59,599 nt of DNA from contig CALVBY010000002.1 of assembly GCA_944325905.1 (NCBI GenBank), forward strand, positions 1-59,599. Direction: 5' to 3'. Source of the stretch: Candidatus Gastranaerophilales bacterium. Lineage in GTDB: Bacteria > Cyanobacteriota > Vampirovibrionia > Gastranaerophilales > Gastranaerophilaceae. Of the stretch, positions 1 through 59,599 are shown piece by piece; position 1 is the stretch's first letter, and each line of letters opens with the position of its first letter. The notes under the pieces were generated by a model that did not search any database, was not told the origin of the DNA, and was given only the letters and a program-made list of their open reading frames with translations. Made by a program: the position numbers and the translations under genes.

Positions 1-2810
1 GCACCTTTTAGGTAGTCCGGTTGTCTTTCTGTTTTTAATAATCCAATTTCTTGGAAATATTTGCCATATAACAGGTATAATCGAGAAAGAATATCTTTCA
101 TATTAAATTTGCTTGCAAGTATTATGGCGTTTTCTATCTGAATTTTTGCTGTTTCATAGTCAGAAATTATGATACTTGCTTTGGTAATAACCATTTTTAA
201 TAGTATTATAAAGAAATAGTTATTTATTTTAGGATTTTGTGCAACATCAAGTGCTTGTGACGCTATTTCTATTGCAGCATGTGGGCCTTCAACATCAAGG
301 GTCGCTTCTGCGATTAAATACCATGTCAAAAGTGCACCTAAGGCCATCTTCTCTTTTGCAAAGTATGTAATCTGGTCATTGTAGATATCTAATGCCTGTT
401 TTGATTGTTCGTGATCTCTGAATATTTTTCCCAGTAATGTTTTTAGAATGTTTTTAGTGAAATTGTCACCACTATTATTGGCAAATGTTACTACTTGGAA
501 TAGATCTTCTTGCAGGCCGTCATATCTTTCTCTGAAGAAATTATTTAAAATTTCAATAAAATTCCAACGAAGTATGGTACTGTTATCCATTGTTGTGGTT
601 TTATACATTCTAAGTACATCCTCAAGTATTGTTTCGGAAGTATAAAAATCTCCCTTCATTGTATTTGCAAATGCAAGTGTTAATTTACTTTTGCAAATAA
701 ATGAATCATCTCTTATATTATTTCTTTCAATAATATCAAAAATTATGGTTAGTATCTCAAAAGAACGGTCATTTCCTTGCAAAACAAGGGCATCTGCTAA
801 TAAAAGATAGGTTTTTAGCCATGTTTCGTATATAAAATCATACGGTATTTTGGACCTTGGTTCTTTTGCTAAAAATTCATCCAGTGCAGGCATGACATCG
901 TTATCTATGATATTTATTACTTCGCCACAATTACCTATATTTAACAAAGCCTCAAGTTTTGAGGCCTTTAATAAGGCTATTTCAAGTTTATTTTCTGCGG
1001 GAACTTTTGATAATACACTGTCAACGCATTCTACGTTCCCATAGTAGTTGCCTGTTCTGAGGCAACAATATGATAAATAGCCTAAAAGTTCAATTTCTTT
1101 AGGGCTATTTCCTATGGCTTTCGCATTTGCAATTGCATCAGGTAAAAATTCTAAAGCTTCTTTGGGGTTATAGTCTGATAATATTTTCCCCAAACGTTCA
1201 GATATGTTATATCTTGTCTTGAGTGTTTCACTTTCATCCAGTTCATTTATTAGTGCTAAACATTGCTTTTGTGAAATTACATACAAATTAGTGTCACCTA
1301 TGTATGCCGCCAGACGTGTATTTTTAGTCCAGATATCCAGCGCTAGTTGAGTTTGCTTAAGGTTTTGCGCGATAATCCCAAGAATTGCGTTTGAATTGAG
1401 TATGAAATTGTTTAAAGATTCAGCTATTTTTGTATTTAATTCGACAAAACCATTATCTTGTTTCGAGCTTGTTAATATTGTTTCCCACAAAAATAAATTC
1501 TTGAATTCGTAGAAGATTTCATTTATAGGAGCAATAAAGTGCATTTCTCTTAAATAATCAATTATGCCTTCAAATTCTTTATCATTAAATTTGAAGATTT
1601 CTTTTAAAAGAGCAAGATTTATTTTATCACCCAATATTGATGCCCCAACAAGAGTTTTGTAGGCTATCGGGTTAACCTCTTTTAAATTGGTTAATCTTTC
1701 TTTGATAATTTCTGCAAATGCAGTGGGTAAAGAAAAATTTTTGTCCCCTATTTGACAATCAAAACAATAACTTAAGGCTTGTTCCAGAAATGCGGGGTGG
1801 CCTTTACTTTTTTCAATAATTTCATGCTTTTCAAGTTCATTTGTGTATGAAAAGGCTTCTTCGTATTCTTTGCAAAACTCATCCATTTCACCAGCTGTTA
1901 GTGGTGAAATACCTACATCCAGATATATTTTGTCTTCACCTACATAAAAATATCCTTTGCTTGGTTTTGTATCGTTATACATCATTACAAGATGCAAGTT
2001 TGTAAGAATATTGTTTTGTTTAAGCAATTGATTTAAAAATTCGTAGGAAAATCCGTCAATAAAGTCAAAATTGTCAGCAATAATAACAAATTTTCCCATT
2101 TGATTAATCTTGTTGAATACTTTGTGTAAAATATTGAAGGTATTTTTCTTGTTTATCAGCAAATCTTCGAAATTTCCATTTTGAGAAGAATACAAGAAGT
2201 TTATAAAGTTAGATATTTCTTGATCATTCATGTCAGGGAATTCGTTTTGGAAAAATTTTGTTGCGTCTTTTTTGAAATCAGGTGTATTGATGAAAAAATT
2301 TGGCAAATTATACATATTCAAGATTAAATCTTGTATCATTCCTCCGGGTGTAAGTTGAGTAAGAGGAGTACATTTGCCAAAAAGCCATATGTAATTGTGG
2401 TCTTTAAGTTTAGATATGACTTCTTTTAGTACATAACTTTTGCCTATACCTTTTTCACCGCTTATTGAAAATATTCTTTTATCGTTTGACAGAAAACCTT
2501 CGACAATTATTGTTATCGCATTTTTTTGAGAAACTAAGTTTGGTCTATATTCTAATGTGTCGATTTGTACGGGTTGTTCTACTTTATCGAAAGGTATCCC
2601 GCATTTTCTGCATTTTTTTGCATTTGGGAAGTTGACACTTCCACAGTGTTCACAAATTTTTAAAATCTCTTTTCCACATTTTTTACACTTAGTATCAAAG
2701 ATAGAATTTACTGTATTACAATTCTTGCATAAAAGACCTGTTCTGGTCTTACAATAAAGGCATTTAAGCGTATTCTCTGGAATTGTTTTTTTGCATACGG
2801 GACATCTCAT
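1..2810 (-). CDS. Zinc-ribbon AAA ATPase with helical-repeat-like C-terminal region (3' end outside window)
   Basis: The frame is open from an ATG at 2810, preceded by AGGTAG, to the window edge, giving at least 936 residues with the C-terminus missing. The N-terminus holds six CxxC pairs in about the first 70 residues (C3/C6, C17/C20, C28/C31, C42/C45, C53/C56, C67/C70), read as three zinc ribbons. A Walker A motif GEKGIGKS lies at about 118-125 and a Walker B-like stretch VIIADNFDF near 245. The rest is helical and looks TPR-like, resembling AAA_16/MalT-type signalling ATPases. It starts 14 bases after the sigma-factor gene and is probably its operon partner. The substrate or signal is not evident. 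A role in protein-interaction or regulatory switching is inference. Confidence 0.75.
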   Translation of the reverse strand, partial: MRCPVCKKTIPENTLKCLYCKTRTGLLCKNCNTVNSIFDTKCKKCGKEILKICEHCGSVNFPNAKKCRKCGIPFDKVEQPVQIDTLEYRPNLVSQKNAITIIVEGFLSNDKRIFSISGEKGIGKSYVLKEVISKLKDHNYIWLFGKCTPLTQLTPGGMIQDLILNMYNLPNFFINTPDFKKDATKFFQNEFPDMNDQEISNFINFLYSSQNGNFEDLLINKKNTFNILHKVFNKINQMGKFVIIADNFDFIDGFSYEFLNQLLKQNNILTNLHLVMMYNDTKPSKGYFYVGEDKIYLDVGISPLTAGEMDEFCKEYEEAFSYTNELEKHEIIEKSKGHPAFLEQALSYCFDCQIGDKNFSLPTAFAEIIKERLTNLKEVNPIAYKTLVGASILGDKINLALLKEIFKFNDKEFEGIIDYLREMHFIAPINEIFYEFKNLFLWETILTSSKQDNGFVELNTKIAESLNNFILNSNAILGIIAQNLKQTQLALDIWTKNTRLAAYIGDTNLYVISQKQCLALINELDESETLKTRYNISERLGKILSDYNPKEALEFLPDAIANAKAIGNSPKEIELLGYLSYCCLRTGNYYGNVECVDSVLSKVPAENKLEIALLKASKLEALLNIGNCGEVINIIDNDVMPALDEFLAKEPRSKIPYDFIYETWLKTYLLLADALVLQGNDRSFEILTIIFDIIERNNIRDDSFICKSKLTLAFANTMKGDFYTSETILEDVLRMYKTTTMDNSTILRWNFIEILNNFFRERYDGLQEDLFQVVTFANNSGDNFTKNILKTLLGKIFRDHEQSKQALDIYNDQITYFAKEKMALGALLTWYLIAEATLDVEGPHAAIEIASQALDVAQNPKINNYFFIILLKMVITKASIIISDYETAKIQIENAIILASKFNMKDILSRLYLLYGKYFQEIGLLKTERQPDYLKG

Positions 2811-2824
2811 AACTCTACCTGGTG

Positions 2825-3385
2825 TTAGTTAAGCGATTCTTTAACTTTTTTCATTAGTCTAAATAGGCGCTTTGAAATTTCAGATTGTGACAAGCCAAGC
2901 TCTTCAGAAATTTCTTTTTGTGTCATTCCATTATCATAACGCAATTTATAAATTTGTAAATACATTTTTTCAGGTTCTTCTCGGTCAAATTTACATATTA
3001 AGTCCGCAATTTGCTGGATAGTGTCCTTTTGTATGGCTAATTCTTCCGGTGTTAAATTGATACTAAAATTACAATAAGAAATTTCTGTTTCAGCATATGA
3101 ATTGGATATTTTTTCGTCAACAAAAACTTCTTTTGTAGGTGTGTAACCGCTTCTTGTTCTTTTTAATCTACCGGAATCTTTTAGCACATTTAGTATTGAT
3201 GTGGTTGCTATTTTACGTAAATATGCTTCAAGTGCGATATCTGAGCTTACAATGTTAACTATTCCTAGTGAACGCTTGCAAGTCTCATTGAAAAAGTCCT
3301 CAAATAAATCTTCATTGTTTGAGAATTTGCGGTCATTTCTTATTATTTTTTCTATTAATTCTAGTTTGTCTTGTGCTAAATCCAC
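2825..3385 (-). CDS. ECF-like sigma-70 family RNA polymerase sigma factor
   Basis: This 186-residue protein ends in a clear region 4 helix-turn-helix (about 150-183, MTQKEISEELGLSQSEISKR) that would contact the -35 element. Residues 25-70 resemble a divergent region 2, including the segment YLRKIATTSILNVLKDSGR. Its length fits the ECF group, and the two regions are joined by an acidic linker. It lies between the membrane-anchored TonB-like protein upstream (37-base gap) and the zinc-ribbon ATPase downstream (14-base gap). One of these could act as an anti-sigma or signalling partner, but no canonical anti-sigma domain was recognised. Target promoters are unknown. Confidence 0.85.
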   Translation of the reverse strand: MDLAQDKLELIEKIIRNDRKFSNNEDLFEDFFNETCKRSLGIVNIVSSDIALEAYLRKIATTSILNVLKDSGRLKRTRSGYTPTKEVFVDEKISNSYAETEISYCNFSINLTPEELAIQKDTIQQIADLICKFDREEPEKMYLQIYKLRYDNGMTQKEISEELGLSQSEISKRLFRLMKKVKESLN

Positions 3386-3422
3386 TGTAAAGTTTCCTTA
3401 CTTCAATGGTATTATAGCATAT

Positions 3423-6161
3423 TTATAGATATATTTTAAGTGTCAACTGTATACTATCCCCTATAATCACTCCAGTAGGGGCTTTCACTACTTTTAAGGT
3501 GTCATTTACAGTTCGTAACACTATTTGATCAATTTGGCTCGAACCGCTTGATTGGAGTATTTTTGCATCCTGTATAACACCTTCTTTTGATAGTACAACA
3601 TTAACTTGTACTTGATCTGAATATGCGTACTCAGTTGCAAGCAGTAAATCACTTGATAAAGAAAGTTTTAGACTTCTTCCGGCAGTTTGAAGATATTTTC
3701 TAAAGTCATCGTTATAGGAAACATAGTCGGGGACAGACCAAGAAAGCTTTTTAACGTCCAAATATGGTGAATCTAAAACAGGAGCGTTCTTTTTGTTTAT
3801 GTTTTGGGTTGCTTTTTTTGCTGTGCTTTCCAAGTTTTCTTTTGATTTAGTTTCCGAAGGAAGAATCATATTTTCTTCCGGTACTTTTTGTTCATCAAGT
3901 TTTGGTAAATTATTTTCTAAAATATTGGTATTTGTTTTTTCTGCTACCATATTATTTGATTTGTTTATTGATGCATAAACTAATAAACCTGCTAGTGCTA
4001 CGATTAGTGTGGACGCTATAAGCATAGCTTTCTTACCTCTTTCAGGCATTGCAGCTTTAATATCAATTGTATTCTCAATGTTTTCATTATTATTGTATAA
4101 AACTTCTAATTTTTCTAATTCATCGTCATTTATTGTTGAAGTTTCTACATCAGGTTGATTAATGTCAATTAATATTTCACCCGGAGTTGTATTAACATTA
4201 CTGATTACAGTTGTATTTTCATAAACTAAATTATTTTCTGTTTTGGTTAGTTCTTCTGAACTTTGTTCTTCTGCGAGAGTCTCTAAAAAGTCCACATCGC
4301 TAGTTTCATTATCTTTAGAATTTACTATGTCTAAAATTTCGTCCGTAATTTTGGCATTTTCAGAATTTTCCTCAATATCAGTTGCCTCATAATTTGTTTC
4401 TTCAGAGAAAAGTTTATCAAGATCTTTAAAAGATAATTTTTCTACAGTATCGTCGTTTTCATTTGAAAATTCTTGTGATATTGAATTTTCAATAGGATAT
4501 TCTAATTCATCCAGTTTTGTTGTTTCTGTTTTGAAGTCACTATTAGAAATTTCTGAATCATCAACTCTAGACTCTATTTCATCAATAGGTTTAATTTCAT
4601 CATCTTTAAAAGGAGTTTCTTCAACCGGTTTTATATCATCTCTTTCACCAAGTTCTTCAAAATTAGTTTTGTCGGTTATGTTTTCTTCTGTTTGAAGCTC
4701 TGGTATTTCAGAGATGTTTGAATTGATATCATCGTTTTCGTTAAGTTCATCAGCATTTGACGTTTCTAATGCAATTTCATTTAAGTTTAAATTTAAGTTG
4801 TCATTAATGTTTAACTCAAAATCATCATTTATAATTGAGTTTACATCAGATTCTGACGAATCATTTGTATCAAAAGGTAATTCATTAAATTCGCTCAGGT
4901 GTATTTTTTCTGTTACATCCGGGATAATATTGTCTTCAGACAAAAGGTTATCATCTGTGACATTAGTTGATGTATCCTCAGATGTAAGCTCTTGAATTTC
5001 ATCAATATTAGGTAAATCAATTAATTCACTGTCAATGTTATCATTTGATTCCATATCAAGACCAGGTAAATCAAAATTCTCGGTAATTTCCTCATTAGAA
5101 TTTGGTTCTAATTCAGTGGTCTCAACATTACCAGCCTCTAATAATTCTTCATTTTCGATAATTCCAGTTTCAAGTTCGGATTTTAGATAGTCTTCAGTAT
5201 CATCATTTTGATTGTTATCAGTATTTGTTTGTTCTTCTTCAAATTTAGATTCATCTAGTGTATCTTCAAATTCTGTTAATTGTTCGTCAAGAGTTCCATT
5301 AATCTCATATAAATCTTCATTTTTTGAAATATCATTATTTTCAGAAATTTCATCAAGATCAGTTTCTTTGTCAAATTCATCGTGTTCTTCAAAAATATCA
5401 AATTCGTCAGGTTGTTCTATATCACTTGTAATATTTTCTTGTGTAGAAAGTGCTTGAGAAGTTAGATCAACATCTTCATTTGTTGCAACATGATATGAAA
5501 GCCACTCAAAATTATCAAATTCTATTAAATCTTCTCTTAAAGTTGAACTTTTTATTAGTAATTTTATGAGATTTTTTTTATCAGAATCTGTTATATCGTG
5601 GTCGATAAGCGACATAGCTAATTCTCTGCCGTTGCTTAATTCATCTTCTGACAATGCTTCGGTTGTATTACCTTTAAAATTAAGTACATAATTTTTTAAA
5701 TCTGATGGGCGGGATAATTTTTCTTTTTCTATAAAATAGTAGTCCTTGTTTTGATTATTTTTGTTTATTAATTTTGGTTCAAAAAATCCTAAAAATTTAG
5801 CACAAGAAGCATCTTCGAATAAGTAAAAAGCCAGATAAATATCGGGAGTTAGGTCGTATTCAAAATGTGATTTTGGGATAAATATGAATTCTTCATTGTA
5901 GGTTGTTCTAACGTCAATGTGGATATTAGGAAGCATTATATCAGCAATATCAAATTCTTCACGTAACTTATGAATGTTATGTAAATTATAAATATTGGAT
6001 ACTGATATATTCTCTTGAGCCAGATATTTCATTGCTAATTCACTACCAAGGGCGTTAATATAGGCTCTTTTTAATGTATCTTCTAACGTAAAATCACTAG
6101 CTAATCTTGCAGCTTCTTTTCTATCTTTTTCTTCTATGTAAATTAAAGTTTCTTGTTCCAT
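3423..6161 (-). CDS. DUF1822-like membrane protein with acidic linker and TonB-like C-terminal domain
   Basis: This 912-residue protein has three parts. Residues 1-170 resemble the cyanobacterial DUF1822 family, with a helical start, IMLPNIHIDVR and an AFYLFEDASCAKFLGFFEP-like stretch. A very acidic, Ser/Thr/Asn-rich low-complexity region of roughly 500 residues follows. A single membrane helix near 710-735 (LIASTLIVALAGLLVYASI) leads to a C-terminal TonB-like domain ending in the usual basic/hydrophobic strand. The predicted topology is an acidic cytoplasmic arm and a periplasmic TonB-like end. It is the first gene of an operon with a sigma factor and an AAA ATPase, which suggests envelope sensing. 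There is no ExbB/ExbD nearby, so classical TonB function is uncertain. Confidence 0.7.
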   Translation of the reverse strand: MEQETLIYIEEKDRKEAARLASDFTLEDTLKRAYINALGSELAMKYLAQENISVSNIYNLHNIHKLREEFDIADIMLPNIHIDVRTTYNEEFIFIPKSHFEYDLTPDIYLAFYLFEDASCAKFLGFFEPKLINKNNQNKDYYFIEKEKLSRPSDLKNYVLNFKGNTTEALSEDELSNGRELAMSLIDHDITDSDKKNLIKLLIKSSTLREDLIEFDNFEWLSYHVATNEDVDLTSQALSTQENITSDIEQPDEFDIFEEHDEFDKETDLDEISENNDISKNEDLYEINGTLDEQLTEFEDTLDESKFEEEQTNTDNNQNDDTEDYLKSELETGIIENEELLEAGNVETTELEPNSNEEITENFDLPGLDMESNDNIDSELIDLPNIDEIQELTSEDTSTNVTDDNLLSEDNIIPDVTEKIHLSEFNELPFDTNDSSESDVNSIINDDFELNINDNLNLNLNEIALETSNADELNENDDINSNISEIPELQTEENITDKTNFEELGERDDIKPVEETPFKDDEIKPIDEIESRVDDSEISNSDFKTETTKLDELEYPIENSISQEFSNENDDTVEKLSFKDLDKLFSEETNYEATDIEENSENAKITDEILDIVNSKDNETSDVDFLETLAEEQSSEELTKTENNLVYENTTVISNVNTTPGEILIDINQPDVETSTINDDELEKLEVLYNNNENIENTIDIKAAMPERGKKAMLIASTLIVALAGLLVYASINKSNNMVAEKTNTNILENNLPKLDEQKVPEENMILPSETKSKENLESTAKKATQNINKKNAPVLDSPYLDVKKLSWSVPDYVSYNDDFRKYLQTAGRSLKLSLSSDLLLATEYAYSDQVQVNVVLSKEGVIQDAKILQSSGSSQIDQIVLRTVNDTLKVVKAPTGVIIGDSIQLTLKIYL

Positions 6162-6224
6162 AAATTCAATATTCTCCCTCTAATACCAAGGATGACACTA
6201 TTCAAAAAAATATTCCAGAAAAAA

Positions 6225-6241
6225 TGTAAACTTTTGTAACA
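6225..6241 (+). promoter_or_regulatory. TGTWA-N7-TWACA dyad, copy 1
   Basis: TGTAAACTTTTGTAACA lies 119 bp before the ATG at 6344. A TATAAT at 6312-6317 serves as -10, with no good -35 at the expected distance, so activator dependence is plausible. One of seven similar sites in this window, all before lineage-type genes. The regulator is not identified. Confidence 0.5.
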
Positions 6242-6343
6242 ATTGTTGAAAAAGTTTTTTATTTCGGTCAAAATCATGACATCAGAGGGTTTATATGGTT
6301 TAAGAAATTGATATAATGTGTGTAAACTATAGGAGGTTCTCTA

Positions 6344-6721
6344 ATGATAAGTTCTGTTTCTGCGGTAAGTTTTAAGGCTAATACACCAGGCGTTCAAGCG
6401 CAAGATCCGATTAGCCGTCCGGGTTCTTATACAAAACCGGAAGTTGCTCCTTCTAAGGCGGACAAAGGTTCTAAGAAAAAACATGGATTTTTGAAAGGTT
6501 TAGTCGGTGTTGTAGTAGCTGCAGCTGTTGTTGGTGGCGCTTTGCTTGCCGGATTTAAAAAAGGTGCATTGAAAGTTTTGGATGCCGGTGCAGTGAAAGA
6601 TGCAAAAATTATGCAAAAAGTTGGCCATTATTTGGGAACAGCCGGTAAATGGTTAGATTCAAATGTTTGGCAAAAAATTCCATTTGTAGCAAAAAAAGCT
6701 ACAGAAGCAGTGGAAGTCTAA
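6344..6721 (+). CDS. Small lineage-type membrane protein
   Basis: This is a 125-residue protein of unknown function. The start follows a strong AGGAGG. Residues 1-45 are polar and probably disordered, rich in Pro, Ser and Lys, and include VSFKANTPG. A glycine/alanine-rich membrane segment (about 50-70) begins GFLKGLVGVVVAAAVVGG. The tail is basic and amphipathic. It stands alone between a divergent operon and a convergent hemW, with a dyad 119 bp upstream and its own terminator. The layout resembles the protein at 50579-51130: polar head, one membrane segment, basic tail. No homologous family was recognised. Confidence 0.7.
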   Translation: MISSVSAVSFKANTPGVQAQDPISRPGSYTKPEVAPSKADKGSKKKHGFLKGLVGVVVAAAVVGGALLAGFKKGALKVLDAGAVKDAKIMQKVGHYLGTAGKWLDSNVWQKIPFVAKKATEAVEV

Positions 6722-6744
6722 TTAGATGGTAAGGAATTCGGATT

Positions 6745-6775
6745 AAAAAAAAGGCTCTAAAAGAGCCTTTTTTTT
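6745..6775. terminator. Bidirectional intrinsic terminator
   Basis: AAAAGGCTCT and AGAGCCTTTT form a stem with a three-base loop, with A-runs and T-runs on either side. It serves both the small plus-strand gene and the convergent hemW. Confidence 0.85.
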
Positions 6776-7841
6776 AATCTATAAATTCTGAAAGGATGAA
6801 ATTGCTTATTAATATACCTTTTGTATTAAAGGCGTATCCATCTGTTGTTTTTGTTAAAAAGTCGTTGTATTTTTCCAGAATTTTAGAGTATTTTTTTTCA
6901 AAATCTATATCAAACTTATCATTTATGGTTTGAATATTTATACCTTTCATTTTTCTGAAACCCAGAAAAATTTCTTCTTCAAGAATTTCTTGTTGAGTAA
7001 GAGTGTGTTCTTTGTAATGTTTAATCGGGTTTAAAAAATAGTCTTGAAAATTTTCATAGTTTGAATATCTTACTTTATTGATATAACCATGTGCTGCAAT
7101 TCCAAAGCCATAATAATTTTCATTATTCCAGTAATTCAAATTATGTTTGGAGGGTTTGCCGAAATTACTTATCTCATAATGTTCAAAGTTTTTTAGAACA
7201 TCTACAGCTTTCAGGTACATATCGGCTTGATCATCTTCATTGGGAAGATTTTCGGGTGGATTTTTATAAAAATAACATCCACTGTCTATTTTTAGTCCAT
7301 ATAAAGATATGTGCTGAATATCAAGTGAGACTGCGTGTCGTAAATCTTGTTCAAAGTCATAGATTGTTTGATTTGGTAAGCCATATATAAAATCAAGACT
7401 TATGTTATCAAAACCTGCATTTTTAGCCCATTTTACGGTATCTTCAACTTGTTTTGCTTTGTGCTTTCTTCCTATAATTTTTAAAATGTTATCATCAAAA
7501 GTTTGGCAGCCTATACTTATTCTGTTAATTCCTATTTCTTTAAGTCCACAAAGGTATTCTTGAGTTAAGCTTTCAGGATTAAGTTCTGCGGTAATTTCTG
7601 TTTGTTTGTCAAAATTAAATAGCTCCAGTAATTTTTTAAGTTCATCTACACTTAAAAGTGACGGTGTACCGCCGCCAAAATAAATTGTTTTTAAGGTTTC
7701 ACCTTGATAATGATGTTTAATTTCTTTTTTAAGTGCTTGAAGGTATTGTTCTTTAAGCTCCAGTTTTGGAAAAGATACGAAAGAACAATAATTGCATTTT
7801 TGTTTGCAAAACGGTATGTGAATGTATGCACTTTCTGTCAT
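6774..7841 (-). CDS. hemW: HemW-type radical SAM protein (heme chaperone, HemN-like)
   Basis: This 355-residue protein starts with the radical SAM cluster motif CKQKCNYC (CxxxCxxC, about 13-20), followed by YFGGGTPS, the usual SAM-binding glycine motif. HNLNYW near 240 is typical of HemW. The length and the single extra domain fit HemW rather than true coproporphyrinogen III dehydrogenase HemN. Known HemW proteins bind heme and pass it to respiratory enzymes. It is the last gene after the FliOPQR-type operon, 42 bases after fliR, and may share its transcript without a functional link. Confidence 0.88.
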   Translation of the reverse strand: MTESAYIHIPFCKQKCNYCSFVSFPKLELKEQYLQALKKEIKHHYQGETLKTIYFGGGTPSLLSVDELKKLLELFNFDKQTEITAELNPESLTQEYLCGLKEIGINRISIGCQTFDDNILKIIGRKHKAKQVEDTVKWAKNAGFDNISLDFIYGLPNQTIYDFEQDLRHAVSLDIQHISLYGLKIDSGCYFYKNPPENLPNEDDQADMYLKAVDVLKNFEHYEISNFGKPSKHNLNYWNNENYYGFGIAAHGYINKVRYSNYENFQDYFLNPIKHYKEHTLTQQEILEEEIFLGFRKMKGINIQTINDKFDIDFEKKYSKILEKYNDFLTKTTDGYAFNTKGILISNFILSEFID

Positions 7842-7883
7842 ACAAATATTTTACTATGAATACTAACAAAGATTTTAGATTTT

Positions 7884-8663
7884 TTAAAAAATATTAGAAT
7901 ATGATAAAAAGTATTCGCTTATGATATTCAATAACATAGGTAAAATCCATACCATAATTGCTGCGCCAAGGACTGGTTTGAACAAGAAACTCAACTGGAA
8001 TACGTTAACTTGAGGTGCTGTTTTTGAGATTACGCCTAATATAATGTCTTGTCCGAGTGTAGCCAAAAGTATTGGTGATGCAATTTGCAAGCCCATAAAT
8101 AATACATTTGACGACATACTAATCAAATAATCCATATTTACAAGCTGCTGAAGAGGTATACTTGTTGCATAAATCGGAAATATTTCAAAACTTCGCATTA
8201 ATGCTCTGATGAGCCAATATATTCCTCCCAAATTTATGAAAATAAGGATTCCGAATAAAGCCATAATTTTACTTAATATTGAAACTTGGCTTGACGTTGT
8301 AGGATCCAAAACCATTGCGGAAGATAAACCCATTTGCATGTTAATCATATCAGCTCCCGCCTCTACCGCAAGCAGAATTAATTGTGCCATATATCCGACA
8401 AGAGCTCCAACAACTACGTTTAATAGAATTGACAAAACAAATGAATTCATTGCTGTTAAATTTGGAACATTAATAAATGGGGTTATGACTATTGTTAAAA
8501 GAAGGCATAGGGCAATTTTTACCATACCGGGAATTTCTTTTCTGTTAAATACAGGTGCAAGTCTTACAAAACCTATCAATCGTGCAAATACCATTATTCC
8601 TGCCGCTAACATAGTGTTGAGCGCAGGGAACATTTTCATTAGTTCTGTTATAATTGCATCCAT
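7884..8663 (-). CDS. fliR: Flagellar/type III export gate protein FliR
   Basis: This 259-residue polytopic membrane protein has the family's usual length and pattern: ARLIGFVRLAPVF near 27-40, VGYMAQLILLAVEAGADMINMQMG near 90-110 and a C-terminal TFLFKP-like segment (SFLFKPVLGAA). FliR (SctT in injectisomes) sits on the FliP/FliQ ring and forms part of the secretion channel. Its ATG overlaps the stop of the preceding secretin-N-like gene by one base, so the two are translationally coupled. The presence of fliO in the same operon favours a flagellar-type origin over an injectisome. Confidence 0.92.
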   Translation of the reverse strand: MDAIITELMKMFPALNTMLAAGIMVFARLIGFVRLAPVFNRKEIPGMVKIALCLLLTIVITPFINVPNLTAMNSFVLSILLNVVVGALVGYMAQLILLAVEAGADMINMQMGLSSAMVLDPTTSSQVSILSKIMALFGILIFINLGGIYWLIRALMRSFEIFPIYATSIPLQQLVNMDYLISMSSNVLFMGLQIASPILLATLGQDIILGVISKTAPQVNVFQLSFLFKPVLGAAIMVWILPMLLNIISEYFLSYSNIF

Positions 8664-9037
8664 TATTTTCTTTCCTTAAAGTCTTCATTAACAGGAGGTA
8701 GCGGGATATCTATCGCTTCAGGCGGCATATCCATTGAAAAATATGTAAAGCCATCTTGTTGATTAATTGTTGTGTTTCTTCTGCTGACTTTTAATTCAAG
8801 ACTTTTAGCTCCTGCGGTTGTATCAACTACTATAACTGTTTTACCTGATTTTAGAGGCGTGACGAGTATAATCTTTTTTTCATTTGATATTGTAAAAACA
8901 GGTCTGACATCAGCAATGGAGCTATCTTGTATGAAAACTTTTCTGACCGGTTCATCAGAAACTATCATCAAATCTTCAAATGCCATAGCAGGTAATGAAG
9001 TGCATAGCAGTAAAATTGTTGATAAAATTTTTTTCAT
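8663..9037 (-). CDS. Secreted protein with T2SS/T3SS pilus-assembly N-terminal-like (secretin N0-like) domain
   Basis: This 124-residue protein has a Sec signal peptide (MKKILSTILLLCTSLPAMA, about 1-19). Residues 25-85 match the pattern of the CpaC/RcpA N-terminal domain (T2SS-T3SS_pil_N): a beta strand, SSIADVRPV, an I-x-V strand, then LKSGKTVIVVDTT. No secretin pore domain follows; the C-terminus is a short proline-rich acidic tail. It lies between fliQ (2-base gap) and fliR (1-base overlap), where flagellar operons normally have nothing. A periplasmic role next to the export gate is inferred; the domain call is by eye. Confidence 0.65.
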   Translation of the reverse strand: MKKILSTILLLCTSLPAMAFEDLMIVSDEPVRKVFIQDSSIADVRPVFTISNEKKIILVTPLKSGKTVIVVDTTAGAKSLELKVSRRNTTINQQDGFTYFSMDMPPEAIDIPLPPVNEDFKERK

Positions 9038-9039
9038 AA

Positions 9040-9528
9040 TTATCTACCCAAAATTCTGTTAGTTTCTACAAAATCAGGACGTGGCATAGGAGTCCTTGAA
9101 CTCGGTAAGTATTTCATTTTTTGTTGGTTGTTTATGAAAGGGACTTTGCCCGGATTTTTCATGATATCATCAATGTTTGAATTATCTTTGAATCTATCTT
9201 GCATTTCACCAGCAAATGGAGATGTATACTTATAATAGTCTGATCCAAGAACATAAGTTTCATTTTTAGGTACAACGTTAAATGCCAGCGCCATTCCGTC
9301 TGTGAATAAATTTGTTAATATTCTTATAAAACCGACACCGCCAATTATTATTACCAAAAATACAGCCAAAATTTTAGGAGCTGCTGCAATTGTTTGTTCT
9401 TGCACCTGTGTTACAGCCTGCAATATACCAACAACCAATCCTATACCTGCTGCCACAAGAACGCAAGGCATAGATATTGCCAGCATAACCATAAATCCTC
9501 TTGCTAAATATTCTATTAACGGTTCCAT
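9040..9528 (-). CDS. fliQ: Flagellar/type III export gate protein FliQ with C-terminal extension
   Basis: Residues 1-85 match FliQ/SctS: two membrane helices, with GLVVGILQAVTQVQEQTIAAAPKI in the turn and second helix. FliQ subunits pack around FliP to form the export gate. Usual FliQ length is near 90 residues, but this protein has 162. The added 75 residues are polar, with no clear fold, and rich in Asn, Pro and charged residues. It lies 8 bases after fliP and 2 bases before the secretin-N-like gene. The extension is in frame with no sign of a frameshift. Confidence 0.88.
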   Translation of the reverse strand: MEPLIEYLARGFMVMLAISMPCVLVAAGIGLVVGILQAVTQVQEQTIAAAPKILAVFLVIIIGGVGFIRILTNLFTDGMALAFNVVPKNETYVLGSDYYKYTSPFAGEMQDRFKDNSNIDDIMKNPGKVPFINNQQKMKYLPSSRTPMPRPDFVETNRILGR

Positions 9529-9536
9529 AACTCTCC

Positions 9537-10178
9537 TTAATTATAACTTGTAACCAGCCCCTGAACTATGAGTGCCCATCCGTCAACTGCAATAAATATA
9601 AGCAATTTAAACGGCAATGATATAATCGTTGGCGATAGCATGAACATACCTAGTGCCAGTAGAATATTTGCTACTACGAGGTCAAGTACGATGAATGGTA
9701 CAAAAACGATAAATCCGATTTCAAATGATGTTTTTAATTCACTGATTATAAATGCCGGTGCTACCTGCCAAATAGTTATTTCTTCAGGCGACTTTGGCGG
9801 CTCCTTTTGCGAAAGCTCTACAAAAAACGCCAAGTCGGATTCTCTTGTTTGTTTCATCATAAATTCTTTTAACGGTTTTGAGCCTTCATTAATAGCCTCG
9901 ATCATGTTTTGATTTTTTTGGTAAGGAATCGAACCTAATTCATACATTTTAGAAAAAGTTGATCCCATTGTGTAAAAGGTTAAAATCATTGCAAGCCCGA
10001 TGATTACAATTGATGGTGGTACTTGCTGAGTTCCCATTGCTGTTTTAAGCATTGAAAAAACTATGACAAATCTTAAAAAGCTTGTCATACAGCAAAATAC
10101 AAACGGTATAAGCGAAAATATCGTCATTACTATCAGCATTTGCAAAACTGGGTTTATATCTTTTAAAACTGTGTCCAT
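9537..10178 (-). CDS. fliP: Flagellar/type III export gate protein FliP
   Basis: This 213-residue polytopic protein has the FliP/SctR signature SFLRFVIVFSMLKTAMGTQQ near 30-50 followed by VPPS, and the C-terminal segment GFIVFVPFIVLDLVVANILL. It forms the core pentamer of the export gate. The long cleaved signal peptide and periplasmic loop of many flagellar FliP proteins are short or absent, so its length is nearer SctR (about 215). The GTQQ motif and neighbouring fliO point to the flagellar branch. Confidence 0.93.
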   Translation of the reverse strand: MDTVLKDINPVLQMLIVMTIFSLIPFVFCCMTSFLRFVIVFSMLKTAMGTQQVPPSIVIIGLAMILTFYTMGSTFSKMYELGSIPYQKNQNMIEAINEGSKPLKEFMMKQTRESDLAFFVELSQKEPPKSPEEITIWQVAPAFIISELKTSFEIGFIVFVPFIVLDLVVANILLALGMFMLSPTIISLPFKLLIFIAVDGWALIVQGLVTSYN

Positions 10179-10187
10179 TTATTATCC

Positions 10188-10556
10188 TTATAATTCATTG
10201 ATTTTTTTTAGCATTTCTTTTATTACAGGTTTTTCTTTGGATTTGAAATCTACTATTACAGGCAAATCTTCAACTCCAGGTTGTTTTTCAATGCGTTGTT
10301 CCTTTGGGTTTGTATCAAGTTTTGAAATCAAACTTGTTTTATCAACGTCTGACGCAATCAAAAATCTTTCGTTGCCTGCTCGAACAACATAAAGAGTTTT
10401 TCTTGGAGCTATACTTATACATTCTTCAATTCCAAGAAAGTTTGAATTTTTACTGGTGTTATTTATGAGAAATTTTTTGTATACAAAAAGTGCAAAGCAT
10501 ATTAATCCAAGCATTGCCATTGTATATACCGTAAAATTAGCTATATATCCTCCCAT
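10188..10556 (-). CDS. fliO: Flagellar biosynthesis protein FliO-like
   Basis: This 122-residue protein has one N-terminal membrane helix (about 6-27) and a cytoplasmic domain with the FliO pattern ISIAPRKTLYVVRAGNERFL followed by IASDV. FliO helps assemble the FliP ring and is normally missing from injectisomes, so it is the best sign that this operon is flagellar-type. It sits 9 bases upstream of fliP and 12 bases after the C-ring gene. Confidence 0.82.
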   Translation of the reverse strand: MGGYIANFTVYTMAMLGLICFALFVYKKFLINNTSKNSNFLGIEECISIAPRKTLYVVRAGNERFLIASDVDKTSLISKLDTNPKEQRIEKQPGVEDLPVIVDFKSKEKPVIKEMLKKINEL

Positions 10557-10568
10557 ATTTACTCCTTA

Positions 10569-11741
10569 TTAAATATCTTCATCGTCAAGTTCAAAGTCGC
10601 TATAATCGAATTCTTCATCCTGTTGATCAGCATTTGGTGTTTCTTCTTGAATTTCTTGTGTGTTATTGTTACTTTCAAACTCTTGAGGAATTTCTTCACC
10701 AAATTCATTGTTAGGTACTGCAGCCTTTTCACCTTTTTGTTGGGCTATAACTTCTGATATTTTTACTCCGTATCTGTCATTTACAATTACAAGTTCTCCT
10801 CGAGCTATAGTTTTATCTTCAACCTTGAGAGTTACTTTGTTATCATATATTGATGTCAAGTCTACAACCATACCGTCTTCAATCTTTTTAAGTTCTCCGA
10901 GAGTTATTTTTACAGCATCAAATTCTGCATTCATTTCAACTTCGATGCTATCCCATAAGTTATTAGCTCCCATATTATTTCCTCCGTTATCATCGTCAAT
11001 AGGCGTAATTAAACCCAAGTTTGGATTCAGTTTAATTTCTTTTTCATAATCGTCTATTATAAGTGTCATTTGTTTTGTGTTGCTGTTATCAAAAACTACA
11101 ATATCTTCCTGATCAAGATTTTTTAAATCAAGCATAGTAAATCTTGTTGAACCAATTTTGATTTTTACATCAAGAGTGCTTTTGGAAAAAGTTGTATTGT
11201 CAAATTTTTCATCTTTACATTCAACGGTATCAGGGTTTAAAAGGGCTGCGGGTAGTGATACAATAAATTTTCCAAATTTAGCATCTTCAATATCTTTGAT
11301 TACAAAGGTCAAGTGTATAACGTCAAAATTTGTTCTTCGAAGCTCTGTTGCGGGTGCAGGCGATAAAAGCTTTGAAGCCATATTAAAAAGATAATCATTA
11401 AATGATGTTATAATTTTTGCTTCCAAATCTGTCATTCTGTTTAAATTGAAAGATCTGTTTGGTTTGCCTAAAACTCTGTCGAGAATTAAAGATATTGCTT
11501 TTTCGGAGCTTCTGAAAAACATATCGTATTGCTTGTCTATACGAATTTTTGTTACGAAATAAGAATCCTTATCCATCAAAGCATTAATGTTTTTGCTTAT
11601 CCCAATCATTTCAAATTTAAATCCGGGCAGGAAAAATTCATCGCAAGATTGCTGAATGACAGGTGGAAAAGTTTTCTTATACCAGTCATACTGCAAATAT
11701 AATTCTTTTGAAGCTATTGAATTTAAAGTCTGAGTACTCAT
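10569..11741 (-). CDS. C-ring protein with two SpoA-like segments (FliN/FliY/SctQ-like)
   Basis: The C-terminal half holds a clear SpoA (FliN) domain, about residues 270-335, with VKITLGELKKIEDGMVVDL and ARGELVIVNDRYGVKISEV. A less clear SpoA-like segment lies near 190-250. The N-terminal 180 residues loosely resemble the middle domain of FliM/SctQ. A tail of about 50 very acidic residues ends the protein. This start has AGGGGA five bases upstream; an ATG six codons earlier (11759) lacks such a site. No separate fliM is seen here, so one protein may do both jobs, as SctQ does. It is the first gene of the fliO-P-Q-R operon. Confidence 0.75.
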   Translation of the reverse strand: MSTQTLNSIASKELYLQYDWYKKTFPPVIQQSCDEFFLPGFKFEMIGISKNINALMDKDSYFVTKIRIDKQYDMFFRSSEKAISLILDRVLGKPNRSFNLNRMTDLEAKIITSFNDYLFNMASKLLSPAPATELRRTNFDVIHLTFVIKDIEDAKFGKFIVSLPAALLNPDTVECKDEKFDNTTFSKSTLDVKIKIGSTRFTMLDLKNLDQEDIVVFDNSNTKQMTLIIDDYEKEIKLNPNLGLITPIDDDNGGNNMGANNLWDSIEVEMNAEFDAVKITLGELKKIEDGMVVDLTSIYDNKVTLKVEDKTIARGELVIVNDRYGVKISEVIAQQKGEKAAVPNNEFGEEIPQEFESNNNTQEIQEETPNADQQDEEFDYSDFELDDEDI

Positions 11742-11834
11742 ATCTATCCCCTGCCCCATAAATACAATAGAATATTATTTATTACTTCACATCAATCATT
11801 TAATGGATATTTGTCTGATGTCTACGAATTGTAA

Positions 11835-11851
11835 TGTTAAAAATTGTTACA
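11835..11851 (+). promoter_or_regulatory. TGTWA-N7-TWACA dyad, copy 2
   Basis: TGTTAAAAATTGTTACA, one mismatch between the arms, lies 117 bp before the ATG at 11952, in the gap shared with the divergent flagellar-type operon. It could affect either direction, but spacing matches the other copies only for the plus-strand gene. Confidence 0.5.
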
Positions 11852-11951
11852 AAAAATAGTTATGTATTTAAAGATTTATCCTTTAAATTCCGTAGTACTA
11901 CATGAATACAAGGAATTTGTTACTAAGTTACGAAAGGAAATTGAAACAAAG

Positions 11952-13658
11952 ATGGGATTAGCAGCATCACAAGCGAGACTATTAACCATCACAGCCAGAA
12001 AATCAGACTGTGAGTTTCAATCTATGCGTTATTCACACGAAAAAATAGCGCTATCCAGAAGTATGACTGATTTATCTAATGAATATCAAAATTCTTTAGA
12101 ACAAACAAAACTTGTATATGACTATTATGGAACCGGTGACGAAACAACTCCATTAAGTTATGGTTTGTTAATGACACCGTCTCAATTGAATGGATATTTG
12201 CCTACTTTGATTACGGATGCATCAGGCAAGGCTGTTTTGAGTAGTCAATATGCAGCGGCTGCAAAAGCTGCAGGTATTCCGCAAGAAGGTCTTGGTTGCT
12301 TACCATCAAGTGATGTGAGAAATAAATTTATACAAGCAATGGCTGATAATGGTCTTATTACACAGCAATCAGCAGATACATATATGGGTATTCAATATGC
12401 TCAATCAATGGGTATGGGTACAACAGATTTGGTCACTACTGAAGTAAAAGAAATGACTTTATCTGAGTTGTTAGAATATTATTCTTCCGGAGAATATGGT
12501 GGAGAAACTTTATATCAGTACAACAAAGATGCTTTAAAGAGCGCATTACAAAATGGCAGATTAAATGAAGTTCAAATTAGAAATGGTGCTGAAACAAGTA
12601 ATTTGGCGGATACAAATTTATCACTAGCAGATATCATATCTGGTGATTATCAGATATTATGTAAGTTGAATTACGAAAAGAAAGATGATAGATGGAGCCA
12701 TATAGGTAGTTTAGCTACTAATCTTGGCAATTTAGATATTTGGGATTGGATGTTCTCAGAATTTGAAAGCCTTTTGAGTGTAAGTAGTGATCCAAATGTT
12801 GCTGCAGCTATTCAATATGCTGAGACACAAACAAGCAAATTATTGGATAAAGAGCAAGGGTATGCATTCCAATTGAAAGGTGAAAAAACCAAAGAAAAGT
12901 CAGGTTGGGAAGGTGTTATCAATTGTATGAATGCGGCATCCAGTCAGAAAGATGGACACACTTGGTCTGGTGCGTTATTCCAACATAGAGATGATGGTAA
13001 ATATGCAACATCTGATTATCTTGGTATAACATGTTATTACAATGATAAACCAGCAAAAAGAAATCGAGCAGACGGTGTTTCAATTGATGTAAGTAATATA
13101 GCAAAAGCTTACCTAACATACTTTGCTCAAGCTATGGAAGGTTTATCAACAAGTGAATACAAAGTTAGTGACGTTGTAAACAATAGAACAGTTGCCGATA
13201 GTCACTTAATTGATGATCAATTTGTGTTTAATATAGTAACAGAAACTGGAGTAAATACAGACCAAGCGTTAATATCAGGTTTCTATGACAGTATATTTAA
13301 CCAAATTTGTACACGTGGTTGGGTTGAAAATAACAACGTAACTGATAATGATTATATGCAAGAAATGTTAAAAACAGGTAAATTCTTCCTTGCAACTTGT
13401 GCGGATGATGGATATTACTACCAAGGTAATTATTCTACTAATACTTATATAAGAGAAATTACGGATGAAGAAGCCATTGCTAAAGCTGAGGCTAAATACA
13501 ATACAGAAAAACAAAAGTTAAACCAAAAAGAAGAAGTTTTAGACTTGAAGATGAAAAATCTTGATACCGAAATATCTTCACTAACAACAGAATATGATAC
13601 TATAAAATCAGTAATTTCTAAAAACATAGAAAAATCTTTCAAAAGATACGATGCATAA
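11952..13658 (+). CDS. MGxAAxQAR-family protein, paralogue 1 (568 aa), unknown function
   Basis: The start is the ATG of MGLAASQARLLTITARKS, chosen because GAAAGGAA precedes it at the same distance as in the two paralogues; the frame is open 36 codons further upstream. Residues 1-60 form a conserved amphipathic helical head, the last 65 residues a conserved coiled coil ending KNIEKSFKRYDA, and about 440 variable residues lie between. No Sec signal or membrane segment is seen. Conserved helical ends around a variable middle resemble flagellar axial proteins in layout, not in sequence. It is divergent from the flagellar-type operon and may be an export substrate, which is inference. Confidence 0.75.
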   Translation: MGLAASQARLLTITARKSDCEFQSMRYSHEKIALSRSMTDLSNEYQNSLEQTKLVYDYYGTGDETTPLSYGLLMTPSQLNGYLPTLITDASGKAVLSSQYAAAAKAAGIPQEGLGCLPSSDVRNKFIQAMADNGLITQQSADTYMGIQYAQSMGMGTTDLVTTEVKEMTLSELLEYYSSGEYGGETLYQYNKDALKSALQNGRLNEVQIRNGAETSNLADTNLSLADIISGDYQILCKLNYEKKDDRWSHIGSLATNLGNLDIWDWMFSEFESLLSVSSDPNVAAAIQYAETQTSKLLDKEQGYAFQLKGEKTKEKSGWEGVINCMNAASSQKDGHTWSGALFQHRDDGKYATSDYLGITCYYNDKPAKRNRADGVSIDVSNIAKAYLTYFAQAMEGLSTSEYKVSDVVNNRTVADSHLIDDQFVFNIVTETGVNTDQALISGFYDSIFNQICTRGWVENNNVTDNDYMQEMLKTGKFFLATCADDGYYYQGNYSTNTYIREITDEEAIAKAEAKYNTEKQKLNQKEEVLDLKMKNLDTEISSLTTEYDTIKSVISKNIEKSFKRYDA

Positions 13659-13686
13659 AAAATCCTCACTTAAGTGAGGATTTTTT
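13657..13686. terminator. Bidirectional intrinsic terminator
   Basis: AAAATCCTCACTT pairs with AAGTGAGGATTTT. Both flanks supply a T-run, so it serves the plus-strand paralogue and the convergent acyltransferase, whose last codons overlap it. Confidence 0.85.
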
Positions 13687-14512
13687 ATACTCCGGAAACA
13701 TCCGGCAAATCGATACTTTTTAATCGTTGTTCAATTCTTCTATACCATTTTAAATGCTGCTTGAAAAGAATTTTATAATCACTCATGTTTCCTTTTGAAA
13801 TATTTTCCATTTGGTTGTTACAAACATTTTCCATGGATTTTTCCAAAAAATGAGTAAATTCTTTTCGATCAATGTTGTGATCTGTAAGTTGAATATTTTC
13901 TCCAAATTCAACGAGAACTTCAGGTCTATTATCTCGTAAAAAACAATAATCTATTGATATAGGAATCAAATTAACTTTTCCATATTTTTTTACTGCATTT
14001 TGAGCTATGTAAGCTAATCCGGTTTGGAATTCAATTGGCCTATAATGTGGAGGTCTTATGATTCCTTGTGGAAATATGAATAAAATATTTCTTAGGTCAC
14101 TTAAAAGTTCTATAGAATATTTAAGTGCTTTCATAGCAGACTGAGGTGATTTTTTGCAAACAGAATACGCCCCGCCATGTCTTAGTAGTGGAAATCTGTT
14201 GAGTTCTTCAACCATCAAGCGTATTTCTTTGTGACAAATCCTGTGGGCAATGTTATATAAAACAATTCCGTCCCACCAATTGCAATGTGGTGCAAAAATT
14301 ATTGTTGGATATTTGTCATCACGGTTAAAATAGTTTTCTGCATTTTTATATCTAAATGCGTAAAATCTATTTTGGAGCATGTTAAAAAAGAATAAACTGG
14401 CTATAGTAAGCCAAAATTTATTTGTTTTAGCAGGCTTGAAAACCTCGTCCTTATTACGCAATTTGGTAGGAGGTATGTCTGAATATAATGGTTCTGCTGC
14501 AACTGTTTTCAT
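13685..14512 (-). CDS. PlsC-like 1-acylglycerol-3-phosphate acyltransferase family protein
   Basis: This 275-residue protein has the acyltransferase motif HCNWWD (HX4D, near 77-82) and a second block FPQGIIRPP near 150, matching the FPEGTRS-type substrate motif. A hydrophobic N-terminal segment near 30-50 could anchor it to the membrane. The family moves acyl groups onto lysophosphatidate or related lipids. The second motif has Q in place of the usual E, so the exact acceptor is uncertain. It stands alone, convergent with the preceding gene. Confidence 0.8.
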   Translation of the reverse strand: MKTVAAEPLYSDIPPTKLRNKDEVFKPAKTNKFWLTIASLFFFNMLQNRFYAFRYKNAENYFNRDDKYPTIIFAPHCNWWDGIVLYNIAHRICHKEIRLMVEELNRFPLLRHGGAYSVCKKSPQSAMKALKYSIELLSDLRNILFIFPQGIIRPPHYRPIEFQTGLAYIAQNAVKKYGKVNLIPISIDYCFLRDNRPEVLVEFGENIQLTDHNIDRKEFTHFLEKSMENVCNNQMENISKGNMSDYKILFKQHLKWYRRIEQRLKSIDLPDVSGV

Positions 14513-14645
14513 AAATCTATTTTACTCCGAGAACTATCCAAGTTAAACACTCTAATCTAACTTTTTAAGAAAACTTTACCAAATTATATATTACAGCGCT
14601 TTTCAAAATTTTGCAAGTTTATAAGATTTATAATATAATTCGGCT

Positions 14646-15029
14646 ATGGAAAAATTATCTCATAGTCAAGAAGATTATTTAGAAGAAATATATGTACAGG
14701 TTTTAAACAATGGTTTTGCAAAAGTTACTGATATAGCAAAATCTTTGAATGTTAAAAAAGCATCAGTTACGGCTGCCCTAATTCAACTTACAAATAAAGG
14801 GCTCATAAACTATTCACCTTATTCATCAATAACTTTAACATTGGATGGTGAAAAACAAGCTAAAAAAATATTAAAAAAACATAAAATATTAAATGAATTG
14901 TTCTCGGAAGTTTTAAATCTTAACGATGCTTCCCAAATTGCTTGTGAAGTAGAACATTTGATTTCTGATAAAAATGTTGAAAAAATAACAAAGTTTATTT
15001 CAAATTATAAAGCTATTATGAAAAACTAA
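14646..15029 (+). CDS. DtxR/MntR-family metal-dependent transcriptional regulator
   Basis: This 127-residue protein opens like MntR (LSHSQEDYLEEIYVQV). A winged helix-turn-helix follows at about 25-65 (TDIAKSLNVKKASVTAALIQL). A dimerisation/metal domain near 75-125 carries CEVEHLIS, the usual site of Glu/His metal ligands. It has no C-terminal SH3 domain, as in MntR and unlike DtxR. Members bind Fe or Mn and repress uptake or storage genes. Paired TTAG-N6-CTAA sites lie just downstream, before the next gene. Confidence 0.87.
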   Translation: MEKLSHSQEDYLEEIYVQVLNNGFAKVTDIAKSLNVKKASVTAALIQLTNKGLINYSPYSSITLTLDGEKQAKKILKKHKILNELFSEVLNLNDASQIACEVEHLISDKNVEKITKFISNYKAIMKN

Positions 15030-15071
15030 TTTCATCAACAAAAGGCCTTTGTATCCAGTATTAATATCCGC

Positions 15072-15135
15072 TTGACAACTTGTTATTTTTAGTATATTGT
15101 TAGTCATGTCTAACTTATTTGTTAGATAAGACTAA
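15072..15135 (+). promoter_or_regulatory. Promoter with two DtxR/MntR-like operators
   Basis: TTGACA (15072-15077) and TATATT (15093-15098) form a promoter with a short 15-base spacer; TATTGT gives 17. Two 14-base TTAG-N6-CTAA boxes lie at 15100-15113 (TTAGTCATGTCTAA) and 15122-15135 (TTAGATAAGACTAA), one covering the expected start of transcription. Together they form a larger inverted repeat whose 13-base outer arms (from 15093) are perfect. This suits repression by the regulator encoded immediately upstream. Confidence 0.65.
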
Positions 15136-15149
15136 CAATATATTGAGGG

Positions 15150-16160
15150 ATGATGAAAATACAGACACTTGCTAAATACGTGGATCAGCCGCTTGTAATA
15201 AATAAAATTAATAATCAAATGCCAAAACTTTTAATCGGATCAGGTTCAGCAATGGCTATTTATGATGCTTATAAAAATAGAAATGATAAACGCGAGAAAA
15301 ATGATTTCAAGCTTTTAAAAAACGGCATTATAGCTGCATCAATAATAGGGGCTACTTTGACTGCTGTTAAAAAATTTAAACTTATAGAAATTGAACCTGC
15401 ATCAAAGATTATTCAGGAACAAGCAAAGGCCGTAGATGAATATATTAAGAAAACAAATTTAAACGATAACTTTTTACTGTCTATACTTAATAAGTCTAAG
15501 CGAAACCACCTTTCCTTGGACGAAATTCCGGTTTTGTTTGAAAAGTTGAAAAACGATTCAAACAGAACCGTTTTATTTAAGAAATTATTTTCTGAAAATA
15601 AAAGTTTAACATCAAATGAGATTTTTTCGGAAATAAAAAGACTTTCTACATTGGGTGCTATACCTGTTGCAAGCGGCATTGCCGGTGGTATAATTGCAGA
15701 TACGGTTACGGCTACTTCTTCTTCCAAAGGAAATGCAAATAAAATTAAAGAGGGATTTTATCAATATTTTGCAAACATATTTTTATGTAATGTTGGAGCA
15801 GGAACTGCACTGTTTTGCTTGGAAAAATTACATAAACTAGGCATAGTAAAGAATTTGTCACCCACAAAAAAAATGTTGACTATTATGGCTGGAATAACAG
15901 CAATGGGGATTGTTGGGGGAAGTTATATTGCTAATTTTTTGAGTAAAAAAATTATAAATCCAATTTTTGCACAGAAAAAGGAGCGTGGTATATATTCTGA
16001 GCGTAAGCCAGAACCTCTGGATATAGCCTTGCATGCTGATGATATTGCTACTGCGGGAGTGTTGTCAGGGGTGAAATGGATTGAGCCTATGCTCCCTGTT
16101 ATGTATTTTATCTCAGGATATAGGGCCGGAAATGGTTATAGAAATGTAACAAAAGAATGA
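15150..16160 (+). CDS. Membrane protein of unknown function behind metal-type operators
   Basis: The protein has 336 residues (335 if the second ATG at 15153 is used, which is better spaced from GAGGG). Hydrophobic segments lie near 25-42, 58-75, 168-190, 205-225 and 243-268. The region near 95-165 is charged and helical. No known transporter motif was recognised, though the operators just upstream suggest control by metal. The C-terminus is near a further hydrophobic segment (WIEPMLPVMYFISGYRAG). It is followed 70 bases later by the HNH-like gene. Confidence 0.7.
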   Translation: MMKIQTLAKYVDQPLVINKINNQMPKLLIGSGSAMAIYDAYKNRNDKREKNDFKLLKNGIIAASIIGATLTAVKKFKLIEIEPASKIIQEQAKAVDEYIKKTNLNDNFLLSILNKSKRNHLSLDEIPVLFEKLKNDSNRTVLFKKLFSENKSLTSNEIFSEIKRLSTLGAIPVASGIAGGIIADTVTATSSSKGNANKIKEGFYQYFANIFLCNVGAGTALFCLEKLHKLGIVKNLSPTKKMLTIMAGITAMGIVGGSYIANFLSKKIINPIFAQKKERGIYSERKPEPLDIALHADDIATAGVLSGVKWIEPMLPVMYFISGYRAGNGYRNVTKE

Positions 16161-16230
16161 TTATTAGCTATAAAATAGCAAAAAAAAACTTTTTTGAGTT
16201 TTGTTCTGTGTAAAAGATTTTGATAAGCGT

Positions 16231-17751
16231 ATGAATATAATATTTTCTACCCCGCAAAATATATCATTTACAAATCGCACTTCGCCCAAAAAATATCAAA
16301 ATTTGTCCGGTGTTGAAAACTTGCCGTGCGCTATCTGCGGAAATAGAATGTATACTAAAAAAGAGTTGGAATATATTCTTGATAGCTTTACACCAAGTAT
16401 TGCTTCTGTTTTCAAAGATAAGGAATTCGAGAGTTATAAAGATACGAATGCATATTCTCTTTTAAAGGAGCTTGCTAAAAAACATCCAAAAACACCTATT
16501 AAAAATGCCGTAAAGGACGAGGATTTTACAATTAAGTTTCAATTTCTACCTGAATATACTCAACAAGTTATAACTGAAATTGTAGCAAAGGCATCAAAAA
16601 ATAAAATAATTGCAGCCAATGTTATTAAAAAGATTGAGAAGTTAAAACCAGCATTTGGAGAAGAAGAAGTTGATATCTTTAATGCTCTAAAAAAATATGC
16701 GGAAAAATATCCTGACAAATCTTTTTCAGAAATTTTTAGTTTATCTGAAGTTTACCAAACTCATTTAGAAAATATAAGAAGCTATAAGAGTAGCAGATTT
16801 CCAAAAGTTAATGAAATAATGGAAAATATTAGAACTTTGGGGAAACAGCTTCCTGTTGAAGAACAAGATGAGTTAAGTATTATAGAGAATGAAGTTGTCA
16901 GACCCTTGATAGATAGAATATTTTTCAATCCATACTTGCGTAATAAGAACAAAGAAATATTGACCGATATCTATACTGGTGAGCAATTATACAGAGAAAA
17001 TTACGCTTATAGGACATTAACTAAAAAAATCAATATTTTAAGTCAATACGAAGATTTGCGTAAGCATTCGTCAAACCCAAAAGTAATGGCTAAAATTTGT
17101 GAATTGGCTAAAGAGCTTCCTTTTGAAACAAGGTTAGTTGATTTTTTCATATTAGATGCCGCTAAAAATCATAAATCCGACAGGGATATTATTTGGGACT
17201 TATTGAGTAGAGTCGTAAATTCTTACGATCATATTATTCCAAGATCAAAAGACGGCTCAAATGATTTGTCTAACGGGCTTAGAGTCCACAAATACTGCAA
17301 TGAAGAACGTGATGTTATACCATACTCGATTTTTAGTATGTACAAAGTTGGCTTGAATGAGAATATTCAAAAACAGATTTCAAAAATTGCCAGTCTAATA
17401 ACCAATGAAAAGCTTCTTAATAGTGACGAATATCCTACTTCAGTGAGGGAAACATTATTGGAAGCATCTGATGGTAGAATAATAATTGATACGGATAGTT
17501 TTGTTAAAAATTACCAGAATATGATTGCTAAAAAAGCTAAAGGTATAAATGAAAGCAAAGAAAGACTCTTTGCGATTGTGGAACATTATAGGAAAATTAA
17601 TAATTCAATAAGTGAAAAGATTGAAGATTTGACAAAAGAAATAGAAGAATTGAAAGAAAATAAGAAAACAAATAAAAAATTGATTAAAAATGCACACAAG
17701 TGTCTAGAAGTTCTTATGCATGAGGAAATTAAGTTAGAAAAAAAAATATGA
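16231..17751 (+). CDS. HNH endonuclease-like protein with long insertion between zinc knuckles
   Basis: This 506-residue protein has an N-terminal CAIC knuckle (about 33-36) and, near 330-362, an HNH-like core: DHIIPRSKDGSNDLSNGL, then HKYCNEERD. In usual HNH proteins the two zinc knuckles are tens of residues apart; here about 300 mostly helical residues lie between, and the second knuckle reads HxxC rather than CxxC. The last 80 residues are a lysine-rich coiled coil. The ATG at 16231 is preferred over a TTG ten codons earlier. Nuclease activity is inferred from the motif; no immunity or target partner is seen. Confidence 0.65.
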   Translation: MNIIFSTPQNISFTNRTSPKKYQNLSGVENLPCAICGNRMYTKKELEYILDSFTPSIASVFKDKEFESYKDTNAYSLLKELAKKHPKTPIKNAVKDEDFTIKFQFLPEYTQQVITEIVAKASKNKIIAANVIKKIEKLKPAFGEEEVDIFNALKKYAEKYPDKSFSEIFSLSEVYQTHLENIRSYKSSRFPKVNEIMENIRTLGKQLPVEEQDELSIIENEVVRPLIDRIFFNPYLRNKNKEILTDIYTGEQLYRENYAYRTLTKKINILSQYEDLRKHSSNPKVMAKICELAKELPFETRLVDFFILDAAKNHKSDRDIIWDLLSRVVNSYDHIIPRSKDGSNDLSNGLRVHKYCNEERDVIPYSIFSMYKVGLNENIQKQISKIASLITNEKLLNSDEYPTSVRETLLEASDGRIIIDTDSFVKNYQNMIAKKAKGINESKERLFAIVEHYRKINNSISEKIEDLTKEIEELKENKKTNKKLIKNAHKCLEVLMHEEIKLEKKI

Positions 17752-17828
17752 AAATATGTTGGGACAATTCTAAAAAATAGTAAAATATTTATTTACAAAA
17801 GTAAGCAATTGTTTGACATGATTTTTCC

Positions 17829-17916
17829 GTTATTTTAAGATTTTTTTAAGGGGAAATGGAGTGAATATCTTCAGCTGTAGCCGCAACCGTAAAAGCCGGA
17901 ACACTCGAGAAATAAC
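17829..17916 (+). promoter_or_regulatory. Cobalamin riboswitch-like aptamer
   Basis: The core follows the cobalamin element order: GGGAA (17852), GTGAAT, AGCTG, then GCCGCAACCGTAA (about 17879-17892). A degenerate B12-box-like AAGCCGGAACACTCG follows. GTTATTTT (17829-17836) and GAAATAAC (17909-17916) can close it as P1. A small hairpin, ATCCA...TGGAT, comes next. Recognised by eye; a covariance-model search is needed. Known members turn genes off when B12 is bound. The expected P2/P3 extensions are short, so this could be a variant or a decayed copy. Confidence 0.6.
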
Positions 17917-17961
17917 ATTATCCACGTGCTGTTTGGATGTGTGATGAATTTCTTCAGGTTG

Positions 17962-18005
17962 TCCTCTTATGATTACTCAAAAATTTGAATCAAAGAGGAT
18001 TTTTT
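17962..18005 (+). terminator. Terminator/SD-sequestering hairpin of the riboswitch
   Basis: TCCTCTT plus TGATT pair with AATCA plus AAGAGGA (17988-17999), with one bulged base and a 13-base loop, followed by six T. The 3' arm contains AGAGGA, the ribosome binding site for the ATG at 18007, so the hairpin could stop transcription or block translation. GGTTGT (17958-17963) next to the 5' arm could instead pair with GCAACC in the aptamer core, giving a plausible switch. Confidence 0.7.
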
Positions 18006-18006
18006 G

Positions 18007-18693
18007 ATGAATTTGTCAACGGTACATACTCAAAATACAAGAGTCGGCACATGCCCTCATGGTTTACCGCTTGGCGCATGTCCTATATGTAACGGTATGT
18101 CCGGGGGTGGCGGGGCGAAAAAGGCTGATTTTTCAGCAAAACCCGGTGAAATGAGTTGGAATGAATGTGCTGCGATAGGGGCATTTTTAAAAGCGCAAAA
18201 AGCTGCACAACAAGCCAGAGAAACTCAATTTCAGGCGCATCTGCAGGCTCTTGCAAAGTTTCAATCAACAATGGCAAATGCTGCACAAAGAGCGGCTCAG
18301 TTTGCTCAAATGATTCAAAATTCCATGCCTCCTATAATTGCAAAACCTCTTGCATTTGTAATGAACAATATAGTTGCAAACGGATTAAATGTTATAAAAA
18401 ATCTTCCGGTCGCAGTCGCAAATTTTGCGCAAAATATTTCGCAAAAATTAGCTGATATTACCGATAAATTAACTTCAATATATGGTGAAATCAAGGCGGC
18501 AATTTTAAAGAAAGTTTCGGAAACGTTTAAAGAAATTAAGAAAAAAATCAAATCAATTTTTGGAATTTTTGAACCGGCAGATTCTGATAATAATGATAAA
18601 AAGGTCGATGAAGCAAAACGTACTTTTGAATTGAAGACTTTTATACATAAATTGTATAAAAAACTAACTGAAAGTGAAGAAGATGAACGTTAA
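18007..18693 (+). CDS. Unknown protein with CPHG...CPIC metal-binding-like motif
   Basis: This 228-residue protein starts at the ATG after AGAGGA; a TTG lies one codon upstream. An N-terminal CPHGLPLGACPICNG (about 16-30) offers Cys and His metal ligands, followed by a glycine-rich stretch. The rest is an alanine- and glutamine-rich helical region (about 55-150) and a lysine-rich tail. No membrane segment is clear. It is the first gene behind a cobalamin-type leader and overlaps the next gene by 11 bases. Metal or corrinoid handling is a guess from context. Confidence 0.7.
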   Translation: MNLSTVHTQNTRVGTCPHGLPLGACPICNGMSGGGGAKKADFSAKPGEMSWNECAAIGAFLKAQKAAQQARETQFQAHLQALAKFQSTMANAAQRAAQFAQMIQNSMPPIIAKPLAFVMNNIVANGLNVIKNLPVAVANFAQNISQKLADITDKLTSIYGEIKAAILKKVSETFKEIKKKIKSIFGIFEPADSDNNDKKVDEAKRTFELKTFIHKLYKKLTESEEDER

Positions 18694-20173
18694 TCAATTT
18701 AGAGATCCGGAGACGGTCAGACAAAGCAGAAATTTGACACCTAATCAGAAAAGAACCAATGCTTATACAAAAGAGGGTGTTATAGTTAATAGTTTCTATA
18801 AAGACAATCAAAAGTCAGTAGATTTACAAGATACTTATGATGCATTAATAATTTCCAATGATACCAGATTGCCTAAAAAGCTTACAGAGAAAGAGACTTC
18901 TGCTGACAAAAGACTTTTGCCTATAAGTGGAATTGTTGTAGGTGTTATGGGTGCTATTGCGCTTTTGACTTCATTTGTAAGGCGTAATGCTAAGATTAAT
19001 TTGAGTATTTCAAATATGAAAAAACTGCCTGCTACGACAAGAAACGTTGCATTAAATGAGGAAACTCACCAAGCAATATATCAGATGATACAAGCGCCCA
19101 ATCAAAAGACAATTCTGGCAGGAACAGGTGTTTTAACATTAACGGCCATGGCGTTTATGGGTAAAACCTTCTTCGACGGATATAAAGATGTTTGGGTTAA
19201 AAAACGTGAAGCAGATATCCAAAAAAATCTTCAAGAAAATCTTATAAATGTTGAAACGCAATCGTTTTCAGGTAAAATGCAGATTATAAGAAGCATGTTG
19301 GCAAAACACGCTATTGAATTCCAAAAATACCTTTCAGATGACAGTGATCAGATTTTACCTAATTTCGGAAGGAAAAAATTCAATCCTTTAATGTTTACAG
19401 GTAAAAATGATGAGCAAAAAAGTAAAAATAATGCCTTGAAATTTGCAGCGTTGGGCTTGGGAACATTCGCTTCCATATTGGCTTTGGGCTATATTTCAAT
19501 CAGAAATTTGAGTAAAGGTAAAACCCATTTGGATCAGTATGTAAAAGATACTAAAACTGTAATTAAGACTATTGTAGGACAGTCAACCGAAGCAACAAAA
19601 GATACGGACAAATTAAATTTAAAACATATGTTTCGTGCTATTGGCGCCGACTCTGAGGATATAAGAGAATATACCCAAAGATTGAAATGGGATAAGGATG
19701 AAATTGCAAAATTTGAAAAGGAAGTAATTGAAGAAGTTCAAACATCAACCACGAAAGTAAATGAAGCAATGGGTGGTGATGGAACTCCAAAACCATCGTT
19801 CTATTCTCATGTGGATGATTATAGGGCATTTTTCTACAATTGGCTTTTGGATACTTCAAACCCTCAATTCAAGCAGTTATTTTTCGGTATAACGGGATTA
19901 ACTGCATTGGGGTATGGTGGAAAACTCGTTGGTGATGCTATAAAAGACGTTCAGGTCAAAAAAATAAATGCAGAAACAGAACTGCAGCTTCAAAAACGAC
20001 TTGTTTCTACCGAATTAAGAAATTTTAAATCTAAAAAGGATGCTGCAATTCAGCCTCTAGTGGACGAATTTTATCGTCAGGTTGATGCAGGTAAATCAAA
20101 AGAAGAATTAAAAACAATGGCAGAAAATATATTATATGAAATCAAAAATGGTGCTCCATTTGTATATTCATAA
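18683..20173 (+). CDS. Multi-pass membrane protein of unknown function in the riboswitch-controlled operon
   Basis: This 496-residue protein starts at the ATG overlapping the previous stop; a GTG three codons earlier is possible. Four hydrophobic segments are seen near 80-100, 148-168, 252-275 and 407-427. Charged, helical stretches separate them, with matching VWVKKREADIQKNLQ and VQVKKINAETELQLQKRL segments after the second and fourth. This suggests an internal duplication. No known family was recognised. It probably acts in the inner membrane together with its two neighbours. Confidence 0.7.
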   Translation: MNVNQFRDPETVRQSRNLTPNQKRTNAYTKEGVIVNSFYKDNQKSVDLQDTYDALIISNDTRLPKKLTEKETSADKRLLPISGIVVGVMGAIALLTSFVRRNAKINLSISNMKKLPATTRNVALNEETHQAIYQMIQAPNQKTILAGTGVLTLTAMAFMGKTFFDGYKDVWVKKREADIQKNLQENLINVETQSFSGKMQIIRSMLAKHAIEFQKYLSDDSDQILPNFGRKKFNPLMFTGKNDEQKSKNNALKFAALGLGTFASILALGYISIRNLSKGKTHLDQYVKDTKTVIKTIVGQSTEATKDTDKLNLKHMFRAIGADSEDIREYTQRLKWDKDEIAKFEKEVIEEVQTSTTKVNEAMGGDGTPKPSFYSHVDDYRAFFYNWLLDTSNPQFKQLFFGITGLTALGYGGKLVGDAIKDVQVKKINAETELQLQKRLVSTELRNFKSKKDAAIQPLVDEFYRQVDAGKSKEELKTMAENILYEIKNGAPFVYS

Positions 20174-20183
20174 GAGGTAAAAT

Positions 20184-20645
20184 ATGTACTTACAACCTGT
20201 TAATAATTTATATCAAAGTTATCAATATCCGCAATTACCTAATGCCAAAAGGAATTATACAATAGTGGATCAAAATAAAGTTGATGTATTTGTGAAACAG
20301 GGTGAAAGTGCTTTACCATATATATCGGATGTCTTGTCTCATTCAAACAATGAGGAACAAATCACCGAAACGTTATATATACTGGATAGGATGATAGATA
20401 GTGGGACCAAAAATATTGATAAAATGTATCCTGTTTTATCAAGATTTAATAATACAAGGTCACCAAATATTCAAACTTTTTTGGCGGGAATTTACAGAAA
20501 AATTCAAGTACCGGATGCTTTTGGCCCGTTGGTTAAGATGTTAATACAAAATTCTCAAAACCCTTATCCTAATGCGTTTTTCGATCCTAATGAAGAAATT
20601 GGTGGTGCGATTTTGAGTTATTTGTCGGATAGATTCAGACATTAG
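20184..20645 (+). CDS. Small HEAT-like helical protein of unknown function
   Basis: This 153-residue protein begins with a short tyrosine- and glutamine-rich segment. The rest is regularly spaced amphipathic helices (ALPYISDVLSHSN, TETLYILDRMIDS, TFLAGIYRKI, FGPLVKMLIQNS) resembling HEAT-type repeats, which usually bind proteins. It has no membrane segment or signal. It follows the membrane protein by 10 bases after GAGG and is the last gene of the riboswitch-led unit. A dyad for the next gene starts 4 bases after its stop. Confidence 0.65.
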   Translation: MYLQPVNNLYQSYQYPQLPNAKRNYTIVDQNKVDVFVKQGESALPYISDVLSHSNNEEQITETLYILDRMIDSGTKNIDKMYPVLSRFNNTRSPNIQTFLAGIYRKIQVPDAFGPLVKMLIQNSQNPYPNAFFDPNEEIGGAILSYLSDRFRH

Positions 20646-20648
20646 TTT

Positions 20649-20666
20649 TGTAACAAATTTGTAACA
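20649..20666 (+). promoter_or_regulatory. TGTWA-N8-TWACA dyad, copy 3
   Basis: TGTAACAAATTTGTAACA lies 107 bp before the ATG at 20756. It has an 8-base centre, and its half-sites also read as direct TGTAAC repeats 11 bases apart. GATATC at 20706-20711 is a possible -10. Confidence 0.5.
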
Positions 20667-20755
20667 TGATTTATCCAAAAATTAAAGAATGCATTTGAAA
20701 GTGTCGATATCACATGTGTAAGCACTAAAACTTGCAGAAAGGAAATCGACACGCT

Positions 20756-21799
20756 ATGGGTATGGCAGCGTCACAAGCTAGATTTTTAGGTCTGACGGCC
20801 AGAAAAAGCAATGTTGAGTACGAAGGTCAACAGATTAACCAACAACGTACAACATTAGCTAACCAGTCAGCAAATTATTACAATGATTTGCTTGGTATGT
20901 CCGTGCCGACACCTCCTTCTGTTGATAGTTATACTAAAACAGTATATACATTTAATGATGGTGCTTTGACAAACACTGTAACTTCATTGATCGCACAACA
21001 AGACGGTACATATACTTTGAGCTATTTGTCCCAATATGAGGATGATTTTACTCCTGTTTCTGCGGCTACAAGCGTTGTTAATTCTGATAATGGAACATAT
21101 AGAGTAGGCTCTGTTGTTTTAAGAGAGTTAGGTCAACCTATTCAAAGAGATGCTGAAGGCAAATATGTAGGTAATCCGCCGGATGAGTATTTAAGCTCTT
21201 TATCTAAGGACCAATTGGATGCTTTAGAAAAAGAAGAACAGTCTTATGTTGATTTGTTGAATGAAAAATATGGAACACAACAAGACGGTTGGATGGTTAG
21301 ATATGCTGAAAATTCATCAACAGGTGTTTGGTCTCCATATTTCTATAAAGTATCAGAATTAAATAATGGAGTTGTTGATCAAAACAACAATATTACATCA
21401 GCTGTAAGTTGTTATACTATGGGATCTTCTACCAAGACTTCTGAAATTAAGGGCGTTGAAGGCTGCTTAATAGAGAAAGATTCAACCGGAAGATATATTT
21501 CAATCAGTATTCCAAATGATGCAGGTAGTTTTACTACTTATACATTGACTACATCTACTGTAACTGATCAAGATGCATATGATGATGCCATGAATCAGTA
21601 TGAGTATGACAAATATTTGTATGATCAATCTATACAAGAAATTAATGCTCAAATTGAGATTATACAAGCTCAAGATAAAAACCTTGAGTTAAGGTTGAAA
21701 CAACTTGATACTGAACAAGATGCAATTTCAACAGAAATGGATGCAGTACAAAAAGTTATCGAGAAGAATACGGAGAGTTCATTTAAAACCTTCGGATAA
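20756..21799 (+). CDS. MGxAAxQAR-family protein, paralogue 2 (347 aa), unknown function
   Basis: The start is the ATG of MGMAASQARFLGLTARKS, preceded by GAAAGGAA; the open frame extends eight codons further. The head (1-50) and the C-terminal coiled coil (about 285-347, ending KNTESSFKTFG) match the paralogues at 11952 and 42231. The middle (50-280) is unrelated, Thr/Ser/Tyr-rich and beta-like. No signal peptide is seen. It is a single gene with its own dyad and terminator. Function unknown; surface or exported structural protein is a working idea. Confidence 0.75.
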   Translation: MGMAASQARFLGLTARKSNVEYEGQQINQQRTTLANQSANYYNDLLGMSVPTPPSVDSYTKTVYTFNDGALTNTVTSLIAQQDGTYTLSYLSQYEDDFTPVSAATSVVNSDNGTYRVGSVVLRELGQPIQRDAEGKYVGNPPDEYLSSLSKDQLDALEKEEQSYVDLLNEKYGTQQDGWMVRYAENSSTGVWSPYFYKVSELNNGVVDQNNNITSAVSCYTMGSSTKTSEIKGVEGCLIEKDSTGRYISISIPNDAGSFTTYTLTTSTVTDQDAYDDAMNQYEYDKYLYDQSIQEINAQIEIIQAQDKNLELRLKQLDTEQDAISTEMDAVQKVIEKNTESSFKTFG

Positions 21800-21858
21800 T
21801 CCGTAAAATTAAAGATTATATTTCCTTTCCCTTTTTTCCTTTTTCCTATTGATTTTCC

Positions 21859-21889
21859 AACGACTTTTTAAACAGAGTCGTTTTTTTTT
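21859..21889 (+). terminator. Intrinsic terminator after paralogue 2
   Basis: AACGACT and AGTCGTT form a seven-pair stem with a ten-base loop, followed by nine T. Confidence 0.8.
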
Positions 21890-21939
21890 AGCTACTTATT
21901 TAATTTGATAAATTACTTTGTTTTAGTTATCATTCGTTT

Positions 21940-22800
21940 ATGAATGAAAAGTACAAGAAGATTTGTGAAGTTGTTAAAGCTGATTTAGAGAGAGTTAATA
22001 AAAATATTTTTTTAAGCTCGGAATTGAAGCCTGAGTTGGAAAAGGAACTTGATAAGTTTTTAAATGCTCCTTCCAAAAGGATAAGATCTTTGGTTACGAT
22101 ATTATTTTTAAGAGCTTCAAAATTATATCTTTTACCGGCACATTATGAGCTTTTAGCTGCTGTTGAATTAATTCATAACGCCTCATTAATTCATGATGAT
22201 GTTATTGACAAGAGTGAGCTTAGAAGAGGTTGCAAGACTCTTAATTGCAAGTTTGATAATCAAATCGCGGTTGTCTCGGGTGATTATCTGCTTGGTTTAG
22301 CATTAAAAAAACTCGTCAAAATAGGTTCTTTACCTGTATTGGATATTTTCGCCGATACCGTAAAAATAATGTGTACAGGAGAAGTTAATCAGTACTTTAA
22401 TAAGTTTAAAAAAATTACCATTGAAGAATATGTCGAAAAATCGTGCCAAAAAACAGGCGCCTTGTTTGAATGTGCCTTAAAATCTTCAATAATACTTGCC
22501 GGTAGTGATGTTGATGATAAAGCTATAGAGTTTGCATCAGATTTTGGTTTAGCTTTTCAAATAAAAGATGATTTGTCTAATATTATGAACAATGATACAT
22601 CTAAAGCTTCCAATGATATAGAAAAGGGTATATATAACGCACCAATAATTCTTTCAGATAATCTAAAAGATGGTATTGAAAAAACTAAAGATTTGTTAAA
22701 TAATTATGTCAACTGTGCGAAGCAATGTATTAATGATTTAGATGAAAGTATCTATAAAGCTTCTTTAATTGAGCTTTTGGAGTTATTAGAGGATGTTTAA
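21940..22800 (+). CDS. Polyprenyl diphosphate synthase family protein
   Basis: This 286-residue all-helical protein has PSKRIRS and LIHNASLIHDDVID near 75-90, the first aspartate-rich motif that binds Mg and the allylic substrate, then GDYLLG. The second motif reads FQIKDDLSN, where DDxxD is usual, so its last aspartate is replaced. Members make C15-C50 prenyl chains for quinones or carriers; chain length cannot be told here. Its end overlaps the lepB start by 8 bases, so the two are co-translated. Confidence 0.85.
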   Translation: MNEKYKKICEVVKADLERVNKNIFLSSELKPELEKELDKFLNAPSKRIRSLVTILFLRASKLYLLPAHYELLAAVELIHNASLIHDDVIDKSELRRGCKTLNCKFDNQIAVVSGDYLLGLALKKLVKIGSLPVLDIFADTVKIMCTGEVNQYFNKFKKITIEEYVEKSCQKTGALFECALKSSIILAGSDVDDKAIEFASDFGLAFQIKDDLSNIMNNDTSKASNDIEKGIYNAPIILSDNLKDGIEKTKDLLNNYVNCAKQCINDLDESIYKASLIELLELLEDV

Positions 22801-23425
22801 AGAGCAATTAAAATTATGGTATAAAAAAAATCAACCAGCGATTAAGGAAACAATTGACACTGTAGTTTTTGTTGTTGTTATGGTCATAATTATCAGGTTC
22901 TTTATAGGTGAAATTCGTTGGATACCGTCTGGTTCAATGAAGCCAACACTTGTAGAAGGCGATAGAATTTTTGTAGAAAGGTTTTCAAGATTTTATAAAA
23001 CTCCCGAGCGTGGCGATATAATGGTTTTTTATCCGCCATTTACGGAATTGAAAAATTCTCCTTGGAAGTTGTTTTCAAGGTTAACAGGATTTTTCTGCAA
23101 AGATATTGCCTATATCAAGCGAGTAATTGGAATGCCCGGTGATAAGTTTGAAGTAAAGCAAGATTTAGAAGGCAAAAGTACGGTATATATTAATGATAAA
23201 CCACTGGATGAACCATACGTGAGAAGTGTTTACGATTATACACCATGCACTGAGGCAATGTATTGCGGCCCATTTATAATTCCTGAGGGAGAATATTTCA
23301 TGATGGGCGACAATCGTGGTAACTCCCAAGACAGCAGATATTGGGGAACCCTGCCTCAAGATAGATTTATAGGCAAAGCAGTATTCTTATTTTGGCCGTT
23401 TACAAGGGTTAAGGTGCTACATTAA
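22793..23425 (+). CDS. lepB: Signal peptidase I
   Basis: This 210-residue protein has one N-terminal membrane anchor (about 20-40). The catalytic serine is in IPSGSMKPTL (near 46-51) and the catalytic lysine in AYIKRVIGMPGDKFEV (near 105). The signature GDNRGNSQDSRYWG is also present. It cleaves Sec/Tat signal peptides on the outer face of the inner membrane. Length is typical. The last 9 bases overlap the convergent gene. Confidence 0.93.
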   Translation: MFKEQLKLWYKKNQPAIKETIDTVVFVVVMVIIIRFFIGEIRWIPSGSMKPTLVEGDRIFVERFSRFYKTPERGDIMVFYPPFTELKNSPWKLFSRLTGFFCKDIAYIKRVIGMPGDKFEVKQDLEGKSTVYINDKPLDEPYVRSVYDYTPCTEAMYCGPFIIPEGEYFMMGDNRGNSQDSRYWGTLPQDRFIGKAVFLFWPFTRVKVLH

Positions 23426-23785
23426 TAGGTGATAGTATTTCATGTAATCAGCCATTATAGTTGAACTTGTTGCGTTTGCCATTGTAGCTTTTAAAGCTTG
23501 TTCGTTATCTGTTTCGGTTATTTTTTTCGGTTGTTCTTCTTGCATTTGTTGTTGCTGTTGTGTTTGTTCAACCTTTGTTTGTTCTATATATTGCTCTACT
23601 GCCCTTTGTATATCATCACGAAGAGCTTTGTCGCCGGAAAATGATCCTGTAGATTGAACTCCGGCCTCCTCAAGATCGTTTAAGATTTGACTCCATTCGT
23701 TATAATTAGGAATGGATGCACCTTGAGCAGCAGCTGCCGCTTTAAGTTGTTCTAAGTCTTCAATACTGTTAATTCTATCGGCCAT
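23417..23785 (-). CDS. Glutamine-rich protein of unknown function
   Basis: This 122-residue soluble protein has a helical, alanine-rich start (IEDLEQLKAAAAAQG). A glutamine-rich middle follows near 70-90, then a hydrophobic end (IMADYMKYYHLLM). It has no signal peptide or known domain. It is convergent with lepB, overlapping by 9 bases, and divergent from the pilin-like gene. A purine-rich GGAGC precedes the ATG. Not recognised. Confidence 0.6.
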   Translation of the reverse strand: MADRINSIEDLEQLKAAAAAQGASIPNYNEWSQILNDLEEAGVQSTGSFSGDKALRDDIQRAVEQYIEQTKVEQTQQQQQMQEEQPKKITETDNEQALKATMANATSSTIMADYMKYYHLLM

Positions 23786-23890
23786 ATTATAGCTCCGTTA
23801 TTTATACTCTTCTATAATATATAAGTATCTTATTCCCTCTTAATTTCATAAAACATCATAAAATTAACATTATTTAATATTATTGATTTA

Positions 23891-23919
23891 TTGCAAAATA
23901 TATCATGATAAGATATAAT
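23891..23919 (+). promoter_or_regulatory. Sigma-70-type promoter of pilin-like gene
   Basis: TTGCAA (23891-23896) and TATAAT (23914-23919) are 17 bases apart. The predicted transcript start near 23926 leaves a leader of about 32 bases with GGAGAG before the ATG. Confidence 0.65.
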
Positions 23920-23957
23920 TTCTAAAGTTAGCTTATAATCAATTTATTGGAGAGAAC

Positions 23958-24638
23958 ATGAAAAAACAATTTAAAAAAGGGTTTACTCTTGCAGAAACAC
24001 TCATAACACTTGGTATAATTGGAGTTATTTCCGCATTGACAATACCTACACTGGTAATGAACTATCAATCTAAGGTAAGGATTACCCAATTGCAGAAAGT
24101 ATACAATGACATATCAAATGCTGCAGTTGCTGCATTGGCAGATGAAAGAGTTGATTCACTTGATTATACCTATGTATACGAAGATATAAATGGTGCAATA
24201 GATTTTTTAGAAAAATACTTGAACGTGGCTAAAAGATGTGATGGTACAAATTTGGATGATTGTATGGCAGGTACGTATAGTTCCCTTGATGGCACCGCTT
24301 CTGCTGCCGTTGCGGATGTTATCCATGAAGGTTCACAATGTGTTGCATTGACTTCGGGCGCTTCTGTATGTGTTGTTTATGTGAGTGCTGGTGATGGCTA
24401 CAACTCGCATGGTGAAATAAGTTTTGTTATAGATGTTAATGGCCCTGGGGCTCCAAATACTAACGCTATTGATTTATTCCAATTCCTGATGTACTCGGAT
24501 GGTACTATTGGAAATAGTTATAACGTTAATAGTGATGCTGCCTCAGGAGTAAGTTGTAATAATTACAAGTCGACGGCGGGCTATGGTGGCAGTTGCTTTT
24601 CAAAAGTTGTTGCGGACGGATGGAAGATGGATTATTAA
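23958..24638 (+). CDS. Prepilin/pseudopilin-like protein
   Basis: This 226-residue protein has a short basic leader and the prepilin cleavage motif G/FTLAETLI (Gly-9, Phe+1, Glu+5). A hydrophobic helix to about residue 35 follows. The mature domain is Ser/Asp-rich with eight cysteines that could form disulphides, and contains a VDVNG-like strand shared with the other pilins here. Members build type IV pili or type II secretion pseudopili after processing by PilD. No assembly ATPase, PilC or PilD gene is nearby. Confidence 0.85.
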   Translation: MKKQFKKGFTLAETLITLGIIGVISALTIPTLVMNYQSKVRITQLQKVYNDISNAAVAALADERVDSLDYTYVYEDINGAIDFLEKYLNVAKRCDGTNLDDCMAGTYSSLDGTASAAVADVIHEGSQCVALTSGASVCVVYVSAGDGYNSHGEISFVIDVNGPGAPNTNAIDLFQFLMYSDGTIGNSYNVNSDAASGVSCNNYKSTAGYGGSCFSKVVADGWKMDY

Positions 24639-24684
24639 TGTTTAATTAAAAATAAAATAATTAAATATATTAAGAAAAATTTAC

Positions 24685-24721
24685 AAAAAGTCGGAAAGTT
24701 GTGATAAATCCGACTTTTTTT
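24685..24721 (+). terminator. Intrinsic terminator after pilin-like gene
   Basis: AAAAAGTCGGA pairs with TCCGACTTTTT, followed by more T. Confidence 0.85.
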
Positions 24722-24810
24722 CATGCTTAATTCTATTGAAAGAATGCTATTTTTATATAAACAACTAAATAAAACACTGGTTAATTAGCATGCAAATTCA
24801 ATAATACTGC

Positions 24811-24838
24811 TTGCAAACAAATATTTTACAAATATAAT
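24811..24838 (+). promoter_or_regulatory. Promoter of infA/ribosomal operon
   Basis: TTGCAA (24811-24816) and TATAAT (24833-24838) are 16 bases apart. A leader of about 45 bases would precede infA. Confidence 0.6.
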
Positions 24839-24890
24839 TTTCTATATGGGCGTATTATGCCCTATTCAAAGTAGTCGAAATGAGGAAAGC

Positions 24891-25106
24891 ATGTCAAAAG
24901 ACGTAATAGAATTAGAAGGTACTATATTGGAAGCTATGCCTAACGCAATGTTCAGGGTTAAGCTTGAAAACGACCATGAAATTCTTGCTCATATTTCTGG
25001 AAAGATTAGAAAGAATTTTATAAGAATTTTGCCTGGTGATAAGGTTAAAGTTGAAATGACACCTTATGATTTGTCAAGAGGCAGAATCACCTTCAGATTA
25101 AAGTAA
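24891..25106 (+). CDS. infA: Translation initiation factor IF-1
   Basis: This 71-residue S1-like OB-fold protein runs from [10 protein letters not shown] to GRITFRLK, the standard length and ends. It binds the ribosomal A site during initiation. The ATG at 24891 follows GAGGAAA; the frame is open 15 codons upstream but the family start is here. It is the first gene of the ribosomal/RNA polymerase block. Confidence 0.97.
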
Positions 25107-25141
25107 AAACATCTCACAATATAAATATAAAGGAAAACAAA

Positions 25142-25255
25142 ATGAAAGTAAGATCATCAGTAAAGAAAATTTGCGATAAATGCAAATGTATCAAAAGAAA
25201 AGGAAGAATCGCTGTAATTTGCGAAAACCCTAAACACAAACAAAGACAAGGTTAG
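25142..25255 (+). CDS. rpmJ: Ribosomal protein bL36
   Basis: This is a 37-residue protein, [15 protein letters not shown] then [19 protein letters not shown]. It has the complete zinc-binding set of three Cys and one His, typical of the zinc-containing form of large-subunit protein L36. AAGGAA precedes the ATG, and the gene lies 35 bases after infA. Confidence 0.96.
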
Positions 25256-25478
25256 GCTTATTAGAAATGAAGCGAGCATGATTAAGCGAACTTCATTCTA
25301 TGAATCTGTAAAACCTAAAACCGGACTTGCGGGTATCAGCAAGTGGAGAGGAAGTATTTAAGCCTCTTACCCAAAAAAATCTAACAACAGGGTGAAGGAA
25401 AAGGGTGCGATTAAAATTTAGTTTAAAGGCTAGGTTCAAACTCAAACCTCACCAAAAGCCAAGAAAAGGAGAAAACAA
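25256..25478 (+). promoter_or_regulatory. Structured 223-base spacer between rpmJ and rpsM
   Basis: Long for a ribosomal operon. It can fold as a two-part stem: GGGTA (25331) with TACCC (25368-25372), enclosing AGAGG with CCTCT. An earlier AAATGAAG...CTTCATT stem is also possible. It may be a protein-binding leader, a processing site or a site of internal start; the sequence does not decide. Confidence 0.35.
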
Positions 25479-25844
25479 ATGGCAAGACTAGCAGGGGTAG
25501 ATTTACCTCGTAACAAAAGAATGATAGTAGCATTAACTTATATCTATGGTATAGGACCAACAAGAAGTGCAAAAATTCTTGAAGCTACAAAAATTTCACC
25601 GGATTTAAGAACTGACGATTTGACAGAAGAAGATATCAAAAATCTTCGTAATGAATTGTCAAACTATCATATAGAAGGTGATTTAAGACGTGAAGTGACT
25701 ATGCATATCAAACGTCTTCAAGAAATCGGTTCTTACAGAGGATTACGTCACAAACGTAACTTACCTGTAAGAGGTCAAAGAACAAAAACTAACGCAAGAA
25801 CACGTCGTGGCAAGAAAAACGGCGCAGTTGCAAAGAAAAAGTAA
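25479..25844 (+). CDS. rpsM: Ribosomal protein uS13
   Basis: This 121-residue protein starts [20 protein letters not shown], the classic start, and ends in the basic tail [14 protein letters not shown]. It lies in the head of the small subunit and contacts the P-site tRNA and the L5/L31 bridge. AAAGGAG precedes the ATG. Confidence 0.97.
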
Positions 25845-25947
25845 GATAATTGTCGGTTGATAAATTAACCGTTGCAAAAGTCTTACCCTGAAACAATTTC
25901 AGGAGCTGTTATAAAAATTTATACTATAAAAAGTAAAGGAAATAAAA

Positions 25948-26334
25948 ATGGCAAGACCAGTAAAAACAAAGAAAAAAGAAAAGAAAAATGTATTGCAAGG
26001 TGTTGTACACATACAATCAACCTTCAACAATACAATTGTAACTTCTACTGATACTCAAGGTAATGCTATTGCCTGGGCAACAGCAGGTGCAACAGGTTTC
26101 AAAGGTGCAAGAAAAGGAACTCCTTTTGCAGCTCAATCAGCAGCTGAACTTGTAGCTAAAAAATCTATTGACCAAGGTATGAAAAAAGTTGAAGTTTACA
26201 TCAAAGGACCTGGTTCAGGTCGTGAAACTGCAATCAGAGCAATCCAAGCTGCAGGTTTGGAAATTACATTAATCAAAGATGTAACTCCAATTCCTCACAA
26301 TGGTTGCAGACCACCAAAGAAAAGACGTGTATAG
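25948..26334 (+). CDS. rpsK: Ribosomal protein uS11
   Basis: This 128-residue protein has [29 protein letters not shown] and the C-terminal [13 protein letters not shown], all standard for S11 of the small-subunit platform. The preceding 103-base gap contains a CCTGAAA/TTTCAGG hairpin (25887-25903). Confidence 0.97.
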
Positions 26335-26368
26335 TATCATATATACGGCTATTAACTAGTAGAGTAAG

Positions 26369-26413
26369 GCGGGGGCTTGCTTAAAGCCAAAAAGCAAACC
26401 ATAGATGCCCCGC
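26369..26413 (+). promoter_or_regulatory. Nested hairpin in rpsD leader
   Basis: GCGGGG (26369) pairs with CCCCGC (26408-26413), enclosing TTGCTT with AAGCAA. The 3' arm ends shortly before the rpsD ribosome binding site. S4 is a known translational repressor in other bacteria, so an S4-binding leader is possible but not shown. Confidence 0.4.
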
Positions 26414-26431
26414 AAAAGTAAAGGAGAAAAA

Positions 26432-27034
26432 ATGGCAAGATACAAAGGACCTACAAATAAATTATTCCGTAACTACGGTGTTAAAGATTTGTCAAACAGA
26501 AAATTAACATCTTCTATGAGACAAAGTGCTTCAGGTCAGCACGGTGCAGTCAGAAAAAAACTTTCTGAATATGCTATCCACTTAAACGAAAAACAAAAAA
26601 TCAGACTTACATACTTAGTAAGTGAAAAGCAATTTGCTAAATATTATAACGAAGCAGCTAGAAGAAAAGGCGTAACAGGTACAATTTTGTTACAACTTTT
26701 GGAATCAAGATTAGATAACATTTTGTTCAGAGCCGGCTTCGGTATTACACGTAAACAAACAAGACAAATTGTTAACCACGGACACGTTCTTGTTAATGGT
26801 AAAAAGGTAGACATACCTTCATACTTGGTAAAACCAGGTGATGTTGTAACAGTTAAATCAAGAAGTGAACAATACTTGAAAAATGTATTGGAAATGATTG
26901 ATATGGCTTGTGCACCTGCTTGGATGACTATTGATAAAGATGCTTTGAAAGTTACTTTTGATAGAATTCCAGAAAGAGAAGAACTTGATCCTGAAATCAA
27001 AGAACATTTGGTAATTGAATATTATTCTAAATAA
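26432..27034 (+). CDS. rpsD: Ribosomal protein uS4
   Basis: This 200-residue protein starts at MARYKGPTNKLFRNYG, after AAAGGAG. The frame is open nine codons upstream. It carries the S4 RNA-binding domain (LESRLDNILFRAGFGITRKQ, HVLVNGKKVDIPSYLVKPGD). S4 nucleates 16S folding. The N-terminal zinc cysteines of some S4 proteins are missing, so it is the zinc-free form. Confidence 0.96.
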   Translation: MARYKGPTNKLFRNYGVKDLSNRKLTSSMRQSASGQHGAVRKKLSEYAIHLNEKQKIRLTYLVSEKQFAKYYNEAARRKGVTGTILLQLLESRLDNILFRAGFGITRKQTRQIVNHGHVLVNGKKVDIPSYLVKPGDVVTVKSRSEQYLKNVLEMIDMACAPAWMTIDKDALKVTFDRIPEREELDPEIKEHLVIEYYSK

Positions 27035-27116
27035 TAATTAGGCAAAAAATGCCTTAATTAATGTCCAATCTGGAGAAATCCAAAAAATAGTTATTATAAA
27101 ACTAGGAGAAAAACAA

Positions 27117-28085
27117 ATGGAATTAAAAATTAAATGCGTTAATACAACAACAAGCTCTGACGGTTCACAGTACGGTAAGTTTGTAATTGAACCGTTGGAA
27201 AGAGGTTTTGGGACTACAATTGGTAACTCTTTAAGACGTGTATTGTTGTCAAGTCTTGAAGGTACTGCTGTTACATCAGCTAGAATTGAAGGTATTACTC
27301 ACGAATATACAGCAATTCCTGGTGTATTAGAAGATGTTATCGATGTAATGTTGAACCTTAAAGGCTTAGTTGTAAAAACCGATTCTAAAGATGCTCAACA
27401 TTTAAGAATAGATGTTGATCGTCCGGGACCGGTTCTTGCTAGTGATATTCAATTGCCTGCAGGTGTTAAAGTTGTCAACCCTGATTGGTTAATTTGTACA
27501 GTAGCTGAAGGCGGTTCTTTCCACGCTGACGTGATTGTTGAAACTGGCAAAGGCTATGTTGCAAATGATGTTCCTAGAGATGCTAAGGGTATGTCAATTG
27601 ATGTATTACCTATCGATGCTACATTCATGCCAATTAAACGTGTAAGTTATAATGTTGAAAATACACGTGTAGGCGATATGATAGATTTCGATAAGTTAAC
27701 TTTGGAAATTTGGTCAAATGGATCAATTGATGTAACAACAGCATTGAGCCAAGCATCAAATCTTTTAATTGACCACTTTATGCAAATCGCTTCTATAACA
27801 GGTCAACCGGTAGTTTCATCTGTTGCAGCTGTAGAAGAAGTTGTTGAAGAAGATTCTAATGTTCCTTCAATGACAATTGAAGAATTGGAATTGTCAGTTA
27901 GAGCATACAATTGCTTAAAACGTGCAAGTATCAATTCAATGGCTGAATTATTGAAAAAATCAGAACATGATTTGTTGAACATTAAAAACTTCGGTAAAAA
28001 ATCTTCAGATGAAGTAATCGAAAGACTACATCACTTCGGTTTGGAATTAGCTCCAAGCCCTGAATTTGAAGAAGAAATTGGCTAA
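27117..28085 (+). CDS. rpoA: RNA polymerase alpha subunit
   Basis: This 322-residue protein has the N-terminal dimerisation domain (FVIEPLERGFGTTIGNSLRR) and a C-terminal domain (about 245-310, IEELELSVRAYNCLKRASIN) that binds UP elements and activators. A short acidic linker joins them. Length and ends are typical. GGAG precedes the ATG. Confidence 0.97.
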   Translation: MELKIKCVNTTTSSDGSQYGKFVIEPLERGFGTTIGNSLRRVLLSSLEGTAVTSARIEGITHEYTAIPGVLEDVIDVMLNLKGLVVKTDSKDAQHLRIDVDRPGPVLASDIQLPAGVKVVNPDWLICTVAEGGSFHADVIVETGKGYVANDVPRDAKGMSIDVLPIDATFMPIKRVSYNVENTRVGDMIDFDKLTLEIWSNGSIDVTTALSQASNLLIDHFMQIASITGQPVVSSVAAVEEVVEEDSNVPSMTIEELELSVRAYNCLKRASINSMAELLKKSEHDLLNIKNFGKKSSDEVIERLHHFGLELAPSPEFEEEIG

Positions 28086-28118
28086 TAACAGTAAATTAAA
28101 ATATAAGGAAAGTAAAAA

Positions 28119-28547
28119 ATGAGACACCAAACTAAAAAACATACGCTTGGAAAAGCACAAGACCAAAGAGAAGCCTTGTTGCGTTCTTTAGCGACTGAAC
28201 TTTTTATGCATGGTGAAATCAAGACAACTATGGCAAGAGCAAAAGCTTTAAGACCATACGCTGAAGAGATTATCACTTTTGCTAAGAAAGGTGACTTAAA
28301 TAGCCGTCGTCAAGCAGCTAAATATATTTTCGATAAAGAAACAGGAAAATATATGGACTTGGCAACAGGTGAAGTTTTCGATGCACCTCAAGCAGATAAA
28401 AAGTTAGCTGCAGAAACAGTTTTGAGAAAATTGTTTGTAGTAATCGGTAAAAAATATTCAAATCGTGAAGGCGGTTATACAAGAATTTACCGTTTACCTC
28501 CAAGACGCGGCGATGCCTCTGAAATGGCATTAATCCAATTGGTATAA
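28119..28547 (+). CDS. rplQ: Ribosomal protein bL17
   Basis: This 142-residue protein has QREALLRSLATELFMHGEIK then TTMARAKALRPYAEE, and ends in GGYTRIYRLPPRRGDASEMA, all diagnostic of L17. It has a longer middle (about 60-95) than the short bacterial form. Confidence 0.96.
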   Translation: MRHQTKKHTLGKAQDQREALLRSLATELFMHGEIKTTMARAKALRPYAEEIITFAKKGDLNSRRQAAKYIFDKETGKYMDLATGEVFDAPQADKKLAAETVLRKLFVVIGKKYSNREGGYTRIYRLPPRRGDASEMALIQLV

Positions 28548-28551
28548 CGTT

Positions 28552-29307
28552 ATGCGTTATACCTTTCGGGTTCAGTATATCGGGAAAAATTATGCAGGGA
28601 GCCAATTACAGGCTGGAAGCGATTTACCGACAATACAAGGAGAACTCGAAAAAGCACTTAGCACATTGATATGCGGTGATTCCGCAAATAATAAACGACC
28701 GGTTAAAACAATTTTTTCCGGAAGAACTGACAGAGGAGTTAATTCTGTCGGTCAGGTTGTTCATTTTGATTATGATAAGCCTATTGTTGCTTCCAGGTTT
28801 ATGTATTCATTAAATGAAATTTTACCTGATGATATTTCTGTCAGTGACTTGAAAGAGGTTAGTTCGTCCTTTCATGCTCAAAAATCAGCAAAAAAGCGGC
28901 ATTATGTATATGAATTTATTAATCGTAGATTAAAAAATGCATTTGATGGTGATTTGTTGCGGATAAAGTATCATGTTGATATAGAAAGGATGCAAAAAGC
29001 ACTTGATTATATAAAAGGTGAACATGATTTTTCAAGTTTTAAAAGTTCCGGAACGCTAAACCCAAGCAAAATTTGTTTTATATATGAAGCGAAGGTTTCT
29101 AAGGTCGGCGACAAGGTTATCATTGATATTATTGGAAATAGATTTCTATATAATATGGTGAGGGCTATTGTCGGAACCCTTATAGAAATAGAAGGGCATA
29201 ATTTGCAGCCTGAACATATGAAGGATGTTTTGGAGGCAAAAGATCGCCGAAAGGCAGGTCAAAACGTCAGTCCTTATGGTCTGACGCTGGTAGAAGTAAC
29301 ATATTAA
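28552..29307 (+). CDS. truA: tRNA pseudouridine synthase A
   Basis: This 251-residue enzyme modifies U38-40 in tRNA anticodon arms. The catalytic aspartate is in SGRTDRGVNSVGQVVHF (near 58-75). The RFLYNMVRAIVGTLIEI motif near 198-214 supports the family. It starts 5 bases after rplQ, as in many ribosomal operons. Confidence 0.95.
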   Translation: MRYTFRVQYIGKNYAGSQLQAGSDLPTIQGELEKALSTLICGDSANNKRPVKTIFSGRTDRGVNSVGQVVHFDYDKPIVASRFMYSLNEILPDDISVSDLKEVSSSFHAQKSAKKRHYVYEFINRRLKNAFDGDLLRIKYHVDIERMQKALDYIKGEHDFSSFKSSGTLNPSKICFIYEAKVSKVGDKVIIDIIGNRFLYNMVRAIVGTLIEIEGHNLQPEHMKDVLEAKDRRKAGQNVSPYGLTLVEVTY

Positions 29308-29324
29308 AAATTGGAGATATAAGC

Positions 29325-29768
29325 ATGAAAACTTATTCAGCAAAACCTCTAGAAGTAGAAAGAAAATGGTACCTAATCGATGCCGAAGATGAAATCTTGG
29401 GTAGATTGGCTGTTAGAATTGCTAATATTCTAAGAGGTAAAAATAAACCTGAATATACTCCAAACGTTGATACAGGTGATTTCGTAATTGTAATCAATGC
29501 TGACAAAGTTAGAGTTTCAGGAAATAAAGAAACTGATAAAATTTATTATCACCATACTGGTTATCCGGGTGGTTTAAAAGCTGCAAGCGTAAAAGAAGTA
29601 CGCGAAAAAGATGCAAGAAAATTGATTGAAAAAGCAGTTAAAGGTATGCTTCAACACAACACATTGGGTGATACTCAATTTACAAAATTGAAAGTATACA
29701 ATGGACCTGAACATCCACATGCTGCTCAAAAACCAATCGTACTTGAAAAAGAAGGAGGTAACAACTAA
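29325..29768 (+). CDS. rplM: Ribosomal protein uL13
   Basis: This 147-residue protein has RKWYLIDAEDEILGRLAVRI, HTGYPGGLK and a C-terminal VYNGPEHPHAAQKP. It is one of the early assembly proteins of the large subunit. Its stop overlaps the rpsI start by one base. Confidence 0.97.
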   Translation: MKTYSAKPLEVERKWYLIDAEDEILGRLAVRIANILRGKNKPEYTPNVDTGDFVIVINADKVRVSGNKETDKIYYHHTGYPGGLKAASVKEVREKDARKLIEKAVKGMLQHNTLGDTQFTKLKVYNGPEHPHAAQKPIVLEKEGGNN

Positions 29769-30163
29769 TGGCTGATAAAGAATTTATAGCTACAGGACGT
29801 AGAAAGACCTCTATTGCGGTAGTAAAATTGGTTAAAGGTAAAGGCAGAATTTTTGTTAACGGTAAAAAATTAACTGATTATATCGGTAACAGACCTGCTA
29901 TTGAAATGTTAGTATACAGACCACTAGTTTTGACTGATAATCAAGAAAAATATGATGTAAGAGTTAAAGCTGTTGGTGGTGGTATTGTTGCTCAATGTGG
30001 TGCTATCAGACATGGTATTGCAAGAGCATTGGTAAAATCTAACGAAGAATACAGAAACGTGTTAAGACTTGAAGGTTTGCTAACCCGTGATCCACGTGTT
30101 AAAGAACGTAAGAAATACGGTCGCAAACGTGCAAGAAAACGTTTCCAATTCTCAAAACGTTAA
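29768..30163 (+). CDS. rpsI: Ribosomal protein uS9
   Basis: This 131-residue protein has ATGRRKTSIAVVKLVKGKG, a GGG segment, and the basic tail RKKYGRKRARKRFQFSKR whose end reaches the P-site tRNA. It is the last gene of the block. Confidence 0.97.
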   Translation: MADKEFIATGRRKTSIAVVKLVKGKGRIFVNGKKLTDYIGNRPAIEMLVYRPLVLTDNQEKYDVRVKAVGGGIVAQCGAIRHGIARALVKSNEEYRNVLRLEGLLTRDPRVKERKKYGRKRARKRFQFSKR

Positions 30164-30171
30164 TATATTTC

Positions 30172-30201
30172 AAAAGCCGGTTTTCAAAACCGGCTTTTTT
30201 A
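30172..30201 (+). terminator. Intrinsic terminator after rpsI
   Basis: AAAGCCGGTTTT pairs with AAAACCGGCTTT, followed by T-run. It ends the infA-rpsI block. Confidence 0.88.
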
Positions 30202-30343
30202 TTACATAAACAATATTATCTGCCTGAGGCAGGACAACATATTGTGACAATATTGATAAAAAGCGCTTATATGATAATTATCAAATAACACAACAATTAG
30301 TAATACCGCTTTACACAAGAATGGTCATCGTTACTAATCGGCA

Positions 30344-30382
30344 TTTTCTTTCTCTTTATTTGCGAGGTAAAGAGAAAGAAAA
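30344..30382. repeat. Palindrome A (15-bp arms)
   Basis: A perfect 15-bp inverted repeat of TTTTCTTTCTCTTTA (30344-30358 and 30368-30382) with a 9-base loop. A GGC/GCC pair near both ends extends it. Confidence 0.8.
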
Positions 30383-30467
30383 CGCCGGCAAAAGAAAGAG
30401 AAACACGCAATCGTTTTGGGCAATCCTTTGGATTGCAAAAGCCCTTTCAGGGCGCACATACGTGCCG

Positions 30468-30536
30468 TTGCAAATTTTACACCATATTTCCTCTCCCCTT
30501 GTGGGAGAGGTAGGGTGAGGGGTGTAAAATTTGCAA
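30468..30536. repeat. Palindrome B (nested, 16-bp outer arms)
   Basis: TTGCAAATTTTACACC at 30468-30483 is perfectly inverted at 30521-30536. Inside, CCTCTCCC and GGGAGAGG (30490-30510) form a second hairpin. The layout resembles a small non-autonomous element with inverted ends. Confidence 0.8.
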
Positions 30537-30580
30537 TCGTTCCCTGCACTTTCTTACTCACTCGCATTAAACGGCATTTT

Positions 30581-30604
30581 GGTCAGCGGAGTTCTCCGCC
30601 GACC
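30581..30604. repeat. Palindrome C
   Basis: GGTCAGCGGAG pairs with CTCCGCCGACC across two bases, one mismatch. Confidence 0.7.
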
Positions 30605-30830
30605 TTCAGCCTCTGCTCGCTCGCGCCTAAGGACAATGGCGCGGTTTGACAAAATTCCGCGGTAGCGGAGTGAACAATAACTGTAGCCGAAACAAACGTC
30701 AGGGGCGTGTATTGTTTGAGCGGTAAAAGTATTTGTGGTTAGAAAAATTGATTATATTTATAGCGAGTTTACACGCCCTTATTTTGAGGCGTACAAGTTA
30801 TTAGTGAACGCAGCGTGCGGTGGTTTTTGT

Positions 30831-30854
30831 GCAACTTTTGACACCAAAAGTTGC
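30831..30854. repeat. Palindrome D
   Basis: GCAACTTTTG and CAAAAGTTGC form a perfect ten-pair stem with a four-base loop. Confidence 0.75.
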
Positions 30855-30909
30855 CGCCGTGCGCGCAGCACTTGGTATTGTTTTTAATTGGGGCAGATAA
30901 TATTGTTTA

Positions 30910-30926
30910 TGTAAACAAATGTTACA
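30910..30926 (+). promoter_or_regulatory. TGTWA-N7-TWACA dyad, copy 4 (perfect)
   Basis: TGTAAACAAATGTTACA, with perfect TGTAA/TTACA arms, lies 99 bp before the ATG at 31009. TATATA at 30967-30972 is a likely -10, which puts the dyad centre about 61 bases before the transcript start, as for class I activator sites. Confidence 0.6.
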
Positions 30927-31008
30927 AAAAGTACGACTTGTGAAATTGGGTAATTTTCAAATACTTTATATATGTAAGAGAGAGTACACAAACATAAGGA
31001 GAGCTATT

Positions 31009-31332
31009 ATGTCGTTCTTAGCGGTAGATTCACAAAAACAATTATTTATTTTACAAAGAAACCAATTGCAGTATGAACAAACTTTAGTAATGAATGAAGC
31101 AAACTGGGTTTCAAAAGAAATGGGTTATTATGCCAATGAAATGGGTGAAGATGCTGATTTGGACAATGATCCATACTACATTCAGTTGCAACAAACTGAA
31201 GAGTATTTGGAATCAAGACAAGATACATTGGATTCTCAAATTCAGTTGTTAGATAATGAAATTTCAAGTTTGAAGACATTGGTAAACAACAATATCAAGA
31301 ACAGCTGCGGCTTGAACTTGATTGGAAGCTAA
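31009..31332 (+). CDS. Short coiled-coil protein related to the MGxAAxQAR family C-terminus
   Basis: This 107-residue protein starts MSFLAVDSQKQLFILQRNQL after AAGGAG. The frame is open 30 codons further up, with no binding site. It is nearly all helix. Residues 70-100 (LDSQIQLLDNEISSLKTLVNNNIKNS) follow the C-terminal pattern of the three paralogues: LDxE/D, xLxT, NNIxxS. It lacks the MGxAAxQAR head and variable middle. It has the same dyad upstream and its own terminator. Function unknown; perhaps a partner of the larger proteins. Confidence 0.7.
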   Translation: MSFLAVDSQKQLFILQRNQLQYEQTLVMNEANWVSKEMGYYANEMGEDADLDNDPYYIQLQQTEEYLESRQDTLDSQIQLLDNEISSLKTLVNNNIKNSCGLNLIGS

Positions 31333-31344
31333 TAGCATATAAAG

Positions 31345-31366
31345 ACGCCTATAAAGGCGTTTTTAT
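31345..31366. terminator. Intrinsic terminator between coiled-coil gene and folD
   Basis: ACGCCT pairs with AGGCGT with a four-base loop and T-run on the plus strand. The minus-strand side has a weaker A/T flank. Confidence 0.75.
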
Positions 31367-32200
31367 ATTTTGTTTTTCGAAAAGTTCTATGGTGTTTAGC
31401 ATCAGTGAAGCTATTGTCATTGGTCCTACACCGCCCGGAACCGGTGAAATATATGATGCTATTTTGGAAACATTTTCAAAGTCAACGTCTCCGCGTGTTC
31501 TACCCGTTGAATCTTTGAAAATTCCAACATCAACGACAATGCAACCAGATTTTAACATTTTTTCTTCTATTATATTTTCCCCTACTGCAGAAACAAGAAT
31601 ATCTGCAGTTTTTGTTATTTCTGCAAGATTTTTTGTATGGCTATGACAAATTGTTACGGTTGCATTTCTATTCAAAATCATCTGTGAAAGCGGTTTTCCG
31701 ACTATATTCGAGCGTCCAACTATGACAACATGTTTACCGTCAAGGTCAATATTGTATTCATCAAGTAATATTAAAATTCCTTTTGGAGTGCAAGGGTATA
31801 CAAATGGTTTTTCACCTGAGAAAAGTTTACCAAAATTATACGGAGTAAAGCCGTCAACGTCTTTTTGAGGGTTAATAAGGTTAATAACTTTCTCCTTAGA
31901 AATGTGCTCAGGTAATGGTAGTTGCACAAGAATTGCATTCACTCTGTCATCTTTATTTAGTTCATGAATTTTCTCTAAAAGTTCTTTTTCAGAAATTGTT
32001 TTAGGGTATTTAATAATATTTGAATTTATACCTATTGCTTCAGCAGTTTTGCGCTTATTATTAACGTAAATTTGGCTCGCAGGATTATCACCTACCAAAA
32101 TGACAGTAAGTGATGGTTTTTTTTCAAAATTATTTATTTTTTCTTTTAATTTGAGTAGAATTTTTTCTTTTAATTGTTTTCCGTCAAGAATTATCGTCAT
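31349..32200 (-). CDS. folD: Methylenetetrahydrofolate dehydrogenase/cyclohydrolase
   Basis: This 283-residue bifunctional enzyme interconverts 5,10-methylene- and 10-formyl-tetrahydrofolate. The YVNNKRK active-site region is near 45, followed by VQLPLPEHI near 98. GRSNIVGKPLSQMIL is in the NAD(P) site near 160 and PVPGGVGPMT near 255. It is the last of a tight three-gene unit with a CooC-like ATPase (1-base gap) and a MetE/UROD-like protein, which suggests one-carbon metabolism. Confidence 0.95.
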   Translation of the reverse strand: MTIILDGKQLKEKILLKLKEKINNFEKKPSLTVILVGDNPASQIYVNNKRKTAEAIGINSNIIKYPKTISEKELLEKIHELNKDDRVNAILVQLPLPEHISKEKVINLINPQKDVDGFTPYNFGKLFSGEKPFVYPCTPKGILILLDEYNIDLDGKHVVIVGRSNIVGKPLSQMILNRNATVTICHSHTKNLAEITKTADILVSAVGENIIEEKMLKSGCIVVDVGIFKDSTGRTRGDVDFENVSKIASYISPVPGGVGPMTIASLMLNTIELFEKQNIKTPL

Positions 32201-32201
32201 A

Positions 32202-32954
32202 TTACCTCATTATCTGTGGTAGATTAAGTCTGAAATAAAATTGTTTGATTGCATTTTCAACTACTTTAGATTCTTTCTCTACGGGTTTTTCTTCAAGAGA
32301 TTTATCGTAAGGAATTACCCCCAGAACGTCCAAATCATATTTTTTAAGCAATTTATAAACGTTACTCAAATCATCATTGATAACTTTATTAATTACAACA
32401 CCAAGTTGTCCGCCTGCGGCATATTTTGCGCTAAACTCTTCAATTCTTTTTGCAAGATGCGCCGAGTCTTCACTTGGGTTTGCGACAATAATTGTTGTAT
32501 CAACATCAGTGTCTACAAGTTGATTTAAATATTTTAAATCAAATTCGCAATCAAATATAACTATATCATAGCGTTCAATAAGCTTTAGTACTGCATCATT
32601 AATTTGACCTGTTATAGGGCATCGGCAATCCTTTGAGCCTACAAACCAGGAAACTATAATATCAACATTTTCATCCAATGAAACAACGATATCTTCCATT
32701 GCCCATTCAATGAATTCTTGTTTTGTCATGTGTTCAGGAATTCCAGTTTTGTATTCGTGTTTTCCACTTCTTATCCCATAAATTGTATTTCTTATATCTA
32801 AACCAAAGCTATGTCCTAGTTCGCTTGTCAAATCATTATCAAATAAAAGAATACTCTTTTCCGGAAACATTTCTTTTATAATATTTAAGAAAGCTTTTGT
32901 AATTGTCGTTTTTCCGCTTCCGCTTTTACCAATAACAGCAAGTTTAGTTGTCAT
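32202..32954 (-). CDS. CooC-like MinD/ParA-family ATPase
   Basis: This 250-residue protein has a deviant Walker A GKSGSGKTT (near 9-17). A DNDLTSELG switch lies near 38, a VIFDCEFDL Walker-B-like strand near 131, and NPSEDSAHLAKRI near 158. FVGSKDCRCPITGQ contains a Cys-x-Cys pair, typical of CooC metal or cluster sites. CooC proteins activate nickel carbon monoxide dehydrogenase or related corrinoid systems. No CO dehydrogenase gene is present here; its link to folD and the MetE/UROD-like gene suggests a different client. Confidence 0.72.
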   Translation of the reverse strand: MTTKLAVIGKSGSGKTTITKAFLNIIKEMFPEKSILLFDNDLTSELGHSFGLDIRNTIYGIRSGKHEYKTGIPEHMTKQEFIEWAMEDIVVSLDENVDIIVSWFVGSKDCRCPITGQINDAVLKLIERYDIVIFDCEFDLKYLNQLVDTDVDTTIIVANPSEDSAHLAKRIEEFSAKYAAGGQLGVVINKVINDDLSNVYKLLKKYDLDVLGVIPYDKSLEEKPVEKESKVVENAIKQFYFRLNLPQIMR

Positions 32955-33999
32955 TATACCTCTCTTTTAAGCTATTCGACAGTTCATATGTCAACTTCAT
33001 GGCTTTTTCTGCCAGAGTTTCAGATAAAGATCCTGCACCACAGGTTGGCGTTACAAAAGAATTGTCTATAATTAGTTTCTCATCAATTCCCTTTTTAGTC
33101 AAATAGTTAACAGCTTTGTCAAACTTTGATTGCATTGTTTGTAAGTCTGTTTTTTCAAGCAGGGTTGGTGCTTTTGTCGGAATAATTCCCCACGCAATTT
33201 TTCCGCCTCTTTCAAGAAACTGTTCAATTTGCTTATGATAAATACTTAAGTTTTGTGCGTAATGATAAGCATCTAGGCTTATTATCTCAACATTCGATTT
33301 TATAGGTACACTCCAATCGCATTTTCCACAGCAATGTATTGCAGTTATACCGCCATTATTTTTAATTATGTCTATAATTTCTTTTAACATAGCAATGGTA
33401 TCATCTTTTGTTATTGTTATATAAGCTGAAGTTCCAAGTTGTGATATTGTTGGTTCATCTATAAAAATTATGGGTTTTGCCCCTTTTGATTTTATTTTTT
33501 TAACTTGCCATAGTGCTTTTAGAGATAATATTTTTACAATCAATTCCTTTAATGTATCATCATAGATTGCACATCTCCCTTTTTTATCTGTAAGGGTTGT
33601 TGCAAGCGTAAACGGTCCAGTGATTTGCCCTTTTGCATATTGGCAATTATTTTCTCTAATTAAGTCCAAAAACAAATTGAAAGTTGATGAAAAATCACTT
33701 GTTATTGCGAATTTTTCAAGCAATTCCGGTGCATTTTGATTTATTATATTTTCGTAATCAGATAAAAATATTTCAATATCGTGAAAAAATTTTTCATTTT
33801 CTGTATCAAATGAAAAATTTTCATCTTCGGATAAAAAAAATGAAGGCATACCTTCCAAAAACTGGATAGTCATGTCTTCATTTTTACTAACTTTAGATAA
33901 CTGTGGCCAAAAAGGAATATTTTTAAAATATTTTTGTACAGTTTCTATAGCTTTTTGGGGATTTTTATATGGTAATGAGCCTATTGCCAAGCATTCCAT
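32944..33999 (-). CDS. MetE-core/uroporphyrinogen-decarboxylase-like methyltransferase
   Basis: This 351-residue TIM-barrel protein resembles the C-terminal (core) half of MetE and UROD. GQITGPFTLAT lies near 121, then FIDEPTISQLG. HCCGKCDW near 217 and TPTCGAGS near 325 provide His/Cys ligands for a zinc. MetE itself is about 750 residues; this is the core only, as in short methionine synthases. It overlaps the CooC-like gene by 11 bases. Methyl transfer to homocysteine, possibly from a corrinoid, is inferred. Confidence 0.7.
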   Translation of the reverse strand: MECLAIGSLPYKNPQKAIETVQKYFKNIPFWPQLSKVSKNEDMTIQFLEGMPSFFLSEDENFSFDTENEKFFHDIEIFLSDYENIINQNAPELLEKFAITSDFSSTFNLFLDLIRENNCQYAKGQITGPFTLATTLTDKKGRCAIYDDTLKELIVKILSLKALWQVKKIKSKGAKPIIFIDEPTISQLGTSAYITITKDDTIAMLKEIIDIIKNNGGITAIHCCGKCDWSVPIKSNVEIISLDAYHYAQNLSIYHKQIEQFLERGGKIAWGIIPTKAPTLLEKTDLQTMQSKFDKAVNYLTKKGIDEKLIIDNSFVTPTCGAGSLSETLAEKAMKLTYELSNSLKERYNDN

Positions 34000-34021
34000 T
34001 ATTATCCCCCTTTTAAATTAC

Positions 34022-34525
34022 CTATTCTTCTTCAGTTGTTTCTTCTACTTCTTCTTCAATAGATTCTTTAACAACTTCAGAAGCTGTAACTACAACTGCT
34101 AATTCGCATTTAACCTTAGAAGTTAATTTGATAAGCATTTTGTATTCACCAATTTTGTTAATAGGTGCGTTCAAAGAAACATTCTTTCTATCAACTTCGA
34201 TACCTGATTTTTCTTTTAATTCTTCAGTCAATTTCTTAGTTGTAATTGTTCCGAACAATTTACCTGATTCACCAGCTTTAGCAGATAATTCAAGTTTACC
34301 GAATTTTTCAATTTGTTCAGCTTTAGCAAGAGCTTCAGCGTGTAATTTTTCTTGTTTAGCTTTGATTCTTGCCAAATTCTTTTCACGATTTTGAAGAGCA
34401 CCTTCAGTAGCTACTTCAGCAACAGCTTGTGGCAACAAGAAATTTCTTGCATAACCATCTTTTACATTAACGATGTCACCTGCTTCACCAAGGTTTTGGA
34501 CATCTTTTTTTAATATAACTTGCAT
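34022..34525 (-). CDS. rplI: Ribosomal protein bL9
   Basis: This 167-residue protein starts MQVILKKDVQNLGEAGDIVNV, with NFLLPQAVAEVA next and the long linker helix to the C-terminal domain near 80-150. The last 15-20 residues form an added acidic tail rich in glutamate. Placed alone between the methyltransferase unit and the SH3-like gene. AGGAGAA precedes the ATG. Confidence 0.95.
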   Translation of the reverse strand: MQVILKKDVQNLGEAGDIVNVKDGYARNFLLPQAVAEVATEGALQNREKNLARIKAKQEKLHAEALAKAEQIEKFGKLELSAKAGESGKLFGTITTKKLTEELKEKSGIEVDRKNVSLNAPINKIGEYKMLIKLTSKVKCELAVVVTASEVVKESIEEEVEETTEEE

Positions 34526-34625
34526 AATAAAAATTCTCCTTTACTATTTATTATCGCGCTTGAGAACATCCTACAACAAACAAAAACAATTGTCGAGGAT
34601 TTTTTGCGGATTGTTACAGACCGGA

Positions 34626-35270
34626 TCATTTGATATCAGGGAAGATGTAACGTATTCCATCATCACCACGCCAGCGAATGTATCCGGTTTTAGGTGTTCT
34701 GTCCAAGTCAAGTACGCTAACTAAAGCCCAATTGCCTCGTATTGCATTGAGTTTTATTTTTGTTGGCATATTCATTTTTGAAATAAATTGTGAACTTTCA
34801 TCAGGTGCGCTCATTATGTTTTTTACGGAATCGGGGGCTCCGTTTAGTAAATAAAAACCATATTTTCTTCCGTATGTATTATAGAAATAGATCCATGTCA
34901 TAAATTTATATGGGTCATCTTTCTTTATCCAAGCGGTTTCGCCCGTTCTGTTATTATAGATTACTTCCACCCAGTCATCAGTTTCGTCAGTAACCGGCAT
35001 ATATCCTAGCTCTTTTTCAGGAATAAAAACAACAAAAAGATCGTTAAAATTAACCCCACTTGGGAAAATGTCCCTTGCAGACCACTTTATGCTGTTTATT
35101 ATGTCTGAAGTTTCATCCGGAGAACGATGAAGCGTTATACTTTTTGGAGCCTGATACAAGCCAATAGTTCTTATGTCGTTGCTTTCAGTTGATACAGGCA
35201 TAACATTTGCTGCATTTACAGGTAAGCACATTCCCAATAGTACTATGAATATTGCTATTAGTTTCTTCAT
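34626..35270 (-). CDS. Secreted SH3-like domain protein
   Basis: This 214-residue protein has a Sec signal peptide (MKKLIAIFIVLLGMCLPVNAA). Two beta-rich segments near 35-115 and 150-214 each resemble bacterial SH3-like folds; both carry the pattern Leu...Ser-Pro-Asp-Glu-Ser, W-V/A-x-V and G-x-x-W/R. Such domains often bind peptidoglycan or peptides. It follows pheT by 18 bases and may share its transcript. Function not identified. Confidence 0.72.
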   Translation of the reverse strand: MKKLIAIFIVLLGMCLPVNAANVMPVSTESNDIRTIGLYQAPKSITLHRSPDETSDIINSIKWSARDIFPSGVNFNDLFVVFIPEKELGYMPVTDETDDWVEVIYNNRTGETAWIKKDDPYKFMTWIYFYNTYGRKYGFYLLNGAPDSVKNIMSAPDESSQFISKMNMPTKIKLNAIRGNWALVSVLDLDRTPKTGYIRWRGDDGIRYIFPDIK

Positions 35271-35288
35271 TCAGACCCCCTATAACAT

Positions 35289-37751
35289 TTATTCTCTAAA
35301 TGATATATCAGTATATGTTTTTTGTAGTTTTTCTCTGACAGATTGCATTTGTTTATCTATAATTTCGTCAGTTAATGTTGCGTTTTCATCCTGCATTTTT
35401 ATACGGAATGCAAGGCTTTTGTAACCTTTATCAATATTATCACCCTGATAAACATCAAATACCTCGCTGCCCTTGAATATGTTTTGTTGAACAGCACCTT
35501 TAATGACTTTTTGAATTTCTTCAAAAGAAACTTTTTCATCAATTATGAATGCCAAATCACGTTTTACTTCCGGGAATTGAGGAAGTCTTTTGTATCTTGG
35601 CACTGTTTCTTTGATAGCGGAAATAACCATGCCCAAGTTTAGTTCAAACATATATGCTTCTTGGTTTAGTTTTAATTTGTCTTTTAGTAATGGATGTACT
35701 TGTCCGAAATATCCTATAGGCTCAGGCTTTTTGCCTAAAAGTAAAACTTGAGCCGTCCTATATGGATGCATATGTTCTTTTTCATCACAAGCTGTAATTT
35801 TTATTCTTCTGGTTATGCCTAATTCTTCAAAAAGGTGTTCAAACAAACCTTTGACAGTGTAAAAATCCGGTGTAGATGTTTTTTGCCATTTTGAATTTTC
35901 GATTTCTCCGGTTAGAACACCTGCAAGAATTCTTGATTCCTTAACGCCGGAATATTTTTCATCAGGAGTGCCTTCCAGTTCATATATTTTACCTATTTCA
36001 TAACCCCAAAAGGTTTTTTGTCCGTTATCGAAGTTCATTTTCATAACGTTCAAAACGCTTGCTGCCAGTGTTTGTCTTAGCATTGAGTATTCTTCACTTG
36101 CCGCGTTTTCTACGTATGCAGCCTTTTCTTGATTAAACGGTATCATATATTTGTCAAGTAAAGATTTACCTATCAATGAACTTGTAATAATTTCATTCAG
36201 GCCTGATGATTGCATAAGTCTATTTACTTTTGCTATAACTCTTTCTTCCAAAGAAATCTCTGGCATTTCGTTTTTACTTGGCAACGTTGGTGCAATTTTA
36301 TCGTAACCGTTGATACGGGCAATTTCTTCAATAAGGTCAATTTCTCTTGTTACGTCGTAAGCTCTGAATGACGGAACTAAGAATTTTGCAGCGCTTTCAT
36401 TGCCTCCGAGTTTTTTGAAGCCAAGGTTTTCTAAAATAGTTATACATTTTTCAGAATCAATTGTGCAGCCTAAAATTCTTTTTACCTGTGCATATCTTAG
36501 GGTTATTTCGGTAGGCTCAAGTTTGTTTTCACCTGTTTCAACAACTCCGGTTACTTCAGCATCAGCATATTCTGTTAATAATTGCATTGCACGCATAAGA
36601 GCAGGTTTTATTGCCTCGATGTCTACGCCTCTTTCGTATCTTGCACAGGCTTCACTTCTGTAACCTACGCTTCTTGCGGATTTTCGGTTGCTTACGGGTG
36701 TGAAATATGCAGCTTCAAGCGCAATATTTTTGGTGTTATCGTCAATTTCGGAATTCTCTCCGCCAAATACTCCGCCTAAACATACGCCGCATTCTTTTGT
36801 TGCAATAAGAACAGTATCATTTGTAAGTTCACGTTCAACACCATCAAGTGTTGTGAGTTTTTCGCCTTCTTTTGCTCTTCTTACGCATAAATAACCATCT
36901 AATTTATCAAAATCAAATGCGTGTAAAGGTGTACCGTATTCAAGCATTACGTAGTTTGTTATGTCTACTACGTTGTTAATTGCCCTGACTCCTGATGCTA
37001 AAAGCCTTTTTTGCATCCAGTCAGGTGAAGGCTTGATTTTAATGTTTTTAATTAAACCTACTGAGTAGTATTTGCAGACATCTTTATCTAAAATTTCAAC
37101 TTTAAATTCGTTCGTTGTCAAATCTTTTGTGCATTCAACAGGATTGAATTTTAAAGGTTTGTTGAATATAGCACTCAATTCTCTTGCAATGCCAATAACA
37201 GACATCTCATCGCCTCTGTTTGCGGTTGGTGCTACGTCCAGAACATAGTCTTTTTCAAATCCCAAAACATCTTCTGCATTTTCACCAATTTTTACATTAG
37301 GGAAAATTCTGTTAAGTATCAAAATACCGTCTTCTTCTTGGTAATTTCTTTCAGAAACACCCAATTCATCAGCAGAACAAAGCATTCCTTGAGATTCAAC
37401 ACCTCTTATTACAGCAGGAGTTAGTGTAAACATTTCGCCTGTTTTTCTGTCCAAAACTTGACTGCCGACGCTTGCATACGGAACAATTTGACCTTCCGCA
37501 ATGTTTTGTGCTCCGCAAACAACAGTTTTCAGACCTGCACCTGTGTTTACGGTTACAAGGTGTAATCTGTCTGAATTTGGGTGATTGTCTATTTTTTCTA
37601 TCTTAACGGTTTTTATATTTGTAAATTTTGGTTTAACTTCTTCAATAGCTTCAACTTCCAATCCACTCATAGTAAGCTCATGCGCGATTTGTTCAGGCTC
37701 TTTATCAGATAAGTCTACGAATTCATTTAACCAATTTAGTGATACTTGCAT
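35289..37751 (-). CDS. pheT: Phenylalanyl-tRNA synthetase beta subunit
   Basis: This 820-residue protein has the N-terminal OB tRNA-binding domain (about 40-150, DNHPNSDRLHLVTVNTG). It also has the B3/B4 editing region, the B5 domain, a catalytic-like core, and the C-terminal anticodon-binding FDX-ACB domain (about 725-820, RLPQFPEVKRDLAFIIDE). Length is typical. It pairs with PheS, which is not next to it here, unlike in many bacteria. Confidence 0.96.
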   Translation of the reverse strand: MQVSLNWLNEFVDLSDKEPEQIAHELTMSGLEVEAIEEVKPKFTNIKTVKIEKIDNHPNSDRLHLVTVNTGAGLKTVVCGAQNIAEGQIVPYASVGSQVLDRKTGEMFTLTPAVIRGVESQGMLCSADELGVSERNYQEEDGILILNRIFPNVKIGENAEDVLGFEKDYVLDVAPTANRGDEMSVIGIARELSAIFNKPLKFNPVECTKDLTTNEFKVEILDKDVCKYYSVGLIKNIKIKPSPDWMQKRLLASGVRAINNVVDITNYVMLEYGTPLHAFDFDKLDGYLCVRRAKEGEKLTTLDGVERELTNDTVLIATKECGVCLGGVFGGENSEIDDNTKNIALEAAYFTPVSNRKSARSVGYRSEACARYERGVDIEAIKPALMRAMQLLTEYADAEVTGVVETGENKLEPTEITLRYAQVKRILGCTIDSEKCITILENLGFKKLGGNESAAKFLVPSFRAYDVTREIDLIEEIARINGYDKIAPTLPSKNEMPEISLEERVIAKVNRLMQSSGLNEIITSSLIGKSLLDKYMIPFNQEKAAYVENAASEEYSMLRQTLAASVLNVMKMNFDNGQKTFWGYEIGKIYELEGTPDEKYSGVKESRILAGVLTGEIENSKWQKTSTPDFYTVKGLFEHLFEELGITRRIKITACDEKEHMHPYRTAQVLLLGKKPEPIGYFGQVHPLLKDKLKLNQEAYMFELNLGMVISAIKETVPRYKRLPQFPEVKRDLAFIIDEKVSFEEIQKVIKGAVQQNIFKGSEVFDVYQGDNIDKGYKSLAFRIKMQDENATLTDEIIDKQMQSVREKLQKTYTDISFRE

Positions 37752-37869
37752 TTTGTTCCCTCTTTTATTCTATATCTATGTCTAAAATTGTATTACAAAA
37801 AGAGAATATTGTAAAATAATTGCATAATTCATCCAAATTTGTTATTATTTACAAATAAAGGAGGTAAAA

Positions 37870-37917
37870 ATGGACGAAATTAACGAGCAGAGTAACGGGG
37901 GGGGGCAACTCCTTTAA
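37870..37917 (+). CDS. Short open frame containing a G9 tract, upstream of pilin-like gene
   Basis: ATG at 37870 follows a near-ideal AGGAGGTAAAA and encodes MDEINEQSNGGGQLL before TAA. The codons for GGG are an uninterrupted run of nine G (37897-37905), striking in this AT-rich DNA. The pilin frame is one base off: ten (or seven) G would make this frame continue without a stop into the pilin. It may be an on/off switch, a leader peptide, or an assembly error; these cannot be separated here. Confidence 0.5.
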   Translation: MDEINEQSNGGGQLL

Positions 37918-37935
37918 GCAGATATAATAGGGTGC

Positions 37936-37964
37936 TTGACACATTTGACAACAAAATCTATAAT
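37936..37964 (+). promoter_or_regulatory. Consensus promoter directly at pilin ATG
   Basis: TTGACA (37936-37941) and TATAAT (37959-37964) are 17 bases apart, a perfect sigma-70 consensus. The predicted transcript start falls on or beside the ATG at 37971, so the mRNA would be leaderless. Confidence 0.65.
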
Positions 37965-37970
37965 TCTAAT

Positions 37971-38696
37971 ATGAAGAATTATAGTTCAAGAAATGGATTC
38001 ACATTAGCTGAAGTTTTGATAACGCTTGGTATAATTGGGGTAGTAGCAGCTTTAACGATACCTACTTTGGTATCAAAATACAAAGAGAAGGTACTGGTTT
38101 CACAAGTAAAACAGGCGCATTCACAATTGATTAATGCAATACAGTTGTATGTAGCAAAAAATAATTGTACAAATATGTTGTGTTTATTTGATACAAAAAA
38201 GACATCTGACGAGGTAGCAGCGGAGTTAGCTACAGTTATAAAATCGGCAAAAATATGCAAAGCAGCAGATGCAGCCGAAAAGTATTGCAAGTACTATGGG
38301 CTTAAAGATAACACTCCTTCATACAAAGTTGATGGTGTATATGCTTCAGGAGATGGAATGACTACAGCAGGTCGCATATATTTACCCAACGGTATGATAA
38401 TTAGAGTTACGCAAAGACCACAATGTGTAACATATACGGATTATCCAGTGAGAGATGAAAATGGTTATTTGACCGGAGAAACTATTCAGCTTGTGTCTCA
38501 CAATTGTGCACATGTATATGTTGATGTAAATAATCTTGCCGGCCCTAATCAATTTGGGGCGGATGTATACAGATATAATGTATTAGATTCAGGAAAAATA
38601 GAACCTAGTGATAAAAAACTATTGAATAATGCATTATTATACAACAAGATAGAATATACACCTTATGAAATAGGTGACCCTGTTGAAGAAGATTAA
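37971..38696 (+). CDS. Prepilin/pseudopilin-like protein
   Basis: From the ATG at 37971 this 241-residue protein has the leader MKNYSSRNG and then FTLAEVLITLGIIGVVAALT, a textbook prepilin helix. The mature region carries several cysteines and a VDVNNLAGPNQFG strand shared with the pilin-like proteins at 23958 and 47543. The frame is open to a GTG at 37932. There is no clear ribosome binding site at 37971. If one more G were present upstream, a 33-codon longer leader would begin at 37870. Confidence 0.85.
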   Translation: MKNYSSRNGFTLAEVLITLGIIGVVAALTIPTLVSKYKEKVLVSQVKQAHSQLINAIQLYVAKNNCTNMLCLFDTKKTSDEVAAELATVIKSAKICKAADAAEKYCKYYGLKDNTPSYKVDGVYASGDGMTTAGRIYLPNGMIIRVTQRPQCVTYTDYPVRDENGYLTGETIQLVSHNCAHVYVDVNNLAGPNQFGADVYRYNVLDSGKIEPSDKKLLNNALLYNKIEYTPYEIGDPVEED

Positions 38697-38829
38697 TCTA
38701 TAAATTGTGTAAACAAAATTTGCGTACCTCTGACACTTTTTCTTGCTAATTGTTATGTTTGTGAGATAATTTTATTGAAGCTAAATATTAAATAGCAGAG
38801 TACACAATTATATAAAAAGGAAAAACAAA

Positions 38830-40920
38830 ATGGCTAGAAAAACTCCATTAGAGAAAATCAGAAACATTGGTATTGCCGCTCACATTGATGCCGGTAAAAC
38901 CACTACTACAGAGCGTATTTTGTTCTATACAGGTAAAACTCACAAAATCGGTGAAGTTCACGATGGTGCTGCAGTTACCGACTTTATGGAACAAGAACGT
39001 GAAAGAGGTATTACAATCCAATCAGCTGCGGTTACTGCAGAGTGGAAAGGACACCAAATTAACATTATTGATACTCCGGGACACGTTGATTTTACTATCG
39101 AAGTTGAACGTTCTTTGCGTGTATTAGATGGTGTTGTTGCTGTATTTTGTGCAGTAGGTGGTGTTCAATCTCAGTCAGAAACTGTTTGGAGACAAGCTAA
39201 CAGATATGAAGTTCCTCGTATGGTATTTGTTAACAAAATGGACAGAACAGGTGCTGATTTTTATAGAGTAGTTGACCAAATTAAAACAAGATTGGGCGCT
39301 AATGCTGTTCCAATTCAGTTGCCTATCGGTGCTGAAGATAAATTCACAGGTCTTATTGATTTGATGACAATGAGAGCTGAAATTTATACTAATGATTTAG
39401 GAACAGATATAAAAGAAGAAGATATTCCTGCAGAACTTGCTCAAAAGGCTCAAGAATACCATGATGCTATGGTTGAGGCAATTGCTAGTGAAGATGATGC
39501 TTTGATGGAAAAATACTTTGAAGATCCATCTAGTATTACAGTAGATGAATTGAAGGCCGCATTGAGAAAAGCTGTTTGCGAAAACAAGATTGTTCCTGTT
39601 TGCTGTGGTACAGCTTTCAAAAATAAAGGTGTTCAATTGTTGTTAAACAACGTTGTTGACTATATGCCATCACCTGTTGATGTTAAAGCTATTGAAGGTG
39701 AATTGGAAGACGGTACTAAAACAGAAAGACATTCATCAGATTCAGAACCATTCTCAGCTTTGGCATTCAAAGTTATGACAGACCCATACGTAGGTCGTTT
39801 AACATTCTTGAGAGTATATTCAGGTGTAATTACATCAGGTTCTTATGTTCTAAATGCTACTAACGGCAAGAAAGAACGTATCGCAAGATTGGTTCGTATG
39901 TATGCTGATCAAAGACTTGAAGAAAGTGAAGTATACGCAGGTGACATTTGTGCCGCAGTTGGTTTGAAAGAAACAACAACAGGTGATACATTATGTGATG
40001 AAAAAGCTCCAATTATCTTGGAAAAAATGACATTCCCTGAACCGGTAATTTCAGTTGCTATTGAACCAAAAACAAAAGCTGACCAAGATAAGATGGGTAT
40101 CGCTCTTCAAAAACTTGCTGAAGAAGATCCTTCATTCCGTGTAAAATCTGATACTGAAACAGGTCAGACAATTATTTCAGGTATGGGTGAACTTCACTTG
40201 GATATCATCGTTGACCGTATGTTGAGAGAATTCAAAGTAGAGGCTAATATCGGTAAACCTCAGGTTGCTTATCGTGAAACTATCCGCGGTACTGCTGATC
40301 AAGATTCTAAATTCATCCGTCAATCAGGTGGTAAAGGTCAATACGGTCACGTTAAAGTTAAGATCTCTCCGGCTGAAGAAAATGCAGGATTTGTATTTGA
40401 AAACAAAATCGTCGGTGGTGCTATTCCTAGAGAATACATCGAACCTGCAAGAAAAGGTATGGAAGAAGCTCTTGAAGGCGGTATCTTAGCAGGATATCCG
40501 ATGATTGACGTTAAGGTTGAACTTTATGATGGTTCTTACCACGAAGTTGACTCTTCTGAAATGGCATTCAAAATTGCTGGTTCTATGGCTATTAAAGAAG
40601 GTTGCCGTAAGGCTCAACCTTGCATTTTGGAACCAATGATGAAGGTTGAAATCGAAATTCCTGACGAATTTACAGGTACAATCATCGGTGATATATCAAG
40701 ACGTCGTGGACGTGTTGAAGGTCAAGAACCTGTTGGTAATACAGGCAACGTAATTGTTAGAGCTATTGTTCCTCTTGCAAATATGTTCGGTTATGCAACT
40801 GATTTGAGATCTAACACTCAAGGACGTGGTACATTCTCAATGGAATTCAATCATTACGAACAAGTTCCTGCTAATATCGAAAAAGAAATTATCGAAAAGT
40901 CAGGTGCTGCAAAAGCGTAA
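38830..40920 (+). CDS. fusA: Elongation factor G
   Basis: This 696-residue GTPase has [19 protein letters not shown] near 17-35 (G1), RGITIQSAA (switch I), DTPGHVDF (G3) and NKMD (G4), followed by domains II-V at full length. It drives ribosomal translocation. It is not next to rpsL/rpsG or tuf here, unlike the usual str operon. Confidence 0.97.
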
Positions 40921-40941
40921 TTATTCCAAAATCTTAATCAT

Positions 40942-40973
40942 AAAAAAGAGTCCGAGTTTCGGGCTCTTTTTTT
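40942..40973 (+). terminator. Intrinsic terminator after fusA
   Basis: AAAAAGAGTCCGAG...CGGGCTCTTTTT forms a stem with a small loop and a T-run of seven. Confidence 0.82.
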
Positions 40974-41103
40974 ATAAAAAGAAACCACTTTTTTTAATAA
41001 AGTGGTGTTACGAATTTATTATAGTAGGAAAAAAGGGAAAGGAAAATTTTATCTGCAAAATACATGGTTCATATGAACTTATTTTGCTATTAAGTTTTGA
41101 TTA

Positions 41104-42231
41104 TTAGCTGAACATACTGAATGATTTTTCTACGTTCTTGTCAACTACGTTCTTGACAGATTCATATTCAGTTTGTAGAGCATTGTGTTCGGTATCTATT
41201 TTTTTCAATTCAAGGTCTATATTTTGATCTTTCTTCTCTAAAGATGCAATTTCTTGATTGTATTTCGCTTCAACCAGAGCAATTTCACGTTCATCTTCAA
41301 CCTCTTGGATTGCATCATCGTCGCTTACTGTTGTTGAAACAAATGATTTGTCAGTTGCAGAATAGTATTGCAATAACAATTTACCCTCTCGGATTTGTTG
41401 TTCAAACCAAGCATCATCTTTTATTGTGTCATTTTCATTTTGTTCTGTATAGTAGCCTGCTGATGCCATTTTGTTAAATATGTTTCTCAAGTAAGATATA
41501 TAACCTGATTCAACATCGTTTGCAGTTTGTAGTGCAATAGTTGCGGCGGAGTCTTTTGGATTGTAGGTTCCGTCACCATAGAATTGTGTTGTAATTGCTA
41601 CTGCATAATCATAAAGTTCACGTTGTTCTTGGGTTGTCCCTTCATAGTTTATTGCTTTGGTTTCACCGTTGATTGTATAAGTAGGATAACCATTATATAA
41701 TTTGTTGTCACCAAAAGATTGGTATCCGTATTGAATTTCAGCGTTACCTTCTTCGTGCTCTTCGTCATCAAAGTTTATTCCTACAGATGTGAAATATTTA
41801 TCCCAAGCTTCATGGATTTTTGTTTGAGCTTCATCGTCAGATATGTCATCTATGTCCGCTTGAGTATAACCTAGTTCTGCTAAGAAAATGTTAAAATCAC
41901 CGTTTCCGGCTTCAAATGCTTTTGCTTGTTTATCTGTAACTAAAATTTTTCCTTTTGCATTGGTTACTATATATTGTCTTCCACAAGCAACAGTGTTGTA
42001 ACCTGTCATCAGATTATACGATATATCTGAGTAATTAGCTATTGTTCCGTTAAAACCGGTAAGTACTGTTAATTTTGTTGCAGATAGAGCAGCAAGATAC
42101 TCTGTATTTAATTGCTCTGTTTCATCCGCAAGACGTTGTTTGGAATATGAAAGTGCTTGACCACTGGCTTCATTATCACTTAGTCTTGCAGTAATGCTGA
42201 GCAAACGAGCTTGTCCTGCTGCCATTCCCAT
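41104..42231 (-). CDS. MGxAAxQAR-family protein, paralogue 3 (375 aa), unknown function
   Basis: The protein starts MGMAAGQARLLSITARLS after GAAAGGAA, confirming the start chosen for its paralogues. Residues 1-65 form the helical head, about 310-375 the coiled coil ending KNVEKSFSMFS, and the middle differs from both other copies. No signal peptide is seen. It is a single gene with a dyad upstream that overlaps the 3' end of the HAD-like gene. Function unknown. Confidence 0.75.
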   Translation of the reverse strand: MGMAAGQARLLSITARLSDNEASGQALSYSKQRLADETEQLNTEYLAALSATKLTVLTGFNGTIANYSDISYNLMTGYNTVACGRQYIVTNAKGKILVTDKQAKAFEAGNGDFNIFLAELGYTQADIDDISDDEAQTKIHEAWDKYFTSVGINFDDEEHEEGNAEIQYGYQSFGDNKLYNGYPTYTINGETKAINYEGTTQEQRELYDYAVAITTQFYGDGTYNPKDSAATIALQTANDVESGYISYLRNIFNKMASAGYYTEQNENDTIKDDAWFEQQIREGKLLLQYYSATDKSFVSTTVSDDDAIQEVEDEREIALVEAKYNQEIASLEKKDQNIDLELKKIDTEHNALQTEYESVKNVVDKNVEKSFSMFS

Positions 42232-42317
42232 AAGCTTTAACGTTCCTTTCTAAAATCGTAACTAGTAATTAGATTTACGGAGTTTAGAAATTAAAACTTT
42301 AATAATTTAAGCCTATT

Positions 42318-42334
42318 TGTTAAGAATCTTTACA
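42318..42334 (-). promoter_or_regulatory. TGTWA-N7-TWACA dyad, copy 5
   Basis: On the minus strand TGTAAAGATTCTTAACA, one mismatch between the arms, lies 103 bp before the ATG of paralogue 3. It covers the last codons of the HAD-like gene, so its retention there is not explained by an intergenic position. Confidence 0.5.
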
Positions 42335-42676
42335 TGATTTATTTTCCCAATATGGGTTAAAATTTTGAATATTTGTGTACGCTTTATCAAAATTTCCGTC
42401 AAAATTTATTGCTCTGTCATCGAGTATTATACTTGAATAGGGATTTTTTTTGTTGGTTATATCTTGTATAAATTGCATTAAATTGTTCTTGATGAGCCAT
42501 GTTTTTACAAGGTTTTTGTTCCGTGCTGTGCAAATAGTTATTCTGTATTGAATCGAGAGTTTTTGTAAAAACTCAAAAGTGCCATCTTTCATTTCAGGTA
42601 TGTCTGAGGCGTCATATTTACCTTGATAGTTATTTAAAACTCCATCTAAATCTATACTCAAAATTTTTTGCGCCAT
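42320..42676 (-). CDS. HAD-family hydrolase-like protein
   Basis: This 118-residue small HAD-like protein has DLDGVLNNY near 9-17 (the nucleophile Asp and second Asp), ITICTARN near 47, and ILDDRAINFDG near 85-95. It resembles the 5'(3')-nucleotidase/NagD-like short group. Substrate unknown. The gene is divergent from the AbrB-like gene across an inverted repeat. Confidence 0.78.
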   Translation of the reverse strand: MAQKILSIDLDGVLNNYQGKYDASDIPEMKDGTFEFLQKLSIQYRITICTARNKNLVKTWLIKNNLMQFIQDITNKKNPYSSIILDDRAINFDGNFDKAYTNIQNFNPYWENKSCKDS

Positions 42677-42683
42677 TTAATAA

Positions 42684-42776
42684 GTCCAATATATGTACAA
42701 TATACTGTATAAAAATATTTAATCATAAATTAAAATAATGTCAAATAATAGTAACTATATTGTACTTATATTGGAC
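42684..42776. repeat. 21-bp inverted repeat in divergent promoter region
   Basis: The arms 42684-42704 and 42756-42776 are inverted copies with one mismatch in 21 bases (core GTACAATATA / TATATTGTAC). They face each other across 51 bases between the HAD-like and AbrB-like genes. It is probably a paired operator for the AbrB-like protein; a tiny inverted-repeat element is the alternative. Confidence 0.65.
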
Positions 42777-42786
42777 GTCAACTTAT

Positions 42787-43110
42787 ATGAAGAAAAAATT
42801 GAAATCTAGTGGCAATGGTTGGGAGCTTTATTTTGCAAAGCCTTTATTAAAATTGCTTCGTTACAATCCTGTAGATATAAATGTTTTAATTACAGCTAAA
42901 AATGATTGTTTGACTGTAGAGCCTATAGCCAAAGATGAGAGTGCAAAATATGCAGATGCGATGGTGAGAAGTTTTCAAAAAAGTGGTCGTAATGGTTATG
43001 GTTTGTATTTCCCAAGTTCATTGATTGAATATCTTGAAATAGAGCCGGATGAGGATTTTTTAGATATCAATATTGATGAAAATATCATGTATATTAGGAA
43101 AGCTAATTAA
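42787..43110 (+). CDS. Protein with two AbrB-like (swapped-hairpin) repeats
   Basis: This 107-residue protein has two similar halves: KSSGNGWELYFAKPLLKLL (near 5-23) and KSGRNGYGLYFPSSLIEYL (near 60-80), each followed by an acidic strand. This matches the AbrB/MazE-type DNA-binding hairpin, here duplicated in one chain. The ATG at 42787 is preferred; a TTG nine codons earlier would lie within the inverted repeat. No toxin partner is seen. It probably controls itself and the divergent HAD-like gene. Confidence 0.65.
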   Translation: MKKKLKSSGNGWELYFAKPLLKLLRYNPVDINVLITAKNDCLTVEPIAKDESAKYADAMVRSFQKSGRNGYGLYFPSSLIEYLEIEPDEDFLDINIDENIMYIRKAN

Positions 43111-43130
43111 GTAATTTATAATTGTAATAA

Positions 43131-43159
43131 AAATTCCGAACCAAACTGGTTCGGAATTT
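43131..43159. terminator. Convergent terminator-like hairpin
   Basis: AAATTCCGAACC pairs with GGTTCGGAATTT around a five-base loop. It sits between the convergent AbrB-like and ileS genes; T-runs are short. Confidence 0.6.
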
Positions 43160-43184
43160 ATTAGTAATCTTGATAAAATTTAAC

Positions 43185-45995
43185 TTATTCACTTATTGCC
43201 TGGCGGCATTCTTCGCAGATACCGTTTTCATCGAGTTTTCTGTATTTCCAGCAACGTTCACATTTTTCGCCTTCAGCTTTCGTTACCCAAACCGTGTAAT
43301 CATCTTCGGTGTATTCATTTAGAACACCAGCCGGTTTTTCCTCTGTAACGTATGCTTGAGATGTGATGAATATGTTTGCCAGTTCATCAGCGTTTGCTCT
43401 CAATACAGAATCGTCAGATGCTTTGACATAAACTGCTACTTCAAGTGAGCTTCCAACTTGTTTATTGGCTCTGAGTGGTTCAATAGCCCTTGTTACAACT
43501 TCTCGTGCTTTAAGAATTTTAGCGAAGTCTTCTTCTAATGCAGGATTTTCCCATTCAGAATTAACTTTTGGCCAATTTGAAAGCAGAATACTTTCTAAAC
43601 CGCCTCTTTGTTGTTCCGGAACATTTTGCCAGATGTCTTCTGCTTGGTGTGGCATTACAGGAACAAGAAGTCTTACAAGTGCTTGTGAAATTTCGTATAA
43701 TACTGTTTGGCAAGCGCGTCTTGAAAGTGATTTTTTGCCTGCTGTGTACAATCTGTCTTTTACAATATCAAGATAGAATGAGCTCAAATCAACTGCTGCA
43801 AAGTTTTGAAGACTTTGGAAATATTTATAGAATTCATAATTTTCAAAAGCTTCCGTAACTTGTGAGATCAATTGATTAAGTTTGTACAAAGCAAACTTAT
43901 CAAGAGCTTTCAGGTCACTATATTCTACATAATCTTTTGCAGGGTCGAAATCAAACAAGTTGCCGAGCAAGAATCTTGCAGTATTTCTTGTTTTTTTGAA
44001 GATTTCAACTAATTGTTTGATAATGTTATCGCCGATTTTAGTATCGTTTCTGTAATCTACTGATGCGGCCCAGAGTCTTAAAATATCCGCACCGTAGTTT
44101 TTAATTATATCATCAGGTCTTATATAGTTGCCCAAAGATTTTGACATCTTTCTTCCATCTTCACCAAAAACAAATCCGTGAGTTAAAACGGTTTTGTATG
44201 GAGCTTTGCCTTGAGTTGCGATTGATGTCAAAAGTGATGATTGGAACCAGCCTCTGTGTTGGTCGGAGCCTTCAAGGTACATATCAACAGGTGTATGGCC
44301 TAATTGTTCTGAGCGTTTTTCTACAACTGCACGCCAAGTTATACCTGAATCAAACCAAACATCCATAATGTCGTTTTCTTTTCTAAAGTGTGTTTTACCG
44401 CACTTAGGACATTTGAAGCCTTGAGGTAACAATTCGGCTGCCGAATATTTAACCCAAGCATCAGAGCTTTCTTTTTCAAATATTTTGGCAACATTTTCGA
44501 TTGTTTCATCAGTAACAATTACTTCACCGCAATCTTCGCAATAAAATACCGGAATAGGAACGCCCCATGCACGTTGGCGAGAAATACACCAATCTGAGCG
44601 GCCCTCTACCATGTTAGATATTCTTGCTTCACCGCCTGCAGGAATCCATTTTACACCTTTGATTGCATCAAGTGTCTGTTGTCTGAATTTGTCAACTTTA
44701 ACAAACCATTGCGGAGTCGCGCGGTAGATAACAGGGTTTTTACATCTCCAGCAATGCGGATAACTGTGCTGGATATCTTGTTGTGCTAAAAGTGCACCGC
44801 AATTTTTCAATTTTTCTATTACAATAGCATTCCCTTTGTAATAAGAAACACCCTCCAAATCTTTATCTTGAACTTGTTCTGTCCAAACACCTTTTGCATC
44901 CAGTGGTGAAAATACTTCAATACCGTATTTTAAACCAACTTCATAGTCTTCAAGACCGTGACCGGGAGCTGTATGAACCGCACCTGTACCAGCATCAAGT
45001 GTTACGTGTTCACCCAAGATTATAGGTGATTTTCTATCAACCAGCGGGTGTTTTGTGTTCAAAAGTTCTAACTCTGCACCTGTGCAAGAACCGATTACGT
45101 TAATATCCTTTTCTTGCCAGTCAACATCTGCCAAAAATGCGCCCAACAAGCCTTGAGCTGCAACATAAACGTCACCTTTATACTCGAAGAAGGTATATTC
45201 AAATTTAGGGTGCATTGATATTGCCATGTTTGAAGGAATTGTCCAAGGAGTTGTTGTCCAAATAACGGCGTAAACATCTTTGCCTTTTGTATCAACAATT
45301 TTGTTAATTTTTTCTGTAGATTCTTCATCAAATTTGAATCTTACATAAATAGAAGTTGATGTGTGATCTGCATATTCAACTTCGGCTTCTGCAAGAGCTG
45401 TTTCGCAAGATGCACACCAATATACAGGCTTCAAGCCCTTTTCGATATATCCTTTTTTGTACATTTCTCCAAAAACTCTAACCTGTTCAGCTTCAAAATC
45501 AGGATTTATAGTCAAATAAGGGTGTTCCCAATCGCCCCAAACGCCCAAGCGTTTGAATTCAGATTCTTGACCTTTCAAGTTTTTATGAGCAAATTCGCGG
45601 CATTTTTCTCTCAATTCAAGAGGAGTAAGAGCTTCGCGACCACCTTTGATATTTTTTACAACGGCATTTTCAATAGGCAAACCGTGTCCGTCATATCCCG
45701 GAACGTATGGTGCATAAAACCCTGCTTGAGATTTGTATTTAATCAAAATATCTTTAAGAATTTTATTCAAAGCTGTTCCGACGTGAATTTTTTCGGAACT
45801 CAAATACGGAGGTCCGTCGTGCAATACAAATGAGTTTGTTTTGTCGCGTTGTTCAATATTTTTTTCGTAAATATTTTGTTCTTCCCAGAATTTTTGTGTT
45901 TGAATTTCTTTAACTGTGGCATTTGCTCTCATTTCAAGAGTTGTTTGAGGCAAATTCAGTGTGTTTTTGTAATCTGTTTTTGTCTGTTCGCTCAT
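43185..45995 (-). CDS. ileS: Isoleucyl-tRNA synthetase
   Basis: This 936-residue class I enzyme has GPPYLSSEKIHVGTALNKIL in the nucleotide-binding region, the editing domain (near 190-390), and KMSKS in GRKMSKSLGNYI (near 603). The C-terminal zinc domain reads CERCWKYRKLDENGICEECR. The usual HIGH motif is HVGT here, and the ANGN before it is SSEK, which is unusual. It pairs with the transporter gene, overlapping by 4 bases. Cognate call is firm. Confidence 0.96.
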   Translation of the reverse strand: MSEQTKTDYKNTLNLPQTTLEMRANATVKEIQTQKFWEEQNIYEKNIEQRDKTNSFVLHDGPPYLSSEKIHVGTALNKILKDILIKYKSQAGFYAPYVPGYDGHGLPIENAVVKNIKGGREALTPLELREKCREFAHKNLKGQESEFKRLGVWGDWEHPYLTINPDFEAEQVRVFGEMYKKGYIEKGLKPVYWCASCETALAEAEVEYADHTSTSIYVRFKFDEESTEKINKIVDTKGKDVYAVIWTTTPWTIPSNMAISMHPKFEYTFFEYKGDVYVAAQGLLGAFLADVDWQEKDINVIGSCTGAELELLNTKHPLVDRKSPIILGEHVTLDAGTGAVHTAPGHGLEDYEVGLKYGIEVFSPLDAKGVWTEQVQDKDLEGVSYYKGNAIVIEKLKNCGALLAQQDIQHSYPHCWRCKNPVIYRATPQWFVKVDKFRQQTLDAIKGVKWIPAGGEARISNMVEGRSDWCISRQRAWGVPIPVFYCEDCGEVIVTDETIENVAKIFEKESSDAWVKYSAAELLPQGFKCPKCGKTHFRKENDIMDVWFDSGITWRAVVEKRSEQLGHTPVDMYLEGSDQHRGWFQSSLLTSIATQGKAPYKTVLTHGFVFGEDGRKMSKSLGNYIRPDDIIKNYGADILRLWAASVDYRNDTKIGDNIIKQLVEIFKKTRNTARFLLGNLFDFDPAKDYVEYSDLKALDKFALYKLNQLISQVTEAFENYEFYKYFQSLQNFAAVDLSSFYLDIVKDRLYTAGKKSLSRRACQTVLYEISQALVRLLVPVMPHQAEDIWQNVPEQQRGGLESILLSNWPKVNSEWENPALEEDFAKILKAREVVTRAIEPLRANKQVGSSLEVAVYVKASDDSVLRANADELANIFITSQAYVTEEKPAGVLNEYTEDDYTVWVTKAEGEKCERCWKYRKLDENGICEECRQAISE

Positions 45996-47317
45996 TCTAT
46001 TCCTCTATTCGTAACTTTTTCGTAAATATTTTTTATACCTGAAAAATCCAGTTCAATTTTATCGTGATCTGTTTCTTCTATAAATTGTTGCATTTTATTA
46101 TAGTCAAAAGCTTTTTCCCAGCGTGCTATAACAACAGTAGCAACGCAATTGCCGATAAGGTTTACCGTTGTTCTTCCCATATCAAGGATTTGATCTATTC
46201 CCAAAAGAATTGCAACGCCTAAAATAGGGATGTTGAAGCTGGCAAGTGTTCCTGCAAGTACAATTAACGAAACTCTCGGTACACCAGCAATACCTTTACT
46301 TGTGAGCATAAGCGCAAGCATCATAATTATTTGTTGGTTTAAATCCAAATGAATTCCCACAATTTGTGAAGAAAACAAAACAGCCATTGCAAGGTACAAA
46401 GTGCTTCCGTCAAGATTAAAGGTATATCCTGTAGGCATTACAAATCCGACAATATTTTTTGGTACGCCGAATTTTTCCATAATCTCAATTGCTTTTGGGA
46501 AAGCTGCCTCAGAGCTTGCTGTTGTAAAAGCAAGAACGGCAGGTTCCTGTATCGCTTTTATTAGGTTTCTGAAGGATATCCTTGCATATTTGCAAGCTAT
46601 AAAAAGTACCATTAAAACAAATACGGCAAGTGCTGTATACAATGAAAATATTACTTTGGCATAATTTTTCAAGATGGAAAGTCCATTATCTCCTACTGTT
46701 GCAGCAATTGCACCAAATATACCCAAAGGCGCAAAATACATTACGTATTCAGTGAATTTAAACATAATTTGTGAAACAGAATTCAAAACATCCATAACAG
46801 GTTTTGCGGCTTTTCCGACTGTACACATTGCAATTGCAAAAAATATTGAAAATACTACAATTTGCAGCAGGTTCCCGTCAGACATAGCTTGAACTATACT
46901 TGTCGGAAAAATATTCATAACCATTTCAGAAATAGATGTGTGTGCATTTGTTGCTGCCATCAAGCCTGCTTCGTGCAAGAGTCTTGGATTATTGGCAATT
47001 GTGTCTGATACAAATCCCATGCCTGGCTTGAAAATATTTGCCATTGTCAAACCGATTATCAAAGCTAAAGTTGTTACTATTTCAAAGTAAACAACTGTTT
47101 TGATACCGATTTTGCCAAGGCTTTTTATATCACCATGCCCAGCAATTCCGACAACCAAAGTTGCAAATAGCAATGGGGCAATAATCATCTTGACCATTCT
47201 CAAGAAAATTACAGCAAACGGACGCATCTTTACCGCAAAATCCGGTGCAAAATGCCCTACCAGAACACCTAAAATAAGTGCTATAAATATTAAGGCTGTA
47301 AGTTTTGAATGTTTCAA
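45992..47317 (-). CDS. Dicarboxylate/glutamate:cation symporter (DAACS family)
   Basis: This 441-residue protein has eight or more membrane segments. RMVKMIIAPLLFATLVVGIA lies near 40-60, AFTTASSEAAFPKAIE near 265, PTGYTFNLDGSTLYL near 293, and DMGRTTVNLIGNCVATVVIA near the end. The family takes up glutamate, aspartate or C4-dicarboxylates with Na+ or H+. The TASSEAA motif is nearer DctA-type than glutamate carriers, but the substrate is unproven. It is co-transcribed with ileS. Confidence 0.88.
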   Translation of the reverse strand: MKHSKLTALIFIALILGVLVGHFAPDFAVKMRPFAVIFLRMVKMIIAPLLFATLVVGIAGHGDIKSLGKIGIKTVVYFEIVTTLALIIGLTMANIFKPGMGFVSDTIANNPRLLHEAGLMAATNAHTSISEMVMNIFPTSIVQAMSDGNLLQIVVFSIFFAIAMCTVGKAAKPVMDVLNSVSQIMFKFTEYVMYFAPLGIFGAIAATVGDNGLSILKNYAKVIFSLYTALAVFVLMVLFIACKYARISFRNLIKAIQEPAVLAFTTASSEAAFPKAIEIMEKFGVPKNIVGFVMPTGYTFNLDGSTLYLAMAVLFSSQIVGIHLDLNQQIIMMLALMLTSKGIAGVPRVSLIVLAGTLASFNIPILGVAILLGIDQILDMGRTTVNLIGNCVATVVIARWEKAFDYNKMQQFIEETDHDKIELDFSGIKNIYEKVTNRGIE

Positions 47318-47420
47318 AAGAAATTTCCTCTTCTACATTATATCATAAACAAAAGAAATGGATTAATCTAGTGTGAATTGGTTGAATTTTTTAACAGTTA
47401 ACTTTTTATTTGTATATATT

Positions 47421-47500
47421 CTTATCTTTATCTTTATCTTTATCCATAAGGGTTTGCAAACCCTTTGGCAACCCTTTGGCAACCCTTTGGTAACCCTTTG
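47421..47500. repeat. Tandem repeats and palindrome between symporter and pilin genes
   Basis: From 47421 a six-base TCTTTA unit repeats about four times. AAGGGTTTGCAAACCCTT (47448-47465) is a perfect palindrome. From 47461 an 11-base CCCTTTGGCAA unit repeats about 3.6 times. The number of copies may vary between strains. It does not resemble a CRISPR. Confidence 0.7.
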
Positions 47501-47542
47501 ATTAGAGGTTTAATGATAAAAAGATAATGAAAAATATAAAGA

Positions 47543-48241
47543 TTATAGGTTTTTGAAGTAATCTTTGTCATACAAGGCTTTTTGGGTACAGCCCGCACCG
47601 TTCATATCACTTGTTGAAGTGTCTGAGCAGAATGTTTCTTCATCATAGTATGTGTCTTCGGCTCCCATTGGAGTTAAAACTCCGTTGTCTCTTACTTCAA
47701 ACATGAATAAATCTCTTCCAAGTTGATTTGGTTTGTTATGAAGGCCGTTTACATCTACAGAAATAAAATCTAATCCATTGTTTTCGATAAGTACCAAGGC
47801 TCCGTCATTCAATACGAATTGACCGTCGTCAAAAAATTGCATGTCGATCGGACTTGTTCCATTCAAATTTTGGTAGCTGTCTGAATCGGTCGTACCTGTT
47901 TGATAGCTGTTATTTGAAACACACGCTGTTTCGCTCCCTGTATCATCATAGCCAAACCCACAATCCAGAGATATTTTTAGGTAAGGCATAATAGCAGCCT
48001 TTAATCTTCTTGCGGAAATATTATTACGCATAATGGGGATTCCATTGTCCGCTTGGTATAATTTGAAAGCCTGGTTAAGTATAGAATATGTTCGCTTAAG
48101 CTGGGTTTGTAAGACTTTATTTTGTTGGTTTTGTATTAGTGTTGGAATCGTCATTGCTGCGACAACTCCTATGATGCCCAATGTTATGAGTACCTCTGCT
48201 AAAGTAAATGCCAAAAGTCTATTTGAATTGTGACTACGCAT
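47543..48241 (-). CDS. Prepilin/pseudopilin-like protein (Ala at -1)
   Basis: This 232-residue protein has a basic leader MRSHNSNRLLA and FTLAEVLITLGIIGVVAAMT. The residue before the cleavage site is Ala, not the usual Gly. The mature part has cysteines and a VDVNGLHNKPNQLG strand like its two relatives. Cleavage by a PilD-type peptidase is likely but less certain. Confidence 0.8.
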   Translation of the reverse strand: MRSHNSNRLLAFTLAEVLITLGIIGVVAAMTIPTLIQNQQNKVLQTQLKRTYSILNQAFKLYQADNGIPIMRNNISARRLKAAIMPYLKISLDCGFGYDDTGSETACVSNNSYQTGTTDSDSYQNLNGTSPIDMQFFDDGQFVLNDGALVLIENNGLDFISVDVNGLHNKPNQLGRDLFMFEVRDNGVLTPMGAEDTYYDEETFCSDTSTSDMNGAGCTQKALYDKDYFKNL

Positions 48242-48432
48242 ACTTAAAATTATAGTTATTGTTTGGATTTATGTCAATGTTATACAAGTTTTTGAAAAAT
48301 TAACTTGTGTTACAGTTTTGGCATGTTGTTGCAAGTGGTAAAAAACTGATGTAGAATTGTATAATAATCATGCTTTTAAGCATGCTTAAGGGATTGTATA
48401 ACAAATTTTAGATAAAGGCTATGGAGGTTAAT

Positions 48433-50421
48433 GTGGTGGAAAACAGTTCTACGTGTGTTGAAGATTTATGCTTGTCCGAAAACGCAGTAAAAGTTCTTGA
48501 AAAAAGATATCTCAAACGTGACAAAGACGGTAATTGTACAGAAAAACCGGCTGATATGTTCAGACGTGTTGCAAGTTCTATTGCAGCGGGTGATTTCAAG
48601 TTTGGTGCTTCTCAATCTGATGTTGATAAATTAACAGAGAGATTTTATAAGGCTATTACAAATCGTTATTTTATGCCAAATTCACCGACTTTGATGAATG
48701 CAGGTCGTGAATTGGGACAATTGGCGGCATGTTTTGTTTTACCGGTTGAAGATTCTTTGGAAGGTATTTTTGAAACTGTTAAAAATACTGCATTAATTCA
48801 TAAATCCGGCGGAGGTACTGGTTTTTCATTCTCAAGATTAAGACCTAAAAACAGTGTTGTAAGGTCTACAATGGGTGTTTCATCAGGTCCGGTATCTTTT
48901 ATGGAAGTATTCAATGCTGCAACAGAAGCTGTTAAGCAAGGCGGTACAAGACGCGGTGCGAATATGGGTATTTTAAGAGTTGATCACCCTGATATTCTTG
49001 ATTTTATTGAATGCAAGTCTGATAACAATAAATTAAACAACTTCAATATTTCCGTTGCAGTTACTGACAAGTTTATGGAAGCATACATAAACGGAACTGA
49101 TTATGATTTGGTTAATCCGCAAAATAATCAGGTTGTTGGAAGATTAAGCGCTAAAAAAGTGTTTGATATGATTGTTGACGGTGCTTGGAGAAATGGCGAG
49201 CCGGGTATTGTCTTTATTGACAAGATGAATGCTGACAACCCAACTCCTTTAATCGGTCAAATTGAATCTACAAACCCTTGCGGCGAAGTTCCTTTGTTGG
49301 CTTATGAAGCTTGTAACTTGGGCTCTATTAATTTGGGCAGAATGGTTAAAGAAACATCTGACGGGTGTGAAGTTGATTGGGATTTGTTGGCAGAAACAAC
49401 AAGAACTGCTATCAGATTCTTGGATAACGTAATTGCTGTAAATAACTATCCGTTACCTCAAATTTCTGAAATGGTTCAAAATAACAGAAAAATCGGACTC
49501 GGTGTAATGGGTTGGGCAGATATGCTTATGAAAATGGGCATTTCTTATGCTTCTGAAGAAGGTACAAAACTTGCCGGTCAGGTGATGGAATTTATTGATT
49601 ATGAGTCTAAATGTGAATCTATTGAGCTTTCAAAAGAACGAGGCAGATTTAATAATTTTAAAGGTAGCATATATGACAGCGAAAACTATTTGTACAACAA
49701 ATACAAAGGCAAATCTGCAGGAAAAATTTCTGATGAGCAATGGAAAGATTTGGATGAACAAATTAAACAATACGGTATCAGAAATGCTACAACTACATGT
49801 ATTGCTCCAACAGGTACAATTTCAATGATTGCAAGTGCTTCAGGTGGTGTTGAACCTTTGTTCGGACTTGTTTTTTCAAGATTGATTATGGATGGAACTG
49901 AGATGCTTGAAGTTAACCCGATTTTCAAGGATTACATGGTATCTCATGGTTTGTATTCGGAAGAATTGATGCAAAAGATTGCAAAAGAAGGTTCTATCGC
50001 TCATGTGGATGGCATATCTGATGAAGTTAAACATATTTTCGTGACAGCTCACGATGTTTCTCCATACTGGCATGTTAAAATGCAGGCTGCATTCCAGCTT
50101 CATACAGACAATGCTGTTTCAAAAACTGTAAACTTTGAAGAACATGCTACAAGAAAAGATATTGAAGAAGCATACATTTTGGCATACAAGAATAACCTTA
50201 AAGGTATTACAGTCTACAGAAACAATTCAAGACAATTCCAACCTATGAATTTGGATGATAAGAAAAAGACAGAGGAAAAGGTTGAAGAAGTTGTGGAAGA
50301 AGTTTCTGAAGAACCTACAGGTGAAATTAAGACGGTAAAATGTCCTGAATGTGGTAATGAAATTCAAATGGCTGAGGGATGTTTCATATGTCTAAAATGC
50401 GGTTATTCAGGATGTTCATAG
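48433..50421 (+). CDS. nrdJ: Adenosylcobalamin-dependent (class II) ribonucleotide reductase
   Basis: This enzyme of about 662 residues reduces ribonucleotides using a B12 radical. It has FMPNSPTLMNAG near 80, GGGTGFSFSRLR near 120, and NPCGEVPL near 283 with its active-site cysteine; IAPTGTISMIA lies near 460. A zinc-ribbon tail CPECGNEIQMAEGCFICLKCGYSGC is at the end. GGAGG lies 5 bases before this GTG, so it is preferred; an ATG four codons earlier (48421) has a poorer site. No class I nrdAB is in the window. It fits with a B12-type leader elsewhere. Confidence 0.92.
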   Translation: MVENSSTCVEDLCLSENAVKVLEKRYLKRDKDGNCTEKPADMFRRVASSIAAGDFKFGASQSDVDKLTERFYKAITNRYFMPNSPTLMNAGRELGQLAACFVLPVEDSLEGIFETVKNTALIHKSGGGTGFSFSRLRPKNSVVRSTMGVSSGPVSFMEVFNAATEAVKQGGTRRGANMGILRVDHPDILDFIECKSDNNKLNNFNISVAVTDKFMEAYINGTDYDLVNPQNNQVVGRLSAKKVFDMIVDGAWRNGEPGIVFIDKMNADNPTPLIGQIESTNPCGEVPLLAYEACNLGSINLGRMVKETSDGCEVDWDLLAETTRTAIRFLDNVIAVNNYPLPQISEMVQNNRKIGLGVMGWADMLMKMGISYASEEGTKLAGQVMEFIDYESKCESIELSKERGRFNNFKGSIYDSENYLYNKYKGKSAGKISDEQWKDLDEQIKQYGIRNATTTCIAPTGTISMIASASGGVEPLFGLVFSRLIMDGTEMLEVNPIFKDYMVSHGLYSEELMQKIAKEGSIAHVDGISDEVKHIFVTAHDVSPYWHVKMQAAFQLHTDNAVSKTVNFEEHATRKDIEEAYILAYKNNLKGITVYRNNSRQFQPMNLDDKKKTEEKVEEVVEEVSEEPTGEIKTVKCPECGNEIQMAEGCFICLKCGYSGCS

Positions 50422-50449
50422 GCTTAACCGTTAAATAAGAGAGAGATGA

Positions 50450-50480
50450 AAAAGAGTGCCCCATAAGGGTACTCTTTTTG
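50450..50480 (+). terminator. Intrinsic terminator after ribonucleotide reductase
   Basis: AAAGAGTGCCC pairs with GGGTACTCTTT, one mismatch, around a short loop, followed by T-run. Confidence 0.8.
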
Positions 50481-50497
50481 TGTTAATATATGTAACA
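50481..50497 (+). promoter_or_regulatory. TGTWA-N7-TWACA dyad, copy 6 (perfect)
   Basis: TGTTAATATATGTAACA has perfect TGTTA/TAACA arms and lies 98 bp before the ATG at 50579. A further TGTAACAAATGTGTAAT overlaps it at 50491-50507, so two half-site pairs may be present. Confidence 0.55.
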
Positions 50498-50578
50498 AAT
50501 GTGTAATTATTCTAGCAAAAAAAATCATGTTTGAGAGTTAATGCTAACAGAAGGTTTAAAATATTTGAAAGGACTAAA

Positions 50579-51130
50579 ATGGCAATCACAGCAATTCCGG
50601 GCTTCAATGTCCAAAAAGTAGGTAAAGATAAATATTCAGTTTCTGTAAATAATGGTAATATGGGTGCTGTACTTTTAAATAAAGAGCAGTTAAAAGAATT
50701 TGCAGATGTTTATGGTGTTCCTGTTAAAGATAACTCCAAAACTAAAAAGGCTGTCGGCTTAGCAGCTGCAGGTTTGACTCTTGTAGGTGCAATAACAGCC
50801 GGGGTTGTTTACCGCAAAAATATTGCTAAAGCTTTTAAAAACTTAAAAGAAATCAAGCCAAAAGAAGTTCTTAATACTATAAAAACAAAAACAGTTGATG
50901 CAGCAGGAAAAGTTAAAGAGACTACAGTTAATGCTGCAAGGAGTGTTAAAGAAAAAGGATCTGTTTGGTATAATAAAGCTGCTGATTTTGCAAAAAGAGC
51001 TTGGAAAAACATCAAAGAATTTTTTGTTGGTGGGTTTGAAAAGCTGAAAGGTTTCTTTAAAAGTGCCGGACAGGAAGTTAACGGTGCTCGTCCAAGAGAT
51101 GCAAAAGGCAGATTTGTAAAAGTTAAATAA
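50579..51130 (+). CDS. Small lineage-type membrane protein with basic tail
   Basis: This 183-residue protein starts MAITAIPGFNVQKVGKDKYS after GAAAGGAC; the frame is open 16 codons upstream but without a site. Residues 1-55 look beta-like, a glycine/alanine-rich membrane segment lies near 60-80 (AVGLAAAGLTLVGAITAGVVY), and the rest is lysine-rich amphipathic helix ending PRDAKGRFVKVK. The end resembles DNA- or membrane-binding tails. Layout matches the gene at 6344. Unknown function. Confidence 0.7.
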   Translation: MAITAIPGFNVQKVGKDKYSVSVNNGNMGAVLLNKEQLKEFADVYGVPVKDNSKTKKAVGLAAAGLTLVGAITAGVVYRKNIAKAFKNLKEIKPKEVLNTIKTKTVDAAGKVKETTVNAARSVKEKGSVWYNKAADFAKRAWKNIKEFFVGGFEKLKGFFKSAGQEVNGARPRDAKGRFVKVK

Positions 51131-51150
51131 TCAAAAACACATAAAATTAA

Positions 51151-51175
51151 AATACCGCTTCGGCGGTATTTTTTA
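51151..51175 (+). terminator. Intrinsic terminator with TTCG loop
   Basis: AATACCGC-TTCG-GCGGTATT with a following T-run. Confidence 0.9.
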
Positions 51176-51201
51176 TGCTATAATTTTTCAAGTGAGGGAT
51201 T

Positions 51202-51930
51202 ATGATAACTGAGATTGAAAATAAAACAGCGGAAGATATTGTAAAAGAAACTAATTTAAAGCATATAGCCATAATTATGGATGGTAATCGTAGATGGGCA
51301 AAAGAAAAAAATCTGCCGTCTGCTATGGGACATAAAAAAGGCGTTGATGCCCTAAAGACTACTCTAAAAGCTTGTCATAAATTTGGTGTGAAATATTTGA
51401 CAGTCTATGCTTTTTCTACTGAAAATTGGAATAGAAAGCCCGAAGAAGTTGCATTTTTAATGGATTTGCTTGCAAATACAATAAAAAGTGAGCTGAAAGA
51501 AATGCATGAAAATGGAGTTGTTATAAATTTCATCGGTGATTTAACTAAATTAAATCCTAAATTGCAAAAGATTTTGTATGATGCAATGGATTATACTAAA
51601 AATAATACCGGTGTAAGATTGCAAATAGCTTTTAATTACGGCGCAAGAGATGAGATAGTTAATGCAATTAAAAATATTATCAAAGAAGGTATAACACCGG
51701 AAGAAGTTACTGAGAAATTGGTTTCAGACGAATTATATACAAAAAATATTCCGGATCCCGACTTATTAATTCGAACAGGTGGAGAGATGCGAATTTCAAA
51801 TTATCTGTTATGGCAGATTGCTTATTCTGAATTTTTGGTAACAAAGCAATATTGGCCTGAATTCGATGAAAATTCTTTGTCAGATGCGATTTTTGAGTTC
51901 GCCAACAGGCAAAGACGGTATGGTAAGTAA
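51202..51930 (+). CDS. uppS: Undecaprenyl diphosphate synthase
   Basis: This 242-residue cis-prenyltransferase makes the lipid carrier for cell-wall synthesis. IAIIMDGNRRWAKEKNLPS near 22-40 carries the catalytic Asp, and RTGGEMRISNYLLWQIAYSE near 195 the second motif. Its stop overlaps rdgB by one base. Confidence 0.95.
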   Translation: MITEIENKTAEDIVKETNLKHIAIIMDGNRRWAKEKNLPSAMGHKKGVDALKTTLKACHKFGVKYLTVYAFSTENWNRKPEEVAFLMDLLANTIKSELKEMHENGVVINFIGDLTKLNPKLQKILYDAMDYTKNNTGVRLQIAFNYGARDEIVNAIKNIIKEGITPEEVTEKLVSDELYTKNIPDPDLLIRTGGEMRISNYLLWQIAYSEFLVTKQYWPEFDENSLSDAIFEFANRQRRYGK

Positions 51931-52502
51931 TGAAAATAGTTTTTGCAACAGGTAATGAACATAAATTACAAGAAATAAACGAAATTTCAAAAGGCAGCGG
52001 GGTAGAATTTGTTTTGCCCGGTGTGGGTTTCAATCCGGTTGAAAATGGCAAGACTTTTGAAGAGAATTCTTATATAAAAGCGAAGGAGGCCAATAGAGTT
52101 TCTCACAAAATGACATTGGCAGATGATTCAGGCTTGTGTGTGGAAGCTTTAAATGGTGCACCAGGGTTGTATTCTGCACGTTATGCAGGAACACAACAAG
52201 AAAAAATCGACAAAATTTTAAAGGAATTGAGGCCTTTTGAAAACAGAAAGGCAAAATTCGTTTGCGTAATGACTCTTTTAGATGATGCTGGCAATGTTTT
52301 ACACGTATCACGCGGAGAATGTCACGGCGAGATTGCGAAATCACAGTCAGGACAAAATGGTTTTGGCTTTGATCCTGTGTTTGTTGTTGAAGGTACAAAT
52401 AAGACTATGGCGGAAATGTCCGAAGATGAGAAAAACAGGATTTCTCACAGAGGTAAAGCTTTGACTGATATGCTTGAATTTATACATAGTTCAGTTGTTT
52501 AA
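51930..52502 (+). CDS. rdgB: RdgB/HAM1 XTP/dITP pyrophosphatase
   Basis: This 190-residue protein removes non-canonical purine nucleotides. ATGNEHKLQEI near 5-15, LADDSGLCVEALNGAPGLYS near 67-88, GFGFDPVF near 147 and SHRGKAL near the end are all standard. It is translationally coupled to uppS. Confidence 0.95.
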   Translation: MKIVFATGNEHKLQEINEISKGSGVEFVLPGVGFNPVENGKTFEENSYIKAKEANRVSHKMTLADDSGLCVEALNGAPGLYSARYAGTQQEKIDKILKELRPFENRKAKFVCVMTLLDDAGNVLHVSRGECHGEIAKSQSGQNGFGFDPVFVVEGTNKTMAEMSEDEKNRISHRGKALTDMLEFIHSSVV

Positions 52503-52518
52503 TATTGTATAATTTTTC

Positions 52519-52565
52519 TTGCCAAACAACTTCTTTTTTGTTAAAATTTTCGTTGCAAATGCAAC
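52519..52565 (+). promoter_or_regulatory. Promoter and palindromic operator of RND operon
   Basis: TTGCCA (52519-52524) and TAAAAT (52542-52547) are 17 bases apart. GTTGCAAATGCAAC (52552-52565), with six-base perfect arms, covers the expected transcript start, which suits repression. The repressor is not encoded nearby. Confidence 0.5.
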
Positions 52566-52589
52566 ACAGATTCTATTAGGGGAGAGCAA

Positions 52590-53762
52590 ATGAAAAAAAA
52601 TATAATTATATTTGTCATTGTAATTTTGGCTGCGATTGCTTTGAGATACGTCTCCGGAATTGTCGGAGAATATATGTCCAGAAAATCTCTAAAAAGTCAG
52701 CCGGCACCGAGTGTACAAGTTGAGCCAATTGGCGAAAGAGAAATTATTAGAAGTTTTCAAGCACCGGGTCGTGTTGCTTCAAAATATCAAGTAAATGTAT
52801 TGGCTCGTATTTCAGGGTATTTACAAAAGAGCTACTTTAAAGAAGGTGATTATGTTAAAGAGGGTCAGGTTTTGTTCCAAATTGAGCCAACTGAGTATAT
52901 AAATACTTCTAATGTTGCCAAAGCAAATGTAGCTAACACAAAGGCCCAGCTTGAATATGCAGAAAAGCAATTGGCACGTGCAAGCGAACTTGTAAAAAAA
53001 GATTATATTGCAAGAGCTCAATATGACCAAATTCTTTCCCAAAGAGACGCATTGAGGGCTCAGCTTGCTTCAGCACAAGCGGCTTACCAAGATAGCTTGA
53101 GAAATTATGGTTACACAATGGTCAAATCTCCTGTTAATGGCCGAGTTGGGATTATTGATGTTACTGTCGGAAACTACGTTTCTCCTGCATCAGCACCTCT
53201 TACAACAATTAACAGTAATGATCCGATATACGTTACATTCCCTTTGGATGCTAATGATTTTGACGCTCTTGCTAAGGCTGATATGCAAAATTATAAAAAT
53301 AGAAAAGTTGAATTATATTTCAATAATGGGGAAAAATATGAATTGGATGGTGTACAGGACTTTTTAGATAACAAAATAGACGAATCTACCGGTACTGTTA
53401 CTTTGCGTGCCACATTTAAAAATCCGAATAATAGGTTATTGCATGGCGAATTCGTAACAGTCAAACTTTATTCAAATAACAAAGTTAAGGTTCCTGTTGT
53501 TCATCAAGCAGCTGTTCAAGAAAATCAAGCAGGTAAATATGTCTACAAATTAGATGAAAATGATTTACCTCAATTGACATATATTAAAGTCGGAGAACAG
53601 GTTGGTGACTTTTGGGTTGTGACGGATGGTTTGACATACGGTGATAGAGTGGTTACAGATGGCTTGCAAAAAGTAACTCCTGGACATCCGGTTACAATTG
53701 TAACTCCGGAAGAAATGGCTAAGATTAAGAAAGAAACACTTGAAACTGAAAAGGAAAAATAA
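52590..53762 (+). CDS. RND efflux periplasmic adaptor (MFP)
   Basis: This 390-residue AcrA/MexA-like protein has an N-terminal membrane anchor or signal (about 3-20). The lipoyl half-motif ISGYLQKSYFKEGDYVKEGQ lies near 74-93 and a coiled-coil hairpin near 105-165, followed by the second lipoyl half, beta-barrel and C-terminal domains (LKVTPGHPVTIV). It joins the pump to the outer-membrane channel. First gene of a three-gene operon, 8 bases before the pump gene. Confidence 0.92.
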   Translation: MKKNIIIFVIVILAAIALRYVSGIVGEYMSRKSLKSQPAPSVQVEPIGEREIIRSFQAPGRVASKYQVNVLARISGYLQKSYFKEGDYVKEGQVLFQIEPTEYINTSNVAKANVANTKAQLEYAEKQLARASELVKKDYIARAQYDQILSQRDALRAQLASAQAAYQDSLRNYGYTMVKSPVNGRVGIIDVTVGNYVSPASAPLTTINSNDPIYVTFPLDANDFDALAKADMQNYKNRKVELYFNNGEKYELDGVQDFLDNKIDESTGTVTLRATFKNPNNRLLHGEFVTVKLYSNNKVKVPVVHQAAVQENQAGKYVYKLDENDLPQLTYIKVGEQVGDFWVVTDGLTYGDRVVTDGLQKVTPGHPVTIVTPEEMAKIKKETLETEKEK

Positions 53763-53770
53763 GGTACAAA

Positions 53771-56700
53771 ATGACAGAAAAAAAATCAGGTAATTTGTTT
53801 ATAAAACGTCCAAAATTGGCTATTGTAATTTCTCTAGCCATTATTTTGGCAGGTATGCTAATGATAAATACATTACCATTGGAAGAATACCCTTCAATTA
53901 CCCCTCCGCAAGTTGTAGTAACTGCAACATATGCAGGTGCCAGTTCTGACGTTGTTGAATCGACCATCGCAGCGCCTGTTGAAGCTCAGTTGAATGGTGT
54001 TGAAAACATGATATATATGTCCTCAACATCTCAAAATGGTTCATATCAGTTAACATTATATTTTGATATTGGTTCTGACCCGGATATGGCAGTTGTAAAC
54101 GTACAAAACCAGTTGCAACTTGTAACTCCCCGTTTGCCTGAAGAAGTTAGAAGGTATGGGTTGACCGTAAAAAAATCCACGGGCGGTCCCGGTATTTTGA
54201 TGATATCGGTTAGTTCCCCAACGGGTACGTATGATAATTTATATATTGCAAACTATGCATCTATATATATCAAAGATGAATTAGCTCGTATTAAGGGTGT
54301 TGGTAAGGTTCAGGTATTTGGCTCTACAGAGTATTCAATGAGAATATGGTTAGATGCCAATAAGATGGCCAACTTGGGCGTTTCAACAAGTGAAGTTGCT
54401 GCGGCCGTTCAGGCGCAAAATACGCAGACTCCTGCAGGTGATTTGGGTGTAGAACCTATGAAAGATCCTCAAATGATTAAACTTACTATGAGGACAAGAG
54501 GTAGGTTGGAAGACCCTAAGGAGTTTGAAAATATTGTTGTACGTTCAAAATCTGACGGTTCACAAATTAAATTAAAAGATATTGCAAGAGTTGAACTTGG
54601 CGCTGAAAGTTATTCTTATTTTTCAAGAATAGGCGGTAAGAATGCTGCGATTATTTCTATTAGCCAATTGCCGGAAGCTAATGCAATTGATTTGTCAAAT
54701 AAAATCCAAAAGAAAATGCAAGAATTGAGCAAAAGCTTCCCTCAAGGTATCGAATATGAAGTTCAGCACGATGAGACAGAGTTCGTTCGTGAATCAATTA
54801 AAGAAGTTATTAATGCAATAGGTTTAGCAATTATTCTTGTTGGTATTGTAACTTATATGTTCTTGGGTAGCGCAAGAGCTGCATTCATTCCTTTCTGTGC
54901 AATTCCGGTATCTTTAATTGGCGTATTTATATTTATGAATCTATTCGGATTTTCAATAAATTTGTTGATTTTGTTCGGATTGGTGCTTGCAGTTGGTCTG
55001 GTAGTTGATGATGCGATTGTTGTACTGGAAAATACTCAAAGGCATATTCAAGAGGGTAAAGATAAAAAAGAAGCTACTGAAATAACTATGCAGGAAGTTT
55101 TTGGTGCTGTACTTGCTACATCACTCGTTTTGATGGCTGTTTTTGTTCCTGTATCATTTATGGCAGGTATTACTGGACAAATGTTTAGGCAGTTTGCTTT
55201 ATGTATTGCCTCATCAATAGGTTTATCTACTTTAGTAGCTTTGACATTGTCACCTGCTTTATGTTCAATGATTTTGAAGTCCGGTGATGAAAAAGCCGAT
55301 TTTGTTTTTATACAGAAATTTGATGACTGGTTTAATAAAGTTCGTGATAAATACTTGGAGGGTGCAAGTACATTCATAAATTCAGCCAAATTGACACTTA
55401 CTGTTTTATTAGGAATTGTTGTATTTGTTTTATTTATGTTTAAGCTTATTCCTACAGGATTTTTACCTTCGGAGGACAGAGGTGCTATATTTACACAAAT
55501 ACAGTTGCCGGATGGTTCATCTGCTTCAAGGACCAGTATGGTTGCTACTGAAATTGAAGGTAGAATACTGGCGATAAAAGGCGTTAAAACAACGATTACT
55601 TTGGTTGGCTATAATGGTGAAAATACAGCATTGATTGTTTCACAGTTAAAACCTTGGTCAAAACGTAAGTCTAAGGCTGAATCTGCAGATAGTATTTTGG
55701 CGACTATGAGAGGCGAATTTTCTAAGTATCCTTCAGCTACGATTGCCTCATTTATGCCTCCTGCAATTACCGGTTTAGGTATGTTCGGTGGTTTTGAATA
55801 CCAACTTTTGGATAAGGGTAATCGAAATGCTCAGGAACTTTATGATGAAGCTGTAAAATTGTTAGCCGCAGCAAATAAAAATCCTAATTTTACTATGGTA
55901 TACACTTCATTTACATCTAATATGCCGCAACTGATGTTGAATGTTGATGTTGCAAAGGCTATGGCGCAAGGTGTAGAAGTTTCTGAAATTTATAATGCAC
56001 TTGCTGCATATTTTGGTAAATCATACATAAATGACTTTAACAAATACGGTCGTGTTTATCGTGTATATATGCAGGCTGATTCCGAGTTCAGGGCAAAACC
56101 GAGTGATATAGACAAAATATTTGTAAAAAATAATTATGGTCAAATGGTTCCGATAACTTCTGTTTTGAAAATTGATAATATTGTCGGGCCGTATAGCAGA
56201 ACTCGTTTTAACTTGTATCCTGCAATTACTATCAATGGTTCAGCACGTGAAGGTGTATCTTCAGGTCAAGCTATGAAGTTGATGGAGCAATTATCTGACG
56301 AAGTTTTACCTGATGATATGGGATATGCTTGGTCAGGAACTTCGCTTCAGGAAAGTGAATCTGCAGGGCAAATTGGACCTATCTTAGCAATGTCTATTGT
56401 CTTTGTATATTTGTTCTTGGTAGGCTTGTATGAAAGTTGGATGCTACCTATTGCAGTATTATTGGTATCACCGGTTGCACTTGTGGGAGCATTGTTCTTC
56501 CAGTACGTAGCAGGGTATTCATTAGACTTATATTCTCAAATCGGTTTGGTTATGTTACTTGGTTTAAGTACAAAACAAGCGATTTTGATAATTGAGTTTG
56601 CAAAAGATGCACACGAGGCAGGTGCAAGTATAAGGGATGCAGCTATGCAGGCTGCCAAATTAAGGTTCCGTGCCGTTATGATGACAAATATTGCGTTTAT

Positions 56701-56896
56701 TTTGGGCTTATTGCCTCTTGTATTCGCGGAAGGTGCCGGTGCTGCCAGCCGTCATTCAGTTGGTATGACTGTTTTTGGCGGAATGATGGCTGTTGCGTTT
56801 ATTGGTACATTCTTGGTACCTGCATTTTATGTCATTATAGAAGAAATGAAGGTTAACATAGCCAGACGAGTAAACAAAAAGAAAAAGGATAAATAA
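53771..56896 (+). CDS. RND efflux inner-membrane pump (HAE1/AcrB-like)
   Basis: This 1041-residue pump has 12 membrane helices in the usual 1+5+1+5 pattern. LEEYPSITPPQVVVTATYAG lies near 37. GLVVDDAIVVLENTQRHIQE near 405-425 carries the paired aspartates of the proton relay, and GLSTKQAILIIEFAKDA near 930 the partner lysine. It exports drugs, bile salts or other amphiphiles. Its stop overlaps the tolC-like start by one base. Confidence 0.96.
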   Translation: MTEKKSGNLFIKRPKLAIVISLAIILAGMLMINTLPLEEYPSITPPQVVVTATYAGASSDVVESTIAAPVEAQLNGVENMIYMSSTSQNGSYQLTLYFDIGSDPDMAVVNVQNQLQLVTPRLPEEVRRYGLTVKKSTGGPGILMISVSSPTGTYDNLYIANYASIYIKDELARIKGVGKVQVFGSTEYSMRIWLDANKMANLGVSTSEVAAAVQAQNTQTPAGDLGVEPMKDPQMIKLTMRTRGRLEDPKEFENIVVRSKSDGSQIKLKDIARVELGAESYSYFSRIGGKNAAIISISQLPEANAIDLSNKIQKKMQELSKSFPQGIEYEVQHDETEFVRESIKEVINAIGLAIILVGIVTYMFLGSARAAFIPFCAIPVSLIGVFIFMNLFGFSINLLILFGLVLAVGLVVDDAIVVLENTQRHIQEGKDKKEATEITMQEVFGAVLATSLVLMAVFVPVSFMAGITGQMFRQFALCIASSIGLSTLVALTLSPALCSMILKSGDEKADFVFIQKFDDWFNKVRDKYLEGASTFINSAKLTLTVLLGIVVFVLFMFKLIPTGFLPSEDRGAIFTQIQLPDGSSASRTSMVATEIEGRILAIKGVKTTITLVGYNGENTALIVSQLKPWSKRKSKAESADSILATMRGEFSKYPSATIASFMPPAITGLGMFGGFEYQLLDKGNRNAQELYDEAVKLLAAANKNPNFTMVYTSFTSNMPQLMLNVDVAKAMAQGVEVSEIYNALAAYFGKSYINDFNKYGRVYRVYMQADSEFRAKPSDIDKIFVKNNYGQMVPITSVLKIDNIVGPYSRTRFNLYPAITINGSAREGVSSGQAMKLMEQLSDEVLPDDMGYAWSGTSLQESESAGQIGPILAMSIVFVYLFLVGLYESWMLPIAVLLVSPVALVGALFFQYVAGYSLDLYSQIGLVMLLGLSTKQAILIIEFAKDAHEAGASIRDAAMQAAKLRFRAVMMTNIAFILGLLPLVFAEGAGAASRHSVGMTVFGGMMAVAFIGTFLVPAFYVIIEEMKVNIARRVNKKKKDK

Positions 56897-58311
56897 TGCT
56901 AAAAAAGTTTTTACTTTTAAATATAATATTTTGCTTAATATCAATTCCGGCTTTTGCTTTGGACAAGATTGGTAATGTTATTGAAGATGCCGAATATCCT
57001 AACTCTGAGAGTGTATTGCCGAAGGATAATGGTGGCTCAGAATATATCATATCTGGTTCAGTAGAAAAAAATATTGATTTAACGCTTGAAAATTGTATAG
57101 AATTGGCATTGGGAAATAATCCGCAAATCAATGCCGCCTTTCAAGATATTTTGGCTTCTGATGCAAGAATTAAGCAGGTTTGGTCAAATTATTTTCCTCA
57201 AGTAAGTTGGCAGACAGGTTATACAAGAATAAGACAACTTCAATTGTCTGATGCGTTGGGTCAAAACCTTACATTTAATTATTTCATATTAGGGCAAGTG
57301 ACTTTGCAACAAATGTTGTACGATTTTGGGGTAACACAAAATCAGGCTACTATTAAAAGATTAGATTATGAAGGCTATAAAACAAGTTTGACGGCTGTTA
57401 TTAATGATGTTATTTATCAAACAAAAGATGCTTATTATGCGTTACTTTTTGCCTATGAAAATAGACGAGTAGCGCAAGATACGGTTGATAAATTTCAGTT
57501 GTTTTATGATCAAGCAAAGGCTTTTTATGAAATTGGGATGAACCCTAAGGTAGATGTTACTATTGCTGAATCTAACTTGAGTAGTGCAAAGTTGAAACTT
57601 ATTCAGGCGGATAACGGTGTTAATCTTGCTATTGCAAGGTTAAACAATGTAATGGGCGTTCCATTTATTGATAAATATAATGTTATGGATAAGTTACAAT
57701 ATCAGCCATTAAATATAACATTTAACTCGGCTGTTGATATTGCAAGAGAAGCAAGACCAGAGTTGAGGCTTGCCGAAATTAAGGTAGAAACGGCAAATCA
57801 AACTTTGAAGCTTGTTAAAAAGTCTTTTTACCCAACACTATCCGTTGAAGGCCAAGTGCAAGTCGGTGGTAAAAATTGGACTTCTAACTACGGTTATAAC
57901 TTGGGCGGATATCTTAATTTCCCGACAGTTAATGGTATGTTGATAAGGAACGAAATAAAAGAAGCAAGATATCTTTATGATAAAGAGCTTGCAAATGCTC
58001 AAAACACCCAAAACCAGATTTATTTGGAAATCCAAAACGCATTTTTAACTCTTGAAGAAAAGAAAAATCAAATGCCGGTTGCATTGTTACAAGTAAAACA
58101 AGCAAAAGAAAACTATGAACTCTCTTACGGAAGATATAGAGTTGGGGAAGCAAGCCCGACTGAATTGAAAGATTCTCAAATAATGTATGAAAATGCTCAA
58201 TTGACTTATTATCAGGCATTGTATGAATATAATTCTGCAAAAGCTGGGCTTGAAAAAGCTGTTGGTAAAAATATAATTTCTGATGAAGATATTATCGAAC
58301 TTGATGAATAG
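56896..58311 (+). CDS. TolC-family outer-membrane efflux protein
   Basis: This 471-residue protein has a Sec signal peptide (MLKKFLLLNIIFCLISIPAFA). Two long helical repeats begin LTLENCIELALGNNPQI near 55 and NITFNSAVDIAREARPELRL near 275, each followed by strand-forming segments, as in TolC/OprM trimers. It completes a tripartite exporter and implies an outer membrane. Confidence 0.92.
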   Translation: MLKKFLLLNIIFCLISIPAFALDKIGNVIEDAEYPNSESVLPKDNGGSEYIISGSVEKNIDLTLENCIELALGNNPQINAAFQDILASDARIKQVWSNYFPQVSWQTGYTRIRQLQLSDALGQNLTFNYFILGQVTLQQMLYDFGVTQNQATIKRLDYEGYKTSLTAVINDVIYQTKDAYYALLFAYENRRVAQDTVDKFQLFYDQAKAFYEIGMNPKVDVTIAESNLSSAKLKLIQADNGVNLAIARLNNVMGVPFIDKYNVMDKLQYQPLNITFNSAVDIAREARPELRLAEIKVETANQTLKLVKKSFYPTLSVEGQVQVGGKNWTSNYGYNLGGYLNFPTVNGMLIRNEIKEARYLYDKELANAQNTQNQIYLEIQNAFLTLEEKKNQMPVALLQVKQAKENYELSYGRYRVGEASPTELKDSQIMYENAQLTYYQALYEYNSAKAGLEKAVGKNIISDEDIIELDE

Positions 58312-58316
58312 TTAAA

Positions 58317-58334
58317 TGTAAATAAATGTTAACA
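58317..58334 (+). promoter_or_regulatory. TGTWA-N8-TWACA dyad, copy 7
   Basis: TGTAAATAAATGTTAACA lies 102 bp before the ATG at 58419. It starts just after the tolC-like stop. ATACTTTATATAT (58371-58383) downstream is shared, almost exactly, with copy 4's promoter and includes the likely -10. Confidence 0.5.
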
Positions 58335-58418
58335 AGCCTCTTTCCCAAAAAGCAATTTTCTTAAAGTTATATACTTTATATATACAAGAAGAGATTAATT
58401 TTAGAAAGAGAGCAAAAG

Positions 58419-58706
58419 ATGATTGAAACAGCAGCTAATTCGCACAACAATACCGCAGGAAATGGTCAATTCGGTGCTTTAACTCGAAGAAGAAGAAATA
58501 AAAGAAATAGTGATAATGGTTTTTCTATTGAAGACTATTGTTATTTAGATAAATCTGACAGAAGAATGCGATTCAATAATTCAAAAGACCCAATATATTA
58601 TGTTTTTGATTGTATTGAAAACAGACCAATCAAAACATTGGCAAAAGAGTTTGTAAAGGATTCATTCTTTGAAATCGCAAATTTCGTATCAAAAGTGGTT
58701 GCGTAA
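58419..58706 (+). CDS. Small basic protein of unknown function
   Basis: This 95-residue protein starts MIETAANSHNNTAG after GAGAGC. A basic cluster TRRRRNKR lies near 22-30, and the C-terminal half is a helix with aromatic and charged residues (YVFDCIENRPIKTLAKEFVK). No signal or membrane segment is seen. It has its own dyad, promoter and terminator. The basic cluster might bind nucleic acid. Not recognised. Confidence 0.65.
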   Translation: MIETAANSHNNTAGNGQFGALTRRRRNKRNSDNGFSIEDYCYLDKSDRRMRFNNSKDPIYYVFDCIENRPIKTLAKEFVKDSFFEIANFVSKVVA

Positions 58707-58738
58707 AATCAATAGGATAAAAGGAAATAGGATAAAAT

Positions 58739-58762
58739 TAAAACGGCGAAAGCCGTTTTTTT
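58739..58762 (+). terminator. Intrinsic terminator with GAAA loop
   Basis: AAACGGC-GAAA-GCCGTTT followed by more T. Confidence 0.88.
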
Positions 58763-58808
58763 ATGTTATAATTTATCTATCTATAATCAAAAAGAAGGGT
58801 GGTTTTTC

Positions 58809-59599
58809 ATGCAGCGAATAGTATCTGGAATGAGATCAACAGGAAGATTGCATTTGGGACATTATTTGGGGGTTATTCAAAATTGGGTTAATCTTCAAAA
58901 TGATAATGAGTGTTATTTCTTCGTTGCTGATTGGCACGCTTTGACAACAAAGTATGATAATACAAAGGATTTGCGTCAAGATGTTATTGATGTTGTAATC
59001 GATTGGCTAGCTTCAGGAATTGACCCTAAAAAATCAACGATTTATGTCCAATCTTTGATTCCTGAGATTGCGGAGTTAAATATATATCTAAGTATGGTGA
59101 CACCCCAAAACTGGGTTGAGCGTGACCCTACTTTGAAGGATATGGCCAAAATTCTTAGATCAAAAGAGGCAACTAATTCTCAAATAAGTTACGGATTGAT
59201 GGGATATCCTGTTTTGATGAGTGCAGATATTATGATGCTTAATGCGACGGCGGTTCCCGTAGGTGTGGATCAGGTTGCGCATATCGAAATTACACGTGAT
59301 ATTGTCAGAAGATTTAATAATATATATAAAACGGATTTCTTCAATGAACCACAACCATTGTTGAACCACTGCTCATTAATTTGTGGTCTGGATGGCAACA
59401 AGATGAGTAAATCTTATAATAACGATATAAAGATTTCTGATACTGAAGAAGTTACCGCTAAAAAGATTATGACGGCGATTACCGATAGAAGCCGTTTGCG
59501 TCGTGATGATTTAGGACACCCTGATCAATGTGAAGTAGCTTTTAAATATTGGCAAGTCTTTGGTGATGAGGCACAAATTGAGACTGTAAAAACAGAGTG
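58809..59599 (+). CDS. trpS: Tryptophanyl-tRNA synthetase (3' end outside window)
   Basis: An open frame from the ATG at 58809 runs past the window edge, with 263 residues visible of about 330. GRLHLGHYLG (HIGH motif) lies near 14-23, DWHALTT near 45, GYPVLMSADIMML near 135, VGVDQVAHIEITRDI near 153, and KMSKS near 198. All signatures are intact. AAGGGTGG precedes the start. Confidence 0.95.
   Translation, partial: MQRIVSGMRSTGRLHLGHYLGVIQNWVNLQNDNECYFFVADWHALTTKYDNTKDLRQDVIDVVIDWLASGIDPKKSTIYVQSLIPEIAELNIYLSMVTPQNWVERDPTLKDMAKILRSKEATNSQISYGLMGYPVLMSADIMMLNATAVPVGVDQVAHIEITRDIVRRFNNIYKTDFFNEPQPLLNHCSLICGLDGNKMSKSYNNDIKISDTEEVTAKKIMTAITDRSRLRRDDLGHPDQCEVAFKYWQVFGDEAQIETVKTE

Follow-up and report, generated by a model that had tools for sequence, protein, structure and literature searches.

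A cobalamin riboswitch-controlled gene unit of Gastranaerophilales as a candidate corrinoid acquisition system

Introduction

The question raised by this locus is what three adjacent genes of no recognised family do behind a leader of the cobalamin (B12) riboswitch type. The genes lie in a stretch of 59,599 nucleotides (the window) from a Candidatus Gastranaerophilales (Melainabacteria) bacterium, whose assembly comprises 1.6 Mb in 92 contigs and whose order consists of gut bacteria with a kinship to cyanobacteria. An earlier reading of the letters alone (the sequence-only reading) suggested that the genes could form a new corrinoid or cobalt handling system in an organism that uses a B12-dependent ribonucleotide reductase. 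The proteins that import B12 are unknown in many B12-dependent bacteria, as has been stated for prokaryotes (PMC6072759). This study was concerned with the leader, the three proteins and their distribution, using a set of 59 related genomes, which are mostly incomplete MAGs, and a scan of GTDB species genomes. The GTDB scan overlaps the 59-genome set in part, with at least one locus in common (L178 is a contig of G032).

Results

The leader and its hairpin

The leader proposed by the sequence-only reading is a real cobalamin riboswitch. The match to the AdoCbl-II model covers its full length (cmscan and alignment), scores above the gathering cut-off, and is the sole Rfam match in the whole window (Table 1). 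Downstream of the aptamer, the 3' arm of a predicted hairpin carries the Shine-Dalgarno site for gene A, with seven bases separating the arm from the ATG at position 18,007. Judged from the sequence and its fold, this conserved hairpin can sequester the ribosome site. In 71 of 108 leaders the site is covered by a stem of 6 bp or longer, compared with 13% when the upstream part was shuffled, and in three leaders (L113, L071 and L069) the sequence of the stem is altered while the pairing is kept. Both the frequency of these stems and the still-paired variants fit an OFF switch that would act on translation. The full-length aptamer scoring over the curated cut-off and the hairpin able to hide the ribosome site are features of known AdoCbl-II riboswitches, whereas the genes controlled here belong to families without known function. 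A gene for an HNH-endonuclease protein, for which PF01844 is barely over its cut-off, stands alone upstream of the riboswitch (16201-17751).

Table 1. Positions in the window of the riboswitch, the leader hairpin and the three genes.
Feature	Positions	Strand	Description
AdoCbl-II (cobalamin class II) riboswitch aptamer	17831-17914	+	Rfam RF01689, 45.9 bits against a gathering cut-off of 36.5
Predicted ribosome-site-sequestering hairpin (expression platform)	17962-17999	+	TCCTCTT (17962-17968) pairs with AAGAGGA (17993-17999)
Gene A	18007-18693	+	228 aa, of no known family; motif CPHG-x-P-x-G-x-CP-x-C-x-G..GGG at the N-terminus, followed by amphipathic/coiled-coil helices
Cys/His motif of A	18052-18090	+	CPHGLPLGACPIC, residues 16-28; putatively metal- or corrin-coordinating
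Gene B	18683-20173	+	496 aa membrane protein; a block of membrane helix and long charged helix, present twice
Gene C	20184-20645	+	153 aa compact, all-helical (HEAT/ARM-like) soluble protein; AlphaFold2 pLDDT 88

The three proteins

All three genes exist as the sequence-only reading had described them, and its statement that none is recognised was borne out across all family libraries tried. No specific match to A, B or C was obtained in Pfam, NCBIfam, PADLOC, PHROGs or PDB. The matches of A to coiled-coil-type families (CSF-1, tape measure) in the first four libraries were weak, those of B and C were scattered and below threshold, and all were treated as compositional. Sequence searches of the PDB returned coiled coils only for A and nothing credible for B or C. 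None of the three proteins was found to be like a transporter or a corrin-binding fold, and the unit encodes neither an ATPase nor an outer-membrane component.

Gene A encodes the protein noted earlier for its CPHG...CPIC residues. Within its Cys/His motif, C16, P17, H18, G19, G23, C25, P26 and C28 are invariant in an alignment of 47 homologues (alignment A1), and the amphipathic helices that follow the motif are poorly conserved in the same homologues. In four genomes of family f3 (L128, L129, L130 and L131), paralogues of A were observed that have neither the Cys/His motif nor the switch.

The start of gene B overlaps the end of gene A by 11 nt. B had been described as a four-helix membrane protein with an apparent internal duplication. 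The duplication held when one half was compared with the other by hhalign (residues about 145-210 match about 399-465, probability 98.1%, E about 1e-13). The four helices held in part: in a simple hydropathy scan two of them (81-99 and 255-273) are strongly hydrophobic, and the other two, which fall within the duplicated blocks, are less so. The alignment of B (alignment A2) contains 47 homologues, and none was found on phages or plasmids. The AlphaFold2 model of B is all-helical and of low confidence. Because its pLDDT is only 64, Foldseek matches to long-helix proteins, including pore-forming toxins (E 0.2 or worse, rmsd about 30), were dismissed as meaningless.

For C, which had been called HEAT-like, the AlphaFold2 model agrees with an all-helical protein. 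The nearest folds are generic ARM/HEAT repeats that do not reach significance (the top Foldseek match, with designed ARM proteins, has E 0.05), and no repeat family was matched in Pfam. The conserved residues of C follow the pattern YRK..PDAFGPL...FD..EE.GGA (alignment A3, 37 homologues).

We also asked whether the next gene, at 20756-21799, is a fourth member and decided against it, as it follows C only in close relatives and its family has other copies in the window. The proteins encoded at 20756-21799, 41104-42231 and 11844-13658 are paralogues that start with MG(M)AA.QARxL..TAR and form a family without assigned function.

Conservation of the unit across the order

The leader proved to be conserved together with the genes. 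Among the 59 relatives, AdoCbl-II riboswitches were found in 54 and gene A in 48, and a cobalamin riboswitch stands just upstream of A in 47 of these 48. In 43 it is an AdoCbl-II riboswitch on the same strand, 57-355 nt upstream of A, and in three it is a class I cobalamin riboswitch, RF00174 (L079 7108-7279, L123 5213-5372 and L126 1913-2083). In another (L074 4560-4664) the switch was missed by the Rfam model at E 5 and was found with a model built from the other leaders (E 1.5e-10); its insertion repeats part of its own 5' half (AAGGAAAGCAGGGTGAGC...AAGGATGTCTGC). Only G053 carries A with no cobalamin riboswitch before it. The occurrence of class I in some genomes and class II in others suggests that the aptamer class before gene A changed in place.

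The GTDB species genomes gave 269 loci that encode A, and 36 of the 40 checked have an AdoCbl-II riboswitch above the cut-off before A. In the same scan A was directly followed by B at every one of 80 loci, and all 67 loci with room for C contain it. A and B occur without C in family f3, G045 and G018, and the genes that flank the unit vary between genera. As judged from gene order, A-B is the conserved core and A-B(-C) is one compact unit. B was found in 162 genomes of Gastranaerophilales. Among 386 genomes of the phylum no other credible occurrence was seen, the two matches outside the order both being marginal.

Distribution against B12 use, import and synthesis

The B12-dependent ribonucleotide reductase named in the sequence-only reading was confirmed in the window (NrdJ, 48421-50421, TIGR02504, 744 bits). 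The source genome encodes NrdJ, including the barrel domain, and two CobA-type adenosyltransferases. It was found to contain no FecCD/BtuC permease (PF01032), no TonB plug domain (PF07715), no CobS, no PduO and no B12-binding domain above cut-off. The envelope is diderm, judging by the RND pump and its OEP outer-membrane channel that are encoded in the window. On the reverse strand at 31349-33999, the window also holds a FolD-like gene, a CbiA/CooC-type ATPase (PF01656) and a 351-residue protein with no Pfam match, which we take to be reminiscent of MetE/UroD-type methyl-transfer proteins. This region is possibly concerned with corrinoid-linked methyl transfer.

In the relatives, A is present in 40 of the 42 NrdJ-bearing genomes that have neither BtuC nor CobS, the exceptions being G010 (85% complete) and G038. 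BtuC or CobS occurs in 6 of 46 A-bearing genomes with NrdJ and in 5 of 7 that have NrdJ and lack A (Fisher p 0.003, a test that ignores shared ancestry and treats genomes as independent, which they are not). The sequence-only reading had said that it would be refuted if the genes were widespread without this leader and in genomes that do not use B12. The distribution contradicts that pattern, as NrdJ is present in 46 of the 48 A-bearing relatives and A is missing from two non-users (G031 and G048), in which NrdJ, CobA and the switch are all absent. G033, also with no NrdJ and no CobA, lacks A as well. The link between A and B12 use is not strict, because G018 and G024 keep A with neither NrdJ nor CobA and six genomes hold both A and BtuC.

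Other targets of the switch

Of 86 AdoCbl-II matches in the relatives, 43 precede A, and about 30 of the other 43 were inspected. These mostly precede known B12-related genes (examples were confirmed by Pfam), namely btuB with btuC, btuD and btuF; nrdD with nrdG; metE; cobT; an OprB porin; and CbiM. For example, the anaerobic reductase genes nrdDG follow an AdoCbl-II riboswitch in the source genome itself (contig C5). A few of the inspected switches have no clear target. One (L087 5657-6059) stands directly before a 94-residue protein of no known family (MQITKISAPNSYSAAV...). Behind another (L097 6216-8107) the first 25 or so residues of MetE run in frame into a radical-SAM protein, and this join is either a fused remnant or an assembly error.

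Discussion

The regulation and the distribution of A-B-C point to the acquisition or handling of corrinoids (B12). Our preferred reading is an acquisition unit specific to this order and repressed by cobalamin, an assignment that we consider to have about an even chance of being right. In terms of gene content, the unit tracks predicted B12 use where the classical importers and synthesis are missing. It is the best candidate for an unrecognised B12 route, because it is found in nearly all B12-requiring members that have no known importer or synthesis. A new corrinoid system of some kind is well supported by these comparisons of genomes, and uptake would be its most likely role, since the conserved core includes a membrane protein and A is anticorrelated with BtuC and CobS.

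If the unit serves uptake, the following mechanism may be proposed. When cobalamin is plentiful, it would bind the aptamer and translation of A, with B and C coupled to it, would be shut; when cobalamin is scarce, the three proteins would be made. B, with its twofold repeat, would be an inner-membrane protein on which C may dock as a helical-repeat scaffold, and the Cys/His motif of A may coordinate either the cobalt of the corrin or a structural zinc. Because the unit encodes no ATPase, B12 would enter by facilitated passage, or its entry would be coupled to its trapping by the two adenosyltransferases of the CobA type, a scheme already proposed for the unrelated BtuM. In its fullest form, with A capturing the corrin and B passing it inward with no ATPase of its own, so that a diderm order takes up B12 with no BtuB, BtuCDF or TonB receptor, the proposal is tentative, and we think it somewhat more probably wrong than right. 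The mechanism accounts for entry at the inner membrane only, the genome having no TonB receptor for the outer one. It also assumes that the genome has no ECF-type importer elsewhere, and another B12 importer may exist elsewhere in the source genome.

Several known systems can be compared with the unit. BtuM is an ATPase-free B12 transporter with a cysteine near the cobalt, for which trapping by adenosyltransferase has been proposed, and it is found in B12 auxotrophs that have no BtuCDF (PMC6072759). It is a single protein of about 22 kDa with six membrane helices and occurs with BtuB (PMC6072759). The proposed likeness to A-B-C would consist of a membrane protein, a cysteine near the cobalt, no ATPase of its own and trapping by adenosyltransferase. 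However, here there are three unrelated genes, a duplicated four-helix B and no TonB receptor, and no homology was seen between A-B-C and BtuM. B does not show the six-helix fold of BtuM and ECF S-components: two of its membrane helices are strong and two weak, it contains a duplicated block, and Pfam gives it no ECF match. As to a cysteine that serves as axial ligand of the corrinoid, the invariant Cys/His motif of A is suggestive. In sister genomes (L082, L085, L086, L089, L091 and L093) this class of riboswitch also governs the BtuB-BtuCDF system, but that system has a TonB receptor, a FecCD permease, an ATPase and a binding protein, and A-B-C has none of these. Pfam gave no match in A, B or C to BtuCDF or to the plug and beta barrel of BtuB, and the permease and plug families are absent from the whole source genome. 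Lastly, cobalamin riboswitches were observed before OprB-type porins in two sister genomes, both of which lack A (L101 5399-7878 in G050 and L090 2318-3988 in G038). These porins are accompanied by CbiM/N or divergent from CobT, and they are candidate B12/cobalt outer-membrane channels. They are likewise envelope genes under B12-switch control, whereas none of A, B and C is a porin.

Other explanations for the unit have to be weighed against uptake. The three proteins could instead handle corrinoids in the cell or at the membrane, as a chaperone, in decyanation or base removal, in storage or in delivery to CobA and NrdJ, with an unseen ECF or other transporter doing the importing. The evidence from regulation and distribution is shared by both explanations; A is soluble and its Cys/His motif invariant, and C is a helical-repeat scaffold, a combination that looks closer to handling than to pumping. 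Six genomes also retain A alongside a complete btu operon. We regard handling as possible but doubtful, as the conserved core A-B includes the membrane protein B, and the NrdJ users without A mostly have BtuC or CobS, which import fits better. Since the same switch class controls nrdDG in the source genome and metE in relatives, replacement genes also belong to this regulon, and A-B-C might be a B12-independent substitute used when B12 is short. Such a substitute should persist where B12 use has been lost, but the three genomes with neither NrdJ nor CobA named above (G031, G033 and G048) have no A, and A, B and C match no catalytic family. We consider a substitute unlikely.

The cobalt alternative of the sequence-only reading fared worse than its corrinoid part, which is supported by the riboswitch linkage in 47 of 48 genomes and by the distribution; nothing favours cobalt over corrinoid. 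The CHCC-like motif of A is of a kind typical for metal binding and CbiM, for cobalt uptake, follows the same switch in G050. Nevertheless, CobS is missing from the source genome and from nearly all A-bearing genomes, so there is little reason to import cobalt for B12 synthesis, and CbiM was seen only in a CobS-bearing genome. We consider it highly improbable that A-B-C takes up or handles cobalt (metal) under the control of B12. That A-B-C is an envelope or adhesion unit which belongs to the B12 regulon by chance and does not itself act on corrinoids would agree with protein families of no known function and with the coiled-coil-like A, but it is very unlikely given that the riboswitch is kept in 47 of 48 genomes and that gene A is missing from clear non-users.

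On what was found, the regulon is already known, and the three protein families and their combination appear to be new, none being like a known B12 system. A literature search of partial coverage found no description of the three families or of their combination, and nothing that joins Gastranaerophilales with the riboswitch. An order whose members are common in the gut appears to need B12 for its DNA precursors, yet mostly shows neither a classical importer nor synthesis, and this gap in B12 supply appears to be filled by one conserved unit under riboswitch control. If A-B-C imports or handles B12, it would be a new kind of B12 system. This would give three protein families their first functional label and would help to account for the ability of these bacteria to compete for B12 among gut microbes.
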